Assembly (NCBI RefSeq): GCF_003590145.2 | Contig: NZ_CP060436.1 | Location: 778,001-842,000 of the forward strand | Reading direction: 5' to 3' | DNA length: 64,000 bases | Origin: Pseudooceanicola algae | GTDB lineage: Bacteria; Pseudomonadota; Alphaproteobacteria; Rhodobacterales; Rhodobacteraceae | In this document: positions 1-64,000 of the stretch, piece by piece | Layout: each line of letters starts with the position of its first letter | How positions within the stretch are numbered: position 1 is the first letter of the stretch | Made by a program: the position numbers and the translations under genes | Notes under the pieces: model-generated | Database searches by the model: none | What the model saw: only the letters and a program-made list of their open reading frames with translations | Told to the model about the DNA's origin: nothing

Positions 1-1318
1 CCCCTGCATTCAGCGCCAGGAGGTTGGTCTGGAAAGCGATATCGTCGATCACCGTGATGATGTTGCGGATCTCGGCAGAGGATCCTTCGATCTTGTCCAT
101 GGCGGTGACGGTGTTTTCCATCACATCGGTGCCCGATACCGCTTCGCCGCGGGTCTCTTCGGTTGCGGTCCGCGCCGCGCCCGTGTCGGAGGCGATGCCG
201 CGGATCAGTTCGGTCAATTGCTGCAAGGTTGTTGCGGTTTCGCTGAGGGTGGTCACTTGTTTTTCGGTCCGCCGGCCAAGATCCTCGGCTGCATTGTTTA
301 TGCCCTGGGATTGCACCTGGATCGAGGTGACCTCGGAGCGGATTTCAACCAGGGCGTCCTCAAGCCGCGAGACGCCGACGTTGAAGCTTTGGGACAGTTC
401 AGCAAAGGCCGGGGGCAGGGGCCGTTCGATCCGGGTCGTCAGGTCGCCTTCGGCCATGCGGAACAGTTTTTCCTGCAGGTGGCTGATGACATCCTCGATC
501 TCTGCCTCGTGCTGAAGGCGCATCCGGGTGGTCTTTTCCTCGGCGCGCCGGGCGGCTTCGGCATTCTTTTCGGCATTTTTCAACGCCTCTTCGACCTGGG
601 CCTGGGATTCGGCGGCTGCGGCCAGCGCCTTCTCGGCGCGGGTCTTGGCCTCGGCGGCTTCACGGTGCTGTTCCTCGGCATCGGCCAGGGCGGATTGTGC
701 CTCTGCCATCGCGCCTTCAAGTTTTTTGGCGCGGCGTTCGGCATGGACTGTCTGGATCAGGCGAATGCGCACGATCAGCAGCAGATTTCCCACCGCCAGC
801 ACCGCTGCGACCCAGTGGAAGCCGGCGCGCATCAGGTTGAACCACAGGTCGGTGGTCAGGAAGGTCAGCGTCGGAAACAGGGAGGCCGCAATCACGTGAT
901 GTACGGAGATCAGCCCCAATGCGGCCAGCAGCGCGGGCCGTGAACTGAGCGTTGCAATCGCTGTCAGGGCGGTGAAATACAGCATGTGACTGTCCGGCTG
1001 CATCGGGTGACCGACCATCGCCGCATTCAGTAGGATGCATTGCCCCACCAGGCAAAGCGACAGGAGGATCCGGCCGGTCCGTCCCTCCATCCTGAGGGCA
1101 AGAACCGCCGATCCTGCGACCCCCATGCTGAGCAGGGTGATGATCCAGGCCGCCGGATTGCCGATCAGGATCGCCGCGCCGGAAACCAGAACGATCAAGC
1201 CGATGGTGACCCAGGCGACGATCCGCATGGCGGTCCGGCGATGTTTCTCGAACCGGTCTCCCAGGGATTTGGCCGAAATCTGGATCTTTTCTTCGGGAGG
1301 TAAGGTAGCGCTTTTCAC
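1..1318 (-). CDS. Methyl-accepting chemotaxis protein, C-terminal part beyond the window
   Basis: Reads on the minus strand from a GTG at 1318 and leaves the window before its stop. The first ~190 residues form about six hydrophobic segments (starting near residue 31) with a short cytoplasmic N-terminus, so the sensor is a polytopic membrane module rather than a periplasmic domain. A long Ala/Glu-rich coiled coil follows, then a HAMP-like stretch around 'EGDLTTRIERPL', then the start of the receptor signalling domain, whose hairpin-tip motif 'IDDIAFQTNLLALNAG' ends at the window edge. It should pass signals to CheW/CheA; the che operon at the other end of the window is a possible partner. The ligand is unknown. 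The start codon is a best guess, because no ATG lies upstream in frame. Confidence 0.9.
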   Translation of the reverse strand, partial: MKSATLPPEEKIQISAKSLGDRFEKHRRTAMRIVAWVTIGLIVLVSGAAILIGNPAAWIITLLSMGVAGSAVLALRMEGRTGRILLSLCLVGQCILLNAAMVGHPMQPDSHMLYFTALTAIATLSSRPALLAALGLISVHHVIAASLFPTLTFLTTDLWFNLMRAGFHWVAAVLAVGNLLLIVRIRLIQTVHAERRAKKLEGAMAEAQSALADAEEQHREAAEAKTRAEKALAAAAESQAQVEEALKNAEKNAEAARRAEEKTTRMRLQHEAEIEDVISHLQEKLFRMAEGDLTTRIERPLPPAFAELSQSFNVGVSRLEDALVEIRSEVTSIQVQSQGINNAAEDLGRRTEKQVTTLSETATTLQQLTELIRGIASDTGAARTATEETRGEAVSGTDVMENTVTAMDKIEGSSAEIRNIITVIDDIAFQTNLLALNAG

Positions 1319-1386
1319 ATCGGTCCCCAGCTTGTTCGCATGCGGGAAGGGTGTGGCAGAGTATTCTTGCTACCGGCTTAATATCC

Positions 1387-2007
1387 TTAATTATCGGCGT
1401 CTATCAGGCCGAGACCCCGCAGGTAGACGCCGATCCCGCTTTCCAGCAGGTCCTCGGGCGCATGCGGGCTTTGCGTGCCGGGGGAGTTTCGGGCGAACAG
1501 TTCGACCACGCCGTGGCTGAGCGCCCAGATATGGGCGGTGAACATCGAGGCCGGCGGCCTCTTGTTGGCCGGAATATGCTTGGACAGATCCTCGGCCGCG
1601 CGTTCCAGCACATCCCAGGCACGACGCGCCACATTGGCCAGTTCCGGCGTGCGGTTGACCGAGATCCCGCTCTCGAACATGGCGATGTAATGGCCCGGAT
1701 ACTTGCGCGCGAAGGCAAGATAGGCCCGCCCCGTGGCCTCGAAGGCGGCCAGAGCCGAGGGCTGGCCGGATTGATAGGCGAAGTCGATCACATCGGCAAA
1801 GATCTCGTAGCCCTGGCGCGCGGCTTCGGCGATCAGGTCTTCGCGGCCCTGGAAATGTCGGTAGACGGCGGCAGGGGTCACCCCAGCCAACTTGGCAGCC
1901 TCGGACAGGGTAAAGCCGGTGGGGCCCTTGGCCTCGATCAGTTCAAGGGCCGCCTCGACCAGGGCCTGGCGCAGATTGCCATGGTGATAGCCGCGCTTCT
2001 TATGCAT
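1387..2007 (-). CDS. TetR/AcrR family transcriptional regulator
   Basis: A 206-residue repressor-type protein. Residues ~8-55 carry the TetR helix-turn-helix, with '[22 protein letters not shown]' as recognition region. The rest is a ligand-binding domain with a TetR_C-like '[15 protein letters not shown]' helix. The ATG at 2007 lies 8 bases inside the 3' end of the PPK2 gene, so the two are probably translated from one message. The start is supported by the usual '[14 protein letters not shown]' beginning of this subfamily; a longer frame extends upstream but only through the PPK2 gene. Ligand and target are unknown. Because the regulator is downstream of ppk2, autoregulation of the pair is a reasonable inference but no operator was identified. 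Confidence 0.9.
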
Positions 2008-2869
2008 TCCAGATGTCCGTTCCCGAACAGATGCTTTCGTCGACCTCGCCAAGGGCCTTGTGGGATTTTCCATCGTAATCCAGGGACTTGAGCACATGGC
2101 GGATCGCGGCAAGCCGGGCGCGGCGCTTGTCATCGGAGCGCACGATGGTCCAGGGGGCATGCTCCGTGTCGGTGCGTTCCAGCGTTTCCGAAATCGCTTT
2201 GGAATAATCGTCCCATTTGTGCAGGCCTTCGACGTCGATATTGCTCAGCTTCCACTGTTTCAGCGGGTCCTGTTCGCGCGCAAGAAAGCGGTTCAACTGC
2301 TCGGCCTGTCCGACGTTCAGCCAGAACTTGAACAATTGGATACCCTCGGACACCAGCAGGCTTTCGAAATCGGGGACCTGCTCAAAGAACTGCCTGCGTT
2401 GCTCATCGGTGCAGAAGTCGAAGACATGTTCGACCACCGCGCGATTGTACCAGGAGCGGTCGTAGAAGGTGATCTCTCCGGCGCTTGGCAGGTGGTCGAC
2501 GTAGCGCTGGAAATACCACTGGCCCCGTTCGTATTCATTGGGGGCCGACAGCGCCACGACCTGCGCGCCGCGTGGATTAAGATGTTCTCGGAAGCGCTTG
2601 ATAACGCCTCCTTTTCCGGCCGCATCCCGGCCCTCGAAAACGCAGACGATTCGGGCGCCGCTGCTCTTGGCCCAGGCCTGCATCCGTACCAGTTCGATCT
2701 GCAGCAGCGCCAGCTCCCGTTCATAGGCCTTGCGGGCCATGCGCTCGGAATAGGGATAGCTGTCGTTCAGGATCTCGTCGCGGTCGGCGCGGCGGATCGC
2801 CTTGCGGACATGGTCGGGCGCGTCCTCCTTGAAGAAGGCCGAGATCGCCCCGTCAAATGGCAATTGCAT
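2000..2869 (-). CDS. ppk2: Polyphosphate kinase 2 (PPK2)
   Basis: A 289-residue one-domain PPK2, the family that transfers phosphate between polyphosphate and nucleotides. Seen directly: the Walker A loop 'GRDAAGKGG' at residues 80-88, the Walker B/lid region '[10 protein letters not shown]' around residues 135-144, and the characteristic '[14 protein letters not shown]' strand before it. Length and a single P-loop fit class I PPK2 enzymes. The N-terminal ~45 residues resemble the usual helical extension of this class. The 3' end overlaps the TetR start by 8 bases. Whether it prefers GDP or ADP cannot be told from sequence alone. Soluble, cytoplasmic. Confidence 0.94.
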
Positions 2870-2931
2870 CGGGATTTTCCTTTTCTGACGAATATGACGA
2901 TGCCGGTAACCTAGTGCAATCGTGCCGGTGG

Positions 2932-3912
2932 TCAGGGGCGGCTGCGGCGGATGGCGCGGGTGATGGCCTCTGTCACCGCGTCGGCGGAGGCGTGATGCGG
3001 CATATGGCCGATGCCGGGCAGAACGGTCAGCCGCGCACCGGGGACATCGGCCGCCAGTGGCCGGGAATGGATGTCGAGCCCGACAATTCTGTCGGCGGTG
3101 CCATGCAGGATCTCGACCGGCAGATCGAGGGTTGGGTAGCGCTGGCTTTGCTGGCGGAGCTCTTCGCGCAGGTCGACCCTTTGCTGGGCATTGGCGCGCA
3201 GGACCGAAGACTGCAGCGTCAGGGCGGCGCCAAGGTGGCCGGTGTAGCCGGAGGGGGGCTGTTGCGGATCAAAGGCCCCGGCGACCTGGCGGTTTACATA
3301 GGGCGTGCTGACCCAGGCCGCGGCGAGGGTCGAGACCACGGGCCCGAGCACCGGCGCGGCAAGGATGCGATGGTCGGCACCGATGGGGCCTTCCCAGGGG
3401 TGGCTGGCCCCGGCGACAGAGACGAGCCCGGCGATCCGGTCGGGGAAATGCACAGCCCAGGCCAGGGCGACCGCACCGCCAAAGCTTTGGCCGACGACGA
3501 CGGGCCTGGTGACGCCAAGTTGCGCGGCGGCACGTGACAGCAGATCCGCCTGATCCTTCAGGGTCACGCCACGGGGTGCCAGCGCCGGGCTGTGGCCAAG
3601 ACCGGGACGGTCAAACAGGGTGACGCGGAAATCCTGCGCCAGTCGGGGCGCCAGTGCGAAAGTAAAATCGCGCAAATTGCCCGAGGCCCCGTGCAGCAGG
3701 ACCAGATCAGGCCCGCTGCCCATTTGCAGCGCATGCACCGGCTGGCCATCGACCAGAACCATCTGACCCAGCGGGGGAAAGGCGGCACGCGCCTCGCGGC
3801 TGCGCCGGTCGGCCCGCCAAAGGGTCGTGGCGATGCCGATCACCAGCAGCACCAGAAGGACCCCGGCGGCGATGGTCAGCGGCCTACCCAAGGGCCTTCT
3901 CGGGCCAGACAT
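2932..3912 (-). CDS. Alpha/beta-fold hydrolase, membrane-anchored
   Basis: A 326-residue alpha/beta hydrolase. One hydrophobic segment at residues ~12-31 is followed by Arg-rich residues, suggesting an N-terminal anchor with the enzyme in the periplasm. The oxyanion-hole motif 'LLHGASGN' lies near residue 73, the nucleophile elbow is 'GQSFGG' (Ser143), and the catalytic His is in 'GIGHMPHH' near the C-terminus. The Asp acid is probably in 'HGTADRIVG'. Its ATG lies 29 bases inside the 3' end of metA, so expression as a downstream partner is likely. The substrate cannot be predicted; lipases, esterases and haloperoxidase-like enzymes share this architecture. Confidence 0.88.
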
Positions 3913-4834
3913 GGGTGCCGATCAGCTCCAGATCAAAGGGCGTTGTCTGGTAGATCTGGTTGATCCAGTTGCCGTAAAGCAGATGGGCATGGCTGCGCCA
4001 CTGGTTCAGCGGCTTCTGGGTCGGATCGTTCTGGGGGTAATAGTTCACCGGCAGGGTGATCGGCTTGCCCGAGGCCACGTCGCGGTCGAACTCCTGCTTC
4101 AGCGTGTCACTGTCATATTCGAAATGATTGAAGACATAGAGCGCGCGATGCGCCGCGTCCTCCAGCAGGCAGGGGCCGCTTTCGGAATTGCCGAGGAGCG
4201 GTTTCAGGCCGGGAACGGCGGCGACATCTTCCTTGCGTACCTCGGTCCAGCGACTGACCGGCACGGCAAAGACATCCGAAAAACCACGCAGGAAGGGCGA
4301 GGCGGGATCAAGGTTGGTCTGCGGATAGCAGCCAAAGTATTTCTCGCCCAGAAGATGCTTGGGCAGCCCGTGGAAGTAATGCGCCATGGCCATGCCACCC
4401 CAGCAGACGCCGAAGGTGGAATGCACGTTGGTCTGGGTCCATTCGAAGACCTGACAGATTTCTTCCCAATAGGTGACATCTTCGAAATCGAGATGCTCTA
4501 TCGGGGCGCCGGTGATGATGAAGCCGTCAAATTTCTCATCCGTGGCAAGCACTTCCGCGAAGGGGCGGTAGAAGCTTTCCATATGTTCGGCGGCGGTGTT
4601 CCTGGTCTGATGCTCGGTCATGCGGATCAGGGACAGTTCGATCTGCAGGGGCGTCGCGCCGATCAGCCGGGCGAACTGGTTTTCGGTCTGGATCTTCTTT
4701 GGCATCAGGTTCAGCAACCCGATCCGCAGCGCCCGGATATCCTGCCGGGATGCCTGATCTTCGGACATGACCGAGACACCCTCACGCGTGAGGACATCAT
4801 AGGCGGGCAGGTCTTCGGGAATCTTGATGGGCAT
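3884..4834 (-). CDS. metAA: Homoserine O-acyltransferase MetA, acetyl-type signature
   Basis: A 316-residue MetA-family enzyme that acylates L-homoserine, first committed step of methionine synthesis. The start at 4834 gives the family's N-terminus ('[15 protein letters not shown]'); an in-frame extension upstream has no family similarity. Cys144 in '[10 protein letters not shown]' is the acyl-accepting nucleophile, 'YVFNHFEYD' holds the catalytic His, and 'NYYPQNDP' is present. The residue that in this family separates acetyl- from succinyl-CoA use (Glu versus Gly, position 111 in E. coli/B. cereus numbering) is Glu113 in 'GAPIEHLDF', which predicts an acetyltransferase. The gene follows the P-loop ATPase gene by 25 bases, probably one transcript. 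No SAM riboswitch was recognised upstream. Confidence 0.93.
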
Positions 4835-4859
4835 CTGGCTCTCGGGCTTGTTGGCAGGC

Positions 4860-5732
4860 TTAGCTAATATCGGTTTCCCGCGACGCAAGGGCCTGCGCGA
4901 TCAGGCCTTCGAAATCCCCGGCGGACCGGACGCGGGTGACGTCATCGGCAGACACTGTGACCCCGTGGCGGGCCATGGCGGCGTAGCGGGGCTGGCGATG
5001 CGCAAGGGCGCGGGCATAGGTCCAGCGCACGAAGGTATCGGGATCGACGGTCTCGGGACTGTCCCCGGACTCCTCCAGGTAATCCGCCCAAGCCTGCCGC
5101 AGGAAGGCAGGTTCGTAATACATCGGTTTCGGCGCGCGGTCAAAACGGCGCACCAGTTCTTCGGTATGGGCTTCGTCGCCGCGAATCCAGACCAGTAGCG
5201 CCGTGTCGCAAAGCGCGCTCAGTACCGGGTCCGCGGGGTTGTCGGGGTCGATGACCTCGCAGATGGACCCGCCGCTGTCGCAGACGAAATTCGGATAACC
5301 GTAAAGCGACAGCGACCGGCGCGCGAAACGCTCGGTGTCCAGCAGGGCGCTGATCTCGCCCTCGCGGTGCTGTTCCTGCCGGGTCATGTATTCCTCGAAG
5401 CCGAGCCCGCCCTTGTCCGGATCTCCCGGCTTGCCCAGGTAGGTCGACAGCGGGGTCAGGTTGTTGAAGGTGATGTTGGAGCCGATATAGATGGAATCCG
5501 TCATCAGAAGCTTACGCAGGAAGGGCACCTGCATGGCATGTTTCTTCGCATTGTCGGAAATATGCTCGCCCATGTAGCGGGTGCCGATGCGGTAATCGAT
5601 CGAGTAGTGGAACCAATCGCCGGAGTCGCGCAGCATGTTCGACACATGGGTCTTGCCGAGGCCCGACATGCCGAACAGCAGCACGCGCTTTTCGCTGGCG
5701 TCACGCCAGGCTTGGGCGGATTGGTACAGCAT
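4860..5732 (-). CDS. Conserved P-loop ATPase of unknown function
   Basis: A 290-residue protein with a clear Walker A loop '[13 protein letters not shown]' near residues 21-33. '[15 protein letters not shown]' follows closely, and '[12 protein letters not shown]' resembles a Walker B/sensor region at mid-protein. I know similar proteins from other Rhodobacteraceae only as uncharacterised ATPases. Start at 5732 chosen because the protein begins just before the P-loop strand; the longer frame to 5906 crosses a GC-rich hairpin and looks non-coding. It ends 25 bases before metA on the same strand, so the two may be co-expressed, but no functional link is evident. Kinase-like phosphate transfer or nucleotide-dependent regulation are both possible. 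Confidence 0.75.
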
Positions 5733-5800
5733 CGGGGCTCCCTTGGCGCTGATCGGGGCCGGGGTCGCGCCGCCGGCCGGGCTTTGCCATGGGTAGGCGA

Positions 5801-5838
5801 GCCGCGCGGGGGGGTCAAATCGAAACCCCGCGCGCGGC
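5801..5838. other. Strong GC-rich stem-loop between fadL-like gene and ATPase gene
   Basis: Arms GCCGCGCG and CGCGCGGC plus an inner GGGG/CCCC pair enclose a short AT-rich loop. It lies downstream of the FadL-like stop and about 70 bases upstream of the ATPase start. There is no T-tract, so it may be a weak terminator/processing structure for the porin message or a leader hairpin for ATPase-metA. Confidence 0.5.
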
Positions 5839-5909
5839 CTTGTTTTCAGGTCGTTTTCCAGTCGCTCCCGGGGCTGTCGCGCAGTCTGCACGCGGCAGCC
5901 TTCCAAGGG

Positions 5910-7037
5910 TCAGAAGCTGTAGGTGACCTTCAGCCCGACGGCCGTGATCGAATTGTCGGCGAAATCGGCGCGTGCGCTGCCGCCGGTCTGCGGCGTGGCA
6001 TCCCCGAGCATGAGATAGCTGATGCCCCCCGAGATCTCGACCTGATCGCTGACCAGGTAGGACATGCCCAGCTGGATACCCGTCATGCCGGTCTTGGGTG
6101 CCAGGGGCGACACCATGGGATCGCCCTCGGGTTCATAGACCAGCATCGCGGAGCCCGCGATCCGATCCGAAAACCGCCGTCCGACGCCGATCCGGTAGGT
6201 CGTGGTGTCTTCCAGGTTCACCAGGCTGCGCCCGGTCAGGCCATAGAAGCTGGCCGGTTTGACGACGAATTCGGAATGCTCGACATAGCGGACCGAGGCC
6301 ATCAGCAGCGTGTCCTCGGCGATCCCGGTCTGGAATTCCAGGTTCCAGGAACTGGGCGTCTTGGTCTGCGTCGTGGTGGTGACGGTGGGGTTGATGTTCT
6401 CGACCGTGTCGAAATCATGCTCGATGGCGGAATTGTAGGTCAGCGCCAGGCGGAAGGCGATGTCGGGGATCTCGTAGGCCGCGCCCAGCACATAGCCATA
6501 GGCGGTATCGTCCTGCAGCGAGACGGAATAGCCCGAAAGCGTACTGTAGGCCGCCCCCTGCAGGGTGATGTCGCCATTGGATTGCTGGATCCGCAGGCCG
6601 CCGAACAGGCTGACATTGTCGGTGACCTTGTATTTCCCGAGCGCGGTCAGCGCGCTTGTGTCCGATACTGCGCTGGTGCCGCCGAGGACCGGGTTGGACA
6701 GGTCATAGAAGACATCCGCGCCGAAGGGGCGGTCGTAGATCAGCGCCAGGGCAAAGCGGTCGTCCAGGTCCATCTTCAACGAAAAGCCGGGCAGGGCAAA
6801 GTTGTTTGCCACATTTCCGGTGCCGGCCGCCCCGAAGGGTCCGACCGCATAGGTGGTCCCGCTGACCTGGGGCCAGGCATACCCGTAGCTGAGCGTGAAC
6901 TTGTTGCCTTCTTCGAAAAGGGGCATGGCGGATTGGGTCGTGCGTTCGATCCCGCCGGCCTGCGCCGGGGTGGCGCCAAGTCCGGCAACGATGCCGACTC
7001 CGATCCCGGCCGCGGCAAATGCTGCGACGTGGTTCAT
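5910..7037 (-). CDS. FadL/OmpP1/TodX-family outer-membrane channel
   Basis: A 375-residue beta-barrel with a signal peptide ('MNHVAAFAAAGIGVGIVAGL', cleavage likely after 'TPAQA'). The mature N-terminus 'GGIERTTQSAMPLFEEGN' corresponds to the hatch region of FadL-type transporters of long-chain fatty acids and other hydrophobic compounds. Alternating amphipathic strands follow, and the protein ends in an aromatic residue ('GLKVTYSF'), the usual C-terminal signal for BAM-dependent insertion. The start at 7037 is fixed by GGAGGAG eight bases upstream. The upstream region carries a nested inverted repeat (7130-7183) that looks like an operator. Substrate unknown; fatty acids or hydrocarbons are typical. 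Confidence 0.88.
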   Translation of the reverse strand: MNHVAAFAAAGIGVGIVAGLGATPAQAGGIERTTQSAMPLFEEGNKFTLSYGYAWPQVSGTTYAVGPFGAAGTGNVANNFALPGFSLKMDLDDRFALALIYDRPFGADVFYDLSNPVLGGTSAVSDTSALTALGKYKVTDNVSLFGGLRIQQSNGDITLQGAAYSTLSGYSVSLQDDTAYGYVLGAAYEIPDIAFRLALTYNSAIEHDFDTVENINPTVTTTTQTKTPSSWNLEFQTGIAEDTLLMASVRYVEHSEFVVKPASFYGLTGRSLVNLEDTTTYRIGVGRRFSDRIAGSAMLVYEPEGDPMVSPLAPKTGMTGIQLGMSYLVSDQVEISGGISYLMLGDATPQTGGSARADFADNSITAVGLKVTYSF

Positions 7038-7129
7038 GGTGGTCTCCTCCCTCAAGGTGCGAAAGTGATCGCATGCAGGATCGTTATCCGTGTGGAGAAA
7101 TGGATCAATGCCGGGCAAGGGATGACGTG

Positions 7130-7183
7130 ATGTAACCGTTACGTCATTTCGATACGTGCCGTAACGTCATACGGGTGTTACAT
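7130..7183. promoter_or_regulatory. Nested inverted/direct repeat, probable operator of the FadL-like gene
   Basis: Outer arms ATGTAAC (7130-7136) and GTTACAT (7177-7183) enclose inner arms GTTACG (7138-7143) and CGTAAC (7160-7165). The inner arms are also part of two direct repeats, GTTACGTCAT (7138) and GTAACGTCAT (7161), 23 bases apart. The site is 93-146 bases before the FadL-like start and after the EamA stop. It fits a dimeric regulator binding two sites on one face of the helix; the regulator is not identified. Confidence 0.6.
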
Positions 7184-7241
7184 GCCCTTGGCGCGGTGGC
7201 AGGCCGCAAAACAAGGGAATTTGTCGGGTTTTCGGCTGGGC

Positions 7242-8129
7242 TCAGGCCGAATCGACCGGCGGCCGCGCCCGGGTTTCCCCGCGGATGTTGAGGTAGTTTC
7301 CCGCAAAGATCACCACGGCCCCCATCAGCACCCAGATGTTCAGCGGCTCGGCCAGGAACAGTGCCCCGATGATCGCTGCCAGGGGCAGGCGGGTGAAATC
7401 GATCGGCATGATAACCGTCGCTGGCGCAAGCGACAGCGCCGTGGTGACGCAGAAATGCGCCAGCAGGCCCGAGCAGCCGACGAGCAGAAGCAGGGGCAGG
7501 GTTTCTGCGGTCGGCATTGCCATGTCGCCGTCGTACCCGGCCGTGACAAGGCCGAAGACCGATTGCGTCACGGTCATCCAGAAGACGATTGCCAGGGGGT
7601 GCACGTCGCGGGTCAGCCGCTTGGTCGAGACGGTTGTCAGCGCAAAGAAGATCGCGGTCGAGGCCGCGGCGATGATCCCCGGTGACAGCGGCTCTGACCC
7701 CGGTCGGGTGACCAGCAGGATGCCGCAGAACCCCAGCAGCGCCGCGAGGACCCGGTTGCGGGTCAGCTTTTCGCCCAGAAGCAACGCCGACAGGATCAGC
7801 ACCCAGATGGGCGAGGAAAACTCCAAGGCGAACAATTGCGCCAGCGGGATCAGCGTGACCGCAAAGAACCACAGGTTCTGGCCGGTGAAATGAGCCAGGT
7901 TGCGCGCGATGTGCAGGCCGAAGCGGTCAAAGGTGATCAGACCCCAGCGGCGGCGCAGGGTCAGCACCGTGATCATGATCGCCATTCCGGTCAGGCTGCG
8001 CCAGGTCATGATCTCGAAGGTATCGAGCCTCGTGCCGAGGCTGCGTCCGGCCAGAGACATCGCCAGAAACGAAACGATGGCGCCGCTCATCCAGAAGACA
8101 GCGCGCAGGATGTCGGATCGGGCAGTCAT
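7242..8129 (-). CDS. DMT-superfamily permease, EamA type
   Basis: A 295-residue inner-membrane protein with about ten hydrophobic helices arranged as two EamA repeats. The first repeat includes 'LSLAGRSLGTRLDTFEIMTWRSL', with the usual Arg at the end of helix 2; the second includes 'TTVSTKRLTRDVHPLAIVFWMT'. 'FLAEPLNIWVLMGAVVIFAGNYL' is the standard last pair of helices. Such proteins export metabolites or drugs, or take up amino acids and nucleosides. No context here narrows the substrate. It stands alone on the minus strand, after the endonuclease-like gene. Confidence 0.9.
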   Translation of the reverse strand: MTARSDILRAVFWMSGAIVSFLAMSLAGRSLGTRLDTFEIMTWRSLTGMAIMITVLTLRRRWGLITFDRFGLHIARNLAHFTGQNLWFFAVTLIPLAQLFALEFSSPIWVLILSALLLGEKLTRNRVLAALLGFCGILLVTRPGSEPLSPGIIAAASTAIFFALTTVSTKRLTRDVHPLAIVFWMTVTQSVFGLVTAGYDGDMAMPTAETLPLLLLVGCSGLLAHFCVTTALSLAPATVIMPIDFTRLPLAAIIGALFLAEPLNIWVLMGAVVIFAGNYLNIRGETRARPPVDSA

Positions 8130-8254
8130 CGGATACCTTTCTTGACCAGCCTCCTCTTGTCACGCCTGGCGCGGAAATAGGCAACATGGTCAAGGGCGGG
8201 TTTGCGGGAAGGTCCGCGAAAGCGGGGGAGCGGTTCCTTACCGTCGCGGCACGC

Positions 8255-8962
8255 TCAGCCCGGCCGGGTGGCCGTCAGGTCGACCGTCACCGGCAGGTGA
8301 TCCGAGGCGATGCGGGCAGGCTGGGCCAGGTGCGGGCGCACCGGGCCCGCGTCCAGATCCGCTGTCACTCCGAAGCGGTCCAGTGCGGCCACAGGGCGGA
8401 TCGCGGGATAACTCGCCACGCCGGGCAGCAGTTGCACCGGATGCAGTTCCGCATCCAGGTCATGGCCCGGCCCCCATTCGTTGAAATCGCCCGCGATCAG
8501 GGTTGGACAAGGGGGCAGGCGTTCCAGCATCCGGCGGATGGCGGCGCATTGCTGACGGCGCGACCGGGGCACAAGCCCAAGATGCACCCCCACGATCCGC
8601 AAGCGCCCGATGGCGGTGTCGAGATCGGCGCGAATGGCACCGCGCGGCTCGATCCCCGGCAGATCCAGTTTCGATGTTTCGATCACCGTCACGCCGGGAC
8701 GCATCAGCATCGCATTGCCGTGCCAGCCGATGGAACCACCGGGCACACCGAAGGGCAGGATCTCCCATCCTTCGGCGGCGATCATGTCGTGGGGCAGGGC
8801 CGTGGGACGCGGCGCCAACCGCTTGTCGGCCTCTTGCAGGACGACGATATCGGCCTCGGTATCCTCCAGCACTTCCAGCGTGCGGCGCGGATTGCGGCGC
8901 AGGTCCAGCCCGACGCATTTCTGCAGGTTGTAGGTCGCGATCCGAAGGTGTGTCTGGCTCAT
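8255..8962 (-). CDS. Endonuclease/exonuclease/phosphatase (EEP) family protein
   Basis: A 235-residue EEP-fold metal-dependent hydrolase without a signal peptide. Motifs in order: 'LRIATYNLQKCVGLD' (metal-binding Asn), 'VVLQEADK' (catalytic Glu), 'IVGVHLG' (His), 'LIAGDFNEWG' (Asp-Asn pair) and 'RIASDHLPVTVDL' (terminal Asp-His). The full active-site set is therefore present. Members act as nucleases, sphingomyelinases or phosphodiesterases; the lack of a secretion signal argues for a cytoplasmic nuclease or phosphodiesterase. No operon partner is evident. Confidence 0.88.
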   Translation of the reverse strand: MSQTHLRIATYNLQKCVGLDLRRNPRRTLEVLEDTEADIVVLQEADKRLAPRPTALPHDMIAAEGWEILPFGVPGGSIGWHGNAMLMRPGVTVIETSKLDLPGIEPRGAIRADLDTAIGRLRIVGVHLGLVPRSRRQQCAAIRRMLERLPPCPTLIAGDFNEWGPGHDLDAELHPVQLLPGVASYPAIRPVAALDRFGVTADLDAGPVRPHLAQPARIASDHLPVTVDLTATRPG

Positions 8963-9088
8963 GCGGGGGAACTTGTGCCTTGCTGCATGGCCACGATTTG
9001 GCCGGGGTGGGGCCAGAGGCCGGGGGGCGTCAGCGCAGGTGTGGATGCGCGCACCAGGCGGGCAAAGCCGCAGATGAAACGGCGCCGA

Positions 9089-10540
9089 TCAGGTGCCACA
9101 GAAAGTCGCCTCGATCTCTTCTTCGAGGCGCGGAGGCTGGGCGAAGGCTGCGTTGGCGTCCGAAAGTGTGAACGGCGTCGCGAGGACCCGCATCAGGGTC
9201 TCGAATGGTGCCATGTCGCCCTCTGCCGCAGCCTTCAACGCGTGATCGACGCGGTGGTTGCGCGGGATCACGGCCGGGTTGGTGGCAAGCATCCGCGCCT
9301 CCGGGTCGGTTTCTTGCGCCAACCGCGCACGCCAAGTCGTTTCCCAGTCGTGGAAGGGAGCAGGGTCGGTAAAGGTCGCGCCCGCTGTGCCGTCTGACAA
9401 GCCCCGGAAGGTATTGGTGAAATCCGCCTCCTGATTGGCCATCAGGGTCAGCAGGCCCTCGATCATCGGACGGTCCGCCTCGGTCGGCTCTGCCAATCCG
9501 ATCTTGGCGCCGAAGTGGCGCAGCCAGGCGGCATCGATCAGCGCGGGCATGGCATTCACCGCCTCGGTATAGGCCGCGATCCCGGCCTGGGTATCCGGCT
9601 CGAGGCTCAGCAAGGCCGAGGCAAGCTGCGCCATGTTCCAGGGCAGGACCTCGCGCTGGTTGTCATAGGCATAGCGCCCCTGCCGGTCGATCGAGGAATA
9701 GACCGTCGCAGGGTGATACCCATCCAGAAAGGCGCAAGGACCATAGTCGATGGTCTCGCCGGAAATCGTGGTGTTGTCGGTATTCATCACCCCGTGAATA
9801 AACCCGACGGCCGTCCAATGGGCGACCAGTTTCGCCTGCCGCGCGATCACGCCCTTCAGGAAGGCGAGCGGGCTGTCCGCATCAGGATCGTGGCGCGCGA
9901 TGGCGTAATCCAGCAGGACCTGCAGACGCGCCTTGTCCTGACGCGCGGCGAAGAATTCGAAGGTACCGACCCGCAGGTGCGACGACGCGACCCGGGTCAG
10001 CACCGCGCCGGGCTGGGCCGTCTCGCGCTGTACACGGTCTCCTGTTGCCACCGCGGCCAATGCGCGGGTCGTGGGCACGCCAAGCGCCTGCATCGCCTCG
10101 GCCACCAGATATTCGCGCAGCACCGGCCCGATCGCCGCCAACCCGTCGCCATTACGCGAAAACACCGTGCGGCCGGAGCCCTTGAGCTGCACATCGAGGC
10201 GCTGGCCATGCCGTCCCATGACCTCTCCGATCAGCAGGGCACGCCCGTCGCCAAGTTGCGGGGAAAAGCCGCCGAACTGGTGCCCGGCATAGGCCTGCGC
10301 CAGCGGATCGGCGCCATCAGGCAGGGCATTGCCGCTGAAGGCCTGGGCCAGCGCGTCCGGGTCACCGGTGCCGGTGATGCCCAGATCCGCGGCCAGCCCT
10401 GCATTGAAGGCCAGCAGCCGGGGCGCCGAAGCCGCACGGGGCGCACTGCGCGCAAAGAACCCCTCTGGCAGGGCAGCATAGGAATTGTCGAAGGGAATCG
10501 ACAGCGGGTTGGTCGCCGAGGCGGTAAGTGTCTGGTCCAT
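9089..10540 (-). CDS. selO: Protein adenylyltransferase SelO (YdiU family)
   Basis: A 483-residue pseudokinase-fold enzyme that transfers AMP to proteins in redox stress. Visible: '[18 protein letters not shown]' (the family signature near residue 85), '[19 protein letters not shown]' (ATP-binding Lys region), '[28 protein letters not shown]' (catalytic loop and metal-binding Asn/Asp) and '[13 protein letters not shown]'. The C-terminus is 'FCGT': Cys481 sits third from the end, where animal SelO carries selenocysteine. Full length. Expressed singly, 56 bases after the nucleoside hydrolase stop on the opposite reading side of the same strand. Confidence 0.95.
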
Positions 10541-10596
10541 GTCCTAGATCTAGGGCGCGCCGGGCGGCATTGCCAGCCCGGCGCGCCAATCCCGGC

Positions 10597-11538
10597 TCAA
10601 GGTAGCCGGGCGATGCGTTCGGTCAGCAGCGCAAAGAACCCGTCCGCGTCGAGGTTGCCCACGAAAAGCGCATTGTCCTTGCGCCCGGAGACACCCCACC
10701 AATCGGCGACGGTCATACCGAGGGTCAGCTCTGATCCGGTCTCGATCTCGACATTGATCTGGCGGCCCTGGAACAAGTCGGGCTGCAACAGGTAGGCCGT
10801 GACGCAGGGGTCATGCAGCGGTGCGCCGTCCGAGCCGTATTTCTCCTTGTCGAAGCGTTCGAAGAAATCGGTCATCTCGGCCACCGCGATGCCGCTGGCA
10901 TTGCCGAGGCTGCGGAAGGCCTCGATCCGGGCGCGTGTCACCAGCGCCTTGTGTGTCACGTCCAGCGGCATGACCACCAGCGGCACACCGGCGCCAAAGA
11001 CCACGGCGGCGGCATCGGGGTCGACATAGATGTTGAATTCGGCCGCCGGGGTGATGTTGCCCACCTCGAAATAGGCCCCGCCCATAAGGACGATTTCCTC
11101 AACCTTCTCAACGATATCCGGCGCCATCTTGAAGGCCATGGCGATATTGGTCAGCGGCCCCAGTACGCAAAGCGTCACCGTGCCCGCGTCTTCGCGGCGC
11201 AGCGTCTCGATGATGAAGTCGACGCCGTGCTGATCCTGCAGCGGCATGGTGGGATCGGGCAGCACGGGGCCGTTCAACCCGGTCTGGCCATGCACATGCT
11301 CGGCCGTTACCAGCGGGCGGATCATCGGGCGGTCGCACCCGGCAAAGACCTTTACCTCGGGGCGCCCGGCCAGCTCGCAGATGATCCGTGCATTACGCGC
11401 CGTAAGGCTTAGCGGCACGTTGCCGGCAACGGCGGTGATGCCCAGCACATCGATCTCTTCCGGGCTGGCGAGGGCCAGCAGGATGGCAACGGCATCGTCC
11501 TGTCCGGGATCCGTATCGATGATGATCTTGCGTGGCAT
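10597..11538 (-). CDS. Inosine/uridine-preferring nucleoside hydrolase
   Basis: A 313-residue enzyme that hydrolyses ribonucleosides to base and ribose. The N-terminal 'IIIDTDPGQDDAVAIL' supplies the Ca2+-binding Asp cluster (Asp8, Asp10, Asp14, Asp15), and the C-terminal 'DGAPLHDPCVTAYLL' supplies the last Ca2+ Asp and the active-site His. 'GAYFEVGNITPAAEFNIYVDPDAA' is typical of the RihA/RihB-like group. Start at 11538 rather than 11595 because AAGGAG lies just upstream and the family begins with this strand. No transporter or ribokinase is adjacent, though psuK-psuG elsewhere in the window also handle nucleosides. Confidence 0.94.
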   Translation of the reverse strand: MPRKIIIDTDPGQDDAVAILLALASPEEIDVLGITAVAGNVPLSLTARNARIICELAGRPEVKVFAGCDRPMIRPLVTAEHVHGQTGLNGPVLPDPTMPLQDQHGVDFIIETLRREDAGTVTLCVLGPLTNIAMAFKMAPDIVEKVEEIVLMGGAYFEVGNITPAAEFNIYVDPDAAAVVFGAGVPLVVMPLDVTHKALVTRARIEAFRSLGNASGIAVAEMTDFFERFDKEKYGSDGAPLHDPCVTAYLLQPDLFQGRQINVEIETGSELTLGMTVADWWGVSGRKDNALFVGNLDADGFFALLTERIARLP

Positions 11539-11679
11539 TTCTGTCTCCTTCGCGAATGTCGCGGGACCCTGCCGAGTGGCCGGGACCTTGTCCATCTTGC
11601 CTCTAGGGAAATGCGCGATTGCCCGGCCTTGGACGCAGCTTGTGCCTGTATCACAGGCGGGGGCCCGGCAGCTTGCGGA

Positions 11680-12693
11680 TCAGCCGTCGAAATCGACCTC
11701 TTCGATCAGACGCAGGGCGGCGGGACGCAACCGGGCCAGCTCCACCAGATCGACCGGATCAGGGGTGAAGTCGCCCCAGCCCGCCACCAGCGGCGCGGGG
11801 CTGGCATCGGCGGTCACGGGGTATTCGTAGTTCACCTCGGCGTAGATCTCCTGCGCTTCAGGAGAGACGAGGAACTCCATGAACTTGATGGCATTTTCCT
11901 TGTTCGGCGCGGCCTTGGTCATGGCAATGCCCGAGATGTTCACATGCGCGCCGCCGCCCTTGAAGATCGGAAAGACCGGTGTGACGCTTTCGGCCCATTC
12001 GCGTTCCTCGGGATCGGCCAGCATTTCGCCCAGATAATAGGTGTTCCCGATCGAGATATCGCATTCCCCGGCCCATATTGCCCGTATCTGCGCGCGGTCA
12101 TTGCCTTGCGGTTTGCGCGCCAGATTGCCCTTTACCGCGTCTAGCCAGTCGCGGGTGTCCTCTTCGCCGTGGTGCAGCAGATAGGCGGCGACCAGCGCGA
12201 CGTTATAGGGATGGGTGCCGGACCGGGTGCAGATGCGCCCCTGCCATTTCGGATCGGCAAGCCCTTCGTAGGTGGGGATCTCCTCCGGGGCGACACGGTC
12301 CTTGCTTGCATAGACGATGCGCGCGCGGGTGGTCAGACCCCACCAGTGACCTTCGGGATCGCGCAGCCCGTCGGGGATCGCGGCGCTGAGGATGGCACTG
12401 TCGACCGGCTGGGTGACACCGGCGCCGGTGATCGCCGTCAGCCGGGCGATGTCCACGGTCAGCGCCAGATCGGCGGGCGACCGCATGCCCTCGGCCTTCA
12501 GCCGTTCGACCATACCCTGTTCCAGAAAGGCGACATTGACGCTGATGCCTGTTTCGGCCTCGAACGCCTCGACCAGCGGCGCCAGAAGCTCGGGCTGGCG
12601 ATAGGAGTAGAGGTTCACGTCCTCGGCCTGCGCAGCGAGGGGAAGCAAGGGCGCGATCAGGGCGAGGGGGACAAGTCGGGATCTCTGGGTCAT
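11680..12693 (-). CDS. Periplasmic Fe(III)-binding protein (FbpA/FutA type), orphan
   Basis: A 337-residue solute-binding protein with a Sec signal peptide ('LALIAPLLPLAAQAED', cleaved near residue 23). 'VNLYSYRQPELLAPLVEAFE' is the standard start of the FbpA/FutA iron-binding clade. 'GNTYYLGEML' carries the paired tyrosines that bind Fe(III), and 'RICTRSGTHPYNVAL' is also typical. No permease or ATPase gene is next to it, so it must work with a transporter encoded elsewhere. The 110-base upstream region has short AT-rich repeats but no site I can assign to Fur, Irr or RirA. Confidence 0.92.
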   Translation of the reverse strand: MTQRSRLVPLALIAPLLPLAAQAEDVNLYSYRQPELLAPLVEAFEAETGISVNVAFLEQGMVERLKAEGMRSPADLALTVDIARLTAITGAGVTQPVDSAILSAAIPDGLRDPEGHWWGLTTRARIVYASKDRVAPEEIPTYEGLADPKWQGRICTRSGTHPYNVALVAAYLLHHGEEDTRDWLDAVKGNLARKPQGNDRAQIRAIWAGECDISIGNTYYLGEMLADPEEREWAESVTPVFPIFKGGGAHVNISGIAMTKAAPNKENAIKFMEFLVSPEAQEIYAEVNYEYPVTADASPAPLVAGWGDFTPDPVDLVELARLRPAALRLIEEVDFDG

Positions 12694-12804
12694 GGTCTTT
12701 CCTGTCTCGGGCGCCGCTGCCGGCTCCTGTCTGGAATAATCTGTTCTGGACGAATGTCTTAAAGGTCATGATGGGCGCGGGAAAGAGGCCAGTTTCCCAT
12801 AGGC

Positions 12805-13641
12805 CTAGCCCGCCTTCTCCGCGGCCTTCGCCTTGTCCCAAAGCGCGTCCATCTCGGCCAGATCGCTGTCCTCGGGACGGCGCCCGTCAAGATGAAGATC
12901 ATCTTCTATGAAATTGAAACGGCGTGTGAATTTCGCATTCGCATCGCGCAGGGCTTGTTCCGGTTCGATCCCAAGGTGGCGGCCAAGGTTGACCATCACG
13001 AACAACAAGTCCCCGTATTCCTCGGCCATCTCCGCCGGACCCAGCGTATCACGCGCCTCGACCAGTTCGGTGCTTTCCTCGGCGATCTTGTCCAGTACCT
13101 GATCGACCTCGGGCCAGTCGAAACCGACCCGCGCCGCACGTTTTTGCAGCTTCACGGCCCGCATCAGCGCCGGCAGCCCCATGGCCACGCCATCCAGCGC
13201 CCGTGTCTCGGATTTCGCGGCGCGTTCGGCGGCCTTTATGCGTTCCCAATCAAGCGTTTGCTGGGCCGGGCTCTTGTCGCGGCTTTCTTCGCCGAAGATA
13301 TGCGGATGCCGGGCAATCATTTTCTGCGCCACAGTTTCGGCGACGCGGGCGAAATCGAACAGCCCCTCTTCCTCGGCCATGCGGGCGTGAAAGACCACCT
13401 GCAGCAGCAGATCGCCCAATTCGCCCTCCAGTTCGTCCCAGGCCTCTCGCTGGATGGCGTCGTCGACCTCGTAGGCCTCCTCGATCGTATAGGGCGCGAC
13501 GGAGGCGAAAGTCTGTTCGATGTCCCAGGGGCAGCCGGTTTCGGGATCCCGCAGTCGCGTCATGACCGCCAGCAGGCGGGGCAGCCCGGCGGGCAGGTCG
13601 TGGATTTCGTCCCGTGGCGTGTCGTGATGCGTGTCGGCCAT
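12805..13641 (-). CDS. mazG: Nucleoside triphosphate pyrophosphohydrolase MazG
   Basis: A 278-residue tandem-domain MazG, which converts NTPs to NMP and pyrophosphate and helps in stress and mutation avoidance. The first domain shows 'DPETGCPWDIEQTFASVAPYTIEEAYEVDDAI' and 'ELEGELGDLLLQVVFHARMA', with the EExxE metal motif. The second shows 'KIAEESTELVEARD' and 'MAEEYGDLLFVMVNLGRHL'. The start is either 13641 or 13650 (two ATGs, MAAMADTH); the long frame further upstream overlaps the divergent M20 gene and is spurious. Divergent from the amidohydrolase gene with 63 bases between starts. Confidence 0.95.
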   Translation of the reverse strand: MADTHHDTPRDEIHDLPAGLPRLLAVMTRLRDPETGCPWDIEQTFASVAPYTIEEAYEVDDAIQREAWDELEGELGDLLLQVVFHARMAEEEGLFDFARVAETVAQKMIARHPHIFGEESRDKSPAQQTLDWERIKAAERAAKSETRALDGVAMGLPALMRAVKLQKRAARVGFDWPEVDQVLDKIAEESTELVEARDTLGPAEMAEEYGDLLFVMVNLGRHLGIEPEQALRDANAKFTRRFNFIEDDLHLDGRRPEDSDLAEMDALWDKAKAAEKAG

Positions 13642-13704
13642 TGCAGCCATCTCCGGTTTGGGGTTTTGTCCAGCCTGACGACGAAGCGCCAAGGAGTCCA
13701 GCCA

Positions 13705-14883
13705 ATGCCCATCCTCAACCGGATTGCCGGTTTCGGCCCTGAAATGGAGGCTTGGCGCAAGCATCTGCATGCCCATCCCGAGTTGGGATTCGAATGCCAC
13801 GAAACGGCCGCTTTCATCGCTGCGCGTCTGGCTGACTTCGGCGTGGACGAAATCCATACCGGCATCGCCAAAACCGGTATCGTCGCCCTGATCGAAGGGC
13901 GCGGGCCCGGCGCCACAATCGGCCTGCGCGCCGATATGGATGCGCTGCCGATCCTTGAACGCACCGGGGCGGAGCATGCCTCGACCCGTGCGGGCAAGAT
14001 GCACGCCTGCGGCCATGATGGCCATTCCACAATGCTGCTCGGCGCGGCCAAGTACCTTTCAGAGACACGGAATTTCGCCGGTCGCGTCGCGCTGATCTTC
14101 CAACCCGCGGAAGAGGACGGCGGTGGCGGAAGCAAGATGGTCGAAGAGGGCATCATGGACCGTTTCGACATTGCAGAGGTCTATGCACTGCACAATGCCC
14201 CCGGCATGCCCGAAGGCACATTTCGCACCGAGCCGGGCCCGATCATGGCGGGCGTCGATACGATGCACATCCATGTGCGCGGGGTCGGTGGCCATGCGGC
14301 AACGCCGCAGCTGACCCGCGATCCGATTCCGGCGGTGATCGGCATCGTTTCGGCGATCCAGACCATTGGCACGCGCAACGCCGATCCGCTGTCCGATCTG
14401 GTGATCTCGGTCACCCAGATCCACACCGGCAGCGCCGAAAACGTGGTGCCCGACACCGCCTATATCAACGGCACTATCCGCAGTTTCGACCCCGCTGTGC
14501 AGGACCTCGTCGAGCGCCGCCTGACCGAGATCGTCGCGGGTCAGGCCGCAAGCTACGGTGTCGAGGCCGAGCTGATCTATGAGCGGTGGTACCCGGCCAC
14601 TGTGAACCATGCCGACAAGGCGGCCTTTGCGGCCGAGGTCGCGCGCGGCGTCTCGGGGCAGGTGCTTTGGGAGGTCGGCAAGGAGATGGGCGCCGAGGAT
14701 TTTTCCTTCATGCTGAATGCCCGGCCCGGCGCGTTTCTTTTCATCGGACAGGGGGATACCGCCCCGGTCCATCACGCCGAATATGATTTCAATGACCGGA
14801 TCGCGCCCATCGGGGCGAGCTTCTTTGCCCGGTTGATCGAAACCGCGCTGCCCGTTCCGGCGCTTGAATTGCAGGAAGACTGA
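13705..14883 (+). CDS. M20-family amidohydrolase (hippurate-hydrolase-like)
   Basis: A 392-residue zinc-dependent amidohydrolase/deacylase. 'WRKHLHAHPELGFECHETAAF' opens the protein. 'IGLRADMDALPI' and 'GKMHACGHDGHSTMLLGAA' provide the metal-binding residues (Cys, His and the DGH motif), 'FQPAEEDGGGGSKMVEEG' provides the Glu-Glu pair, and 'MGAEDFSFMLNARPGAFLFIGQG' closes the active site. The dimerisation domain lies between. AAGGAG at 13691 sets the start. The stop is one base before the agmatinase ATG, so the two are coupled and may act in one pathway releasing or recycling an N-acyl or guanidino amine. The exact substrate is not known. Confidence 0.93.
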   Translation: MPILNRIAGFGPEMEAWRKHLHAHPELGFECHETAAFIAARLADFGVDEIHTGIAKTGIVALIEGRGPGATIGLRADMDALPILERTGAEHASTRAGKMHACGHDGHSTMLLGAAKYLSETRNFAGRVALIFQPAEEDGGGGSKMVEEGIMDRFDIAEVYALHNAPGMPEGTFRTEPGPIMAGVDTMHIHVRGVGGHAATPQLTRDPIPAVIGIVSAIQTIGTRNADPLSDLVISVTQIHTGSAENVVPDTAYINGTIRSFDPAVQDLVERRLTEIVAGQAASYGVEAELIYERWYPATVNHADKAAFAAEVARGVSGQVLWEVGKEMGAEDFSFMLNARPGAFLFIGQGDTAPVHHAEYDFNDRIAPIGASFFARLIETALPVPALELQED

Positions 14884-14884
14884 C

Positions 14885-15850
14885 ATGGCCCTTGAAGATG
14901 CGAAATCCCAAGTAGACCAGGCATTTACGCGTGATGCCTCGCGTGGTTCCAGCTTCGAGAACGCCTTTGGCGGTGCAACCAGTTTCCTGCGCCGTCGCTA
15001 TACCAAGGATCTGACCGACTTCGATCTGGCCGTGACCGGCGTGCCCTTCGATCAGGCAGTGACCAACCGCACCGGCACCCGCCTTGGTCCGCGTGCGATC
15101 CGCGAAGCCTCGACCCTGCAACCCTACGATCCGCCCTATGGTTGGGGGTTCGACCCCCTCGCTGAATTCGCCGTCGCGGATTACGGTGATCTCGCCTTCG
15201 ACTACGCCAAGGTCGCGGATTTTCCCGAGGCGCTGACGCAACATATCCGGGGCATCCTGGCGCAGGGCGCGGCCTCCATCGCGCTTGGCGGCGACCACTA
15301 TATCTCTTTCCCGATCCTCAAGGCCTATGCCGAGAAATTTGGACCCATGTCGCTGATCCATTTCGATGCGCACAGCGATACCTGGGTCGATGACGACATG
15401 GAGCGCATCGACCACGGAACGATGTTCTACAAGGCGATCAAGCTTGGGCTGATCGATCCGGCGACCTCGGTCCAGGTCGGAATCCGGACGATCAACCTGG
15501 ATGGTGACATGGGTATGAACATCATCGATGCGCCGGAGGTTCACGAGACCGGGAACAAGGCGGTGGCCGCAAAGATCCGCGAGATCGTCGGTGCTCGGCC
15601 CGCCTACCTCAGCTTCGATATCGACTGCCTTGACCCGGCCTTCGCACCGGGCACCGGGACGCCGGTTTGGGGTGGGCTGAGCTCGGCCCAGGCCGCCGCC
15701 ATCCTGCGCGGCATCGCCGGGGTCAATCTGCAAGGCGGGGACATCGTCGAGGTGTCGCCCGCCTTCGACACGACCGGCGCCACGGCGATCGCGGGGGCGC
15801 ATGTGGCTATGGAGATCCTTAGCCTCTGGGCCTGGACCCGTCGCGGCTGA
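14885..15850 (+). CDS. speB: Agmatinase (ureohydrolase family)
   Basis: A 321-residue ureohydrolase that would split agmatine to putrescine and urea. All manganese ligands are visible: 'ALGGDHYISFPIL' (His), 'IHFDAHSDTWVDD' (Asp-x-His-x-Asp) and 'SFDIDCLDPAFAPGTGTPVWGGL' (Asp-x-Asp). The final 'DIVEVSPAFDTTGATAI' is the family's end motif. 'ATSFLRRRYTKDLTDFDLAVTGVPFDQAVTNRTGTRLGPRAIR' identifies the agmatinase rather than the arginase branch. Related guanidinobutyrase or guanidinopropionase activity cannot be excluded. Tight coupling to the upstream amidohydrolase is notable. Confidence 0.9.
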   Translation: MALEDAKSQVDQAFTRDASRGSSFENAFGGATSFLRRRYTKDLTDFDLAVTGVPFDQAVTNRTGTRLGPRAIREASTLQPYDPPYGWGFDPLAEFAVADYGDLAFDYAKVADFPEALTQHIRGILAQGAASIALGGDHYISFPILKAYAEKFGPMSLIHFDAHSDTWVDDDMERIDHGTMFYKAIKLGLIDPATSVQVGIRTINLDGDMGMNIIDAPEVHETGNKAVAAKIREIVGARPAYLSFDIDCLDPAFAPGTGTPVWGGLSSAQAAAILRGIAGVNLQGGDIVEVSPAFDTTGATAIAGAHVAMEILSLWAWTRRG

Positions 15851-15895
15851 GGTCAGCGCGTTACGATACTCAGGCAAGAGCTTTCCCCGTGGAAT

Positions 15896-15970
15896 GCCTC
15901 CGGCAGGAGTATTTCGGGCCAGATGACAGGGAGGTCGCTCTTTATCATCTGGCCGGAAGTACTCTGGGGG
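15896..15970. repeat. Dispersed inverted intergenic element, copy A
   Basis: Arms GCCTCCGGCAGGAGTATTT at 15896 with CCAGATGA, and TCATCTGG with AGTACTC at 15945-15964, face each other across about 15 bases. The unit recurs at 28381, 39701 and 51945. It lies after agmatinase and before prfA and may terminate the agmatinase message. Confidence 0.65.
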
Positions 15971-16103
15971 AAAAGGGACGGGGCGCGCAGCGGGCCGGCG
16001 CTTTGGGGGCAGAGCCCCCGTGTTGCCCGGCGCGTAGTTACTCGGCGTTTCCCGGCAGGGTCCGGCTCTTGACCAAAGGGCCGGGATAGGTGACAGGAAC
16101 CCC

Positions 16104-17153
16104 ATGATCTCAGAAGACCGGCTGGCCCGCATCACGGGCCGATATGAATACCTTGAGGCCGCAATGGCCGAGTCGGGTGGCGAATACGCCGCCCTGGCGC
16201 GGGAATATGCGGAATTGCGCCCGGTGGTCGAGGCTGTGCTGGGCTATCAGGCCCTGGTGGCAGACCTGGCCGAGGCTGAGGCGATGCTGGACGATCCCGA
16301 GATGCGCGCCCTGGCAGAAGAAGAACTGCCAGCGCTGCGGGCCCGCCTGCCTGAGCTTGAGCACGAGGTGCAACTGGCACTGCTCCCCCGAGATGCCGCC
16401 GATTCACGCCCCGCGATGATCGAGATCCGGCCCGGCACCGGGGGCGACGAGGCGGCGCTGTTTGCCGGTGATCTGCTGCGTATGTACCAGCGCTATTGCG
16501 AGGCGCGGGGTTGGAAATTCGATCTGGTGGAGCAGCAATTGACCGAGCTTGGCGGGATCAAGGAGGTCACTGTTTCCGTCAAGGGCGACGGGGTCTTTGC
16601 GCGGCTCAAGTACGAAAGCGGCGTGCATCGGGTCCAGCGTGTGCCAAGCACGGAAAGCGGCGGACGGATACACACTTCGGCCGCGACCGTGGCCGTGCTG
16701 CCCGAAGCAGAAGACGTCGATATACGGATTGATCCCAATGACATACGCATCGATACGATGCGGGCCTCGGGGGCGGGCGGGCAGCATGTCAACACCACCG
16801 ACAGCGCTGTTCGGATCACTCATGTTCCGAGCGGGATCGTCGTGACCTCTTCGGAGAAATCCCAGCACCAGAATCGCGCCATCGCCATGCAGGTCCTGCG
16901 CAACCGACTGTTCGATCTGGAGCGCAGTCGTGCCGACAGCGCGCGCGCCGCAGATCGCAAGGCGCAGGTCGGCACCGGGGATCGGTCGGAACGTATCCGT
17001 ACCTACAATTTCCCCCAGGGGCGGATGACGGACCATCGCATCAACCTGACGCTCTACAAGCTGGATCAGGTGATGCAGGGCGATCTGGATGAAATCATCG
17101 ACGCGCTGACGGCCGATCATCAGGCGCGGCTGCTGTCCGAGGCAGGCGCGTGA
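16104..17153 (+). CDS. prfA: Peptide chain release factor 1
   Basis: A 349-residue class I release factor reading UAA and UAG. The codon-recognition tripeptide region is '[15 protein letters not shown]' (PST in place of the more common PAT/PVT form), and the peptidyl-hydrolysis motif GGQ is at residues 225-227 in 'SGAGGQHVN'. '[16 protein letters not shown]' and '[18 protein letters not shown]' distinguish RF1 from RF2. The TGA stop overlaps the GTG start of prmC by four bases, which couples synthesis of the factor to the enzyme that methylates its GGQ glutamine. Confidence 0.98.
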
Positions 17154-18007
17154 GCCCTTTGGGGAATGACGTTTTGAAGGCCGCCGCCGCCCGGCTGGGT
17201 GATGCGGGGATCGAGAACGGGCAGGGCGATGCCCTGGCGTTGATGACCCATGCCTTTGGCAGGGATGTATCGCGTCTGGCTCTGCGCGAGGCCCTCGCGG
17301 GGGCGTTGCCACCCGATGTCGCGGCGCGGTTCGAGGCCGCCATTTCGGCCCGGCTGATCCGCCAACCGGTCAGCCAGATCATCGGCCGCCGCGCCTTCTG
17401 GAACCGCGAATTCATCGTCACGCCCGATGTCCTCGACCCGCGCCCGGAAACCGAGACGTTGATTGCCGAGGCGCTGGAACTGCCTTTCAACAGGTTTCTG
17501 GACCTTGGCACCGGGTCAGGGGCCATCGCGATCACCTTGCTGGATGAGCGCGCCGGGGCCACAGGTGTCGCCACCGATATTTCACCCGCCGCCCTTGCGG
17601 TTGCGAGGCGCAATGCGGCCGCCATCGGCGTTGCCGACCGGCTGGATCTTGTTCAGTCCGATTGGTGCGCGGGCCTGACGGGTACCTTCGATCTGATCCT
17701 GTCGAATCCGCCCTATATTGCCGCTGCCGAGATGCCATCGCTGTCACCCGAGGTCCGCGACTGGGAGCCGCATCTGGCACTGACACCGGGGGGCGACGGG
17801 TTGGATGCCTACAGGGCGATCTGCGCCAGCGCCCCTGCGCATCTGGCGCCGGATGGCTGGCTCATGGTGGAAGTCGGCTGGCAGCAGGGGCCGGCGGTTG
17901 CGGAGATTTTTGGCGCTGCGGGTCTTGAAGACGTGGCCACCAGACCCGACCTTGGGAACAGGGACAGGGTGGTGCGCGGCCGCAAGCCCGCGACACATCA
18001 GCCCTGA
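17150..18007 (+). CDS. prmC: Release factor glutamine N5-methyltransferase
   Basis: A 285-residue SAM-dependent methyltransferase acting on the GGQ glutamine of RF1/RF2. The N-terminal helical domain is followed by '[26 protein letters not shown]', then motif I '[15 protein letters not shown]' and the catalytic 'LSNPPYIA'. It begins with GTG inside the prfA stop (GTGA). The pair is functionally matched: substrate and modifying enzyme from one transcript. Confidence 0.97.
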
Positions 18008-18255
18008 CGGCGGGAAAACCGGGTAATCTGGCTAAAACTGTCACTTCCCCCTTGTCTTTGACGCGATGACATGTTTATTCGAACCATCCGGGACGCGGAT
18101 GCTCGATATTCAGCGCTCCCCCCGGATACCAAGCCAGACAGGAGCCGACCCCTCGCTCAAGGCGAAAATAAGCGCTCAAGGCGATCACGCACGACGCAAT
18201 GAGGCGTTGTTGGGGTGATACGGCAATCAGACAACAAGGCTGGACAGCAGACCTT

Positions 18256-19104
18256 ATGAGATCTTCGAAATCACGTTCGCGGAACAAATCCCGCAACCGG
18301 TCCTCGGTCGGTAACATCATCAACCGCGTCTTCGATTCGTCGGGGCCCGAGGGCAAGGTGCGCGGCACGCCGCAGCAGATCATCGACAAGTACAACCAGC
18401 TTGCTCGCGATGCGCAGCTATCCGGCGACCGGGTCGCAACCGAGAACTTCCAGCAGCATGCGGAGCATTACCTGCGTCTTCTCGGTGAAGCCCAGAAGGA
18501 CCAGGACCGCCAGCGCGAGCAGCAGGAACAGGAAAACCGTCAGCGCCAGGCCGACCGGGATCGCGATCGTGACCGCGGAACCCGCCAGGACGGTAATGGC
18601 AATGACAATCAGCAGGACAATGGATCCCGCAACTCTGCCAACCAGAACAATTCCGGTTCAGGCAACGCTCACCAGAACGCCCAGGACACGGCCGGCAACG
18701 GCAATGGGTCCGGCAATAATGGTGGCAACCACGGCAACGGTGGAAAAAACGGCGGCCAGCAGAAGCAGGACGCCGAGGCCTCTGGCGCTGCGCCTGAACC
18801 GCGCAAACCGCGGTCGCGCCGCAACGAAGGCTCGGGTGATGACGCCGTTGCGCCCAAGCCCCGCCGCCAGTCGCGCGCCAAGGCAGCGCCTGCCTCCGAC
18901 GAGGTGATCGATACCTCTGCCACGGAAGAGGGCGAAAGCTCCATGCTGGTGGAAACGCCGGAAGGCAAGGCCGCCAAGCCCGCGCCGCGCAAACGCGCAC
19001 CGCGCGCCAAGAAGGAAGCCCCTGTTCAACAGGAAAGCGCCTCTTCTTCCGAGGGCAGCGCGCCGGACGCCACGGGCGATGTGCCGCAATCCGCCGCAGA
19101 ATGA
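18256..19104 (+). CDS. DUF4167 domain protein with disordered basic/acidic tail
   Basis: A 282-residue protein. Residues ~5-85 form the DUF4167 domain, an Arg/Ser-rich start followed by 'NIINRVFDSSGPEGKVRGTPQQIIDKYNQLARDAQLSGDRVATENFQQHAEHYLRLL'. A long low-complexity region follows, rich in Gln/Arg, then Asn/Gly, then Lys/Arg/Ala/Pro, ending in an acidic Ser/Glu stretch. The domain is widespread in Alphaproteobacteria and has no assigned function that I know. The charged disordered tail and basic N-terminus suggest nucleic-acid or ribosome contact, but this is inference. Start at 18256 is where domain similarity begins. A Rho-independent terminator follows. Confidence 0.88.
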   Translation: MRSSKSRSRNKSRNRSSVGNIINRVFDSSGPEGKVRGTPQQIIDKYNQLARDAQLSGDRVATENFQQHAEHYLRLLGEAQKDQDRQREQQEQENRQRQADRDRDRDRGTRQDGNGNDNQQDNGSRNSANQNNSGSGNAHQNAQDTAGNGNGSGNNGGNHGNGGKNGGQQKQDAEASGAAPEPRKPRSRRNEGSGDDAVAPKPRRQSRAKAAPASDEVIDTSATEEGESSMLVETPEGKAAKPAPRKRAPRAKKEAPVQQESASSSEGSAPDATGDVPQSAAE

Positions 19105-19137
19105 TGTAAGCCCTGAAAGGGGTGGGCGAAACAGATC

Positions 19138-19170
19138 AAAGGGCGGTCCCATGGGGCCGCCCTTTTTCTT
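19138..19170 (+). terminator. Rho-independent terminator after the DUF4167 gene
   Basis: AAAGGGCGG (19138) pairs with CCGCCCTTT across a CCC-ATG-GGG inner stem, and a T-rich run follows. It is 34 bases after the stop and just before the converging rsmA end, so it may serve both strands. Confidence 0.85.
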
Positions 19171-19209
19171 GTTCGCTTCGGTTTTCGTGATGCCGGCCGG
19201 ACGGTGGTG

Positions 19210-20052
19210 TTAGCCGGCGGTGATGTTGCGGGCGAGGGCGCAGAACTGCTCCAGCCCCACGGTCTCGGCACGGTCCGTCGGCGTGATGCCCGAGGCGATC
19301 AGGCGATCCTCCAGATCCGGCGCAAGTCCCTTCAGTGCTGCGCGCAGCATCTTGCGGCGCTGGTTGAAGGCCTTGGCGACCACGCGTTCCAGCACCTTGG
19401 GATCGGCAGGATAGCGCGGCTCGGGCAGGGCGGTCAGATGGACCACGGCAGAAGACACCTTGGGCGCAGGCGTGAAAGCTTCGGGCGGCAGAGAGATCAC
19501 GATCCGCGCATCCGCCCGCCAGGAAGCCAGCAGCGCCAGCCGCCCATAGGCCTTGGAGCCGGGCTGCGCCACGATCCGTTCCGCGACCTCGCGTTGGAAC
19601 ATCAGGGTCAGGCTTTGCCAGAAAGGCGGCCATTGCGGCGGGGTCAGCCAGCGCACCAGCAGTTCGGTCCCGACGTTATAGGGCAGGTTGGCAGCAATGC
19701 GGATCGGTGGCGTCAGATAGGCCAGCGGATCGATATCCAGAGCGTCGCCTTCGATCACCTCAAGACGGTCGGGATAGGCCGCTGCGATCTCGGCCAGGGG
19801 GGCGAGGCAACGGTGGTCCTTTTCGATGGCCAGCACCTTGCGCGCGCCTTCGGCCAGCAGGCCACGGGTCAACCCACCGGGACCGGGACCGATTTCCAGC
19901 ACGTCGCAATTGCTCAGATCCCCGGCCTGACGGGCGATCTTGGCTGTCAGATTCAGGTCCAGAAGGAAGTTCTGGCCAAGGGATTTGCGCGCAGAAAGCC
20001 CATGCTGCGTGATCACGTCGCGCAGCGGGGGCAGGCCGTCGATGGTCGCCAC
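19210..20052 (-). CDS. rsmA: 16S rRNA dimethyltransferase RsmA (KsgA)
   Basis: A 280-residue enzyme that dimethylates the two adjacent adenines of helix 45 during 30S maturation. SAM-binding residues are in '[15 protein letters not shown]' and '[16 protein letters not shown]', and the catalytic motif is 'AANLPYNVG'. The C-terminal domain shows '[12 protein letters not shown]'. It begins with GTG, sharing one base with the TAG stop of surA, so it is the last gene of the lptF-lptG-lptD-surA unit. In many relatives pdxA separates surA and rsmA; here it does not. Confidence 0.96.
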
Positions 20053-21377
20053 TATTCGATGATCCGCGCTTCGGCACGCAGCTGCGCCAGATAGCCATCC
20101 GCGTAAGAGGCCAGCCGGCGGTTCTGCAATTGCGAGGCGACCTGACCGCGGTCGACCTGATCGGCCGAAGGCGTTCCGGTCGGGACGCGACCGCAGAGCA
20201 TCAGCACGACGCCGGTCTGTCCGCCATTGCGGCGCAGGGCGGTCGAAACCTCGTTATCGTCCAGCTTGGCAAGCTCGACCGCGATATCCGACGGGATCTC
20301 GGCCGGTGCCAGCGTCTCGCGGTCCAGGACCTGAGGCGGCTGACCATAGGCGACGCCGTAAAGATCGTCACAGGTGTCGATCTCGGCGCTGATCTCGGCC
20401 AGGCGGGCCTGACCCTTGGGGGTATTCGCGCCGTCGACGTAATAGGCCGCGTATTCCACCGCCGAATAGGTCATCTGCGGCGCGCCGGTTTCCTGCACCT
20501 GACGCATCTGGAACAGCGCAAAGGCGCCTTCGACGGGCAGGGGATCGGACACTTCGCCTGGTGCAAGGCCCATGACGGAGCCCTGAAGGACCGGCGGCAG
20601 GCTGGAGGCATCCATCCAGTCGATCTGCCCGCCGTTCTCCCGCGATTGCGCGGCGGAATATTGCCGGGCGGCGTCGGAGAACTGCGCGATGGTGGTCATC
20701 TCCGAGATCTGGCGCGCCAGGGATTCGGCGCGCGCCGGGTCGGGCTGCAGCGGGATGAAGATTTCCGACAGCAGGACACGGACGCCACCGGGGCGCGACT
20801 GGCTTTCGATGGCACGGTCGATCTCGTCTTCCGAAATCTGGACCTTGTTGCCGAAACGCCCCTGCACAAGCTGACGCCAGGCGATGCCGTTCGCCACGAA
20901 ATCGCGGAAAGTCTCGGTCGAGACGCCTGAATCGTTCAGCGCGGCGATGAATTCATCCTTGTCCATGCTGGTACGGCCGGCGAATTCGGCCATGCCCTGG
21001 TCGATATCCGCCTGGCCGGGACGAATGCCGGCGCTGTCGGCGGCGGCGCCTTTCAGGCGTTCCTCGATCAGCTGATCGCGGGCCTCGGCAGTGGGGTTGC
21101 CCTGCGGGTTCAGCAGGTTCAGCAGGCGGGCGCGCTGGTCCAGTTCGTATTGGGTGATGACCTCGTCATTGACCTTGATGGCCGGGCCGAAGGTCTGCGC
21201 CTGTGCAACCGCCGGGGCTATGCCCGGAAGCGGCAGCAGCGATGCTCCCGGCACCATGGCCAGGCCGAGGCCGAGCGGCAGAGCATGGCGCAACGCCGCG
21301 CCCAGGGTCGTCTTCGGGCGGCGCCCACTGCGGCCCGGGCCGGTTTCGCCTGCGTTCGGACGGATCTTCGGGGTCAT
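20052..21377 (-). CDS. surA: SurA-like periplasmic peptidyl-prolyl isomerase/chaperone
   Basis: A 441-residue secreted protein. The long signal region '[32 protein letters not shown]' is followed by the SurA N-domain ('[20 protein letters not shown]'). One parvulin-type PPIase domain follows ('[12 protein letters not shown]...[30 protein letters not shown]'), then a divergent C-terminal segment. It chaperones outer-membrane proteins such as LptD, which is encoded just upstream. ATG at 21377 chosen over GTG 21395 because of a better-spaced GAGG. Confidence 0.92.
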
Positions 21378-21588
21378 CTTGTCTGCCTCGTCCACTTGGT
21401 TCTGTCGGGGCCGGTTCCCGTCGCCGGGCGGCCCGTCAGTCGGTTTGCCTGTCTTTGGCGGTCCTTGCCGGGCCGCCCTGATCTTGTCGTCTCGCCGCCG
21501 ACATGGCGTCAGCAGGACCGGCCATCGGGCACCTTGCCTTTGGCCGGGGGTCGCGATCCTGTCTAGTCCGATTGCCGGCCGGTCTCAA

Positions 21589-23877
21589 TCAGTTCCTGCA
21601 ACTGCCCGAGCTGGCCGAGGAGCTACCCCCTGTCGAGAAGCCCAGAAGCCCGATGGTAAAGCTGAAATCGGTCGAAGGCGTCACCACGGAAGACGAGGTG
21701 TAGGTTCTGGAGACGGCCAGATTCACGTCGACGCATTCGTTGGTCCAGGTGACCCCAAGCCCGGCAGAGGCGGGTTGGTCTTCGGCCACGTCATAGCGGA
21801 TATCAGCCGAAACGCCCCAGTTCGGCGATACCTGATAGGCCCCGTCTATGGTCCATTCCGAAATGACCTGATCCCGGTCCACCGCCTGATCCGGGCCAAG
21901 CCAGACATAGGTGGCGCCGAATTCTGCGTCGTCGTTCAGCCAGGAGGCGCGGGCCGAGGTCTTGGTGACCGAAAATTCATTGTCGAACAGCCCCCGTGCG
22001 CTCAGCGACCAGCCGCCGGGGGCCGTCACCTGACCGGCTACCAGCACGTTGGAAAACTGCCCCGTCAGCCCCGAAGCCTCGTTGAAGGAGGAATCCGGCG
22101 TGTCCTGCAGGATCTGTCCCACCACCAGCCGGCCGGTCCAGCCGGAGGGATGGAACTGGCTGATCATCGCGCCGTAGGCCCCGCGCCAGCCGTGTTCGCG
22201 CCGATCGGGAGAGGCAAAGCGGGTCAGGCCCAGCAGGTTGCCTTCGTCGAATTCGGTCCGCGTGCTTTCATCATTGGCGATGTCCAGCTGCGACCCGCCG
22301 GACCAGGCGATCTGTGCGACCGGCTCGATAATCGTGACGCTGCCGGAATCGGAGACCTTCTGCACGGGCCAGCGCAGGGTCACGGCCGTATAGGGTGTGA
22401 CGCCGGTCTGGCTTGTAGGCAGCAGCTCGTCCTGGGTGGTGTAGAAACTGTCGATGGCCAGCCCGCCCAGGGTCTCGACCCGCAACCCGCCCGCCAGGGT
22501 GAAGCTGCGGCGCCAATCCGCCGAAACGTTCAGTCGCGTAACGTCACGCCCGTCGGTGATGTCGTCGCTGTCATCGCTGTCATAGTCCAGAGTGGAATAG
22601 CGGTAATGCTCATGCGCTTCGGCGCTCAGCCGCAACTCGCCGCCCATGGCCGCAGGGAACAGGCGTTTTTGATAGTTCAGATCGGCGATCAGCGCCGGGA
22701 TCGTCGCGGTATCCTCGGAATCCCGCAGCGTGTGGTAATGTACCAGCGCCGCGCGCATCCATTCGTCGCGTCTGGCGCGGCTGATGATGATCTCGCTCTT
22801 CAGCCGGTCTTCGTCGGAATAGCCGTAGTCGGTCAGGTAGGAATCGTCGCTGATTGCCTCGATATTGAAGCGCAGCACGAAATCCTGCGGCAGGTAGAAG
22901 GTACCGGCCAGTTGCAGGTAGCCGCGCATGTCCGCATCATCCAGCGTGTCATTCGCCACCGCGCCGGATACCGACAGGGCGCCGTTGGAAAAGGCCTGCC
23001 GGTAGCGGAATTCCAGCGTCGTCGTGACCTCCGAGACATAGGGCGTCAGCAACAGGTCGCGGTCGTCCCCCATGGCGATGTAATAGGGCAGCTTGATCCC
23101 GGTCCCGAGCTCCGAGTTGCGCCGGATCGTGGGGGTCAAAAAGCCGGTGGCGCGCTCCTGCGTGGGGTCGGGCAGGCGCAGGTAGGGAAGGTAGAAGACG
23201 CTGACCCCGTAGACCTGAAGCGTCGCATGTTCAAAGTGCAACTGCTGGCCGACCTCATCATGCACAACCCGTTCCGCCCGGATCTGCCACAGCGGCGGGC
23301 TGCCGTCGGTGCAGACATGACAGGAGGATACGGTTGTCTTGTAAAGCTGGTTGTAGCGCCCATCGACGCGGGCCATCTGCTGCGCGGCCATCTGGACCTG
23401 CTGGCCAAGCATGATGCGGGCGCTGCTCAGCAGGCCATTGCGGAAATCGGCGTCCAGTTCGGCCGTATCGGCCAGCACCACGGCCGAGTTGTCGCCAGCC
23501 GCATCGCTGCCGGTGATGGTGATCGGGCCCTCGACCGACAGGGTGCCGTTTTCCTCGTCATAGACGATGCGGCTGGCGCGCAGGCGCAGCCCGTCGCGCA
23601 GGGCCTCGACATTGCCTTCCGCGATAAGCCGCCCCGGGCCATCCATGTAGACCCGGTCGGCCACCAGCAACGCCGGTGCGTCCTGATCTGTTGCGCCTTG
23701 CTGGACAACGCTTGCCGCCCCGGTTTCCTGGGCCCGGGCGGTCCCGGGCGCGGCAAGATGGACGCAAAGCATAGCGGCCAGAGTCGCCAGGCCGGTGCGC
23801 AACGGCCTGACCGGACGCATGGTGGCGATACGCAGGGGGGGATGCGCCAGTGCGCGGTTTCTCAGCAGGACCAGCAT
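21589..23877 (-). CDS. lptD: LPS assembly outer-membrane protein LptD
   Basis: About 762 residues. An N-terminal signal ('LRTGLATLAAMLCVHLAAPGTARA') is followed by an OstA-like beta-jellyroll ('LLVADRVYMDGPGRLIAEGNVEALRDGLRLRASRIVYDEENGTLSVEGPI') and then a large beta-barrel with family landmarks 'SSCHVCTDGSPPLWQIRAERVVHDE' and 'YLPYLRLPDPTQERATGFLTP'. The Cys pair in the first landmark and a Cys near the C-terminus ('NECVDVNLAVSR') are candidates for the disulfides LptD needs. ATG 23877 follows the lptG stop by one base behind GGTGG; ATG 23820 would give a shorter signal peptide and is also possible. Confidence 0.94.
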   Translation of the reverse strand: MLVLLRNRALAHPPLRIATMRPVRPLRTGLATLAAMLCVHLAAPGTARAQETGAASVVQQGATDQDAPALLVADRVYMDGPGRLIAEGNVEALRDGLRLRASRIVYDEENGTLSVEGPITITGSDAAGDNSAVVLADTAELDADFRNGLLSSARIMLGQQVQMAAQQMARVDGRYNQLYKTTVSSCHVCTDGSPPLWQIRAERVVHDEVGQQLHFEHATLQVYGVSVFYLPYLRLPDPTQERATGFLTPTIRRNSELGTGIKLPYYIAMGDDRDLLLTPYVSEVTTTLEFRYRQAFSNGALSVSGAVANDTLDDADMRGYLQLAGTFYLPQDFVLRFNIEAISDDSYLTDYGYSDEDRLKSEIIISRARRDEWMRAALVHYHTLRDSEDTATIPALIADLNYQKRLFPAAMGGELRLSAEAHEHYRYSTLDYDSDDSDDITDGRDVTRLNVSADWRRSFTLAGGLRVETLGGLAIDSFYTTQDELLPTSQTGVTPYTAVTLRWPVQKVSDSGSVTIIEPVAQIAWSGGSQLDIANDESTRTEFDEGNLLGLTRFASPDRREHGWRGAYGAMISQFHPSGWTGRLVVGQILQDTPDSSFNEASGLTGQFSNVLVAGQVTAPGGWSLSARGLFDNEFSVTKTSARASWLNDDAEFGATYVWLGPDQAVDRDQVISEWTIDGAYQVSPNWGVSADIRYDVAEDQPASAGLGVTWTNECVDVNLAVSRTYTSSSVVTPSTDFSFTIGLLGFSTGGSSSASSGSCRN

Positions 23878-23878
23878 C

Positions 23879-24979
23879 TCAGCCACCTTCCATCTGCAAC
23901 AGCAAGCCGAGCGACAGCAGCACCGCCGCCACCGGCGGGGCCCAGGCCGCCAGCAACACCGGGATCTGGCCGCTTTCGCCCAGCACCTGGGCGAAATTCC
24001 GGATGTAGAACAATGTGAACCCCAGAAGGATCGTCGCCAGCACCGATTGGCCGGTCTTGCCGAACCGCGCATGGCGCATGTTGAAGGCGGCCGACAACAG
24101 CACCATGGCGACCAGGAACAGGGGCCGGGCAAGCTCCATCTGGAACCAGACCGCATGGCGGCGGGCAGAGAACCCGGCCTCTTCCAACTGGCGGATATAG
24201 GCGGGCAATTCCCAGACCGGGATCGCGGAGGGATCACCGAAACTGTCGCGGATCCGCTCTTCTGTCAGGGTCGAGGGCAGGGTGTAGGCCGCGAGGGTAA
24301 GCGCGCCTGCCTCGGGATTGAGGCTCTGGTTCAGCGGCCAGATCTTGACGTCCTCCAGCGCCCAGGCACCGTGGATCAGCGCGGCCCGCGCGGCCTCGAT
24401 CCGCCGGGTTGGGCCGCCGCCTTCCGGGGCATAGGTAATCATCGTCACGTCGAACAGGTTGGTCGCCTGCGGGTTGGCCCGTGCGGCGCGGATCACCGTC
24501 TGGCCGTCCGAACCGCCCTGGCGCAGCCACAGCCCTTCGGCCGACACCGAAAAACTGTCGGCCCCGCCGGACCGGTAGCCTTCGTAAAGATCGACATAGC
24601 GTTTCGAGGTCGCCGCCACGATCGGGTTCAGCATGGTCACGCAAAAGACTCCCAGCAACAGGGCCACCATGACCGGCGCGCCCAGCATCGTGATCGCGGA
24701 TCGTCCCGCTGCGCGCACCACGACCAGTTCGGAACTGCGCGCCAGGGCCAGGAACATGGTGATCGAGCCGAGGATCATGATCAGCGGGAGGATCTCGTAC
24801 AGCCCGCCGGGCACGTTCAGCAGCACCAGTTCCAGGATCGCGCCTAGCGAGACATCGGCGCTGGACAGCTTGCGCATCTGTTCCACCATGTCGAGCAGGG
24901 CGGTGAAGATGAAGAACACGGCCAGTATGCCGAAGAAGGCCCGCAGGAACCGGCGTGCGAAGTAGAAATAAAGGATCAC
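23879..24979 (-). CDS. lptG: LPS export permease LptG
   Basis: A 366-residue inner-membrane subunit of the LptB2FG transporter. Six transmembrane helices are split three and three around a periplasmic jellyroll domain. 'SELVVVRAAGRSAITMLGAPVMVALLLGVFCVTMLNPIVAAT' contains the coupling helix that contacts LptB. It starts with GTG that overlaps the lptF stop (GTGA). The ATPase LptB is not in the window. Confidence 0.95.
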   Translation of the reverse strand: MILYFYFARRFLRAFFGILAVFFIFTALLDMVEQMRKLSSADVSLGAILELVLLNVPGGLYEILPLIMILGSITMFLALARSSELVVVRAAGRSAITMLGAPVMVALLLGVFCVTMLNPIVAATSKRYVDLYEGYRSGGADSFSVSAEGLWLRQGGSDGQTVIRAARANPQATNLFDVTMITYAPEGGGPTRRIEAARAALIHGAWALEDVKIWPLNQSLNPEAGALTLAAYTLPSTLTEERIRDSFGDPSAIPVWELPAYIRQLEEAGFSARRHAVWFQMELARPLFLVAMVLLSAAFNMRHARFGKTGQSVLATILLGFTLFYIRNFAQVLGESGQIPVLLAAWAPPVAAVLLSLGLLLQMEGG

Positions 24980-26196
24980 GCCGGCACTCCCGTTGCGGCC
25001 GCGCGGCCAGAGGCCTCGGCCCCCGATGGCATACCCGGTGGCCTATCCGATGGCGCATCCGGCGGGAAGGCCCGGTCACGGGGCCGTCTGGACCGGCTGG
25101 CCCACCACAGCAACCCGGCCGAGATCGCCAGACCCAGAACGGCAGGGAAATACAGCACCGGCCACATGTCCGGATCCTTGCGTACCGGATCGGTCACCAG
25201 CCCTTCGACGAATTTCACCGCCACCAGCAGCAGCACTGCAAAGCCGATCTGCTTCCAGACCCCGAAGCGGGAATAGCCCCCGACCTGCAAGGCGGAAAAG
25301 CCGATCAGGGCCGCAACAATGCACAGCAGCGACTGGGTAATTCGCCCATGGCCTTCCTGCACGACCCAGCCGATGCCTTCGCCGGTCAGGTTGGACACCT
25401 TCTGTGTTTGCAGCAACAGCATCCAGGTCGGCAGATTGCGGACCGAGACGACGCGGAAATCCGAGGTATCGACCAGGCTGCCGACATCATACGAAAAGCT
25501 TTGGAAATGGGTGGTGAACAGGCGCCCTGTCTCGGTGTTCAGATCCTGTGCCAGCCCGTCAACCATGACAATCTTGGGCTGCGGTGCGCCTTCGGGATCG
25601 TCGTTTGCGTTGACGATATAGGCCTGAGCGGCGGTGTAGGTCTGGGGACGGTCGGCCCGGCGCCGGTCCGACAGGAACAGGTCGTTCAGGGTGCCATCCT
25701 CGGAAATCTCGCGGATATAGACGGTGATGCCGCCCGCCGGATGCAGAAAGGTGCCCTCGGTCAGCAGCCGGGCGGTGACATTGGCGGCAATGTCCCGATT
25801 GCGCAGCACGATCTGTTCCTGGCTCATGGGCACAAGAAAGTGGGTCATCGCCCCCATCATCGCTGCCGTGATCAGCCCGAAGATCAGCGCCGGGCGCGCC
25901 AGCCGCCAGGGGGAAAACCCGGTGGCCTGCATGACCACGAATTCACTGTCGGCCATAAGCCGGTTGGTCGCATAGACCGCAGCGGCGAATCCGGCCAGCG
26001 GCAGGGTGATGCGGATCACGTTCGGCAGGGTCAGCGCGGTGAATTCCAGAAAGACCCAGGCCGATTGGCCGTCGGCAATCAACTGATCGAACAACCGAAC
26101 CGCGCTGTTGATCCAGTAGATCGCTACCAGCACCAGCGCGAAGAAGCCGAACAGCATCATGAGTTGCGACAGCAGGTATCTGTCGAATCGCGCCAT
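24976..26196 (-). CDS. lptF: LPS export permease LptF
   Basis: A 406-residue LptF/YjgP-type permease. It has the N-terminal helix 'FDRYLLSQLMMLFGFFALVLVAIYWINSAV', the coupling motif 'DSEFVVMQATGFSPWRLARPAL', and a large periplasmic domain between helices 3 and 4. It is the first gene of the LPS-export operon and is divergent from pepA across a 243-base region that must hold promoters for both; that divergent pair is common in proteobacteria. Confidence 0.95.
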   Translation of the reverse strand: MARFDRYLLSQLMMLFGFFALVLVAIYWINSAVRLFDQLIADGQSAWVFLEFTALTLPNVIRITLPLAGFAAAVYATNRLMADSEFVVMQATGFSPWRLARPALIFGLITAAMMGAMTHFLVPMSQEQIVLRNRDIAANVTARLLTEGTFLHPAGGITVYIREISEDGTLNDLFLSDRRRADRPQTYTAAQAYIVNANDDPEGAPQPKIVMVDGLAQDLNTETGRLFTTHFQSFSYDVGSLVDTSDFRVVSVRNLPTWMLLLQTQKVSNLTGEGIGWVVQEGHGRITQSLLCIVAALIGFSALQVGGYSRFGVWKQIGFAVLLLVAVKFVEGLVTDPVRKDPDMWPVLYFPAVLGLAISAGLLWWASRSRRPRDRAFPPDAPSDRPPGMPSGAEASGRAAATGVPA

Positions 26197-26439
26197 CAGT
26201 CCCCCATGAGCTTTGCCCTCTCCTGCATGGGGGGCTTTGGTCGGGCAAGTCTAGCGGCTCTTGTGGCGGGAAAAAACTGCAATCTGGTCAAAGCCGCGCC
26301 GGGGCGCTAGCCTTTGCCGAACCGCGCGGAACGGTGCCCCCCCGTCAGCTTTCGCTTCAGGGGAAATCTGAACCGACAAACCCTCTTGCCGGGTGCACCA
26401 CCGCACCCCGCCTGCCAACACCATCCAGGAGCCTGCCTC

Positions 26440-27900
26440 GTGACCGACCCTGTCGCCCTGTCCTTTGCCGAAACCGATCTTGACCAAATTCCGCTGCAAT
26501 CGGGCCGCGTCGCCCTGGTGGTCGATCCTGACGGCAGCCTGTCCGCGGTGGCGCGCCGGGTGAACCGGCTGACCAGGGGGGCTCTGGCGCGGCTGGTGGA
26601 AAGCGACGGTTTTGCCAAGCGCAAGGCGGGCGAGGTCATCACCCTGGCCTGGCCGCAGGGTCTGACCGCCGAGGCGCTGGACGTGATCCTGTTGCCCCGC
26701 CGCGCCGACCAGGCACTGCTGCGCAAGACCGGCGCAGCGCTGGCCAAGTTGCTGGGAAAAGACGGTATGCTGGTGCTGAGCGCGAACCTCAACGCGCCGC
26801 AGGACCTGGCGCTCGGGTTGATGCTGCGGGCCTATGAGTATGACGCGCAAAAGACCGAAAAAGCGGGTGAAAAGGGGGCCGTCACGGTGATGTGCGCCAA
26901 GCCCCCGGCCGATATCGCGGCGCTGGACGCAGTGGTTCGCGGTGTGCTCTTTACCCGCGATCTGGTCAATGCGCCGGCCAATGTGCTGACTACCACCACC
27001 TTCGCCGAGGAACTTCTGGCGCTGCAGGACCTCGGTGTAGCTGTCGAAGTGCTGGATGAGAACAAGCTGCAAGAGCTTGGCATGGGCGCGTTGCTTTGCG
27101 TCGGGCAGGGGTCGGACAGCCCCTCCAAGGTCGTAGTGATGCAGTGGAATGGCGGCCAGTCGGGGGAAGCCCCGGTGGCGCTGGTCGGCAAAGGGGTGGT
27201 CTTTGACACCGGCGGCATCAGCCTGAAACCCGCAGGCGGCATGGAAGACATGACCATGGACATGGGCGGCGCCGGTGTCGTGTCGGGCGTGATGAAGACG
27301 CTGGCGCTGCGCAAGGCGGCCAGCAACGTCGTCGGACTTGTCGGTCTGGTGGAAAACATGCCTTCGGGCAATGCGGTGCGCCCCGGTGACGTAGTCACCT
27401 CTATGAAGGGCGACACGGTCGAAGTCATCAATACCGACGCCGAAGGCCGCCTCGTGCTCTGCGACGTGATGTGGTACGCGCAGGAGCGGTTCCAGCCCAA
27501 GGCGATGATCGACCTCGCGACTCTGACGGGGGCCTGCATCATAGCGCTCGGGCACGAGAATGCCGCCGTCTTCTCCAACTCCGATCCCCTCTGCAATGCC
27601 TTCCTGAAAGCGGCTGGCGCCGAAGGCGAAGGCGCCTGGCGGCTGCCCATGGGCCAGGCCTACGACGATCAACTGAAAAGTCGTATTGCCGATTTCAAGA
27701 ATGTCGGCGGCCGCCCGGCTGGTTCGATCACGGCCGCGCAATACCTGCGCCGCTTCGTCAAGGAAGAGACCCCCTGGATTCACCTCGACATCGCCGGTGT
27801 GGCTTCGGTGAAATCGGAAACCGACACGGCGCCGGCTGGCGCAACCGGCTGGGGCGTGATGGCCCTGAACCGGCTGATCGCCGACGGGTTCGAAGGCTGA
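26440..27900 (+). CDS. pepA: Leucyl aminopeptidase (M17 family)
   Basis: A 486-residue di-metal aminopeptidase. The M17 signature 'NTDAEGRLVLCD' is present, together with 'GKGVVFDTGGISLKPAGGMEDMTMDMGGA' (metal-binding Lys/Asp) and 'TLTGACIIALG'. GTG at 26440 chosen because AGGAG lies eight bases before it and the family N-terminal domain begins there; the frame upstream to 26314 is uninformative. holC starts seven bases after the stop. Confidence 0.95.
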   Translation: MTDPVALSFAETDLDQIPLQSGRVALVVDPDGSLSAVARRVNRLTRGALARLVESDGFAKRKAGEVITLAWPQGLTAEALDVILLPRRADQALLRKTGAALAKLLGKDGMLVLSANLNAPQDLALGLMLRAYEYDAQKTEKAGEKGAVTVMCAKPPADIAALDAVVRGVLFTRDLVNAPANVLTTTTFAEELLALQDLGVAVEVLDENKLQELGMGALLCVGQGSDSPSKVVVMQWNGGQSGEAPVALVGKGVVFDTGGISLKPAGGMEDMTMDMGGAGVVSGVMKTLALRKAASNVVGLVGLVENMPSGNAVRPGDVVTSMKGDTVEVINTDAEGRLVLCDVMWYAQERFQPKAMIDLATLTGACIIALGHENAAVFSNSDPLCNAFLKAAGAEGEGAWRLPMGQAYDDQLKSRIADFKNVGGRPAGSITAAQYLRRFVKEETPWIHLDIAGVASVKSETDTAPAGATGWGVMALNRLIADGFEG

Positions 27901-27907
27901 CCCCGCA

Positions 27908-28372
27908 ATGGCAGAGGTCTATTTCTATCACCTGACGCGCTCTTCGACGCAGGACGCCTTGCTGGCTCTCCTCCCCCGCGCGTTGCAGGCCGGGTGGCGG
28001 GTTGCGGTCCGGGGGCGCGACCCCGAGCGGATTGACCAGCTTGACCAAATGCTCTGGCGCGGAAGGCCGGGTGATTTCCTGCCCCATGGACAGGACAAGA
28101 ATCCGCATCCCGAGCTTCAGCCGGTTCTGCTGACCCTCGGGGCGCCGTCCAATGACCCGCAATGCCTGATGTCCATCGACGGCGCTGACCTCGACCCGTC
28201 CGAGATCGCGGCGATGGCCCGTTGCTGCATCTTCTTTGACGGGCAGGATCCGCAAGCCACCGCGCAGGCCCGCACCCAGTGGAAGGCGCTGACGGCGGCG
28301 GGCTGCGCGGTCATCTACTGGTCAGAAGAATCAGGCCGCTGGGAAAAAAAGGCCGAGACCGGCACGCGCTGA
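27908..28372 (+). CDS. holC: DNA polymerase III chi subunit
   Basis: A 154-residue clamp-loader accessory protein that links the replisome to SSB. 'VYFYHLTRSSTQDALLALLPRALQAGWRVAVRG', 'LDQMLWRGRPGDFLPHG' and 'CCIFFDGQD' match HolC. Position directly after pepA is the usual one for holC. No psi subunit gene is present, as usual in alphaproteobacteria. Confidence 0.9.
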   Translation: MAEVYFYHLTRSSTQDALLALLPRALQAGWRVAVRGRDPERIDQLDQMLWRGRPGDFLPHGQDKNPHPELQPVLLTLGAPSNDPQCLMSIDGADLDPSEIAAMARCCIFFDGQDPQATAQARTQWKALTAAGCAVIYWSEESGRWEKKAETGTR

Positions 28373-28380
28373 CTCTGCTG

Positions 28381-28498
28381 TTTCCCTGTTTCAAATATCC
28401 TCCGCGAAGCGATGGCGCCCTGCGCCATGCCCGGGCAGCGCCCGGGGACCACGGCCAGGCCGTGATGCCTCCGGCGGGGATATTTAGAACAGGGAAAC
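28381..28498. repeat. Dispersed inverted intergenic element, copy B; probable convergent terminator
   Basis: TTTCCCTGTTTCAAATATCC at 28381 is mirrored by GGATATTTAGAACAGGGAAA ending at 28498. The outer 20-base arms therefore pair across ~78 bases that contain further GC-rich inverted stretches (GCCCGGGCAGCGCCCGGG). It fills the space between the converging holC and hflX ends. The GCCTCCGGCGGGGATATTT core is shared with copies A, C and D. Confidence 0.75.
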
Positions 28499-28500
28499 GA

Positions 28501-29775
28501 TCAGAGGTCGGTGAATCGGGCGGCCTGGCGCGCGGTCCAGAGCAGGTCCAGCTCGACGCCGTCTTCGGTCTGGCGTTCCGACTGGACGAGGCCTTCTCCG
28601 TAGGCCCAGGCGCGGCGGCGGCCGTCGCTGAAGGGAAGGCTGACAGTTTCGGCAAAGCGATGGACGTCGAGGGCGGTGGTAATGTCACGGAGAAGGGAGT
28701 CGAGGCCTTCACCGGTCACCGCCGAGATTGCGCCGATGCCGTCTTCGCGTTCGGCGCGCAGGGTCATGGCCTGGCGGTTTTCGGGTTCGAGCAGGTCGAT
28801 CTTGTTCCAGAGCTCGATCACCGGAACGGTCTTGGGCAGGCCGAGGTCGTTCAGGATGTCTTCGACGTCGTCTTTCTGCTCGGCGGTTTCCGGATGGGCG
28901 ATGTCGCGCACATGCAGGATCAGATCGGCTTCGAGGACCTCTTCAAGCGTGGCGCGGAAAGCCGCGACCAGTTGCGTGGGCAAGTCAGAGATGAAGCCCA
29001 CCGTGTCCGACAGGATGATTTCCGAGCCGGAGTCGAGCTGCACCCGGCGCATGGTCGGGTCGAGGGTCGCGAAGAGCATGTCCTTGGCCAGCACATCCGC
29101 GCCGGTCAGCCGGTTGAACAGGGTCGATTTGCCGGCATTGGTGTAGCCCACCAGCGCGACGATCGGAAAAGGCACCTTGGCGCGCGCCGAGCGGTGCAAT
29201 TCGCGGGTCTTCACAACCCGCTCCAACTGACGGCGCAGGCGGGTCAGCTGGTCGTCGATGGCGCGGCGGTCTGCCTCGATCTGGGTTTCACCGGGTCCGC
29301 CGACAAAGCCGAGCCCGCCGCGTTGCCGTTCAAGGTGGGTCCAGGCGCGCACAAGCCGCGTCCGCTGATAGCCGAGCGCGGCCATTTCGACCTGCAGCAC
29401 GCCTTCGCGGGTCCGGGCCCGATCCGAGAAGATCTCGAGGATCAGCCCGGTCCGGTCGAGGATCTTGACCCCCCAGGCCTTTTCAAGGTTGCGTTGCTGC
29501 ACCGGGGTCAGGGGACCGTCGATCAGCACCAGCTCGGTTTCCGCGGCCTCGAACAGGGCTTTCAGTTCCTCGACCTTGCCGGAGCCGAACAGCGTCTTGG
29601 GGACGGGTTTGGACAGCGGAACGATCTTTGCGCCCACGACTTCCAGCCCCGGCAGCGCCAGAGCAAGGCTTCGGGCCTCTTCCAGCGCATATTCCGGGGC
29701 GTGGCGCTGTTCTTCGCGCCGCATGTCGGGATGGATTACGTAGGCGCGTGTGGACGCCGCCTCATGGCCGATCAA
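28501..29775 (-). CDS. hflX: Ribosome-associated GTPase HflX
   Basis: A 424-residue GTPase that rescues stalled or heat-damaged ribosomes. The N-terminal glycine-rich domain reads 'KTLFGSGKVEELKALFE'. The coiled-coil linker 'ERQRGGLGFVGGPGETQIEADRRAIDDQLTRLRRQLE' follows, then the G domain with 'LVGYTNAGKSTLFNRLTGA', 'DTVGFISDLPTQLV' and 'ELWNKIDLL'. The start is uncertain: homology begins near 'TRAYVIHPDM', and TTG at 29775 is the only suitable upstream codon. It follows hfq by 14 bases, the classic hfq-hflX order. Confidence 0.95.
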   Translation of the reverse strand: MIGHEAASTRAYVIHPDMRREEQRHAPEYALEEARSLALALPGLEVVGAKIVPLSKPVPKTLFGSGKVEELKALFEAAETELVLIDGPLTPVQQRNLEKAWGVKILDRTGLILEIFSDRARTREGVLQVEMAALGYQRTRLVRAWTHLERQRGGLGFVGGPGETQIEADRRAIDDQLTRLRRQLERVVKTRELHRSARAKVPFPIVALVGYTNAGKSTLFNRLTGADVLAKDMLFATLDPTMRRVQLDSGSEIILSDTVGFISDLPTQLVAAFRATLEEVLEADLILHVRDIAHPETAEQKDDVEDILNDLGLPKTVPVIELWNKIDLLEPENRQAMTLRAEREDGIGAISAVTGEGLDSLLRDITTALDVHRFAETVSLPFSDGRRRAWAYGEGLVQSERQTEDGVELDLLWTARQAARFTDL

Positions 29776-29789
29776 TTGCAGTGCCTATC

Positions 29790-30029
29790 TCAGTTGTTGT
29801 CTTCGCCTTCATAGAGCGAGATAGGCTGCGACGGCATGATTGTCGAGATGGCGTGTTTGTAAACCAGCTGGGCCTGTCCATCGCGGCGCAGCAGAACGCA
29901 GAAATTGTCGAACCAGGTGATAACGCCCTGCAGCTTGACCCCGTTGATCAGGAAGATCGTGACGGGAACCTTGGTTTTCCGGACATGGTTGAGAAACGCG
30001 TCCTGGAGATTCTGTTTGTCCGAAGCCAT
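29790..30029 (-). CDS. hfq: RNA chaperone Hfq
   Basis: A 79-residue Sm-like hexameric RNA chaperone. Sm1 motif '[44 protein letters not shown]' carries the 'YKHAI' Sm2 signature. The N-terminal '[10 protein letters not shown]' holds the distal and proximal RNA contacts. The short acidic tail (GEDNN) is typical of Rhodobacteraceae. It would serve small RNAs such as the candidate at 46.9 kb. A T-rich pyrimidine stretch lies just upstream of the start. Confidence 0.98.
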
Positions 30030-30176
30030 TCTTGCTAGCCTTTTTTTCTTCTTTTTGCCTGGTGCGGCTTTCGTTTCGCGGAACTTCGCTCGGAAGTTAT
30101 CCGGACAATATGAAATGCCCGCCCTGAAACTTCCACCCCCGATATGTGCAAGGGCGCGGATGGCCGGGTCAGTGGA

Positions 30177-31712
30177 TCAATCGCGCCACAGATCAGGGTT
30201 GAAGAGCGCGATGATTGCCAGAAGCTCGAGTCGGCCGAGGATCATGAAGGCGCAGAGTACCAGCTTGCCGCCCGTACCGATCAGGGAAATGTCGACGGGT
30301 CGCACCGCGCCGTATTCGGTCAGCGGGCCGGTGTTGGACAGGGCGGCGACGGCAAGGACCGTGGCGTCTTCGAACGGTATTCCAAACAGGGCCAGCAGCG
30401 ACATGGCGGCGGCCAGGCACATGGCGAAGAGCATGAAGAAGATCCAGGCATGGAAGGCCCCGTGGCGCCGGATGCGCCGGCCGGCCGTGCCGCTGCCAGA
30501 AACCGAGGAGGGATGCACGAGGCGATCCAGCTCCCGCCGCCCATTGAGGTAAAGCGCATAGACCCGCAACAGCTTGACCCCGCCGGCAGTGGTGGCCACG
30601 CCGCCCCCGATCATCGCGAGGCCCATCAGGATCATGCCGGGGGTCGACAGCCCCGACCAGTTTTGCGCCGTGTCCCAGTGGACGCTTTGCCAGCCCGTGG
30701 TGGTCAGGAAGGACAGCACCGTAAAGACCGCCCCCCAAAGCGCGCCGATGGCCAGCCCCATGTCTTCGCCCGCCTGCACGTCGAAGGCGCCGATCCAGTG
30801 ACGCAGGAACAGCAGCAGCGGCACGGCCACGACAAGGGCCGCGCCGATGCGGATCTCGGGGTCGCGGTGCAACCCGATCTTGGCCGTCACCGTATCCGAC
30901 GAAAACGTCATGCGGCTGATCGCGAAGATCAGGAACAGGGCGATGGCCATCTCTCCGGGTACGCCGGAGGCCGCTTCATGTGTGCCCGCTACCGGCGAGA
31001 TGCCTGAGGTTGACAGGGTCGACATGGCATGGATCAGCGCCACCAGTGGGGTATCCCCGGCCAGCAGCAGCAGTAGCCAGAGCGCGCCGGTCAGACCCAC
31101 ATAGGCCAGGCCAAGCTGTTCGGCCCCGCGCAGCATCCGGCGGATCACCCCGGCGCGCTGGAACCTGTCGATCCGCGTTTCGCCCATTTCGCGCCCCGCC
31201 GAGGTGACTTCGAACCCGCCAAGCGACAGCGGCGCCATGACGGCGGCGGCGGCGACCCAGATCAGGAACCCACCCATCCAGCCGACCTGCGCCCGCCACA
31301 GATGCAGCGGCGCGGCCAGGCGGCGTGGATCGTCGTAGAAGGTCATGCCGGTGGTGGTAAAGCTGGACACCATTTCGGCATAGGCGTTGATGAAGCGCGT
31401 GTCGGGCAGGCTTTCGGAAAACGGTACGGCCAGCAGCAGCGGCAGCAACAGGAAGGCGGCGAAGAGCGAGAGCAGGGCGTAAAGATCGGCCCGCCCGGTC
31501 AGCACCGCAGGACGGGTGCCTCGCGCCAGAATGATCAACAGGGCCATCGTGCTGGCCAGGATCGAAGTATAGAAGAAACTGCGCGCGATCGTGTAATGTT
31601 CCTGCACCAGCGCCACCATCGCCGGCACCAGCATCTGCAGCGCCAGGATCAGGAACAGCACCAGGAACAGCGGCTGGCCTTCCAGGCGTCGATGCACGGG
31701 TTTGCGGGTCAT
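30177..31712 (-). CDS. trkH: Potassium uptake channel subunit TrkH
   Basis: A 511-residue polytopic protein of the Trk/Ktr superfamily with about ten transmembrane helices and four degenerate selectivity-filter repeats, visible around 'SFTTTGMT', 'STLSTSGISPVAG', 'SFLTTTGWQ' and 'AALSNTGPLTEYG'. It works with the TrkA regulator encoded 15 bases upstream. Imports K+ across the inner membrane. Confidence 0.93.
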   Translation of the reverse strand: MTRKPVHRRLEGQPLFLVLFLILALQMLVPAMVALVQEHYTIARSFFYTSILASTMALLIILARGTRPAVLTGRADLYALLSLFAAFLLLPLLLAVPFSESLPDTRFINAYAEMVSSFTTTGMTFYDDPRRLAAPLHLWRAQVGWMGGFLIWVAAAAVMAPLSLGGFEVTSAGREMGETRIDRFQRAGVIRRMLRGAEQLGLAYVGLTGALWLLLLLAGDTPLVALIHAMSTLSTSGISPVAGTHEAASGVPGEMAIALFLIFAISRMTFSSDTVTAKIGLHRDPEIRIGAALVVAVPLLLFLRHWIGAFDVQAGEDMGLAIGALWGAVFTVLSFLTTTGWQSVHWDTAQNWSGLSTPGMILMGLAMIGGGVATTAGGVKLLRVYALYLNGRRELDRLVHPSSVSGSGTAGRRIRRHGAFHAWIFFMLFAMCLAAAMSLLALFGIPFEDATVLAVAALSNTGPLTEYGAVRPVDISLIGTGGKLVLCAFMILGRLELLAIIALFNPDLWRD

Positions 31713-31727
31713 CGTGGGCGCCCCGGC

Positions 31728-33104
31728 CTAGAAGTAGTCGATGGAGACCTGCAACAGGCGCTCCACCTCGGGCACGTCGCCGGTAAGCGCGAAAAGGACG
31801 ATGGTGTCGCCTTGTTCGATGACCATGTTCCCCGAAGGGCGGGTCACCTTGTCGCCCCGCATGACCGCGCCGACCAGCACGCCTTCGGGGAAGTCGATGT
31901 CGCGGATTGGGCGGCCCGCCATGGGCGAGGTCGACAGGACCTCGGCCTCGATCACCTCGGCCTCGGCATCGCCGATGGAATAGACACCGCGCACCCGGCC
32001 ATGGCGCACGTGGCGCAGGATCGAGGACACGGTCGTGGCCCGCGGGTTGATATAGGCGTCGATCCCCAGCGGTCCGAGCAGCGGGATCAGCGTGGGGTCG
32101 TTGATCAGGGCGATGGCCATCGGGCAGCCCTGCGACTTGGCGCGCACGGCCGTCAGCATGTTGGTCTTGTCGTCGTCGGTCACGCAAAGGATCGCATCTG
32201 CCCGGCCGATCCCTGCCTCGGCCAGCAGGGCCGAATCCAGACCGTCTCCGTGCAGGACAATGGTCCGTTCCAGCGCATCGGCGGCGACTTCGGCGACCTT
32301 GCGGTTCTTTTCGATCACCTTCGTGCGGATCTTGCGGGCTTTTTCTTCCAAGGTGCGGGCGACCGTCAGCCCGACATTGCCGCCGCCGACGATGACGACG
32401 CGTTCCTGCAGGCGGTTGGTCTTGCCGAAGACCTCGAGCGTGCGGGTCACGTCGTCGGTATGGACACAGACATAGCATTCATCCCCGGCAAAGATCTGAT
32501 CGCCCGGTTCCGGCGCGAACAGCCGCCCGTCGCGGCGGATGCCGACCACGATGGCGCGCAGGGTCGAAAACAGGTCGGTCAACTGGCGCAGGGGCGTGTT
32601 GACCACCGGGCAGTCGTCGTCGATCTGGATCCCCAGAAGCTGCGCCTTGCCGCCGAGGAACTGTTCGACCTCGAAGGCGGCAGGGGCGGCCAGGCGGCGC
32701 AGGGCGGCCTCGGCCACCTCGAGTTCGGGCGAGATCACCACGTCGATGGGCATGTGGTCGCGCCGGTAAAGGTCGGAATAGATCGCTTCGAGGTAACTGC
32801 GTGCCCGCAGTCGCGCGATCTTGCGCGGCACCGAGAAGACCGAGTGGGCCACCTGACAGGTGACCATGTTGACCTCGTCCGAGAAGGTGGCGGCGATGAT
32901 CATGTCCGCATCCCGCGCGCCGGCGCGTTCCAGGATATCGGGGTAGGAGGCAAAGCCGGCAATCCCCTGAACATCCAGCGTATCGGTCGCACGCCGCACA
33001 AGGTCGGGATTGTTGTCGACAACCGTCACATCGTTCTTTTCGCCCGACAGGTGCCGGGCGATCTGCCACCCGACCTGACCGGCTCCGCAGATGATGACCT
33101 TCAT
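31728..33104 (-). CDS. trkA: Trk system K+ regulatory subunit TrkA
   Basis: A 458-residue cytoplasmic NAD-binding regulator with two RCK repeats. Rossmann motifs are 'KVIICGAGQVGWQIARHL' at the N-terminus and 'RVVIVGGGNVGLTVARTL' at about residue 233, each followed by a TrkA_C domain. Upstream of and co-oriented with trkH; no Ktr-type gene is nearby. Confidence 0.96.
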   Translation of the reverse strand: MKVIICGAGQVGWQIARHLSGEKNDVTVVDNNPDLVRRATDTLDVQGIAGFASYPDILERAGARDADMIIAATFSDEVNMVTCQVAHSVFSVPRKIARLRARSYLEAIYSDLYRRDHMPIDVVISPELEVAEAALRRLAAPAAFEVEQFLGGKAQLLGIQIDDDCPVVNTPLRQLTDLFSTLRAIVVGIRRDGRLFAPEPGDQIFAGDECYVCVHTDDVTRTLEVFGKTNRLQERVVIVGGGNVGLTVARTLEEKARKIRTKVIEKNRKVAEVAADALERTIVLHGDGLDSALLAEAGIGRADAILCVTDDDKTNMLTAVRAKSQGCPMAIALINDPTLIPLLGPLGIDAYINPRATTVSSILRHVRHGRVRGVYSIGDAEAEVIEAEVLSTSPMAGRPIRDIDFPEGVLVGAVMRGDKVTRPSGNMVIEQGDTIVLFALTGDVPEVERLLQVSIDYF

Positions 33105-33281
33105 GTCTTCGGATCCCGCATTTCTGAAAGCCCTGAATGGCAGAGAGGGCAGGAGGGGTCAATTCAAATTGCGCCGCTGTGGCCGGGCCACCGGACCGGG
33201 CGCACGGCTTGCCGGAAACCTGGCCACAGGTCGCGTTCATCGTCCCCCGCCGCACCGGGGCGGCGCGCCGGGGGCGGTGGC

Positions 33282-34247
33282 TCAGCCCTGTGCCGGACCG
33301 AAGACGGAGGCCTTGTTCAACAGCTCCATTGCCGCCTCCGACAGGGTCAGGTCGGCGGCGCGGATCAGGCTGTCGAGCTGGCGTTCCGAGCTGGCCGAGG
33401 CAATCGGCGCGGTGACGCCGGGGCGCTGGCGCAGCCATGCCAGGGCGACCTCGGCCGGGGTGGCACGGCTGTACTGCGCGACCTCGTCGAGCGCCGTGAG
33501 GATGCGCATTCCACGGCCATCCATGTACTTGTCCACTATTCGCGCGCGATCCCCCGCATTATCGTCGGCATGCCGATACTTGCCCGTCAGAAAGCCCGAG
33601 GCGAGCGAGAAGTAGGTGAGCACGGCCACGCCTTCCTTGGCACACCAATCGGCCAGAGGCCCTTCGAAGGCGGCGCGGGCGTGCAGGTTGTATTCGTTCT
33701 GCAGCACCTCGTAGCGGGGCAGGCCAGCGTCCTCGGCGGCCTTCGCGGCGCGCTGCATCTGCGCCAGATCCCGGTTCGAGGTGCCGATGGCGCGGATCTT
33801 GCCGGCCTCGCGCAGTCGATCAAAGGCGCCAAGGGTGTCGGCATCGGGCGTCCGGTCATCGGGGAAGTGGGACAGATACAGGTCGATCACCCCGGTCTGA
33901 AGCCGTTTCAGTGACGCCTCGACCGCCTCGGCGATCCATGCAGGGGAAAGGTCGGTGTGTCCCTGGCCCATGTCGGCCCCGACCTTGGTGATCAGGGTCA
34001 CCGAGTCGCGCTTGCCGGGATTGGCGGCGAACCATCGCCCCAGCATGGTTTCGCTTTCCCCACCCGCATTGCCATCGACCCAGCGGGAATAGAAATCGGC
34101 GGTATCGATGGTGGTCAGCCCGGCTTCGTACATCCGGTCGAGCATGCGGAAAGAGGTCGCCTCATCGGCGGTCCAGCCAAAGACATTGCCGCCAAAGACG
34201 ATCGCCGAGGAAGTAAGGCCTGTCCTGCCAAGGGGAATGGTCTGCAT
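33282..34247 (-). CDS. Aldo/keto reductase
   Basis: A 321-residue NADPH-dependent reductase of the AKR superfamily. 'QTIPLGRTGLTSSAIVFGGNVFGWT' opens the barrel. The catalytic residues are seen as 'TIDTADFYS' (Asp, Tyr), 'TLITKVG' (Lys) and 'DLYLSHFPDD' (His). The final cofactor region is 'APIASASSERQLDSLIRA'. Start at 34247 rather than the longer upstream frame because similarity begins there. Substrate unknown; general aldehyde or sugar ketone reduction. It is separated from trkA by 177 bases and probably transcribed on its own. Confidence 0.92.
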   Translation of the reverse strand: MQTIPLGRTGLTSSAIVFGGNVFGWTADEATSFRMLDRMYEAGLTTIDTADFYSRWVDGNAGGESETMLGRWFAANPGKRDSVTLITKVGADMGQGHTDLSPAWIAEAVEASLKRLQTGVIDLYLSHFPDDRTPDADTLGAFDRLREAGKIRAIGTSNRDLAQMQRAAKAAEDAGLPRYEVLQNEYNLHARAAFEGPLADWCAKEGVAVLTYFSLASGFLTGKYRHADDNAGDRARIVDKYMDGRGMRILTALDEVAQYSRATPAEVALAWLRQRPGVTAPIASASSERQLDSLIRAADLTLSEAAMELLNKASVFGPAQG

Positions 34248-34338
34248 TTCGGATCCTGATCTTGCCATCGTTGCCAAGCTAGTGCTTTCCGGCCGATTGT
34301 CCCGCACCGGCCTCGAAACGCCTGCGTGACCGGGCTGG

Positions 34339-36831
34339 TCAGCGCGCCGCGGGTTCCAGATGGGTGATGCCGACCGCCGCCGCCTTTGCCAGTGCCGTAT
34401 CAAGCGACATGGGAATATATTCCCCCCGCCGCCACAATTGCGCCAGATCGTCGTAGTGGCGGGACAGCGGATGACCGCTTTGCCCGGTCGAGATGATGAA
34501 GACCGAACTGTCGGGATCGGCGAAATCATAGACGCCGCGATAGCCCGCCCCGTGCACGTTCAGGAAGGGGTTCGGGCCGGTGCCCTTGGTGACGCCGCGC
34601 ATCAGCGTGTTGTCCCCGCCCGAGGTATCCTGGTGGATGTTCACGAAATAGCGCAGCACCGGAATATTGCCCAGTACCGGGTGATCCTGCGCCGCTTGGT
34701 GCACATCGCCCCATCGCAGGCTTTCCAGGTTGTCGCCGTAGCGTTCGGAAATCCAGATCAGCGCCGCATCCAGGCTTTGCCGGGCGATGTCATCGCAGGT
34801 CTCCGTCACCGCAGACCGGATCACGTCGCACCAGCGCCCGGCCCCATCTATGTCGCGGAACACCCGTTCGATGAAGACAGGATCCAGATGTACGAAGTCA
34901 TCCGCCAACGGCCCAAGCTCGTCCCGGATCAGCCGGTCCTGAAGCGCTGCGGCCCAGGCGGCATAGATCAGCGGCTCGGGCATGTGTTCGTTCATCTCGC
35001 CGTTCCAGTCCGCCAGCAGCAGCAGCGCATCCTGGCGCAGCCGTTCTGGCGTGCCATCGGGGGCGGGTTCCCCGGTGAACCACAGATCCTTGCCGATCAG
35101 CGGCAGCAGCGAGCGCGCGGTGAAGGACACGGTATCCAGCTGCGCTTCGATAAAGCTGTCGCGGGTATGGACCTCGCGGCTTTGCATCAGACGCTGCCAG
35201 CGGTGGATGCGCTGCGTGTCACCCCAGTCGAAGGCGACATTGTCGGGAAATGCGCGGTCGGTGAACTTGTTGTTGGTATTGCCGATGATGCCGCCTTCGG
35301 GCGCCACGATCTGGATGTTGTTGTCATAGGGCTGGAAACCCTTCCAGCGGTTCTCGCTTCGCCAGCCGAGGCTGGGCATCCGCCCCTGGCTGTCATGGGC
35401 CGCGTCCCGGTCGGGCACTGCGCCGATCATCTTGAAACCGACGGTCCCGGCATCCGCCAGCATCAGGTTCTGCGAGGGTGCGATATGCAGGCGGCCGGCC
35501 TCGATCGCCTGATCGACGCTGCGCGCATACATCAGCCCCAGCCCGGCAGAAAGCGAGGTGTCGTCGGGCGACAGCGCCGTCCAGTTGATCGAGGCGACAT
35601 GACCCGGCGGTGTCACCGTATCCAGATGATAATGGCTGCCCGGCAGCACCGGCCCGTTGTCGGTCCAGCGCAGGGTCATGGTGACAGGGGAGGCGTCCTT
35701 GATGCCGATGATGCTTCTGCGGGTGCGGAAGGTCTCCCACCCGTCGGGGCCGCGGTATTCTTCGGGGTTCTCGGGGTTCACCTCCTCCATGTAGGTGTCC
35801 AGATCGTCGAGGTAGGAGGACGTCAGACCCCAGCCGAGGTACTGAGACCGCCCCACCAGAACCAGAGGTATGCCGGGGATCGTGCCGCCGATGACGCCGC
35901 CCTGCTGCAATTCCAACCGCGCGAGATACCAGACCGTCGGCGCGGTAAAGCCGAGGTGCGGGTCATTGGCCAGCAATGTCCCCCCCGAGGCCGAGCGCGC
36001 CGGGGCGGCGGCCCAGGCGTTGGAGGCCCCTGCCATGCCCGGCGCGGGGAAAGGGGACAGCGGCGTGTCGGGCAGACCATCGGTGGTGAAACCCGGCGTC
36101 AGCCCGGCATAGCGGCTTCCGGCGCCCTTGGGCATCAGGCTGGCATATTCGGGCAGGTCCAGGATCTCCTGCCCCGGTGCGTCGGGCAGGATGTCGCGCA
36201 GCATCCCGGCCTGCGGGAGCGCCAGCGAAACGCGCGCGCGCTCGACCTCCTGCGCAAGCTGGCCGGACATCTGCACCGCCAGCAACTTGCCGATGGCGAT
36301 GGAATCCGCCGGCTGCCAGGGCGAAACGGGCACGTCGAACAGGAACATCTCGGGCGCGCCACGGCCAAGGGAATCGCGGTTGATCTCGTTCAGGCGGGCA
36401 TTTACCCCGGCGGCATAGGCGGTCAGGGCGCTGCGCGTTTCGGGCGTCTGATCCTCGACCGAGGCAATGGCCTGCGTATAAAGGTCATAGCGCCGCATCA
36501 GCTTGTCGATCTCGACCGTGCGCAGGCCGAAGATCTCCGACAGCCGGCCCTGCACGGTGCGCCGCAGGGTGATCATCTGCCACAGCCGGTCCTGGGCATG
36601 GGCATAGCCTAGCGCATAGAAGACATCCGCATCCGTGGCACCGAAGATATGGGGCACATTGGCGTTGTCGCGCACGATTTCGACCGGGGCCGAAAGGCCG
36701 TCGACCCGCACCGTGCGATCGTAATCGGGCAGGGAGCGGGAGGCGAGGAAATAGACCCCCGCAACGGCCAGCACCGCCAGTATGACCATTCCCCCGGCAA
36801 TCCGGAGGAGCCAGCGGAAGATGGTTCGCAT
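34339..36831 (-). CDS. Penicillin-acylase family (Ntn) hydrolase
   Basis: An 830-residue precursor with an N-terminal membrane or signal helix ('LLRIAGGMVILAVLAVAGVYFLASRSL'). 'PHIFGATDADVFYALGYAHAQDRLWQM' begins the alpha chain. The autocleavage site is 'MAGASNAWAAA', where the Ser of SNAW becomes the N-terminal nucleophile of the beta chain; 'LANDPHLGF' follows as usual. Members cleave amides such as penicillins or acyl-homoserine lactones. Start at 36831 chosen because AAGGAA precedes it; upstream frame codons overlap the divergent dehydrogenase start region. AHL acylase activity is possible, given the LuxR gene in the window, but there is no direct evidence. Confidence 0.9.
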   Translation of the reverse strand: MRTIFRWLLRIAGGMVILAVLAVAGVYFLASRSLPDYDRTVRVDGLSAPVEIVRDNANVPHIFGATDADVFYALGYAHAQDRLWQMITLRRTVQGRLSEIFGLRTVEIDKLMRRYDLYTQAIASVEDQTPETRSALTAYAAGVNARLNEINRDSLGRGAPEMFLFDVPVSPWQPADSIAIGKLLAVQMSGQLAQEVERARVSLALPQAGMLRDILPDAPGQEILDLPEYASLMPKGAGSRYAGLTPGFTTDGLPDTPLSPFPAPGMAGASNAWAAAPARSASGGTLLANDPHLGFTAPTVWYLARLELQQGGVIGGTIPGIPLVLVGRSQYLGWGLTSSYLDDLDTYMEEVNPENPEEYRGPDGWETFRTRRSIIGIKDASPVTMTLRWTDNGPVLPGSHYHLDTVTPPGHVASINWTALSPDDTSLSAGLGLMYARSVDQAIEAGRLHIAPSQNLMLADAGTVGFKMIGAVPDRDAAHDSQGRMPSLGWRSENRWKGFQPYDNNIQIVAPEGGIIGNTNNKFTDRAFPDNVAFDWGDTQRIHRWQRLMQSREVHTRDSFIEAQLDTVSFTARSLLPLIGKDLWFTGEPAPDGTPERLRQDALLLLADWNGEMNEHMPEPLIYAAWAAALQDRLIRDELGPLADDFVHLDPVFIERVFRDIDGAGRWCDVIRSAVTETCDDIARQSLDAALIWISERYGDNLESLRWGDVHQAAQDHPVLGNIPVLRYFVNIHQDTSGGDNTLMRGVTKGTGPNPFLNVHGAGYRGVYDFADPDSSVFIISTGQSGHPLSRHYDDLAQLWRRGEYIPMSLDTALAKAAAVGITHLEPAAR

Positions 36832-36919
36832 TTCCGTTTCCTTCTTTCCCCGTGCCTTGCGTTCCGCCATGCTGACGGCCACAAGACCTTGCGGTCGAAG
36901 CAATACAAGGGATTGAACC

Positions 36920-37789
36920 ATGGCGAAAGTCGCGTTTCTGGGATTGGGTGTGATGGGGGCTCCGATGGCGGGGCATCTGGTCGCGGCGGGTCACGAGGTG
37001 ACGGTCTACAACCGCACCACGGCCAAGGCGGAAGCCTGGGTTGACCGATATGGCGGCAGCCTTGCCCCGACCCCTGCCAAGGCCGCCGAATGCGCCGATT
37101 TCGTCATGACCTGCGTCGGCAACGACGACGACCTGCGCCAGGTTTGCACGGGCGAAGACGGCGCGTTTTCAGGAATGAAGCCGGGGGCCTGCCTTGTCGA
37201 TCACACCACCGTTTCGGCCAAGGTCACGGCCGAGCTATACACCACGGCCAAGGCCTCTGGCCTTGCCTATGTCGATGCCCCGATCTCGGGCGGGCAAGCG
37301 GGGGCGGAAAACGGTGTGCTCTCGGTGATGTGCGGCGGGGACGAGGCCGATTATGCCGCCGCCGAACCCATCGTCGGGGCCTACGCCCGGATCTGCCGCC
37401 GGATCGGCGACAGCGGCGCGGGCCAGCTGACCAAGATGTGCAACCAGATCGCCATCGCCGGCCTTGTTCAAGGCCTCAGCGAGGCGCTGCATTTCTGCCA
37501 GCAGGCGGGGCTGGACGGCGAAGCGGTGGTCGAGGTGATTTCGCAAGGGGCCGCCGGGTCCTGGCAGATGGAAAACCGCCACAAGACGATGCTGGCCGGC
37601 GAATTCGAACACGGTTTTGCGGTCGACTGGATGCGCAAGGACCTCGGGATTTGCCTGGCGACAGGGAATGAAATCGGCGCCAGCCTGCCGGTCACGGCGC
37701 TGGTCGATCAGTTCTACAAGGATGTGCAGAAGCTCGGCGGCGCCCGCTGGGATACGTCCAGCCTGATCAAGCGCCTCAGCGAGGATTGA
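36920..37789 (+). CDS. NAD(P)-dependent beta-hydroxyacid dehydrogenase
   Basis: A 289-residue enzyme of the 3-hydroxyisobutyrate/tartronate-semialdehyde/GLYR family. The Rossmann start is 'AFLGLGVMGAPMAGHLVAAGHEVTVYNRT', the substrate-binding motif is 'DAPISGGQAGAENGVLSVMCGG', and the catalytic Lys is in 'GAGQLTKMCNQI'. 'ALVDQFYKDVQKLGGARWDTSSLI' ends the helical domain. The Arg of the 'YNRT' motif indicates NADPH preference. Divergent from the acylase gene and followed by a strong terminator. Confidence 0.92.
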   Translation: MAKVAFLGLGVMGAPMAGHLVAAGHEVTVYNRTTAKAEAWVDRYGGSLAPTPAKAAECADFVMTCVGNDDDLRQVCTGEDGAFSGMKPGACLVDHTTVSAKVTAELYTTAKASGLAYVDAPISGGQAGAENGVLSVMCGGDEADYAAAEPIVGAYARICRRIGDSGAGQLTKMCNQIAIAGLVQGLSEALHFCQQAGLDGEAVVEVISQGAAGSWQMENRHKTMLAGEFEHGFAVDWMRKDLGICLATGNEIGASLPVTALVDQFYKDVQKLGGARWDTSSLIKRLSED

Positions 37790-37797
37790 CACCCCAG

Positions 37798-37826
37798 GAC
37801 GGCGCTCCGGGTCGGAGCGCCGTCTT
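37798..37826. terminator. Bidirectional terminator hairpin
   Basis: A perfect 12-base stem (GACGGCGCTCCG / CGGAGCGCCGTC) with a three-base loop lies between the dehydrogenase stop and the SMR gene stop. The T-tract is short on both sides. Confidence 0.8.
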
Positions 37827-38158
37827 CAATGCAGGTTGGTCCTGGAAAACACCTGGATTACCGCGATGCCACCGATGATCATCGCCATGCCGAGGACGGC
37901 CGCCAGATCAAGCTTCTGTCCGAAGACCAGAAAGCCGAAAAGCGCAATCAGCAGGATGCCGAAACCCGACCACAGCGCATAGACCACGCCGACCGGCATG
38001 GTGCGCAAGGTCAGAGACAGAAAATAGAAGGCCACCCCATATCCGACAGCCGCCAGGACCGAGGGCCCAAGCCTGGTGAACTGCGCACTGGCTTGCAGCG
38101 CCATGGTTCCGATCGTCTCTGCGATAACGGCGAGGATAAGTGAGAGAATGACCGGCAT
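37826..38158 (-). CDS. Small multidrug resistance (SMR) family transporter
   Basis: A 110-residue protein with four transmembrane helices. Glu14 in 'AVIAETIGTMALQAS' is the conserved proton- and substrate-coupling residue of EmrE-like proteins, and 'GVAFYFLSLTLRTMPVGVVYALWSGFGI' is the helix 2-3 signature. It may export cationic drugs, guanidinium or osmolytes. Start at 38158 puts the Glu at the canonical position. It is followed upstream by two other small membrane-protein genes in the same direction. Confidence 0.94.
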   Translation of the reverse strand: MPVILSLILAVIAETIGTMALQASAQFTRLGPSVLAAVGYGVAFYFLSLTLRTMPVGVVYALWSGFGILLIALFGFLVFGQKLDLAAVLGMAMIIGGIAVIQVFSRTNLH

Positions 38159-38181
38159 ATCAACACCTTGCATGCGAAAAT

Positions 38182-38838
38182 TCAGGTAGCGACATACCAG
38201 TCGCGGCGATGGTTGATGGCGATCACGAAATTGATGATCACCGCGCCCAGCAGGGAAAACAGCACCTTGTCGAGCGGTAGCACGAACAATGCGGCACAGA
38301 ACAGGCAGGCGTCAAAGCCGAGCTGCGTCCAGCCGGCGCGAAATCCGGTCTTTTCCTGCAGATACAGCGCGAGGATTCCCACGCCCCCCAACGAGGCCCC
38401 GTGCCGGAACAGCGCCAGAAGGGCCGATCCGGTGACCATCCCGAAGATCACCGCGCCCGTCCATGGCGTCAGGAAATCAAAGGAAATCTGCGTCTTGAGC
38501 CAGTTCGACAGGAAAGACAGCAGGGCGACGGCCACAAAGGTCTTGATCGTGAAACGCCAGCCCATGCGACGATATCCCAGCCAGTAGAACGGCAGATTGA
38601 CCACGAAGAAGATCAGCCCGAAGCTCCAGCCCGTGACGTAGGAAATCAGCACGGCCAACCCGGCAGTCTGGCCGGTGATCAGCCCGAGCTCGGTCAGGAT
38701 CACGATGCCGAAGCCCGCCATCAGCGTCCCATAAGCCAGCCCCTGAGCGTCTTCCAACAGGCTGTGGCCTACGCCCTTGCCGGTGGTCGTCTCCGCGACC
38801 TGATCCGTTCCGGGCCCATCCTGCGGCTGATCCGACAT
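38182..38838 (-). CDS. YitT family membrane protein, paralogue 1
   Basis: A 218-residue protein with five or six transmembrane helices. The N-terminus is hydrophilic ('SDQPQDGPGTDQVAETT'), then 'LEDAQGLAYGTLMAGFGIVILTELGLITGQTAGLAVLISYVTGW' and 'FRHGASLGGVGILALYLQEKTGFRAG'. This is the YitT/DUF161 pattern without the C-terminal DUF2179 domain. Function unproven. It shares order and motifs with the next gene, showing a tandem duplication. ATG at 38838 preceded by a purine-rich GAGGAA. Confidence 0.88.
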   Translation of the reverse strand: MSDQPQDGPGTDQVAETTTGKGVGHSLLEDAQGLAYGTLMAGFGIVILTELGLITGQTAGLAVLISYVTGWSFGLIFFVVNLPFYWLGYRRMGWRFTIKTFVAVALLSFLSNWLKTQISFDFLTPWTGAVIFGMVTGSALLALFRHGASLGGVGILALYLQEKTGFRAGWTQLGFDACLFCAALFVLPLDKVLFSLLGAVIINFVIAINHRRDWYVAT

Positions 38839-38897
38839 CCGCTGTTCCTCGCAAATATGATTGTTGCTCAAGGTGGTAGAGCGCGAAGCTCAGCCGG

Positions 38898-39524
38898 TCA
38901 ATCGGCGATGTAGCGATCGGGGCGGTGGTTGAAGGCGATCACCATGTTCAGGATCAGGGCTCCGAACAGCGAATAGGCCACGATATAGCTGTCGAACATG
39001 AAATAGGCGATGGTGAACAGGATGGCGTCGACGATGATCTGTACATAGCCGGCGCGAAACCCGGTACGGTCCTGGATCAGCAGCGCCACGACGCCAAGCC
39101 CGCCAAGGCTCGCCTTGTGGCGAAAGACGCCCAGAAGGCCAAAACCGGTCAACACCCCGAAGATGGTCGTTCCGAGGATCGGGTTCAGGTACTCAAAGCT
39201 CAGCCCCAGGGGCAGATAATCCACGAGAACCGAAATCGCCCCGACGCAGAAGATGGACTTCAGCGTGAATTCCGCCCCCAGCCGTTTCCAGGCCAGGGCG
39301 TAGAAGGGCAGGTTCACTAGAAAGAACACCGGCCCGAAATCCCACCCCGTCGCGTAGGAGATGATCAGCGCCAGTCCCGCCGTCTGCCCGGTCAGGAACC
39401 CGAGATGGGTCAGGAAAACCAGCCCGACCGAGGCGGTCAGCAGCGCGATGGCCATTCCCTGGACATCTTCCAGCGGCGTATGGCTCTGACGGTATTCCGT
39501 GGGCAGGGGAAATGGGGCCGGCAT
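38898..39524 (-). CDS. YitT family membrane protein, paralogue 2
   Basis: A 208-residue protein aligned along its whole length with the downstream neighbour: 'LEDVQGMAIALLTASVGLVFLTHLGFLTGQTAGLALIISYATGW', 'FRHKASLGGLGVVALLIQDRTGFRAG' and a matching 'AFNHRPDRYIAD' end. It contains the same five to six helices. The two genes are separated by 59 bases. Duplicates may form a heteromeric complex; the substrate, if it is a transporter, is unknown. Confidence 0.88.
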   Translation of the reverse strand: MPAPFPLPTEYRQSHTPLEDVQGMAIALLTASVGLVFLTHLGFLTGQTAGLALIISYATGWDFGPVFFLVNLPFYALAWKRLGAEFTLKSIFCVGAISVLVDYLPLGLSFEYLNPILGTTIFGVLTGFGLLGVFRHKASLGGLGVVALLIQDRTGFRAGYVQIIVDAILFTIAYFMFDSYIVAYSLFGALILNMVIAFNHRPDRYIAD

Positions 39525-39700
39525 GGGTGCCTCCGGTTTAGGTCAGTATTGTTTCCTTTCTAGACCGGTCCGGCGAAGCGGGCCAGAGAAGATTGGCAGC
39601 TGACTGGCGGAACACCGCGATAAAGGCCGCGTCGCTGGCAATTCCAAGGCCCGGCCGCATGCAAGGAGGGTAGGTTGGGCGCGTCCGCTCCCCTTCATCC

Positions 39701-39725
39701 TGTCCAGAATATTCCCGCCGGAGGC
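39701..39725. repeat. Dispersed intergenic element, copy C (half)
   Basis: TGTCCAGAATATTCCCGCCG-GAGGC is the reverse complement of the core seen in copies A and B. No matching second arm is evident nearby. It lies downstream of icd, in the 264-base gap before the YitT genes' promoter side. Confidence 0.55.
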
Positions 39726-39788
39726 AACTACCGTACCGGGCCCGCCAGCGCGTCGCCGGGGGCCTGGCGTGCCCCCGACGTGCGACCT

Positions 39789-41003
39789 TCAGCCCGCCAG
39801 CGCCTTGTTGAGGTTCTCATCGACCTTCTCGAGGAAGCCCATGGTGGTCAGCCAGCCCTGATCTGGCCCGACCAGCAATGCCAGATCCTTGGTCATCGAA
39901 CCGCTTTCCACGGTGTCGATCACGACCTTTTCCAACGTGGTGGCAAAGTCCATCAGGGCGGTGTTCTGATCCAGCTTGGCGCGGTGCTTCAGCCCGCCGG
40001 TCCAGGCGTAGATCGAGGCGATGGAATTGGTCGAGGTCGACTTGCCTTCCTGGTGCTGGCGGTAGTGGCGGGTGACGGTGCCATGGGCGGCCTCGGCCTC
40101 GACAACCTTGCCATCGGGGGTCATCAGCTGCGATGTCATCAGCCCGAGCGAGCCAAAGCCCTGCGCCACGGTGTCGGACTGCACGTCGCCATCGTAGTTC
40201 TTGCAGGCCCAGACGAACTTGCCGTTCCATTTCATGCAGCAGGCGACCATGTCGTCGATCAGGCGGTGCTCGTACCAGATCCCGGCCTTCTTGAAGTCTT
40301 CTTCGAATTCCTCTTCAAAGACCTTCTGGAACAGGTCCTTGAAGCGGCCGTCATAGGCTTTCAGGATGGTGTTCTTGGTCGACAGGTAGACCGGCCATTT
40401 CAGCGACAGCCCGTAGTTGAACGAGGCCCGCGCGAAATCGATGATCGAATTGTCGAGGTTGTACATCGCCTGATAGACTCCGGCCGATGGCGCGTCATAA
40501 ACCTCGCGCTCGATCACCGTGCCGTCTTCGCCGACGAACTTCATCGTCAGCTTGCCGGCCCCGGGGAAGTGGAAATCCGTCGCCTTGTACTGATCCCCGA
40601 AGGCATGGCGCCCGACCACGATGGGAGAGGTCCAGCCCGGCACTAGGCGGGGCACGTTGCGGCAGATGATCGGCTTGCGGAAGACCACGCCGCCCAGGAT
40701 GTTGCGGATCGTGCCATTTGGGCTTTTCCACATCTGCTTCAGGCCGAATTCCTCGACCCGCGCTTCGTCCGGGGTGATGGTGGCGCATTTCACGCCGACG
40801 CCGACTTCCTTGATCTTGTGGGCCGCGTCGATGGTGATTTGGTCATCAGTGCGGTCGCGTTCCTCGATCCCGAGATCGTAGTACAGCAGGTCGATATCCA
40901 GATAGGGCAGCACCAGCTTCTGCTTGATGAAATCCCAGATGATCCGGGTCATCTCGTCGCCGTCGAGATCGACAACCGGGTTCTCTACCTTGATCTTCGT
41001 CAT
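39789..41003 (-). CDS. icd: NADP-dependent isocitrate dehydrogenase, dimeric type
   Basis: A 404-residue IDH of the homodimeric, eukaryote-like class used by alphaproteobacteria (TCA cycle; NADPH supply). Starts '[44 protein letters not shown]', contains '[31 protein letters not shown]' with the substrate-binding Ser/Asn/Arg, and '[25 protein letters not shown]'. NADP recognition is through '[13 protein letters not shown]'. AAGGAG precedes the ATG at 41003. A perfect palindrome lies 118 bases upstream and may be its operator. Confidence 0.97.
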
Positions 41004-41120
41004 GGGGGCTCCTTCGCAGATGCGCGGCGCCGAAACGCCGGCTGGGAAAAGCACGATTCCAGAATCGCGCAGGCATGTTCTGCCCCTGCATAGCCTAACC
41101 GAGCCTTAGCACAATAGTGC

Positions 41121-41136
41121 GTATACAATTGTATAC
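41121..41136. promoter_or_regulatory. Perfect 16-base palindrome upstream of icd
   Basis: GTATACAATTGTATAC, a perfect dyad in an AT-rich island, 118-133 bases before icd's ATG. The half-site TTGTATAC resembles operators of GntR (FCD) regulators. The regulator itself is not in the window. Confidence 0.6.
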
Positions 41137-41180
41137 TGATAAATATTCTTCCCGGTGGGACAAGGCGACAGGCCTGCACG

Positions 41181-41209
41181 AAAAAGGCGCGCTCCATCGG
41201 AAGCGCGCC
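41181..41209 (-). terminator. Rho-independent terminator of the Bcr/CflA gene
   Basis: Read on the minus strand: GGCGCGCT and AGCGCGCC arms around TCCGATGG, followed by TTTTT. It begins 27 bases after the transporter stop. Confidence 0.85.
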
Positions 41210-41235
41210 TGCTGTTTCATCCGGGCGGTCTGCAG

Positions 41236-42447
41236 TCAAATATCCCGCACCCTGTCGAGCTTTTGCATATGCAGCATCAACAGGAAGGCGATTGCCGCGA
41301 GGGCGGTGGAGGCCAGCACCTGCGGCAGGATAGAGCCATCGAAGGTTTGCGCCACGAGGGTCGAAAAGACAGCCGCTGTCACGGTCGAGATCGCGCCGAT
41401 CACCGATGCGGCGAAGCCCGCGATATGGCCAAGCGGCTCCATCGCGAGGGCGTTCAGATTGCCGATGGTCAGGCCCAGCTGGTAGTAGACCGCCGCCTGC
41501 CAGACCAGGAAGCAGTAGAACAGGCTGTTTCCGCTCAGCCCCATGCCGAGGATGGTCAGCATCCCCAGACTGATGACCATGAAGACACCCATCGCCAGGG
41601 TGACGATCTTGCGCATGCCGTATTTGCCCACGAAGATCGCGTTGACCACCGACGAGGACGCCGCCATCAGACCCAGCCCGAAGAACCAGTAGGGAAATTG
41701 CTCGCCCCGGTGAAAGACCTGATGAAAAGCCGGTTCGATCAGCGAGATCGTGGTGAACATGATCGAAAAGACCATGATCTGCACCAGGATCGACACCCGC
41801 ACGATGGGGATCGAATACATCTCGATGATGGCATGGCGGAACCCGGACAGACGGAACGGTTGACGGCGTTCCCTTGGCAGGGATTCCGGCAGCCGCAGCG
41901 CCAGCCAGAGCGACGAGAGGGCCGAAAAGGCGAAAAAGGCCAGGAACAGCCCGCGCCAGCCGCCATGGGCGATGATGAAGCTGCCCAGAAGCGGCGCCAG
42001 GGCGGGGAAGATGGTAAAGACGGTCATCACCACCGAGACCAGCCGCGCCATGTCGCGGCCCGCGTAGAGGTCGCGGATCACGGCGATGGCGACGACGCGC
42101 GGCCCGGCAGCACCCAGACCCTGAAGCGCCCGGCCCAGGATCAGCATTTCAAGGGTCTGCGCCTTCCAGGCCAGAAGGGCGCCCGCGATATAGATCGCCG
42201 CCCCAGCCAGCATTACCGTCTTGCGTCCCAGCCAGTCCGACAGCGGGCCGGTGAACAGCGTGCCCGCCCCCATGCCGATCATGAAAGAGGACAGCACAAG
42301 CTGGACGTTGTTGAAATTATCCGGCGTCAGCTCCTGCGCGATATCGGTCAGGGCGGGCAGCATGGAATCGATGGAAAAGGCTACGGTAGCCATCAGCACG
42401 GCCATCAGACCCACGAATTCCACCGGGTGCAGTTTGCGCGTCATCAA
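41236..42447 (-). CDS. Bcr/CflA-type MFS drug efflux transporter
   Basis: A 403-residue 12-helix MFS permease. 'SIDSMLPALTDIAQEL' at helix 1 and 'GTLFTGPLSDWLGRKTVMLAGAAIY' (motif A) are typical of the Bcr/CflA group, as is 'GRALQGLGAAGPRVVAIAVIRDLYAGRDMARLVSVVMTVF' (motif C region). Exports drugs or small metabolites with proton antiport. Two consecutive ATGs start the gene; either may be used. Confidence 0.9.
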   Translation of the reverse strand: MMTRKLHPVEFVGLMAVLMATVAFSIDSMLPALTDIAQELTPDNFNNVQLVLSSFMIGMGAGTLFTGPLSDWLGRKTVMLAGAAIYIAGALLAWKAQTLEMLILGRALQGLGAAGPRVVAIAVIRDLYAGRDMARLVSVVMTVFTIFPALAPLLGSFIIAHGGWRGLFLAFFAFSALSSLWLALRLPESLPRERRQPFRLSGFRHAIIEMYSIPIVRVSILVQIMVFSIMFTTISLIEPAFHQVFHRGEQFPYWFFGLGLMAASSSVVNAIFVGKYGMRKIVTLAMGVFMVISLGMLTILGMGLSGNSLFYCFLVWQAAVYYQLGLTIGNLNALAMEPLGHIAGFAASVIGAISTVTAAVFSTLVAQTFDGSILPQVLASTALAAIAFLLMLHMQKLDRVRDI

Positions 42448-42620
42448 ATCGCCTCATTCAAAAATCTCGAAAGGCGCTAGCAGGTTTTCACGTGCCTATC
42501 CAGTCGCGCGGCCCAAGGGCGCGCGCGGAACCGTCTGTGCGCAATTGCAGGAAAGGGCGGATAGTCAGAACAACGTCCGGCGCGGGCGGCGGGTCAGTGC
42601 GCCCCAACCCCGGCCCGAGA

Positions 42621-43319
42621 TCAGGAGGCGTCGGGTCCCTTGGTTTCAGTGGACTCCCCTTGCGCGACCTCTTCGGCGGCTTCATCGCTGGCGATCTGCT
42701 GCATGATCTCGTCGATCACCTGCAGCCACAGGTCGATGGGCTGCGCGCCGGGTACCGCGTGTTTCTGCGCCACCACGAAGGTCGGGACCGAGGTCACGCC
42801 CATTTCGTTGGAATGGGCTTCGCGCTTGCGGATGTCTTCTTCGTCGGCCGGGCTTTCGAACAGGCGCATCACCAGCGCGGCGTCCATCCCGGCGGCATCG
42901 GCGATATCGGCCAGAACCTCGCGCTTGCCGATGTCGCGGCCTTCGCGCCAATAGGCATTGAAGATGCCGTCGACGACTTCGGACTGGCATTTCTCGATCC
43001 CGGCCCAGTGTATCAGACGGTGCGCGTCCAGGGTATGGGGGCGGCGGGTGACCTGATCGTAGTTCATCTCGATCCCCTGCGAGGTCGCAAGATCGACCGC
43101 GCCGCTGTGGCTGTTGCCGCCACCGGGGCCGAACTTCATCTCGAGAAAGGCCACGCGGTCCATGCCTTCACGGGGGATGTCGGGGGACAGCTCAAAAGGA
43201 TGCCATTCGATCACGAAGGGATGGCCGGGCCGCTGCGCCAGGGCGCGGTCCAGCAGGGACTTGCCCACGTAGCACCAGGGGCAGACGGGATCGGAGATGA
43301 TATCGAGCTTAACTTGCAT
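42621..43319 (-). CDS. DsbA/FrnE-family thiol oxidoreductase
   Basis: A 232-residue cytoplasmic protein with the thioredoxin-fold start 'VKLDIISDPVCPWCYVGKSLLDRAL'. The CPWC active site and following helix match FrnE-type (DSBA-like) polyketide-isomerase/stress proteins. No signal peptide. 'MGVTSVPTFVVAQKHAVPGAQP' holds the cis-proline. Its ATG lies 11 bases inside the upstream acyl-CoA synthetase gene, so the two are translated together. Exact role unknown. Confidence 0.9.
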   Translation of the reverse strand: MQVKLDIISDPVCPWCYVGKSLLDRALAQRPGHPFVIEWHPFELSPDIPREGMDRVAFLEMKFGPGGGNSHSGAVDLATSQGIEMNYDQVTRRPHTLDAHRLIHWAGIEKCQSEVVDGIFNAYWREGRDIGKREVLADIADAAGMDAALVMRLFESPADEEDIRKREAHSNEMGVTSVPTFVVAQKHAVPGAQPIDLWLQVIDEIMQQIASDEAAEEVAQGESTETKGPDAS

Positions 43320-44865
43320 TCAGGGCCTCCCAGAGCGCGGGCAGGGCCCGGCGCTGCAGTTTTCCGTTCGGGTTGCGCGGCAGGTCCGGGACATGGACCC
43401 AGGCGCGCGGTTGCTTGTAGCGGGCGACCAGGGTCGCCGCGGTTCGTTCCAGCCATGCCTGCTCAAGCGGCCGGGGTCCAGTATAGAAGGCCACGATAAT
43501 GGTCACGTCCCGGCGTATCTGGCCGTTTGCGTCGCGTGGAAAGACCTCTGTGACGCCGATCTCGGCAAGGCCCTCGATGGTGGCAAGTGCGGTCTCGACC
43601 TCCAGCGGAGAGACCCGGTAGCCGCCGGCGTTCATCATGTCGCCGCTGCGCCCGCAATAGCGGATCTGCCCATCGGGCTGCATCTGCGCCAGGTCGCCGC
43701 TCAGGAACCAGTCACCGGCAAAGCGGTCGGCCGTGGCCGCATCGTCGCCCAGATAGCCCAGCATCAGACCGGGGTCCGAGCGGTGGATGGCGATGATGCC
43801 TTCCTCGCCGATGGGCACCGGGCCACGCGCGGGATCGCCGGGGTCGACCAGCGCCAGGTGGCGGCCGGGTTGCGCCGCGCCGGTACAGCCCCGGTCCGCA
43901 GGCCGGTCGGGGCTGGCGCTGAGGAAGGTGGAGCATTCCGACATGCCGAAGGCTTCGTGGATCTGCGTTCCCGTGGCCGCCTGCCAGGCGTCGCGCAGAT
44001 CGTCGCTCAGCCGGTCGCCCGCTGCCAGACCGTGACGCAGGTGTGGCAGGGCAAGGGGCGCGCCTGCGCTCAGCATCTTGCGATAGACGCCCGGCACGGC
44101 GGCCAGCAGGGTTGCCTGATGTTGTCGCAGAAGCGCTGGCAGGTCAGCGGGGGAGGTGCCTTCGGCGGGGATCAGGGCCGTGGCGCCGCAGGTCCAGGGG
44201 TCCATCAGGCCGGTGCCAAGCGTGAAGGTCCAGTTGAAGGCCCCGGCATGCAGGATGCGGTCCGAAGCACCCATGCCGTACCAGCCGTCGATCATCATGC
44301 GACGCGCCCAGATCGCCCGATGCGCATGGGCCACGGCACGGGGGCGCCCGGTGGTGCCGGAGGTGAAGACGACATAGGCCAGCCGGTCGGGATCGCCCAT
44401 TTGCCAGGGGGCCGGCGGCAGGTCCCGCATGGCGCGCAAGGCGGCGCTGTCGATCTTTGGCAGCGCGGTGTCCGGGCAGGAGATGCCGCTGGCGCGCAGG
44501 ATGCCGGCCGGGGCGATCTGGTCGATCATCCCGGCCACCTCCGGCGCGGTCAACTGAGCCGAGGTCGGGACCGGCACCACACCGGCCGCAATCGCGCCGA
44601 GATAGGCGATGGGGAAATCGACCGTATTGCCAAGGCGCATCAACAGGATGTCACCGGGTTCGAACCCCGCCCGGCGCAGGCCGGTGGCTGTGCCCCGCAC
44701 CGCGTCCTGCAAGCCACCATAGGTCCAGTTTTCGGCCCCTTTGGCGCCAAGGACCGACAGGGCGATCTTGTCACGCGGCGCCCCGGCCGATGTCAGCACA
44801 TGGGCTGCCAGGTTGAAGGCACGGGGGCAGGGGCGGTTTGGCCCGGGATCGGTAACAGACAGCAT
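43309..44865 (-). CDS. AMP-dependent acyl-CoA synthetase/ligase
   Basis: A 518-residue adenylate-forming enzyme. 'VVFTSGTTGRPRAVAHAHR' is the P-loop-like motif, 'HEAFGMSECSTFLS' the adenine motif, 'LSGDLAQMQPDGQIRYCGRSGDMMNAGGYRVSPLEVE' the hinge, and 'NPNGKLQRRAL' carries the catalytic Lys. Such enzymes activate fatty, aromatic or short-chain acids. The start at 44865 is the ATG nearest the family's N-terminus. Followed by the DsbA-family gene with overlap. Confidence 0.9.
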   Translation of the reverse strand: MLSVTDPGPNRPCPRAFNLAAHVLTSAGAPRDKIALSVLGAKGAENWTYGGLQDAVRGTATGLRRAGFEPGDILLMRLGNTVDFPIAYLGAIAAGVVPVPTSAQLTAPEVAGMIDQIAPAGILRASGISCPDTALPKIDSAALRAMRDLPPAPWQMGDPDRLAYVVFTSGTTGRPRAVAHAHRAIWARRMMIDGWYGMGASDRILHAGAFNWTFTLGTGLMDPWTCGATALIPAEGTSPADLPALLRQHQATLLAAVPGVYRKMLSAGAPLALPHLRHGLAAGDRLSDDLRDAWQAATGTQIHEAFGMSECSTFLSASPDRPADRGCTGAAQPGRHLALVDPGDPARGPVPIGEEGIIAIHRSDPGLMLGYLGDDAATADRFAGDWFLSGDLAQMQPDGQIRYCGRSGDMMNAGGYRVSPLEVETALATIEGLAEIGVTEVFPRDANGQIRRDVTIIVAFYTGPRPLEQAWLERTAATLVARYKQPRAWVHVPDLPRNPNGKLQRRALPALWEALNAS

Positions 44866-44924
44866 CCCCCTTGGTAGGCGGGCGAAAGGTCTCTCGCAAG
44901 GGGCGGGCGAAACCAGGCCGACTC

Positions 44925-46766
44925 CTATGGGCTGTCGTCGAACCACCAGGTTTCGGGCATGAAATAGACGCCATCGCCATAGATCGGCACCTTGCCGGAC
45001 CAGGTCAGATCCCGGACATGGGCAATGCGGCCCACATCATAGCTGAACAGCGGGATCACGTAGCGCCCGCTTGTCAGGATGCGGTCAAGCGCGCGGGTGG
45101 CGGCGATGAAATCCTCGGAACTGCGGGCCTGCAGCATGGTGTCGATCATCGCGTCGGCAGCCGGGCTTTTCAGCCCCATCAGGTTGCGCGACCCGGGCTG
45201 ATCGGCCTGCGCCGAGCCCCAGTAGAGCTTTTGTTCATTCCCCGGGGACAGCGACAACTGACGGCGGAAACTGGTCATGCCGAAATCGAAATCCGCGACC
45301 CGCAGTTCATATTGCGCATTGTCCACAGCCGTCACGACGGGCGTGATGCCTAGGCGCGCAAGGGCGTTGAGGTAGATGTCGATGATCGACTGGTCCTGAC
45401 GATTGCCCTGCGACAACAGGATTTCGAAGGTGAAGGGCTGGCCTTGTACGTTCTTCAGCACGTTGTCCTGCACGGTCCAGCCCGCCTCGGCTAACAGATC
45501 CGCCGCATGGCCCACGTTGCGACGGTTGCGCGCCGACCCGTCGCCGGCCGGCAGGGCATAGCCGGTCATCGCCTCGGGCGGCAGGCTGTCGGCGAAGGGC
45601 GCCAGCATCTCGGCCACGCGCCCTTCGGCGGGCCCCGGCTGCATTGCCAGTTGCGAGCCCGAGAAATACGAACTGATGCGCGGCTGTCGCCCGCCGGTGA
45701 TGGTTTCGTTGATATATTCGAAGTTGAAGGCGCTTAGCAGCGCATCGCGCACCCTCATGTCATCAAAGGGCGGCTGGCGCGTGTTCATCACGAAACCGGT
45801 CATGCCCGAGGGACGCTGCGACGGGATCTCGGTCTTCACGATGTCGCCCCGGGCCACGGCGGGAAAATCGTAATCGCGGGCCCAGTTTTCGGCGTTGAAT
45901 TCGCGCAAGTAGGACAATTCGCCGGCCTTGAAAGCCTCGAACAGAACGTTCTGGTCGCCGTAGAATTCGATTCTATAGGTATCGGCGTTATTGGTGCCAC
46001 GCCGCACCGGCAGATCATTGCCCCAGTAATCGGGGTCGCGTTTCAGCACCACGTTGCGCCCGGCGGTGAAGCTGTCGACCACATAGGGGGCAGAGCCGAT
46101 GGGGACCTCGGTCAGGCCCGAATCGGAGAAATCCTTGCCCTCCCACTGCGCCTTCTTCAGGATCGGGCGCAGGCCGGCGATCAGGGCCAGTTCGCGGTTA
46201 TCGGCGTTGAAAGTGATCCGCAGGCTGCGTGGCCCGGTCTGCGCGATGCTGTCGATCTGCTGCCATAGCCCGAGGTAGCGGGGATTGCCGATGGTCCCGA
46301 GGGTCTCGTAGGACCAGATCACATCCTCGACCGTGACCGGGCTGCCGTCGGAAAACCGGGCCTCGGGGCGCAGGGTGAATTCGACCCATTTACGGTCCGG
46401 ATCGGTTTCCACCGATTCGGCCAGCAGACCGTAAAGCGCGAAGGGTTCGTCGTAATTGCGGATCAGCAGGCTTTCGTGGGTCAGAAAGCGCAGCTGCCAG
46501 GGCGGGGTGCCCTTCTGGATAAAGGGATTGAGGCTGTCAAAGCCGCCGGTATTGCCATCCACCAGCGTGCCGCCTTTCGGCGCATCGGGGTCGGCATAGG
46601 GCAGGGACACAAAATCCGGTGGCAGCGCAGGGTCCCCATACATAGAGATGCCATGCGACGGCTGGCTCAGGGCGACACCGGCCAGCAGGACCACACCGGA
46701 AAGAAAGCCTGCCGTGGCGGCAAGAGGCGCATGAAATTGGCGTGCCAATGTCGGGAAATACTGCAT
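44925..46766 (-). CDS. Peptide/microcin-C-type ABC transporter substrate-binding protein
   Basis: A 613-residue SBP_bac_5 protein with an N-terminal export signal ('LAATAGFLSGVVLLAGVALS'). 'HGISMYGDPALPPDFVSLPYADPDAPKGGTLV' is characteristic of the YejA branch that binds oligopeptides and antibiotics such as microcin C. No YejB/E/F permease genes are present in the window. The downstream end is 59 bases from the acyl-CoA synthetase start. A divergent small-RNA-like unit sits upstream. Confidence 0.92.
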   Translation of the reverse strand: MQYFPTLARQFHAPLAATAGFLSGVVLLAGVALSQPSHGISMYGDPALPPDFVSLPYADPDAPKGGTLVDGNTGGFDSLNPFIQKGTPPWQLRFLTHESLLIRNYDEPFALYGLLAESVETDPDRKWVEFTLRPEARFSDGSPVTVEDVIWSYETLGTIGNPRYLGLWQQIDSIAQTGPRSLRITFNADNRELALIAGLRPILKKAQWEGKDFSDSGLTEVPIGSAPYVVDSFTAGRNVVLKRDPDYWGNDLPVRRGTNNADTYRIEFYGDQNVLFEAFKAGELSYLREFNAENWARDYDFPAVARGDIVKTEIPSQRPSGMTGFVMNTRQPPFDDMRVRDALLSAFNFEYINETITGGRQPRISSYFSGSQLAMQPGPAEGRVAEMLAPFADSLPPEAMTGYALPAGDGSARNRRNVGHAADLLAEAGWTVQDNVLKNVQGQPFTFEILLSQGNRQDQSIIDIYLNALARLGITPVVTAVDNAQYELRVADFDFGMTSFRRQLSLSPGNEQKLYWGSAQADQPGSRNLMGLKSPAADAMIDTMLQARSSEDFIAATRALDRILTSGRYVIPLFSYDVGRIAHVRDLTWSGKVPIYGDGVYFMPETWWFDDSP

Positions 46767-46883
46767 CTCGGGTCCTTGTGTTCGGCTTGGAACCTTCGTT
46801 TCTGGCCGGGACCCTAGCCATGGATTCCTAGGTTATCAAACTTTTAGCTTCCATGCTTGCCACGGAAGGCATATAACAGGGGC

Positions 46884-46959
46884 ACTGCTCGATAGGTTTC
46901 TTGCCTGTATGAAACCTGCCTCAATAACTTAACGCCGGCTTCGCGCCGGCGTTTTTTTT
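46884..46959 (+). ncRNA. Candidate small RNA with two stem-loops
   Basis: A stem AGGTTTC/GAAACCT (46894-46900 and 46911-46917, 10-base loop) is followed by a perfect 9-base terminator hairpin and an eight-T run. No coding gene lies upstream on this strand that would need the terminator. A TATAAC box at 46872-46877 gives a plausible -10; the -35 is weak. Length would be about 76 nt. The host encodes Hfq. Confidence 0.5.
46931..46959 (+). terminator. Strong Rho-independent terminator
   Basis: AACGCCGGC pairs perfectly with GCCGGCGTT around TTCGC, followed by T8 (46952-46959). Confidence 0.92.
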
Positions 46960-46968
46960 GGGCCTGTA

Positions 46969-46994
46969 TGCAGGGTTATTTCCCCCTTTTGCCC
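46969..46994. promoter_or_regulatory. Conserved 26-base upstream motif, copy 1
   Basis: Matches the motif upstream of rpsB (52032-52057) at 22 of 26 positions: both begin TGC, have a GGGT-ATT-CCCCC core and end TGCCC. It lies about 225 bases before bdhA. Confidence 0.45.
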
Positions 46995-47217
46995 TCGTCC
47001 CCCAATCGGCCCCGACAGGCGAGAGCGATTCCGCCGGGGTGATTCTGTGATGCGCGGAAAACGGGGCGTCCCATGCCGCGTGAGATCGCATTTTCTCACG
47101 CCGGATCAAGAATTCGCGCTGCACTGCGGAAAAAATGCCCTAGGTTCGTTATGAAGAGAAGGGGGCCATGGGACCCCCTGGCCCGGCGGTTCCGGGCCGG
47201 ATCAGAGGAGTGAGGCA

Positions 47218-47991
47218 ATGAGTGTTAAAGGCAAGACCGCCATCATCACGGGATCGAATTCGGGCATCGGCCTGGGAATCGCGCGGGAACTGGCGAAGGT
47301 GGGGGCGCATGTTGTGCTGAATTCCTTCACCGACAGCGAGGCCGATCACAAGCTGGCCGCCGACATGGCGACCGAATTCGGCACCGAGGTCCGCTATATT
47401 CAGGGCGACATGTCGAAAGGTGATCAATGCCGCGCGCTGATCGAAAAGGCGGGGGTCTGCGATATCCTGGTCAACAACGCCGGTATCCAGCACGTCGCGC
47501 CGATAGACGAATTTCCTGCCGCGAAATGGGATGCGATCATCGCCATCAACCTGACCAGCGCCTTTCATACAACCGCCGCCGCGCTGCCGATGATGCGCAA
47601 GGCCGGCTGGGGGCGGATCATCAACGTGGCCTCGGCTCATGGCCTGCGCGCCAGCCCGTTCAAATCCGCCTATGTCAGCGCCAAGCACGGGATCGTCGGC
47701 ATGACCAAGACCGTCGGTCTTGAAACCGCCAAGGAGAACATCACCGCTAATGCGATCTGCCCCGGCTATGTGCTGACTCCGCTGGTCGAGGCGCAGATCC
47801 CCGACACCGCCAAGGAATACAACATGTCCGAGGATGAGGTGATCGAGAAGGTGATCCTGGCCAAGCAGCCCAGCAAGGACTTCGTCACCGTCGAACAGAT
47901 CGGTGGAATCGCGATCTTCCTCTGTTCGGACGCGGCCGCGCAGATCACCGGCACGGCGATGAGCGTAGATGGCGGCTGGACCGCCGAATAA
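47218..47991 (+). CDS. bdhA: D-3-hydroxybutyrate dehydrogenase
   Basis: A 257-residue short-chain dehydrogenase that interconverts R-3-hydroxybutyrate and acetoacetate, the step after depolymerisation of polyhydroxybutyrate. 'TAIITGSNSGIGLGIAREL' is the NAD-binding motif. The catalytic residues lie in 'INVASAHGLRASPFKSAYVSAKHGIVG' (Ser, Tyr, Lys). 'QPSKDFVTVEQIGGIAIFLCSDAAAQITGTAMSVDGGW' is diagnostic for this enzyme. GAGGAG-like sequence precedes the ATG. The patatin gene follows after 147 bases containing a regular CTTTGCAAA array. Confidence 0.95.
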   Translation: MSVKGKTAIITGSNSGIGLGIARELAKVGAHVVLNSFTDSEADHKLAADMATEFGTEVRYIQGDMSKGDQCRALIEKAGVCDILVNNAGIQHVAPIDEFPAAKWDAIIAINLTSAFHTTAAALPMMRKAGWGRIINVASAHGLRASPFKSAYVSAKHGIVGMTKTVGLETAKENITANAICPGYVLTPLVEAQIPDTAKEYNMSEDEVIEKVILAKQPSKDFVTVEQIGGIAIFLCSDAAAQITGTAMSVDGGWTAE

Positions 47992-48050
47992 CCTGATGGC
48001 AAAGGCGCTTGGCAGATCGGTCCCGTGCCCTCGGACCACTTCCTTGGCGC

Positions 48051-48123
48051 CTTTGCAAATCTGGTGAATCCACTTTGCAAAGAGTCCAGCTCCTTTGCAA
48101 ACATCGCTGAAGCACTTTGCAAA
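48051..48123. promoter_or_regulatory. Four-copy CTTTGCAAA operator array
   Basis: Identical copies start at 48051, 48073, 48093 and 48115 (spacing 22, 20, 22), close to two helical turns, so all sites lie on one DNA face. The last ends 15 bases before the patatin ATG. TTTGCAAA is the half-site reported for the ScfR-family regulator PccR of Rhodobacter sphaeroides, there with a four-base gap. Here the spacing is wider. Confidence 0.75.
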
Positions 48124-48138
48124 CCCGGAGCGCAGACC

Positions 48139-49185
48139 ATGGCCGAAACCAAACGGATCAACCTTGCCCTGCAGGGCGGCGGGGCCCATGGCGCCTATAC
48201 CTGGGGTGTGCTGGACCGACTGCTGGAAGACGAGGGCCTGGAGGTGGCGGCGATCACCGGCACATCTGCCGGGGCGATGAATGCGGCGGCCTACAAGGCC
48301 GGTTGGGTCAAGGGCGGCCGGGACGGGGCGCGGGCCGAGCTCGACTGGTTCTGGCAGCAGATGGGTGCGGTCCGTGACGACAATATCTTCAGCTGGATGA
48401 CCGCCGGGCTGCCGGCACCGGGGGCCGCGCAATTGGGCCGCTCGATGGAGATGTCCTATGCCGGCACCGTGTCGGACATGCTCAGCCTGGTGACCACGCC
48501 CTATGCGCTCGGGCCGTTTTATCGCAACCCGCTGCGCGCCATCGTCGAGCGTTTCGATTTCGAGGCGATCTGCGGCGGCGAGGGCCCCGAGCTGTTCATC
48601 TGCGCCACCAAGGTGCGGGACGGCAAGATCCGGGTCTTTGAAAAGGACGAGCTGACGACCGACGCGATCCTTGCCTCGGCCTGCCTGCCGACTGCCTTCC
48701 GCGCCATCGAGTTCTTCGATGCCCGGTCAGGCCGTGTCGAGGCCTTCTGGGACGGCGGCTTCAGCGGCAATCCCGCGCTTTTCCCGCTGTTTCACGGTGA
48801 ACTGCCCGACGACGTGGTGATCGTGAACATCAACCCGCTGGAGCGCGATGAACTGCCGATGCTGCCCAACGAGATCCACAACCGGATCAACGAGATCAGC
48901 TTCAATTCCTCGCTCCTGCGGGAATTGCGCGCAGTGGAATACGTCCAGCGGCTGATCGCCGATGGCAAGGTGACCCAGAACGAAAAGAAACGGGTTTTCG
49001 TGCACATGATCTCTGACGATGACACGATGCTGGATCTCAGCATGGTGACCAAGACCTTCCCCAACGGTTATCTGTTGAATTCGCTGAAGGCCGCCGGTCG
49101 TGCCTCGGCAGAAAAATTTCTTGAGGCGCATCGCGATGACCTCGGCCACCGCTCCAGTGTGAACCTGGTCGAGATGTTCAACTAA
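48139..49185 (+). CDS. Patatin-like phospholipase
   Basis: A 348-residue patatin-fold hydrolase with no signal peptide. The oxyanion hole is 'LQGGGAHGAYTWG', the nucleophile elbow is 'ITGTSAGAM' (GxSxG), and the catalytic Asp is in 'FWDGGFSGNPA' (DG dyad). Start at 48139 chosen because GGAG precedes it and the longer frame merely reads through the repeat array. Its position after bdhA suggests a role in lipid or polyhydroxybutyrate turnover, but a depolymerase activity is not shown by sequence. Confidence 0.93.
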   Translation: MAETKRINLALQGGGAHGAYTWGVLDRLLEDEGLEVAAITGTSAGAMNAAAYKAGWVKGGRDGARAELDWFWQQMGAVRDDNIFSWMTAGLPAPGAAQLGRSMEMSYAGTVSDMLSLVTTPYALGPFYRNPLRAIVERFDFEAICGGEGPELFICATKVRDGKIRVFEKDELTTDAILASACLPTAFRAIEFFDARSGRVEAFWDGGFSGNPALFPLFHGELPDDVVIVNINPLERDELPMLPNEIHNRINEISFNSSLLRELRAVEYVQRLIADGKVTQNEKKRVFVHMISDDDTMLDLSMVTKTFPNGYLLNSLKAAGRASAEKFLEAHRDDLGHRSSVNLVEMFN

Positions 49186-49191
49186 GGGCGC

Positions 49192-49230
49192 CAGGCAGGC
49201 CCCCCGCGACATGGCGGGGAATGCCTGTTG
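49192..49230. terminator. Convergent terminator hairpin
   Basis: CAGGCA/TGCCTG outer arms and CCCCGC/GCGGGG inner arms lie between the converging patatin and DUF502 genes. Confidence 0.7.
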
Positions 49231-49239
49231 TCTCGGGGG

Positions 49240-49953
49240 TTATTCAGCAGCCTTGTCGCTGACCTTGTCGCCGACCGGCAGCACCTGCGCCGTTTCGTCC
49301 CGTGACGGCGGATAGACCAGCCCGGCCGAGATCACCAGCTTGGCCGCGTCTTCGATCGTCATGTCGAGCGGGATCACGTCCTCTTCGGGGAAGTAGAGCA
49401 GAAAGCCGGATGTCGGGTTCGGTGTGGTCGGCACAAAGACCGACAGCAGCCGCGATGACGTCTGGGCCCGCAGATTGATTTCACCCTTCGCTTCGGTCGA
49501 GATGAAGCCGACGGCCCAGATGCCCTTGCGCGGATATTCCACCATGCAGGCCTGATCAAAGCTGCGGTCCTGCTGCGCAAAGACGGTTTCCGCGATCTGC
49601 TTGGCCCCGGAATAGACCGACCGGATAAAGGGCATCCGGTCCACGATGCTTTCGGCGTAGCGGATCAGCGACCGCCCGATCAGCCCCTTGGCGAGCCAGC
49701 CCACCATGATCGTGAAGATCAGGAAGATGATGATCCCGACGCCGCGCAGGTTGATGCCGATGTACTGCTCGGGCTGGAACCGCACCGGCACCAGCGGCAG
49801 GACAAAGCCATCGACCCATCCCAGAAGGGTCCAGAACAACCAGATCGTCAGGAAGACCGGCAGGATCACCACGATCCCCGTCAGGAAGGACGACCGCAGC
49901 CGGGCAAACAGGCCCGGTCGCTGCGGGTTGTGGTCTTGCAGGGGGTCGTTCAT
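49240..49953 (-). CDS. DUF502 family membrane protein
   Basis: A 237-residue protein with two N-terminal transmembrane helices ('SSFLTGIVVILPVFLTIWLFWTLLGWVDGF' and 'GVGIIIFLIFTIMVGWLAKGLI'). The conserved 'YAESIVDRMPFIRSVYSGAKQIAETVF' follows, then a soluble beta-rich part with 'VFVPTTPNPTSGFLLYFPEEDVIPLDMTIEDAAKLVISAG'. The family is uncharacterised. Stands alone between converging patatin and psuG. Confidence 0.9.
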   Translation of the reverse strand: MNDPLQDHNPQRPGLFARLRSSFLTGIVVILPVFLTIWLFWTLLGWVDGFVLPLVPVRFQPEQYIGINLRGVGIIIFLIFTIMVGWLAKGLIGRSLIRYAESIVDRMPFIRSVYSGAKQIAETVFAQQDRSFDQACMVEYPRKGIWAVGFISTEAKGEINLRAQTSSRLLSVFVPTTPNPTSGFLLYFPEEDVIPLDMTIEDAAKLVISAGLVYPPSRDETAQVLPVGDKVSDKAAE

Positions 49954-50056
49954 GTCCGGAACCGCTCATATCTCACGAAAAGGGAAGGTAGGCGCCTCGG
50001 GACGATCCGACAATGGCCGGACCGTTCTAATTCGCCGGACCTGACGGAACGCACAG

Positions 50057-50962
<906 letters not shown>

Positions 50963-50983
50963 GAGCAGGGGCCTTTCAGAACT

Positions 50984-51877
50984 TCACAGGGCGGTTTCGC
51001 CCGAAACGTAACGTGCAGCCGCCCGAAGCGCCCCAGACAGGGCCTCCTGCCGCGAAGCGCCTTCGGCTTCGGCAACGATATGGGCAGCCATGAATGTATC
51101 GCCCGCGCCGGTGACACGGGTCACCAGAACCTCGGGCGGGGGCAGGCTGATCAGCCCCTCGGGGCCGCCGTCGCAGGCGGGACGGGAACCATCGGTCACC
51201 AGCGCCCGCGACGCCCCACGGGCCAGCAACCCGGCTGCCGCCTCGGCGGAATCACTGAAATCGGCCTGACACAGCAGACCGGCTTCTTCCAGATTGACGT
51301 AAAGCAGTGCGCGCCCGTGGGCCAGAAAGGGCATCAGGCGTTCGGCCTTGCCGGGCGATGCGGGGGCCACACGCAGATCGGCGCGGGCAAAGGCGGGCGC
51401 GGCGGCGATTTCCTCCAGCAGGCTGCGGGTCAGGTTGCCATCCAGCGCCACCAACCCGTCGAAAGGCGCCTTGGCGTGGCCCAGCCGCCCATCGGTCAGC
51501 GGACGCAGGATCTTGGATCCGGCCGCTTCCAGGGAATGCGCATCTGCAATGGCCGCAATCAGCCCGTTTGCGCCCTCGACCGCCATGTAGCGATCCGTCG
51601 GCAGATCTTCGGAGCGATAAAGATGCGTGATATCCATCCCCAGTCCGGCACAGGCCGCGACCAGTTCATCCCCTTCGGGATCGCGCCCGATAGCGCCCAG
51701 CAGAACGGGACGCATGCCGAAATTCGCCAGGGTCATGGCAATGTTCATCGCCACGCCGCCGGGCAGGCGGGTGATCCGCCCCGGCACATCCGATCCCTGG
51801 CGCATATGGCTGGCCGAGCGTCCGATGATGTCCCAGAGCACCGCCCCGATGCAGAGAATGTCCTTGCGTGTCGTCAT
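50984..51877 (-). CDS. psuK: PfkB-family kinase, probable pseudouridine kinase
   Basis: A 297-residue ribokinase-family enzyme. PfkB signature 1 is around 'RLPGGVAMNIAMTLANFGMRPVLLGAIGRDPEGDEL'; signature 2 'VTRVTGAGDTFMAAHI' holds the catalytic Asp. Placement right before psuG makes pseudouridine the most likely substrate; family motifs alone would also fit ribokinase or adenosine kinase-like enzymes. Confidence 0.9.
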   Translation of the reverse strand: MTTRKDILCIGAVLWDIIGRSASHMRQGSDVPGRITRLPGGVAMNIAMTLANFGMRPVLLGAIGRDPEGDELVAACAGLGMDITHLYRSEDLPTDRYMAVEGANGLIAAIADAHSLEAAGSKILRPLTDGRLGHAKAPFDGLVALDGNLTRSLLEEIAAAPAFARADLRVAPASPGKAERLMPFLAHGRALLYVNLEEAGLLCQADFSDSAEAAAGLLARGASRALVTDGSRPACDGGPEGLISLPPPEVLVTRVTGAGDTFMAAHIVAEAEGASRQEALSGALRAAARYVSGETAL

Positions 51878-51944
51878 GCCGCCTTGTCGCCAGAGACCAT
51901 CGCAAACGCAAGGGAAATAGAACGGCCCAGAGCCGCCCCGGCTC

Positions 51945-51983
51945 TCTCACCTGGCCGAAAATACTCCGGGGGGAGTCTCCGGC
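51945..51983. repeat. Dispersed intergenic element, copy D
   Basis: On the minus strand reads GCCGGAGACT then CCGGAGTATTTTCGGCCAG, the same order of blocks as copies A and B. Located 70 bases before psuK. Confidence 0.55.
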
Positions 51984-52031
51984 ACGGAGACGGGGGGCAG
52001 GCCCCCTCTTTATATTCCGTTATCGCGGGAA

Positions 52032-52057
52032 TGCGGGGTGATTACCCCCTTCTGCCC
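52032..52057. promoter_or_regulatory. Conserved 26-base motif, copy 2, with GGGGTGATTACCCC dyad
   Basis: The dyad at 52035-52048 (GGGGT/ACCCC around GATT) is just upstream of the rpsB -35 box, a position suitable for an activator or UP-like element. It matches 46969-46994 at 22 of 26 bases. Confidence 0.5.
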
Positions 52058-52065
52058 AAAACCTC

Positions 52066-52093
52066 TTGCCTTCCCTCCTCCCTCCCGCTAATG
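52066..52093 (+). promoter_or_regulatory. Probable rpsB promoter
   Basis: TTGCCT at 52066-52071 and CTAATG at 52088-52093 are 16 bases apart, resembling strong housekeeping promoters of alphaproteobacteria. The leader to the ATG would be about 110 bases. Confidence 0.5.
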
Positions 52094-52212
52094 GACCGCC
52101 ATTAAACCCGCAGGCGGGGTTCGGGCCAATGGGGGAGACATCCCCAAAGGTCCACCGGTTGAAGCATCCGCTTCTACCCCCGCCGAGGCGCAAACCGGAA
52201 AGGTAAACGACC

Positions 52213-52983
52213 ATGGCTCTTCCCGAGTTCTCCATGCGTCAGCTGCTCGAAGCTGGCGTTCACTTTGGCCACCAGACGCAACGCTGGAACCCCCGCATGG
52301 GCGAGTTCATCTATGGCGCGCGTAACGGCATCCACATTCTTGACCTCACGCAGACCGTCCCGATGCTGGACCAGGCGCTGAACGTCATCCGCGACACCGT
52401 CGCCCGCGGCGGCCGTGTTCTCTTCGTCGGCACCAAGCGTCAGGCTGCCCAGCCCGTCGCCGATGCCGCAGAGCGATGCGCACAATACTACATGAACCAC
52501 CGTTGGCTCGGCGGCACGCTGACCAACTGGAAGACCGTTTCCCAGTCGATCAACCGCCTGAAGGAAATTGACGAGAAGCTCGAAGGCGGCGCCGAAGGCC
52601 TGACCAAGAAAGAGCGTCTGGGCATGGAACGCGAACAGACCAAACTGCAGGCCTCGCTCGGCGGGATCCGCGAAATGGGCGGCGTGCCGGACCTGCTTTT
52701 CGTCATCGACGTCAAGAAAGAGCAGCTCGCCATCGCCGAAGCCAAGAAGCTGGGCATCCCGGTTGTCGCCATCGTCGACACCAACTGCTCGCCCGACGGC
52801 ATCGACTTCATCATCCCCGGCAACGATGACGCGGCCCGTGCGATTTCGCTGTACTGCGATCTCGCCTCCCGCGCAGCCATCGACGGCATGACCGCCCAGC
52901 TGGGCGCGGCCGGCGTCGACATGGGTGAATTCGTTGACGTGGTCGAAGAAGAAGTCACCGCCGAAGCCCCCGCCGAGGCCTGA
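52213..52983 (+). CDS. rpsB: 30S ribosomal protein S2
   Basis: A 256-residue S2 protein of the small subunit. '[45 protein letters not shown]' and '[21 protein letters not shown]' are invariant S2 features, as is '[34 protein letters not shown]'. The C-terminal tail is acidic. GGAAAGG precedes the ATG. tsf follows after 96 bases that contain a GCCCC/GGGGC stem-loop, probably an attenuator between the two. Confidence 0.98.
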
Positions 52984-53079
52984 GCCCCGGCGCGCGCCCT
53001 TCGGGGCTGCGTTACAGAATTGTCACCGGCCGCGTGCTAGTCGCGGCCGGACCCCATTTCAGATGTAAGGAGATCCCCC

Positions 53080-53955
53080 ATGGCGATCACTGCTGCACAG
53101 GTTAAAGAACTGCGCGAGATGACCGGCGCAGGCATGATGGATGCCAAGAAGGCGCTGACCGAAAACGACGGCGACACCGAAGCCGCCGTCGACTGGCTGC
53201 GCACCAAGGGCCTCGCCAAGGCGGCCAAGAAAGCCGGCCGTACCGCCGCCGAAGGCCTCGTTGCCGTCGCGGTCGAAGGTGGCAAGGGCGTCGCCGTGGA
53301 AGTGAACTCGGAAACCGACTTCGTCGGCAAGAACGCCGAATTCCAGGAAATGGTCGCTTCGATCGCCAAGGCCGCGCTCGGTGTTGCCGATGTCGACGCG
53401 CTGAAGACCACCGAGGTCAACGGCAAGCCGGTCGAGACCCTGATCACCGACAAGATCGCAACCATCGGCGAAAACATGACCCTGCGCCGGATGGCCTCCA
53501 TCGAAGGCGATCAGGTCGTGTCCTACGTGCACAACGCGGTTGCGGATGGCATGGGCAAGATCGGTGTGCTGGTTGCGCTGAAAGGCGACAACGAAGCCTT
53601 CGGCAAGCAGGTCGCGATGCATATCGCCGCCGTCAACCCGGCCTCGCTCGGCGAAGCCGACCTGGACCAGGCGCTGGTCGAGCGCGAGCGTTCGGTTCTG
53701 ACCGAGCAGGCCCGTGAATCCGGCAAGCCCGAGAACATCATCGAGAACATGATCAAGGGCCGGATGAAGAAGTTCCTGTCCGAAGTCACGCTTCTGGGGC
53801 AGTCCTTCGTCATCAACCCCGACCTGACGGTCGAGGCCGCGGCCAAGGAAGCCGGTGTCGAGATCGCCGGGTTCGTGCGTCTCGAAGTTGGTGAAGGCAT
53901 CGAAAAGGTCCAGGAAGACTTCGCAGCCGAAGTCGCCAAGGCCGCCAAAGTCTGA
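53080..53955 (+). CDS. tsf: Translation elongation factor Ts
   Basis: A 291-residue nucleotide-exchange factor for EF-Tu. The N-terminal UBA-like domain has '[36 protein letters not shown]'. The core has '[21 protein letters not shown]', the Thr-Asp-Phe-Val element that inserts into EF-Tu. '[16 protein letters not shown]' ends the second subdomain. AAGGAG ten bases before the ATG. Terminator follows. Confidence 0.98.
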
Positions 53956-54000
53956 GGCCGCGGGTTTCCCCGCGGGAACCGCATTTTCAGGACGATCGCG

Positions 54001-54028
54001 AAAGGGCCGGGCAATCGCCGGCCCTTTC
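54001..54028 (+). terminator. Rho-independent terminator of rpsB-tsf
   Basis: AAAGGGCCGG (54001-54010) pairs with CCGGCCCTTT (54018-54027); loop GCAATCG. Confidence 0.85.
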
Positions 54029-54141
54029 TGCATTTCCGCCCCCTTTGCACCAAGCTGTCCCTTCCGGCCGGGCCAGGGCGACGATAGGGTTGACCGCGAT
54101 CAGGCCGGGCCGCAGTCTCCGGTCGAAATGGCGGGGATCTC

Positions 54142-55410
54142 ATGCAGTCGAAGCCTTTGCAGACCCTGTTTGCCGGCCCCTTGACCCGTTTCATCGCTGC
54201 CAGCGGTCTGACCAACCTGTCCGACGGGATTGCGACGCTGGCATGGGCCTGGATCGCGACGCTGCTGACCCGAGACCCTCTGCTGGTGGCGCTGATGCCG
54301 GTCGCGCTGCGCGTGCCCTGGGCCCTGGGGGCAATCCCGGCCGGGCTGATCACCGACCGCCATGACCGCCGCCGGTTGATCCTTATCGCCGATGGGCTGC
54401 GTTGCGGCTGTTTCGCCGTCGCCGCGGTGGCGATCCTTTGGGCGCTGCCGCTGAAGGCGGCGCCGGTCAGTGGCGTTTCTAACCCTGGTCTCTTCGCCCT
54501 GCTGATGCTGACCGCTCTGGTCATCGGCGGCGCCGAGGTGTTGCGTGACAACGCCGCACAGACGCTGGTGCCAAGCCTTGTACCCCCGGCGGCGCTGGAG
54601 CGTGCGAATGGCCGCCTCTGGAGCGTCGAGTTGATCGGAAATGCGCTTCTGGGGCCTTCGATAGGTGCTGTCTTGATCGCTGTCAGTCTGCCTTTACCCT
54701 TTGCCTTCAATGCGCTGGCCCTCGGTGTTGCGGTGCTGATCGTGTTGCGCATGAAGGTGCCGCCCCGCCAGTCGCAAGGGGGGCGGAACTGGCGCGCCGA
54801 AGTGGCCGAGGGGTTTTCGTTTCTCAAGGGGCAACCGGTCCTGCGCTTGTTGGCCTGGGTCACCGGTGTCTGGAACATGCTCCATCAAATGGTGGTCATC
54901 GCGCTGATACTGCATGTTCAGGAAAACCTCGGCCTCGGCCCGCGCGCCTATGGGCTGATCTTGGCAGCGGGGGCTTTGGGCGGAATCCTTGGCGGTTTCG
55001 TGGGGGACCGGGTCGTGCGGGCGATCGGGCGTGGACGCGGGGCGCAATGGACATTGCTGTTCTCGGCGCTGGCATTTCTGGCGCTGCCACTGGCACAAAG
55101 CGCGCTTGGTGTGGCGCTGATCCTCTTTGCCTTCGAATGCGCCGGGTTGATCTGGAACACCATCTCGGTCGCCTATCGCCAAAGGGCCATCCCGGATTCC
55201 CTTTTGGGCCGGGTCAATTCGCTCTACCGGCTTCTTGCCTGGGGAATGATGCCATTGGGCCTGGTCCTGTCGGGCTGGATCACCCGCGGTGCCGACAGGA
55301 TCCTGCCGCGGGAACTGGCGCTCACCATGCCGTTTTTCATTGCGGCACTCGGCGCTGCCTGCCTGGTGGCTTTGGCTTGGCGCGCACTCGGCAGATCCTT
55401 TGAGGATTGA
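54142..55410 (+). CDS. MFS permease (enterobactin-exporter-like)
   Basis: A 422-residue protein with 12 predicted helices. 'RFIAASGLTNLSDGIATLAWAWIATLLTRDPLLVALM' and 'ALGAIPAGLITDRHDRRRLILIAD' (motif A) are typical of the MFS_3/EntS-like group. A cytoplasmic loop at mid-protein contains 'RAEVAEGFSFLKGQPVLR'. Export of a small molecule is probable; substrate unknown. Independent of tsf because a terminator separates them. Confidence 0.88.
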   Translation: MQSKPLQTLFAGPLTRFIAASGLTNLSDGIATLAWAWIATLLTRDPLLVALMPVALRVPWALGAIPAGLITDRHDRRRLILIADGLRCGCFAVAAVAILWALPLKAAPVSGVSNPGLFALLMLTALVIGGAEVLRDNAAQTLVPSLVPPAALERANGRLWSVELIGNALLGPSIGAVLIAVSLPLPFAFNALALGVAVLIVLRMKVPPRQSQGGRNWRAEVAEGFSFLKGQPVLRLLAWVTGVWNMLHQMVVIALILHVQENLGLGPRAYGLILAAGALGGILGGFVGDRVVRAIGRGRGAQWTLLFSALAFLALPLAQSALGVALILFAFECAGLIWNTISVAYRQRAIPDSLLGRVNSLYRLLAWGMMPLGLVLSGWITRGADRILPRELALTMPFFIAALGAACLVALAWRALGRSFED

Positions 55411-55835
55411 AGCGGGTGGCGGTGTCGGCCGGGACAACCGACACCGCCCAAGAACAGGAGCCCCCTGGTTTGGGGATGGAAGGGCCCGCGTTCGCAATGC
55501 CGGGCGACGAGCGGATCAATACGCCCGCCGACCGGCTTCCGGTTTCCCGGTCGACCTGTAGGGCCTTGTAATCACAAGGGTTCTGGTCGGTGTTCCATGG
55601 CCTAAATGCCACCACTCACGGAACATCCTCACCATGCGACCTGGAACCTGAGGTCGAAAGTAAGGGAATCCTTACCCAAGGTTAATTGGGGGCCAAAAAG
55701 TAAGGAATTCCTAACCTTTTGCGGAATTCTGAAGAGATTTGTTTGCTGAAGCGCCGCATTTTCCGGGCGAATTCGCCGCAGAAGTTCACGTTTTCAGGAT
55801 TTTATCCGGGCAGCCTGCGCGACTCGGCCCTGATG
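55411..55835. other. 425-base intergenic region with two palindromes
   Basis: After the MFS terminator comes a GC-rich stretch with no coding signal. Two 16-base near-identical palindromes follow, GTAAGGGAATCCTTAC (55660-55675) and GTAAGGAATTCCTAAC (55700-55715), 40 bases apart and separated by CCAAGGTTAATTGGG. The region is AT-richer than its neighbours and lies downstream of the luxR-type gene. Confidence 0.6.
55414..55449 (+). terminator. Terminator-like hairpin after the MFS gene
   Basis: Perfect 11-base stem GGCGGTGTCGG / CCGACACCGCC with a nine-base loop, right after the stop. There is no T-run, so termination may be partial. Confidence 0.65.
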
Positions 55836-56591
55836 TCACGCGTCCAGGACGTAGATCTGGTTTAGGAAGGCGGCCTTCAGAACCGCCTGAGCGGTGGTTT
55901 CGACGTTCAGAGTGACGCGGGCAAGCCGGAGGTGCTTTTCAACCGTGGCCGAGGTCAGCCCCATCAGAAGCGCGATATCCTGGGTGGTCTTGCCGTCCCC
56001 GACCCAATGGAGTGCTTCGCGCTGGCGCCGGGTCAATTCGCGCGAAAGGCCGGTGTAGGGCAGGGTGAGGATCTTGAGATGCGCGACATTGTTCATGATG
56101 ACGATATCGCGGCCATTTTCGGCCCACATCGCGTCGATCTCGTCCTGATCGATTCCGGGACGGGCCGTCAGCGCAATAGCCCCCTTGGTGCGCGGAGAAA
56201 TGGATTTGAAAGAGATCGAATATCCCACGGTGACATTCATTGATCGATTGAATTCGATCACCCGGCGTTCGCTTTCGGTCAATACGCCGTTGTTGGTCAT
56301 TTCGCCCAGAATGCGCCAAGAACAGGCGCCTTCGTTCTCCAGTGCCCAGCGGACCATGGGGGCATGAAAATAAAGGCCTTTGCCAAGGAATGCTTCGCGA
56401 TACTCAGCTTGATGATTGGTCAGAATCACGAAGTCTTCGGGATCCCCCAGAGATGTAGGGGTTCGATAACGGGTGAAACCGTAAAGAAGCCGGTCAAAGC
56501 CGTAATCAGCCATCTTGTCGCAATGAAGCGTCCAGAGTTCTTCGATGCTCTGGGCATTTGTCAGATGTTCGAGATAGTCACGACGCATCAT
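55836..56591 (-). CDS. LuxR-family regulator with autoinducer-type N-domain (solo)
   Basis: A 251-residue protein. Residues ~15-165 fit the autoinducer-binding fold ('WTLHCDKMADYGFDRLLYGFTRYRT'). Residues ~185-245 are the LuxR HTH: 'LTRRQREALHWVGDGKTTQDIALLMGLTSATVEKHLRLARVTLNV'. Of the AHL-contact positions, the invariant Asp-Pro is replaced by Ala77-Pro78 ('LYFHAP'), and Tyr64/Phe68 stand where Trp and Tyr are normal; Trp92 is kept. An AHL may therefore not be the ligand. No luxI gene is in the window. GGAGG precedes ATG 56591. Codon usage remains similar to core genes. Confidence 0.88.
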   Translation of the reverse strand: MMRRDYLEHLTNAQSIEELWTLHCDKMADYGFDRLLYGFTRYRTPTSLGDPEDFVILTNHQAEYREAFLGKGLYFHAPMVRWALENEGACSWRILGEMTNNGVLTESERRVIEFNRSMNVTVGYSISFKSISPRTKGAIALTARPGIDQDEIDAMWAENGRDIVIMNNVAHLKILTLPYTGLSRELTRRQREALHWVGDGKTTQDIALLMGLTSATVEKHLRLARVTLNVETTAQAVLKAAFLNQIYVLDA

Positions 56592-57563
56592 TTCCCGGTC
56601 CCTCCCGCCGAGCTGGCCGGTTTCCTGACGCCGCAAGAGGGCAGGCGGCGCTGCAGAGTTTTCGCGGATTTCAGCATGTTCTTCACCGGAGGTTGTTTAA
56701 CGCGTCAGGTGATTACTTGTCGAGCAAAAGGCTTCCCTCGCGGCAGTTTCAAGGAGATTTCCGGCGATTGCTTGCCAATGGATGATCCCCTCCACTCCCG
56801 TAAGGACATCACCAGGGCTGCCCAGACGGGCGAAAAGATCTTTTTCGACACCTCGTTGGTCCACAGTTGTTTCCCGTCTTGGCCTTTGAGACTGGTGGGA
56901 AAAGGGTAGGCATCGATGAAACATTCCCCGTGCGCATGTTGCCCGGAGTAGTTGTTAGATGTGGCTCCGGGCGCGCCGTCGGGCTCGGGTTGGCTCTTTT
57001 GGATACAGGCGTGGCTGAGAGGACCTCGCCTTTCTCCTGTAGCGTTGGTCTCACGGCCTTTGTAGTGGGGATGACAAGTGCGGCTCATGCGGTCCTGAGG
57101 GCGATGCGGAATAGGACTTCCGCAACTTGCCGGTCGAGGGCCCGCGTAATGTGGCGCTGCCTCAGTCGCTTCATGCAGTGCATCCCCTGACCGACGGGGT
57201 ATTTCCATATGAACCTCTCTCTCGAGACGTTTCGTCTCGACGCCGCATGGTGGTGGTATTTCTTCCAGTTTCGCCAGATGGTGCGACCGAGGTTTTCCCC
57301 CGCGCAGTGCACTTCGTTGCGCGCATTTGTAATCGCTGTCGATGGTCTCCGGGCTTGGCGTTTTTTCTCGGCGGATTGACCGGAAGGCGCATTTTGATTG
57401 GTGCCTCGCGTGTAGGAAACCATGCGCTGCCGGACCGTGCCTTGTGTTGCGAAACCCGTGCGTATCGCAGGTGCTGACATCGGTGATGCAGCCCATCGGC
57501 TCAACCACCGGGAACTGGCGGAGAAGATTAGCAGATGGCTCTTGCACCAGACACGTCGCCTGG
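56592..57563. other. 972-base degenerate region upstream of luxR-type gene and left of the IS island
   Basis: No credible gene. Long overlapping frames on both strands (for example 56705-57547 minus) have non-biological composition. A perfect palindrome TCGAGACG-TTT-CGTCTCGA lies at 57222-57240. Shortly before the IS5 left end, plus-strand codons from ATG 57422 read 'PVRIAGADIGDAAHRLNHRELAEKI', which is protein-like and may be the start of a gene cut by the insertion. The luxR-type promoter must lie near 56600-56700. Confidence 0.55.
57422..57563 (+). pseudogene. Possible 5' remnant of a gene interrupted by the IS5-family element
   Basis: About 47 codons from ATG 57422 with an amphipathic protein-like sequence ending where the IS5 terminal repeat begins. 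No partner fragment was found on the right side, where the IS256 element and cheY operon follow. Family not recognised. Confidence 0.25.
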
Positions 57564-57811
57564 GGCGTTGTTGCATATCTCTGACGCCAGAGGATTCACT
57601 TCGCGAATCCATTCGGTTGCATGGGCTGCATGAGCAAGCCACCTCCCGCGCGCTATCGTACGACGAACTGGTCCAGCTACAACGCGTCACTGTGCAAGCG
57701 AGGGTCTCTGCTGATCTGGGTGGACAAGGATATGACCTGGCACGCGCCGCGTGGCGGGCGGCCGGGACGCCCGCCGGTCTTTTCCGATGCCGCTATCCGG
57801 TTCTGCCTGTC

Positions 57812-57852
57812 CACTGCCCGGCAGGGCGTTGCGCAGCAATGTCCCGAGAGGG
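57812..57852 (-). repeat. 41-base palindromic insert 1
   Basis: Interrupts codon TCG of 'CLSIKIL' in the IS5 transposase; removal restores the frame. On the minus strand it has the left arm CCCTCTCGGG, inner stem CATTGC-TGC-GCAACG (G-U pair on the plus strand), right arm CCCTGCCGGG and tail CAGTG. Orientation opposite to the other three. Confidence 0.85.
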
Positions 57853-58030
57853 GATCAAAATCCTTTTCAAGCTGCCGTTGCGCCAGGCCGCCGGGATGGT
57901 AGCCAGCCTGCTCCGGTTAGCGGAGCTGGACTGGCCCGTGCCGGGCTTCTCCACCTTGTGCCGCAGGCAGAAAACCCTGGCCGTGCAGATCCCCTATCGC
58001 CGTGCTGACGGGCCGTTGAACCTGCTCGTG

Positions 58031-58071
58031 CCCTCTCGGGATCATGCTGCGCATGACCCTGCCGGGTGACA
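58031..58071 (+). repeat. 41-base palindromic insert 2
   Basis: Lies between 'NLLV' and 'DSTGIK' of the transposase. Left arm CCCTCTCGGG, inner stem TCATGC-TGC-GCATGA, right arm CCCTGCCGGG, tail TGACA. The inner stem differs from insert 1 at both sides, keeping pairing. Confidence 0.85.
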
Positions 58072-58293
58072 GACAGCACCGGCATCAAGTTCCTCGGCGA
58101 CGGCGAATGGCAGGCCCGCAAGCATGGCCCGCAGGGCCAACGGCAGTGGCGCAAGGTCCATCTGGCCATGGATCCGGCCACTTCGGACATCCGCGCCGTG
58201 GAATTTACCCTCAGCCGCGACGGCGACGGCCCCGTGCTGCCAGACCTGCTGAGCCAGATCCCGGCAGGCGAGCAGATTGGCACCGTCACCGCC

Positions 58294-58334
58294 CCCTCTC
58301 GGCAGATTGCTTTGCAATCGCTTGCCGGGCAATG
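58294..58334 (+). repeat. 41-base palindromic insert 3
   Basis: Lies after 'GTVTA' and before 'GAYDTRR'. Left arm CCCTCTCGGC, inner stem GATTGC-TTT-GCAATC, right arm GCTTGCCGGG, tail CAATG. Both stem strands again change together. Confidence 0.85.
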
Positions 58335-58545
58335 GGTGGCGCCTATGACACGCGCCGCTGCCACAAGGCCATCATCGGGCGTGATGCTGTCCCGATCATT
58401 CCGATCCGCAGAAACGGACGTCTGTGGAAGGAGGACTGCCCGGCGGCATGCGTCCGGAAGAAACCCTGCGCGCCACCCGATACTATGGCCGGGCCTTCTG
58501 GAAACGCTGGACGGGCTATCACGCCCGAAGTCGGGTCGAAGCGAA

Positions 58546-58586
58546 ACCTCCCGTGACATTGCTGCGCAATGCACTGCCGGTCACTG
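58546..58586 (+). repeat. 41-base palindromic insert 4
   Basis: Lies between 'SRVEA' and 'KMRCLKAF'. Left arm ACCTCCCGTG, inner stem CATTGC-TGC-GCAATG, right part CACTGCCGGT, tail CACTG. The outer GTG/CAC pair replaces GGG/CCC of inserts 1 and 2. Confidence 0.85.
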
Positions 58587-58789
58587 GATGCGCTGCCTGA
58601 AAGCCTTCGGCGAGCGCATCGCCGCGAGAGACCCCGACCGCCAGATCGCCGAAATCGAGGTGAGCTCCGCATCGCCCTCATGAACTGGTTCTCGGCCCTC
58701 GGCACTGCCGAGATCGAACGCGTGCCATGACGTCAGCGGGGTAAGGGGAATTCACGCCTCAAGCCGGAGATCTGCAAAAATGCCGACTG

Positions 58790-60159
58790 GAAGTGTCATG
58801 AGCTCTGTGTATCTGGTCTGGCTCATACGGGTTTCAGATACGGTCACGCATTGAAGCGGTCCTCGAACATTATGGCGAAATGGTTGCGTGCGGCAAACCA
58901 TTTCCGGACATTTCGGTCTCCTTCCTCGAAGTTGCGGATTGCCAGGTAGATCAGCTTTGTGGCGGCGTCCTCGGTGGGGAACGATCCGCGCGTCTTGATG
59001 GACTTGCGGATCACCCGGTTCAGACTCTCGTTATGAATGAGGGACCAGCAGGGGGCAGGTCACATTCGTGGTGTAGATGATCTTGCGGATGGCCGGATCG
59101 AAGGCGAAGAACGGGATCACCTCCTGCCAGGCCCTGCGCCAAGCAGGGGCGATTGATGCATATTTGCCGGGCCATTTTTCTTCGAAGGCATCGAGTTCGG
59201 CGGCTGGCTGATCAACGGTCGGGGCGCTGTAAATACGCCTCAGGTCAGCGGCCACCTCTTTGAAATCCTTCCAGGCGCAGAAGTTCAGCGAGTGGCGCAC
59301 GAGGTGGACAATGCAGGTTTGCACGGCCGTGCCCGGGAAGGCTGCGGTAATGGCGTCAAGGACGCCCTTCAGACCGTCCACGACCGCGATCAGGATGTCC
59401 TGCACCCCGCGGTTCTTCAGTTCCGTCATCACCGAGAGCCAGAATTTGGCACCCTCGTTGTCGGCGATCCAAAGACCAAGAACTTCGCGCATGCCTTCCC
59501 TGTTGACGTCAAGAGCGACGTAGACAGCCTTGTTCTTGACCATGCGGCTGTCAGCATCGCGGATCTTGACCCGCAGAGCGTCGAAAATGACGATGGGATA
59601 CATCCAGTCCAGCGCGCGGCTCTGCCAGTCCCGGACTTCGTCCAGAACGGCATCTATGACGCGGCTGATCAGCTCGGGCGGCACTTGCAGGCCATAGACA
59701 TCCTCGAGATGGGTGCGGATGTCACGAACCGTCAGACCGGCGGCGTAGAGGCCAATGATCTTGTCATCCATCCCATCGATCCGGGTCTGGCCCTTCTTCA
59801 CCAGCTCAGGCTCGAAGCTGCCGTCGCGGTCGCGCGGCACGGCAATCGGCACCTCGACGTCCTGCCCCTTCAGCCGTTTGGAGGATGTGCCGTTGCGCCG
59901 GTTGGACTGATCGGCCGGAGCATCTTTGCCATCTTCATAGCCCAGGTGCGCGGTCAGCTCGGCACCCAGCATCCGCTCCATCAATTTGAACTTCAGCTCT
60001 TTCATCAAGCCGTCATCGCCAAGCAGATAGATCAGATAGATCATCAGGCCGCTCGCCGCCCTTCAGCAGTACGTCCAGCAGTTCCTTGGAAATCGTCATC
60101 GTCCTTGCTCTTCTCAGGAAGCATGGACCGGTTCCAGGTTACACGGAAGTCAGGACACT
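58790..60159. mobile_element. IS256-family insertion sequence, inactive
   Basis: Ends share the pattern AGTGTC-TGA..TC.GTGTA.CTGG: on the left near 58792-58815 and, as reverse complement, on the right near 60134-60159. Outside, CGACTG (58784-58789) is repeated at 60162-60167, with positions two bases further matching partly, as for a worn 8-base target duplication. It abuts the IS5 right end. Length ~1.37 kb. Confidence 0.75.
58844..60099 (-). pseudogene. IS256-family (mutator-like) transposase, disrupted
   Basis: From ATG 60099 the frame 'TISKELLDVLLKGGERPDD' is broken after 17 codons by a 13-base tandem duplication (AGATAGATC twice at 60025-60042 on the plus strand). The main frame continues 'GDDGLMKELKFKLMERMLGAELTAHLGYEDGKD' through 'AFDPAIRKIIYTTN', where a net 28-base insert (59030-59063) causes a second frameshift. 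The C-terminus 'ESLNRVIRKSIKTRGSFPTEDAATKLIYLAIRNFE' then runs to TGA at 58844. DDE residues are in 'VIFDALRVKIRD' and 'IAVVDGLKG'. Confidence 0.9.
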
Positions 60160-60212
60160 CTCGACTGACAATCCTCTAATGGCCCTTGGGATGTCGCGCT
60201 TCGATAAAGGGG

Positions 60213-60632
60213 CTACCACAGATCAGGTTCGCCGGCATCGGGCTCCACCTTCGGCTTGTCTCGGAGAATGGGTGGGCTGCCTTCCTTTGCGAAGCCCTGG
60301 ATGCTGTCCTCCATATCCACCGAACTGGCCAGTGCTTCCCAGGTGATCGCGTCGGGATCGCTCCAATTCAGGTTCGGACCGACTTGGCTCAGCAAACCCT
60401 CGATGTCCTTCAAGGCCTGACGCATGTAGTCGATGCGCTGAAAGGTCACGAAGGCCTCTTCGCTCAAGGGGCTGCAGGAGCAGAGGCTGGAAGAAAGTGC
60501 TTCTTCCAGACCTGCAGTCAATCCTCGCAGCGAGCCGACCTGGGTTACAAGGACCGACACCATGCCCGGTGCCGTGATATCGACACGATCTGAGCCCGAT
60601 ACAGCACCCTGTTTTGGGGGATCTGCCAGCAT
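60213..60632 (-). CDS. Small che-operon protein with DxxxQ motif, possible CheY-P phosphatase
   Basis: A 139-residue protein whose ATG overlaps the cheY stop (ATGA). Predicted mainly helical. 'FVTFQRIDYMRQALKDIEGLL' contains D68-x-x-x-Q72, the spacing of the Asp and Gln used by CheZ to dephosphorylate CheY-P, and the same motif type known for CheT of other alphaproteobacteria. N- and C-terminal tails are polar and unstructured. The family was not recognised otherwise. Its position at the end of cheA-W-R-Y supports a chemotaxis role. Confidence 0.7.
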   Translation of the reverse strand: MLADPPKQGAVSGSDRVDITAPGMVSVLVTQVGSLRGLTAGLEEALSSSLCSCSPLSEEAFVTFQRIDYMRQALKDIEGLLSQVGPNLNWSDPDAITWEALASSVDMEDSIQGFAKEGSPPILRDKPKVEPDAGEPDLW

Positions 60633-61018
60633 CAGAGTCGTCCGACGACCGCCTCGATGCAGGCGCGCAGATCATTCGGCTCAAAGGGTTTTTTCAAGAA
60701 ATTGTTCATTCCCAACTGTTTACCCTTGTCGATGATAGCCTTGTCGGCCTTACCTGTAATCAGGATAAACCCGACCCCCTTGGTCTTGGCGTTGGTCCTG
60801 AGGTGATGCAGCATTTGCAGCCCGTCCATACCGGGCATGTTGAAGTCCGAAATCACCAGGTGCACAGGGGCGGATTCCAAAGCTTTCAGCGCGGAAGGCC
60901 CATCTGATGTCGACGCAACATTTCGGATCCCGAATGCATCCAGCGCCTGGGTGATCAACCCGCGGCTCGTAGACATGTCATCCACAACCATGATTCTGAT
61001 CTGGTCTCGCAGGGCCAT
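60632..61018 (-). CDS. cheY: Chemotaxis response regulator CheY
   Basis: A 128-residue single receiver domain. Acidic pocket Asp13-Asp14 in 'IMVVDDMSTSR', phospho-acceptor Asp58 in 'LVISDFNMPGMDG', switch Thr88 in 'ILITGKA', and Lys110 in 'FLKKPFEPNDL'. It transmits receptor state to the flagellar motor. The downstream small gene overlaps by a stop/start ATGA. cheR ends 4 bases upstream of its ATG. Confidence 0.95.
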   Translation of the reverse strand: MALRDQIRIMVVDDMSTSRGLITQALDAFGIRNVASTSDGPSALKALESAPVHLVISDFNMPGMDGLQMLHHLRTNAKTKGVGFILITGKADKAIIDKGKQLGMNNFLKKPFEPNDLRACIEAVVGRL

Positions 61019-61022
61019 GCAA

Positions 61023-61895
61023 TCATTCCTTCCTGATGGCAGATGATCCGGACCCGGCCGCTTGATAGGCCGTCATTCCGTTTGGTTCGAATAGGTGTAG
61101 GGCTGAATCCGAGATCCGCTCGGAGTGGCCCAGAAAGATCCAGCCGTTGTTTGCGATCCGTTGCCGGAACCGGGGCCAGAGTGACGCCTGCGTGGCAGCG
61201 TCGAAATAGATCACGACATTGCGACAGAATATGGCGTCGAAGGCGCCCTTCATCGGCCATTCCCGAAGTAAATTCAGTTCCCGAAACCGGACAAGGCGAC
61301 GGATGTCCGCATTGACGCGGAATTGCCCACCGTTGGCATGTTCCAGGTACTTCTTGCGCATGTCCTCCGGAATTCCTGAGATCTGCTGTTCAGAATAACA
61401 GGCGGCCTCGGCCTTCTCGAGGATCGCAGGATCGATATCCGTTCCAAGGATAAGGATGTCGCGGCTGACCAGTTCAGGCGCCGCTGAATGAAGACACATT
61501 GAAATGGAGTAGGGCTCCTGCCCACTTGAACAACCGGCGGACCAAATCCGTATTCTTTGACCATCGCGCGCCTTTTGAAGAAGCGTTGGTACGACCTTGG
61601 TCCGCAACATGTCAAAATGATGCGATTCCCGAAAGAAATGCGATACGTTGGTGGTCAATGCAGAGATCATGAGGCGACGTTCTGCGGTGCCTTCATTCGA
61701 GCAGACGAATTTGCAGTAGGTTTCGTAAGTCGGCTGTCCGGTTTCGAGCAGCCTTTTGCGCAGGCGCGATTGCACCATGGTCATCTTGCCTTCTGGCAGG
61801 ATGAGGCCGGCTTCCTCTTTGGCGAGGGCGGCAATCGCAGCGAAGGACTTGTTGTCCATCGATTGCGCCGCAGTATCGGGTCCGGACGTCCTCAT
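61023..61895 (-). CDS. cheR: Chemotaxis receptor methyltransferase CheR
   Basis: A 290-residue enzyme that methylates glutamates of chemoreceptors with SAM. The N-terminal helical domain has 'MVQSRLRKRLLETG'. 'SALTTNVSHFFRESHHFDML', 'RIWSAGCSSGQEPYSISM' (SAM loop), 'LGTDIDPAILEKA' and 'FDAIFCRNVVIYFD' are standard CheR motifs. ATG overlaps cheW's TGA by four bases; a second ATG at 61859 is possible. cheB and cheD are not in the window. Confidence 0.95.
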   Translation of the reverse strand: MRTSGPDTAAQSMDNKSFAAIAALAKEEAGLILPEGKMTMVQSRLRKRLLETGQPTYETYCKFVCSNEGTAERRLMISALTTNVSHFFRESHHFDMLRTKVVPTLLQKARDGQRIRIWSAGCSSGQEPYSISMCLHSAAPELVSRDILILGTDIDPAILEKAEAACYSEQQISGIPEDMRKKYLEHANGGQFRVNADIRRLVRFRELNLLREWPMKGAFDAIFCRNVVIYFDAATQASLWPRFRQRIANNGWIFLGHSERISDSALHLFEPNGMTAYQAAGSGSSAIRKE

Positions 61896-62350
61896 GCAGC
61901 TTCGTCACTGGTTGTGGGCACAACAGCGGCCAAGTCCAACACCCGGATCATCCGGTCGTCTATGACCGTAAGGGCGCGAACAACCGACATGTGCGGCTCG
62001 GACGAGATGTCCGGCGGGATCTGCAGATCGTCTTCGGTGATGGCGACAATATCGGACACAGCATCGACAAGCAGCCCGGTTAGCGTGCCCTGAAGCTTGA
62101 CCACGATGATGACATTGCGGTCGTTGGTTTCCTGCGAAGCCAGGTTGAGGCGGCGTGCCAGATCCATGACCGGTAGGACCGTACCGCGCAGGTTGATGAC
62201 GCCACGCATGAAGTCCGGAGCGTGAGGCATGGGTGTGGTCCGGGTCCAGCCGCGGATTTCGCGGACGGACATGATGTCGAGCGAATATTCCTGATCTGCC
62301 ACTCGAAACGTAAGCAGCTCCAGGTCGTTGGTTTGTGCCTGATCACTCAT
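61892..62350 (-). CDS. cheW: Chemotaxis coupling protein CheW
   Basis: A 152-residue adaptor between receptors and CheA. 'LELLTFRVADQEYSLDIMSVREIRGW', 'PDFMRGVINLRGTVLPVMDLARRL' and 'GLLVDAVSDIVAITEDDLQ' are the CheW signature strands. Start 62350 is 8 bases before the cheA stop and has GGAAAGGAAG upstream. The in-frame region further upstream lies inside cheA. Confidence 0.95.
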   Translation of the reverse strand: MSDQAQTNDLELLTFRVADQEYSLDIMSVREIRGWTRTTPMPHAPDFMRGVINLRGTVLPVMDLARRLNLASQETNDRNVIIVVKLQGTLTGLLVDAVSDIVAITEDDLQIPPDISSEPHMSVVRALTVIDDRMIRVLDLAAVVPTTSDEAA

Positions 62351-64000
62351 TTGCGATCTTCCTTTCCGAGAGCATGAAATCCCCGCCGCGCGGGTTACCG
62401 ACGCCTGCAATGATATCGGCCGGGTCAAGAATGAGGGCGATTTGTCCGTCACCCAGGATCGTGGCGGCGGCGATGCCGGGCGCCCGGTAGAAGCTGTCGT
62501 CAAGTCCCTTGATCACGACTTGTCGCTGATCCTGGATGCCGTCGATGACAAGAGCCGCCCGATTGCCGTCTTCGAGAGAGATCAGGAGGACGATCGCCCC
62601 GGCATCGGTCTTGCGCTGTGATCGGTAGCCAAGCATCACGCCGAGATCGTAGAGCGGAACGAAACCGCCACGGACACGGACGACATATGAGCCGGGGCGC
62701 AACATCTGAACGTCATCGGCACCGAGTGACAGAGTTTCCACCACCACGTTGAGCGGAAGCACCAAGGTTTCACCGGCGACGTTCACCACCATGCCATCGA
62801 GGACGGCGAGGGTGAGCGGGAGGGAGATGGAGAACGTCGTTCCCTTGCCCTTTTCCGACGTGATTGAGATCCGTCCGCCGAGGGACTGAATAGACGTCTT
62901 GACCACATCCATGCCGACGCCGCGGCCTGAAAGGCTGGATACCTGGCTGGCTGTCGAGAAGCCGGGCAGGAAGAGCAGGTTGTCGATTTCGGTATCTGAT
63001 AGTTGAGCGTCCGGTGCGACAAGCCCCTTCTTCACCGCTACCTGAAAGACCTTTTCCCGATTGATCCCGGCGCCGTCGTCGGCGATCTCGATGATGACCC
63101 GGCCGGAACGGTGCGCCGCCGTGAGTGTGACGGTGCCGGCCTTTGGCTTGCCTGCGGCGGCTCTTTCGTCGGGGGTTTCAAGACCATGGTCGACTGAATT
63201 CCGGATCATGTGGGTCAATGGATCCGAAAGCCGTTCGATTACGGTCTTGTCGACCTCGGTGGCCTCGCCCTCTGTCAGAAGGCGGACCTCCTTCTCGACG
63301 GCGGCAGAGGATTCGCGAACGATCCGGGACATGCGCTGGAACAACGATTTCACCGGTTGGGCGCGGATCATCATCACGGAATCCTGGATGTCGCGGGTCA
63401 GCCGCTGGAATTCCTCCAACCCGTTCATCGCGTCGGAGTGTGGCGACAGGCCCGCCTCGTCGAGGCTTTGCGACAGCATGGCCTGGTTGATCACCAGTTC
63501 CCCGACAAGATTGACCAGGCGCTCGATCCGTTCGAGATCAACGCGGACAACGGATTTTGGGGCCGGCGCCGCGGCCTTCCTGGGCTCCGCATCGCCGCCG
63601 TCCTTGGAATTCTCGGCAGGGCCACGCTTCATTTCGACGACTTTGTCGGGCTTGGCGGCGGCCTCTGGTTCGGGCGCGGGAGTTGCATCGGGCGTGACGG
63701 GATCAGGCGCGGCGGTCTCGACAGGCGGGGTGTCATCGGGCGTGCCTTCGCCCTTTGGGGTCGGTCCATCGGGACCGCCGGTTACCTCCAGCATGCAGAG
63801 ACCATCGACGAACTCGAAGATGTCGCGGATCTCGGGCTCTGCGGCTTCGGTCTCGAGGTCGATCAGCCATTCGATGTAGGTGGTTTCGGGCGCCAGACCG
63901 TCGAGATCGGGCAGATCCGTCGTGACGCAGTTGACCTGTGCCTCGCCGAGAGCGCAGAGGTTCTTCAGCAGCATCTGCGGTTCATTGCCGGTGGCAAACA
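62343..64000 (-). CDS. cheA: Chemotaxis histidine kinase CheA, 5' end outside the window
   Basis: At least 552 C-terminal residues. A P2-like part and a Pro/Ala-rich linker come first. P3 follows ('VRVDLERIERLVNLVGELVINQAMLSQSL'), then P4 with N-box 'DPLTHMIRNSVDHGLE', G1 'IEIADDGAGINREK' and G2 'GRGVGMDVVKTSIQSLGG', then P5 ('LTLAVLDGMVVNVAGETLVLPLNVVVETL'). The Hpt domain with the phosphorylated His is beyond the right edge, because the frame runs on without stop. Operon order cheA-W-R-Y-DxxxQ gene. Confidence 0.96.
   Translation of the reverse strand, partial: FATGNEPQMLLKNLCALGEAQVNCVTTDLPDLDGLAPETTYIEWLIDLETEAAEPEIRDIFEFVDGLCMLEVTGGPDGPTPKGEGTPDDTPPVETAAPDPVTPDATPAPEPEAAAKPDKVVEMKRGPAENSKDGGDAEPRKAAAPAPKSVVRVDLERIERLVNLVGELVINQAMLSQSLDEAGLSPHSDAMNGLEEFQRLTRDIQDSVMMIRAQPVKSLFQRMSRIVRESSAAVEKEVRLLTEGEATEVDKTVIERLSDPLTHMIRNSVDHGLETPDERAAAGKPKAGTVTLTAAHRSGRVIIEIADDGAGINREKVFQVAVKKGLVAPDAQLSDTEIDNLLFLPGFSTASQVSSLSGRGVGMDVVKTSIQSLGGRISITSEKGKGTTFSISLPLTLAVLDGMVVNVAGETLVLPLNVVVETLSLGADDVQMLRPGSYVVRVRGGFVPLYDLGVMLGYRSQRKTDAGAIVLLISLEDGNRAALVIDGIQDQRQVVIKGLDDSFYRAPGIAAATILGDGQIALILDPADIIAGVGNPRGGDFMLSERKIANE

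Follow-up and report, generated by a model that had tools for sequence, protein, structure and literature searches.

Palindromic inserts of about 41 nt in transposase genes of Rhodobacterales: a family of apparently mobile DNA hairpins with a tail coupled to the target site

As far as the cited passages describe them, REPs are palindromes of 20–40 nt (mismatched in some families) with a tag beside the stem, GTAG or CGTC, which is believed to select the cut site, and they lie mainly between genes (PMC8266576, PMC3733652). The same passages give for IS200/IS605 elements a guide sequence beside the hairpin that directs targeting (PMC8266576), and for the Rickettsia palindromic elements (RPEs) a position inside genes, where they are translated as part of the host proteins (PMC3733652). 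RUP of pneumococcus is about 107 bp long, carries terminal inverted repeats like those of IS630-Spn1 and makes target duplications; it has been suggested to favour insertion in or close to IS elements, with tolerance offered as the reason (PMC3049150).

Here we describe hairpins from a window of 64,000 nt in the genome of Pseudooceanicola algae (contig NZ_CP060436.1, positions 778,001 to 842,000), where four of them interrupt a single transposase gene. Set beside the systems above, as portrayed in those passages, they resemble REPs and the TnpA-REP system in being palindromes with a short tag beside the stem, IS200/IS605 in that a tag next to the hairpin is coupled to the target, RUP in being a small repeat that favours IS elements, and RPEs in being palindromic inserts in alphaproteobacterial genes. 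However, RUP is larger and has terminal repeats and duplications, and RPEs are translated with their hosts, whereas the hairpins here mostly shift the frame and lie largely in transposase genes. Short hairpin segments within coding genes are also found in the T4 gene 60 bypass and as mitochondrial byp elements, from which the present hairpins differ in their random orientation (39 vs 35). Our best explanation as a whole, to which we give a probability of about 0.66, is that the inserts are copies of a mobile DNA hairpin that is ultrashort and non-autonomous. If this is right, the elements are, to our knowledge, among the smallest mobile DNA units, have dispersed across a large bacterial family and are housed for the most part within other mobile elements.

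The host gene in the window (57,630–58,730, plus strand, limits set by alignment) is a degenerate IS5-family transposase gene of the ISPpa4/ISRhba5 type. The first-pass annotation had reported four inserts of exactly 41 bases in it, with a common core, CANTG tails and TGACA in copy 2, and every one of these details is borne out. Copy 1 (57,812–57,852, minus strand, tail CAGTG) has the empty site GATC^GACAG, the caret marking the insertion point, and clustering of sites by flanks shows this site also filled in three other loci (L002, L058 and L285). Copy 2 (58,031–58,071, plus strand, tail TGACA) stands immediately 5' of the Asp codon in LLV^DSTG, with TG as its left flank. Copy 3 (58,294–58,334, plus strand, tail CAATG) lies at TA^DGAYD, a site that is empty in the aligned own-genome locus L003, and copy 4 (58,546–58,586, plus strand, tail CACTG), whose outer pair is an A-T variant, lies at a site that is contiguous, hence empty, in the own-genome loci L005 and L007. 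We take copy 4 to be two codons past the Glu of the YREK signature, and three of the four inserts to be at or adjoining DDE residues. Paracoccus pantotrophus ISPpa4 (L059) and Phaeobacter ISRhba5 (L062), relatives annotated as intact IS5-like transposases, lack all four inserts in the alignment, which rules out that the inserts are ancestral transposase sequence; a Roseivivax copy (L058) has inserts 1 and 3 only. The absence of target duplication claimed at first pass also holds: the empty sites in L059, L062, L003 and L005/L007 are blunt, and alignment revealed no duplication in the relatives of the gene, in own-genome copies or in genome G162, so that the duplication expected of a MITE of a DDE-type IS is missing. 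Nor was a larger element or an autonomous IS with matching ends noticed among the loci studied. The earlier proposal that the inserts and one base loss account for the broken frame stands in part, as the 1-nt loss is real but the gene also has about 5 extra nt within 58,657–58,665, near its 3' end, when compared with intact genes; it thus carries six lesions in total, not five. An Rfam search at gathering score of the window and 12 loaded loci returned one tRNA and no RNA family on the hairpins. The neighbouring transposase frame on the minus strand (59,031–60,044) presumably ceases to follow the usual protein near its end, beyond TTN, which could reflect a further short insertion; judged by eye, this putative insert is not of the hairpin family.

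Each element is one imperfect palindrome of the form CCC-TCTC-variable stem-TGCC-GGG followed by a 5-nt 3' tail, with constant outer arms and an inner stem that differs between copies by paired changes. At 183 non-redundant sites collected with a relaxed script, lengths range from 35 to 45 nt, with 110 elements of 41 nt and 20 of 37 nt, while a pattern sample (125 elements, 122 sites) contains 57 of 41 nt, 25 of 37 nt and 15 of 43 nt and at least 40 different inner sequences. A model-free scan for gaps of 28–60 nt between homologous loci, in which copies of one IS were counted separately, also peaked at 41 nt (88 of 229 insert sites). The two-sided stem changes described at first pass are real: covariation in the seven own-genome copies scored 0.492 vs 0.138 when shuffled (0 of 500 shuffles as high), and in 85 distinct rows from other genomes 0.305 vs 0.072 (again 0 of 500), with at most 0.032 when slid. 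Pair cells are paired in 96.4% of cases in these 85 rows, an alignment that was fitted to the model and is therefore biased towards it. The covariation supports the earlier suggestion that the hairpin is kept by selection and, combined with the restricted distribution described below, rules out chance palindromes.

A covariance model (R1) built from seven own-genome copies found nine places in that genome at E ≤ 10, seven of which are the copies that built it, and seven places scored 4.2e-8 or better; two 37-nt relatives were spotted by eye in the own-genome IS5 copies L002 and L009. Across the order, R1 matched 167 of 390 Rhodobacterales genomes at E ≤ 1e-3, with at most 16 candidates scored per genome so that per-genome counts are lower bounds; the absence of further copies, which would have refuted the first-pass annotation, is thereby excluded. 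In a phylum sample searched with strict filters that lose weak matches, 10 of 398 genomes matched at E ≤ 1e-4, and every one of the 10 belongs to the same family as the window. A search pattern in which 20 bases are fixed occurs in at least 120 stretches of named genomes and in six viral contigs, a short pattern allowing two mismatches being too unspecific, and matches to one copy at E ≤ 0.01 come from 97 plasmid records. Among the 80 pattern matches listed, a single Vreelandella neptunia contig accounts for two, and a further two are labelled only Alphaproteobacteria; the other names we take to be Rhodobacteraceae, Roseobacteraceae or Rhodobacterales. The hairpins are thus a real, large and family-restricted set, and they look mobile, units of one kind recurring in many genomes and at many positions that are unrelated to each other. 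Among titles and opening lines of abstracts in the open literature, covered with few subscription journals and no preprints, we found no description of such elements in Rhodobacterales. The two Vreelandella neptunia elements (L225, L269), on a gammaproteobacterial contig, lie in or near IS copies about 70–78% like other loci of the set, for which transfer or mis-binning is possible. Degenerate IS3 genes in L088 (794–2,116) carry eight matches to the model over about 1.3 kb.

Three counts place 61–70% of elements in or beside transposase-type genes, a strong but not absolute bias to mobility genes. A transposase-type Pfam domain exceeded the curated cut-off in 28 of 40 flank fragments (up to 700 nt from the element, taken from the top 60 of the 142 elements after random ordering, with one fragment dropped and one duplicate skipped); the other 12 had no or only weak Pfam matches, and one of the 28 also held a generic HTH, the sole non-transposase domain above cut-off. 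By homology to these 28 fragments, a transposase-homologous stretch stands no more than 150 nt away from 94 of the 142 model-found elements, compared with 28.7% of all locus sequence analysed. The remaining 48 yielded further IS66, IS110, IS21, IS256 and IS3 matches; some host-like domains also turned up within 500 nt of them, as did domains of a replication initiator, a phage integrase and a DNA methylase (one list holding the best 25 of 37 families). In the pattern sample, 74 of 122 elements have a transposase-homologous flank within 400 nt, as against 8 of 300 control positions on the same contigs; the other 48 contexts gave mostly IS66, IS630, IS91, IS21, IS256 and IS5-type matches, three phage-integrase fragments and single matches to short-chain dehydrogenase, FGGY kinase, SnoaL, PALP and Mu gp27, these tallies of transposase-negative contexts counting fragments rather than elements. 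An earlier tally of 143 fragments from relaxed-script sites, at least one of them false (L014), had 23 transposase or HTH families among the best 25 of 55, the other two being DUF3768 and ribose-5-phosphate isomerase. Relative to the transposase reading frame, orientation is random, with 39 elements in the same and 35 in the opposite direction. Hairpins of this kind could account for part of the transposases annotated as pseudogenes in Rhodobacterales.

Homologous IS copies recur among the loci, so that sites are not fully independent, and at homologous transposase sites different copies hold different hairpins. Clustering 263 sites by their flanks, in one orientation only, gave 40 clusters with at least two members (109 sites). 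The LLV^DSTG site of window copy 2 belongs to a cluster of 10 IS5 sites, one joined by its left flank alone, that hold at least seven hairpin sequences, and IS3 copies of three genomes hold different hairpins at RFRFI^EEHR and DNAA^VE, with the same kind of hairpin at KVTT^DSDHK in two of the three. Several insertion sites are presumably at catalytic residues of transposases. IS copies loaded with two to five hairpins have themselves multiplied. In genome G162, five IS110 copies (one split) that are about 99% identical carry two hairpins each, and the inner hairpin of one insert varies complementarily between copies; G285 has seven full-length IS5 copies 99–100% identical to the query with four hairpins and one unrelated hairpin of about 42 nt; G075 has IS3 copies at 99–100% identity with five hairpins; and G004 has two IS copies with five hairpins and one of a second family. 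With 40 candidates scored per genome, the other matches were short or at most 75% identical over long stretches in G162 (IS110) and partial in G285 (IS5).

These loaded copies bear on the proposal that the inserts are excised from RNA or bypassed in translation, that loaded transposases still work, and that the elements home to conserved sites like inteins or introns. It would account for the multiplication of loaded copies (five in G162, seven full-length in G285) in genomes where none of the scored matches is a close copy free of hairpins, and for insertion at presumed catalytic residues, and it agrees with loaded genes being mostly open between their hairpins. Changes between copies in four IS groups, 16 synonymous and 16 non-synonymous against 23.5 non-synonymous expected (p 0.005, from small numbers and an assumed transition weight of 2), also hint at constraint on the loaded transposases. 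Splicing or bypass would, however, need a fixed orientation, which is contradicted by the random one found, and element lengths of 35–45 nt shift all frames. Additional lesions occur in the window gene, in the G285 IS5 (a 2-nt and a 1-nt loss) and in the G075 IS3 (no 3' end), and since the latter two multiplied anyway, supply in trans would suffice. We therefore consider splicing or bypass very unlikely and most simply attribute the spread of loaded IS copies to transposase supplied in trans.

Movement of the hairpins themselves is indicated by two 99.3% identical stretches in G162, one with an element and one without, and by window copy 3, whose 98% identical copy in the own-genome locus L006 lies at an unrelated site of another IS5 copy. 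Elements at least 97% identical at unrelated sites of one genome amount to eight pairs, in five of the eight genomes compared, which suggests that current activity is low. This scarcity, and the multiplication of loaded IS copies as units, would also suit an old burst that is no longer mobile and later spread only by IS transposition, gene conversion and horizontal transfer. The G162 pair and the different hairpins held by homologous sites speak against such a history, which seems improbable to us. Near-identical IS110 copies (L093/L094 vs L095/L096) share an insert whose inner stem, complementary in both, differs between them, as does its tail, which looks like the replacement of one element by another at the same spot.

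The target consensus is C^GAYGG, with blunt insertion. Base frequencies are C 65 ^ G 72, A 69, Y 85, G 57, G 44% over 183 sites, and C 82 ^ A 78, Y 87, G 59, G 49% over 122 sites of the independent pattern sample, where the first G after the insertion point is fixed by the pattern itself. A scan for coupling between flank and element, comprising 110 tests, gave a first tail signal among model-found elements: TG stood on the left in 6/6 cases with a T...A tail, and G in 2/138 with tails ending in G. This pair of left base and tail was then tested on other loci; the other coupled pairs of the scan were near 0.05 only, and we make no claim for them. As predicted, G lay on the left at 24 of 26 previously unseen T...A-tail sites (27 of 29 non-redundant sites before removal of three already seen), in a sample where pattern search found T...A tails in 27 of 390 genomes and up to 30 loci were used. 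Over 287 pooled sites, three with other tails set aside, G stands left of the insertion in 30/32 sites with TRAYA tails and in only 5/252 with CANTG-type (C...G) tails; only flank-identical sites were merged, so that sites are partly dependent. Window copy 2, with tail TGACA and left flank TG, conforms to the rule. Both tails are seen on seven identical cores, whose sites follow the rule in 36/36 cases, and this means that the tail goes with the site and not with the core. No base-pairing rule between tail and target was found, and the open literature yielded no earlier description of the coupling. A guide that selects the site and a tail set at insertion would both produce it, and the coupling constitutes a directly testable targeting rule.

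Such coupling is among the features that invite comparison with REP-like elements whose mobiliser is a REP-associated Y1 transposase (RAYT) or the TnpA of IS200/IS605, along with the small imperfect palindrome, the short conserved tag adjoining the target, and the lack of duplication. Y1_Tnp (PF01797), however, occurs in only 5 of 15 element-bearing genomes, a set that includes the own genome, where it is absent, and two drafts (G158, G310); in G075, a hairpin disrupts one Y1 gene (L208). The GTAG/CGTC tag is also absent, with CANTG-like or TRAYA tails in its place, and where REPs are mainly extragenic in the passages cited, 28/40, 94/142 and 74/122 elements lie in or beside transposase-type genes. 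The elements differ from IS200/IS605, as described there, in having a single hairpin and no gene, in the absence of Y1 from 10 of the 15 genomes and in the lack of a pairing rule. We consequently rate mobilisation by RAYT or TnpA as unlikely. Just two of the tested REP and IS200 features were seen, namely the tag-target link and the absence of duplication, and the best reading is that the elements work like the REP/IS200 type yet fit no tested family. RVT_1 (PF00078) is present in 5 and Y2_Tnp (PF04986), which an IS91/Y2 derivative would require, in 9 of the 15 genomes, both being absent from the own genome, and all three domains are absent from the own genome, G120, G158 and G310. As none is present in all 15, Y1 and reverse transcriptase are rejected as obligatory mobilisers, and Y2 seems not to be one either.

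The absence of RVT_1 from 10 of the 15 genomes, the own genome included, tells against the retron-like product that the first-pass annotation had offered as one option, and its footprint family is made improbable by near-identical units standing at sites unrelated to each other. Its remaining option, a minimal non-autonomous transposon, fits best with the many unrelated sites, many genomes and clean empty sites. By analogy with TnpA-REP and IS200/IS605 transposases, we posit that such an element would move as a folded single strand, in trans, with a putative nuclease reading hairpin, tail and target, and that the tail may be a guide or be written by the target as the element inserts. Copies would persist since mobility genes, transposase genes among them, can be dispensed with and increase in number, and the hairpins would travel along by IS transposition and horizontal transfer. 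If the mobile hairpin is the right explanation, its mobiliser would be a new hairpin-reading nuclease or a known enzyme in an unexpected role. More tentatively, and with some doubt on our part, the elements could represent a new transposition system, consisting of hyperparasites of mobility genes about 40 nt long with a modular 5-nt tail (guide or target-written) that determines or registers where insertion occurs and changes independently of the hairpin, a novel enzyme and repeated return to conserved catalytic transposase codons.

Further short hairpins share these hosts. A second, unrelated family of about 40–43 nt, with the centre GATCCCCCGGATC or AGTCCCCCGGACT, occurs in the same kinds of IS genes (L139:10463, L147:1415, L189:2161, L190:2178 and L003 at about 1237–1290). 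A third hairpin, GC-rich and about 42 nt long, begins GTGAGATGGGACCGTGGCCCC... and lies in IS genes of G285 (L172:1663–1705 and L169:1262).

What the first reader, a model, noticed from the sequence alone, without database searches (positions are those of the whole stretch)
57812..58586. Four 41-bp hairpin elements inserted in one transposase gene
Sequence shows four inserts in the IS5-family transposase, each exactly 41 bases. Removing each one restores the reading frame and a continuous protein, apart from one separate base loss. The copies are not identical but share a 36-base core (left arm like CCCTCTCGGG, an inner six-base stem with a 3-base loop, right arm like CCCTGCCGGG) plus a five-base tail CANTG (TGACA in copy 2). 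The inner stem is CATTGC/GCAA(C/T)G, TCATGC/GCATGA, GATTGC/GCAATC or CATTGC/GCAATG, and the outer pair is GGG/CCC or GTG/CAC. Such two-sided changes indicate selection on the hairpin or a family of related mobile units. No target duplication is visible. I know of no described element of this length that enters genes this often. Possible explanations are a minimal non-autonomous transposon, a retron-like product, or a footprint family.
Basis: partly seen in the sequence, partly recalled or inferred. Interest (0 to 1): 0.9.

Follow-up and report, generated by a model that had tools for sequence, protein, structure and literature searches.

The report
Tiny hairpin inserts in transposase genes
Marine and related bacteria of the Rhodobacter group carry hundreds of about 41-letter hairpin-forming DNA inserts that land cleanly inside the genes that move jumping genes, and neither what moves them nor how the interrupted genes cope is known.

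Summary
Four 41-bp inserts interrupt an IS5-family transposase in a probable Pseudooceanicola genome; intact relatives lack all four, and no target duplication is visible. They belong to a family I found undescribed: 271 catalogue entries (a few false) with fixed ends (CCCTCTC / TGCCGGGCARYG) and a covarying stem, mostly 41 bp. In the genomes searched by covariance model, strong hits came from one family only (inferred Rhodobacteraceae). Most loci examined lie in transposase genes of several IS families. In Sulfitobacter one IS30, at 98-99% identity, carries 0, 2 and 3 inserts in three strains, so insertion is recent, precise and stepwise. No larger parent element was seen in the fetched DNA. 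Y1 (RAYT) and Y2 (IS91) transposases are absent from the window genome and two hairpin-rich genomes, but the richest (G028) has both. Best reading: a tiny non-autonomous mobile hairpin moved by an unidentified enzyme and spread with insertion sequences. Open and most novel: some interrupted transposases may stay functional (six IS3 copies with four inserts each and no hairpin-free helper; third-codon-position excess in sister copies). Against this: flanking codons do not match, both orientations occur, many host copies are decayed, and the six IS3 copies vary neutrally.

The parts
57590..58763 (+). IS5-family (ISPpa4-like) insertion sequence whose transposase gene is interrupted by four hairpin inserts; ends approximate
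   Evidence: Aligned to intact copies of about 990-1000 bp; DDE_Tnp_1 and DDE_Tnp_1_5 Pfam hits on its pieces; one further 1-bp loss and one 5-bp gain
57812..57852 (-). hairpin insert 1, antisense to the transposase
   Evidence: R1 model 64.2 bits (it is one of the copies the model was built from); absent from intact relatives; same site and type in THAF40 L001 and in L041 of the same genome
58031..58071 (+). hairpin insert 2, sense, directly before the GACAGC codons of the DSTG motif
   Evidence: 56.9 bits (model member); site used again in L044, L048, L057, L066, L136, L184, L208, L225 and L235
58294..58334 (+). hairpin insert 3, sense, at the TA|DGAYD motif
   Evidence: 61.9 bits (model member); same site and GGCAGA-type stem in L001, L136, L184 and L230
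58546..58586 (+). hairpin insert 4, sense, near the VEAKMR motif
   Evidence: 58.8 bits (model member); outermost pair changed on both sides (C-G to A-U) relative to the other copies

Best explanation
The four inserts are members of a family of very small (mostly 41 bp, range about 36-46), non-autonomous mobile elements, found here mainly in one bacterial family (inferred Rhodobacteraceae). SHOWN: fixed ends CCCTCTC...TGCCGGGCARYG around a stem whose pairs covary; precise insertion without target duplication, preferentially between a pyrimidine and (G)AY, in either orientation; residence mostly in transposase genes of several IS families; repeated use of the same sites; stepwise recent gain in strains of one genus. 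INFERRED: the unit moves as a folded single strand, recognised by its structure and constant ends, by a trans-acting enzyme that in at least the window genome, G034 and G015 is not a Y1 (RAYT) or Y2 (IS91) transposase of the host genome as held; it spreads between genomes inside the insertion sequences it sits in, which helps to explain where surviving copies are found. In the window copy it has probably accumulated in, and helped to inactivate, the transposase gene.
For: Covariation in 7 copies. Own genome 9 hits, 7 of them at E<=5.3e-8 and 4 of them the window's own; 25 of 36 genomes of the family but 3 of 24 outside it, those at E 0.1-0.5 (threshold E<=1); 108 of 295 family genomes at E<=0.001. 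271 catalogue entries from 161 loci, 163 of 41 bp, flank preference Y|GAYG. Empty sites in relatives at 78-84% identity outside the inserts and at 98-99%: IS30 with 0 inserts (SK025), 2 (BL28) and 3 (S1704). 300 of 312 right ends have the left arm 20-44 bp away and no longer version was seen in the fetched DNA. Transposase and integrase-core families lead the Pfam tally of 136 flanking fragments (25 of 44 families shown); 122 of 146 loci fall into one similarity cluster. Y1 family in 1 of 36 and Y2 in 3 of 36 family genomes, neither in the window genome nor in the hairpin-rich G034 and G015.
Against: No mobilising enzyme was identified, so 'mobile element' rests on distribution and empty sites. 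G028, the genome with most hits (50), does have a Y1 match and two Y2 matches, so these enzymes are excluded only for other genomes, and only as resident movers. Same-site copies keep one stem type while the host IS diverges, which random insertion does not predict and which needs site-specific re-insertion or strong constraint. Some spread is by the IS copying itself, not by the hairpin moving.
Confidence: 0.74

Rival explanations
1. Intron- or byp-like: the hairpins are removed from the transcript or skipped in translation, so the interrupted transposase is still made and the host IS stays mobile.
For: Genome G034 has six full-length 1385-bp IS3 copies (98.5-99.9% identical), all with the same four inserts (38, 40, 38, 38 bp) and no other indel against four 1231-bp relatives; 3 of 6 have 3-bp target duplications (my reading); no hairpin-free copy, and the other long IS3 transposase matches there are 31-37% identical, with one 71% fragment holding stops. 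In three sister pairs sharing two inserts with private variants or shared base changes (L167-L206, L176-L177, BL28-S1704), 71 of 111 substitutions are at third codon positions (p 3e-8 against a null share of 0.38); on the S1704 branch (three inserts) 8 of 9. Of 19 near-full-length IS427-group copies with inserts or other insertions, 4 (L164, L166, L167, L169) have hairpins but no other frameshift or stop.
Against: Inserts occur in both orientations and all three codon phases; at the sense phase-0 sites inspected the codon before the insert does not match its last triplet. The other 15 of those 19 copies carry further damage. Polarised changes in L167/L206 and L176/L177 are 42 synonymous and 43 non-synonymous. 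Among the six G034 copies only 4 of 15 coding differences are at third positions and one copy has lost its start codon (my count). D. shibae has three identical copies with two inserts plus a stop, so dead copies can be moved in trans. If inserts re-enter the same sites, third-position excess may predate them. The three pairs were picked after seeing that they share inserts; a fourth (THAF40-window, 100 of 184) was left out as not clearly sister.
Confidence: 0.28
2. A divergent branch of the known REP repeats (GTAG with RAYT, or CGTC) that happens to sit in transposase genes.
For: Similar length, conserved ends with variable covarying stems, weakly similar copies in apparently intergenic places (L061, L062, L064, L067); CGTC repeats are common in alphaproteobacteria and have no known transposase (PMC3733652, passages and section 6 read). 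G028 has a Y1 gene.
Against: No GTAG or CGTC tag at the end; 3-nt loop and bulged 9-bp stem against 8-9 bp with 4-5-nt loops; no CCA tail; REPs are mostly intergenic and that paper reports only a few fortuitous associations of CGTC repeats with transposase genes; Y1 family in 1 of 36 family genomes.
Confidence: 0.13
3. A host anti-transposon process writes inactivating hairpins into conserved transposase motifs.
For: Insertion into several IS families, often at conserved motifs (DSTG, DGAYD, DATY, RNR|IE), recurrent same-site same-type insertion scattered among hairpin-free relatives, and mostly frame-shifting lengths (239 of 271 not multiples of three; this is largely the dominance of 41).
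Against: No candidate gene or guide found; target preference Y|GAYG alone gives few sites per gene, so recurrence at motifs with Asp codons may be chance; an intact related copy persists on the same D. shibae plasmid (L262).
Confidence: 0.07
4. Chance or ancestral sequence: the segments are remnants of the original transposase or unrelated indels.
For: The host gene is decayed.
Against: The intact relatives examined lack them, and the family recurs hundreds of times.
Confidence: 0.01

Closest known systems
REP elements and REPINs with RAYT (Y1) transposases
   Same: Short imperfect palindromes, non-autonomous, conserved end with variable stem, both orientations
   Different: No GTAG tag; no Y1 match in the window genome or in 35 of 36 family genomes (G028 is the exception); live mostly in transposase genes rather than between genes
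CGTC-tagged palindromic repeats (incl. RPE-4/RPE-6, dRS3), PMC3733652
   Same: Common in alphaproteobacteria, small, no known mobilising enzyme, occasionally inside genes
   Different: Tag, stem length, loop length and tail differ; not associated with transposase genes; that paper's passages describe intragenic palindromes that lie in frame, whereas most inserts here shift the frame
Bacterial MITEs
   Same: Small non-autonomous elements with inverted repeats that insert into genes
   Different: About 41 bp rather than 70-300 bp; no 15-30-bp terminal repeats (sizes from PMC3733652 passage) and no target duplication
Byps of Magnusiomyces capitatus mitochondria and the 50-nt gap of phage T4 gene 60 (review PMC5009743, passages read)
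   Same: Blocks of about this size interrupting reading frames, several per gene in the mitochondrial case
   Different: Bypass not shown here; [quoted passage not shown] both orientations; found in bacterial transposase genes
Homing introns and inteins (recalled)
   Same: Recurrent insertion at the same conserved motifs in related genes, scattered among empty homologues, no target duplication
   Different: No ribozyme or protein, no Rfam family at its gathering score in the window stretch, far too small; removal not shown

Membership tests
GTAG REP / RAYT system | GTAG-type tetranucleotide at the foot of the hairpin | tested here: not met
   Ends are CCCTCTC and TGCCGGGCARYG across the catalogue (the finder itself requires near matches to these ends)
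GTAG REP / RAYT system | Genome encodes a Y1 (RAYT) transposase | tested here: not met
   PF01797 in 1 of 36 family genomes (G028), none in the window genome, G034 or G015
CGTC REP | CGTC (or TGTC/CCTC) unpaired tag, 8-9-bp stem starting AT, 4-5-nt loop, CCA-like tail | tested here: not met
   Stem of three pairs, bulge and six pairs, usual loop 3 nt, tail CARYG; definition from PMC3733652 section 6. A CCTC string does occur in the left arm but is followed by TC, not AT
MITE | Terminal inverted repeats and target-site duplication | tested here: not met
   Exact empty sites show no duplication; only short CCC/GGG pairing at the foot
IS91-type rolling-circle transposition | Y2 transposase in the genome | tested here: not met
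   PF04986 in 3 of 36 family genomes (G011, G023, G028); absent from the window genome, G034 and G015
Translational bypass element (byp) | Take-off codon matched or near-matched by landing codon at the end of the insert | tested here: not met
   By reading: GTG/ACA, GCC/ATG, GCT/GTG at the three sense, phase-0 sites inspected; the review notes that several byps also lack perfect matches
Translational bypass element (byp) | Full-length protein made from the interrupted gene | not testable with these tools
   No expression data available
Catalytic intron | Group I or II intron core | tested here: not met
   No Rfam family reached its gathering score over 57500-58900; three weak hits only. Other loci were not scanned

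The most novel reading that the evidence does not exclude
These are the smallest intron-like parasites known in bacteria: 36-46-bp hairpins that home to conserved motifs of transposase genes and are precisely removed from the RNA (or skipped by the ribosome), so that insertion sequences carrying up to four of them remain able to transpose and carry them along.
Probability: 0.27. Interest if true: 0.96.

Novelty: new variant of a known kind. Interest (0 to 1): 0.78.

Why it matters
A 41-bp unit that inserts cleanly, repeatedly and recently into transposase genes of several IS families implies an unrecognised insertion activity in a well-sequenced bacterial order, with natural strain series (Sulfitobacter IS30 with 0, 2 and 3 inserts) in which it can be followed. 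If the interrupted transposases still work, bacteria would have a new way of reading through interrupted genes, testable by RNA-seq in culturable species such as Phaeobacter, Sulfitobacter and Dinoroseobacter. Even if the inserts simply inactivate, they bear on how IS families are silenced and may explain some 'frameshifted transposase' annotations in this order.

Tried and rejected
Tried and set aside. (1) First own-genome pattern had the wrong spacing and gave noise; its loci L008-L037 were dropped from later counts. (2) RAYT and IS91 as movers: absent from the window genome, G034 and G015, but G028 has both, so they are rejected as resident movers only where absent. (3) A larger parent element: none in the 1.5 Mb fetched, which was chosen around hairpins. 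The dozen right ends without a left arm include real fragments lacking the 5' part, but too few and partly explained by local deletion, so a reverse-transcription-like 5' truncation is not claimed. (4) 'Multi-copy means functional': rejected as a rule after D. shibae (three identical copies with an added stop) and the G120 genome, inferred P. porticola from contig length (deletion derivatives). (5) An apparent neutral signal in L136/L184 and L176/L177 came from truncated copies aligned past their ends (shown for L136/L184); the IS427 counts were redone with masking. (6) THAF40 and the window share inserts 1 and 3, but P. pantotrophus without inserts is no more distant, so that pair (100 of 184 differences at third positions) was left out of the pooled test. 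(7) Rfam on the window stretch: nothing. (8) Literature: searches found no description of this family in listings and abstract starts; only openly licensed full texts are searched. (9) The catalogue still holds a few false hairpins (for example six 47-bp entries, some a conserved transposase stretch in L165, L166 and L001); L002, L007, L071 and L102 were dropped before the context census, and 10 of 146 loci (L247-L252, L254-L257) were not in the Pfam batch of 136. (10) I first counted L239 as clean; its 43-bp insert at position 322 is not of this family, so the count is 4, not 5. (11) Extending the IS30 series: 4 of 20 genomes had a relative, two of them full-length without inserts by length; it added no further insert-bearing copy.

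Full report
OBSERVATION. The window holds an IS5-family element (about 57590-58763) related to ISPpa4. Aligned with seven relatives from named plasmids, its transposase gene has four extra blocks of 41 bp that the P. pantotrophus, Celeribacter, Palleronia and Alloyangia copies lack. There is also one 1-bp loss and one 5-bp gain. Insert 1 is antisense to the gene and inserts 2-4 are sense. The insertion points show no target duplication. The host is probably a Pseudooceanicola: two genomes called 'same genus' have contigs of the same length as P. spongiae HQ09 and P. endophyticus records.

STRUCTURE. Seven copies (four in the window, two in Roseivivax THAF40, one in Leisingera M527) share a foot CCC/GGG, an unpaired TCTC/TGCC, a GGG/CCC step, a one-base bulge, a six-pair stem and a three-base loop, then a five-base tail. 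96.4% of cells pair, six of twelve pairs change on both sides, and none of 500 shuffles or six slid versions comes near. Single-sequence DNA folding of the window copies is only mildly better than shuffles.

DISTRIBUTION. A covariance model from those seven finds nine copies in the window's genome, four of them the window's own. Among 60 genomes, 25 of 36 of the same family have hits and 3 of 24 outside it do, the latter at E 0.1-0.5 (threshold E<=1). In a 295-genome family sample, 108 have a hit at E<=0.001. Of the 80 rows I saw, 76 titles are, to my knowledge, Rhodobacterales names; the other four are labelled Enemella evansiae, Acetobacteraceae MAG and Alphaproteobacteria MAG (two), which I did not verify. 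Three viral-contig stretches match. A 45-base query hits 101 plasmid records; the ten commonest organism names cover 92, all to my knowledge Rhodobacterales, and the rest were only partly listed.

CATALOGUE. From the fetched loci I collected 271 entries from 161 loci: 163 of 41 bp, the others 34-47 bp, with some false entries among the longest. Each head position CCCTCTC is held in 91-98%, and the right end reads TGCCGGGCARYG; the finder demands near matches to these ends, so this partly reflects the search. The base before the insert is C or T in 237 of 271. The bases after it favour G (192), A (156), T or C (226) and G (146). In 1.5 Mb of fetched DNA, 300 of 312 right ends have the left arm 20-44 bases away; no longer element with these ends was seen. 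That DNA was chosen around hairpins, so a rare parent elsewhere is not excluded.

CONTEXT. Of 136 flanking fragments, the leading Pfam families are transposase or integrase-core families (DDE_Tnp_1 in 22 members, rve 19, DDE_Tnp_1_5 13, and so on). Among the 25 of 44 families shown, four families of ordinary genes appear once each. Members can match several families, so I give no single total. 122 of 146 loci form one similarity cluster. Several of the rest look like IS66, IS110, IS256, IS630, IS91 or IS1182 transposases by eye (my reading). A minority (for example L051, L061, L062, L064, L067) appear intergenic. Survivorship explains part of this: inserts in useful genes are lost, and those in insertion sequences are copied. 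It does not easily explain why intergenic copies are few.

RECENT, PRECISE INSERTION. One IS30 element in Sulfitobacter is annotated intact in strain SK025. At 98-99% identity it has two inserts (40 and 42 bp) in S. pontiacus BL28 and three (40, 41 and 41 bp) in S1704, with no other indel or stop in the compared part (the first 16 and 2 bases of the gene were outside the aligned stretches). The two shared inserts go with 14 base differences from SK025 that BL28 and S1704 also share (my count; polarity only partly known). This is the cleanest evidence that the unit inserts stepwise and exactly.

SAME SITE, SAME TYPE. In a 34-copy alignment of IS427-group elements, sites recur (276, 350, 374, 608 and 638 of the reference gene), and a site tends to hold one stem type. 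Site 638 has GTGACATTGC/GCAATGCAC-type hairpins in seven aligned copies, with closely similar ones in L149, L052, L203 and L207 outside the alignment; L049 and L054 carry another type two to three bases away. Hairpins there differ at 0-4 of 41 bases, although third codon positions of the host genes differ by 36-46%, apart from the two sister pairs at 13-18%. In genome G179 three copies at 84-86% identity carry a 41/41 identical hairpin, with flanking differences again within eight bases. On the tree such copies are interleaved with hairpin-free intact ones (several nodes have low support). Either a given hairpin re-enters its site, as a homing element would, or it is under strong constraint. 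I cannot separate these. Recombination between inserts at two sites also occurs and deletes what lies between (L163, L056, L092, L200; my reading).

DO INTERRUPTED TRANSPOSASES STILL WORK? For: genome G034 (99% complete, two contigs) has six full-length IS3 copies of 1385 bp, 98.5-99.9% identical, each with the same four inserts (38, 40, 38 and 38 bp, two per orientation). Three of them, aligned with four 1231-bp relatives, show not one further indel, and all six have equal length. Three of six are flanked by exact 3-bp duplications (my reading). There is no hairpin-free full-length copy, only fragments; other long IS3 transposase matches in that genome are 31-37% identical. In three sister pairs that share two inserts, 71 of 111 substitutions fall on third codon positions (L167-L206 44/70, L176-L177 18/27 after masking, BL28-S1704 9/14), p 3e-8 against a null share of 0.38. 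On the S1704 branch it is 8 of 9. Against: within the six G034 copies only 4 of 15 coding differences are at third positions and one copy has lost its start codon (my count). Polarised with outgroups, the two IS427 pairs give 42 synonymous and 43 non-synonymous changes, weaker than expected of intact genes. Only 4 of 19 near-full-length IS427-group copies with insertions have hairpins and no other damage. D. shibae's three identical copies carry an extra stop, so trans-mobilisation happens. If hairpins re-enter sites, the third-position excess may be older than they are. The inserts lie in all codon phases and both orientations, and codon pairs at the three edges inspected do not match, which speaks against classical bypass and rather for removal at RNA or DNA level if anything.

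MOVER. Y1 (RAYT-type) transposases occur in 1 of 36 family genomes and Y2 (IS91-type) in 3 of 36, neither in the window genome, G034 (32 hits) or G015 (26 hits). But G028, with the most hits (50), has both. The mover is unknown. A structure-recognising single-strand recombinase is my inference from the lack of target duplication, the constant ends and the covarying stem.

PLACE AMONG KNOWN THINGS. By defining features it is neither a GTAG/RAYT REP nor a CGTC REP (definitions from PMC3733652, section 6 and passages), nor a MITE, nor a catalytic intron. It works most like a small mobile palindrome; its distribution resembles homing introns; its effect on reading frames resembles byps and the T4 gene 60 gap (PMC5009743, passages). 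Six literature searches showed no description (listings and abstract starts).

CHANGES AT CHECKING. Corrected against the calls: the clean IS427 copies are 4, not 5; the richest genome does carry Y1 and Y2 genes; 239, not 240, lengths shift the frame; 92, not 91, plasmid records. I lowered the best explanation, the intron-like rival and the novel case by 0.01-0.02 each and raised the REP rival by 0.01 for these.

Noticed in passing
L163, L056, L092, L200, L188, L186: Copies in which the left flank of one insertion site and the right flank of another bracket a single hairpin: deletions by recombination between two inserts of one IS.
   Followed up: partly
L004 (Roseinatronobacter), alignment position 802: An IS5 copy with a 38-bp insert that by eye forms a different hairpin and is not of this family; possibly a second small-insert family.
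   Followed up: no
L239, reference position 322: A 43-bp palindrome-containing insert of unrelated sequence in an IS427-group copy that also has two hairpins of this family.
   Followed up: no
L200 and L248 (reference position 203), L248 (282), L048 (702), L235 (491): Recurrent inserts of exactly 36 bp in IS427- and IS5-type copies, not resolved by the hairpin finder; may be short members of the family.
   Followed up: no
L061, L062, L064, L065, L067, L068: Weaker, apparently intergenic hairpins with similar arms in GC-rich spacers, one (L067) in a head-to-head pair; possible REP-like relatives or ancestors.
   Followed up: no
L390, L282, L316, L323: Rare fragments that keep the 3' end of the unit but lack the 5' arm; among the few orphan left ends none is a convincing 3' truncation.
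   Followed up: partly
L087 / L088 (G015): A 2898-bp element duplicated at 99.9% identity in two places and carrying at least three hairpins; ends GCGTGTATGTTGGATGTCACTC / GAGTGACATCCAACA.
   Followed up: partly
L109 (G034): IS30 copy with a 20-bp remnant resembling half of a hairpin at a second site, perhaps an imprecise loss.
   Followed up: no
window 59031-60044: A 337-aa open frame next to the interrupted IS5 that looks like an IS256/Mutator-type transposase (recalled, not searched); this part of the window seems to be a nest of insertion sequences.
   Followed up: no
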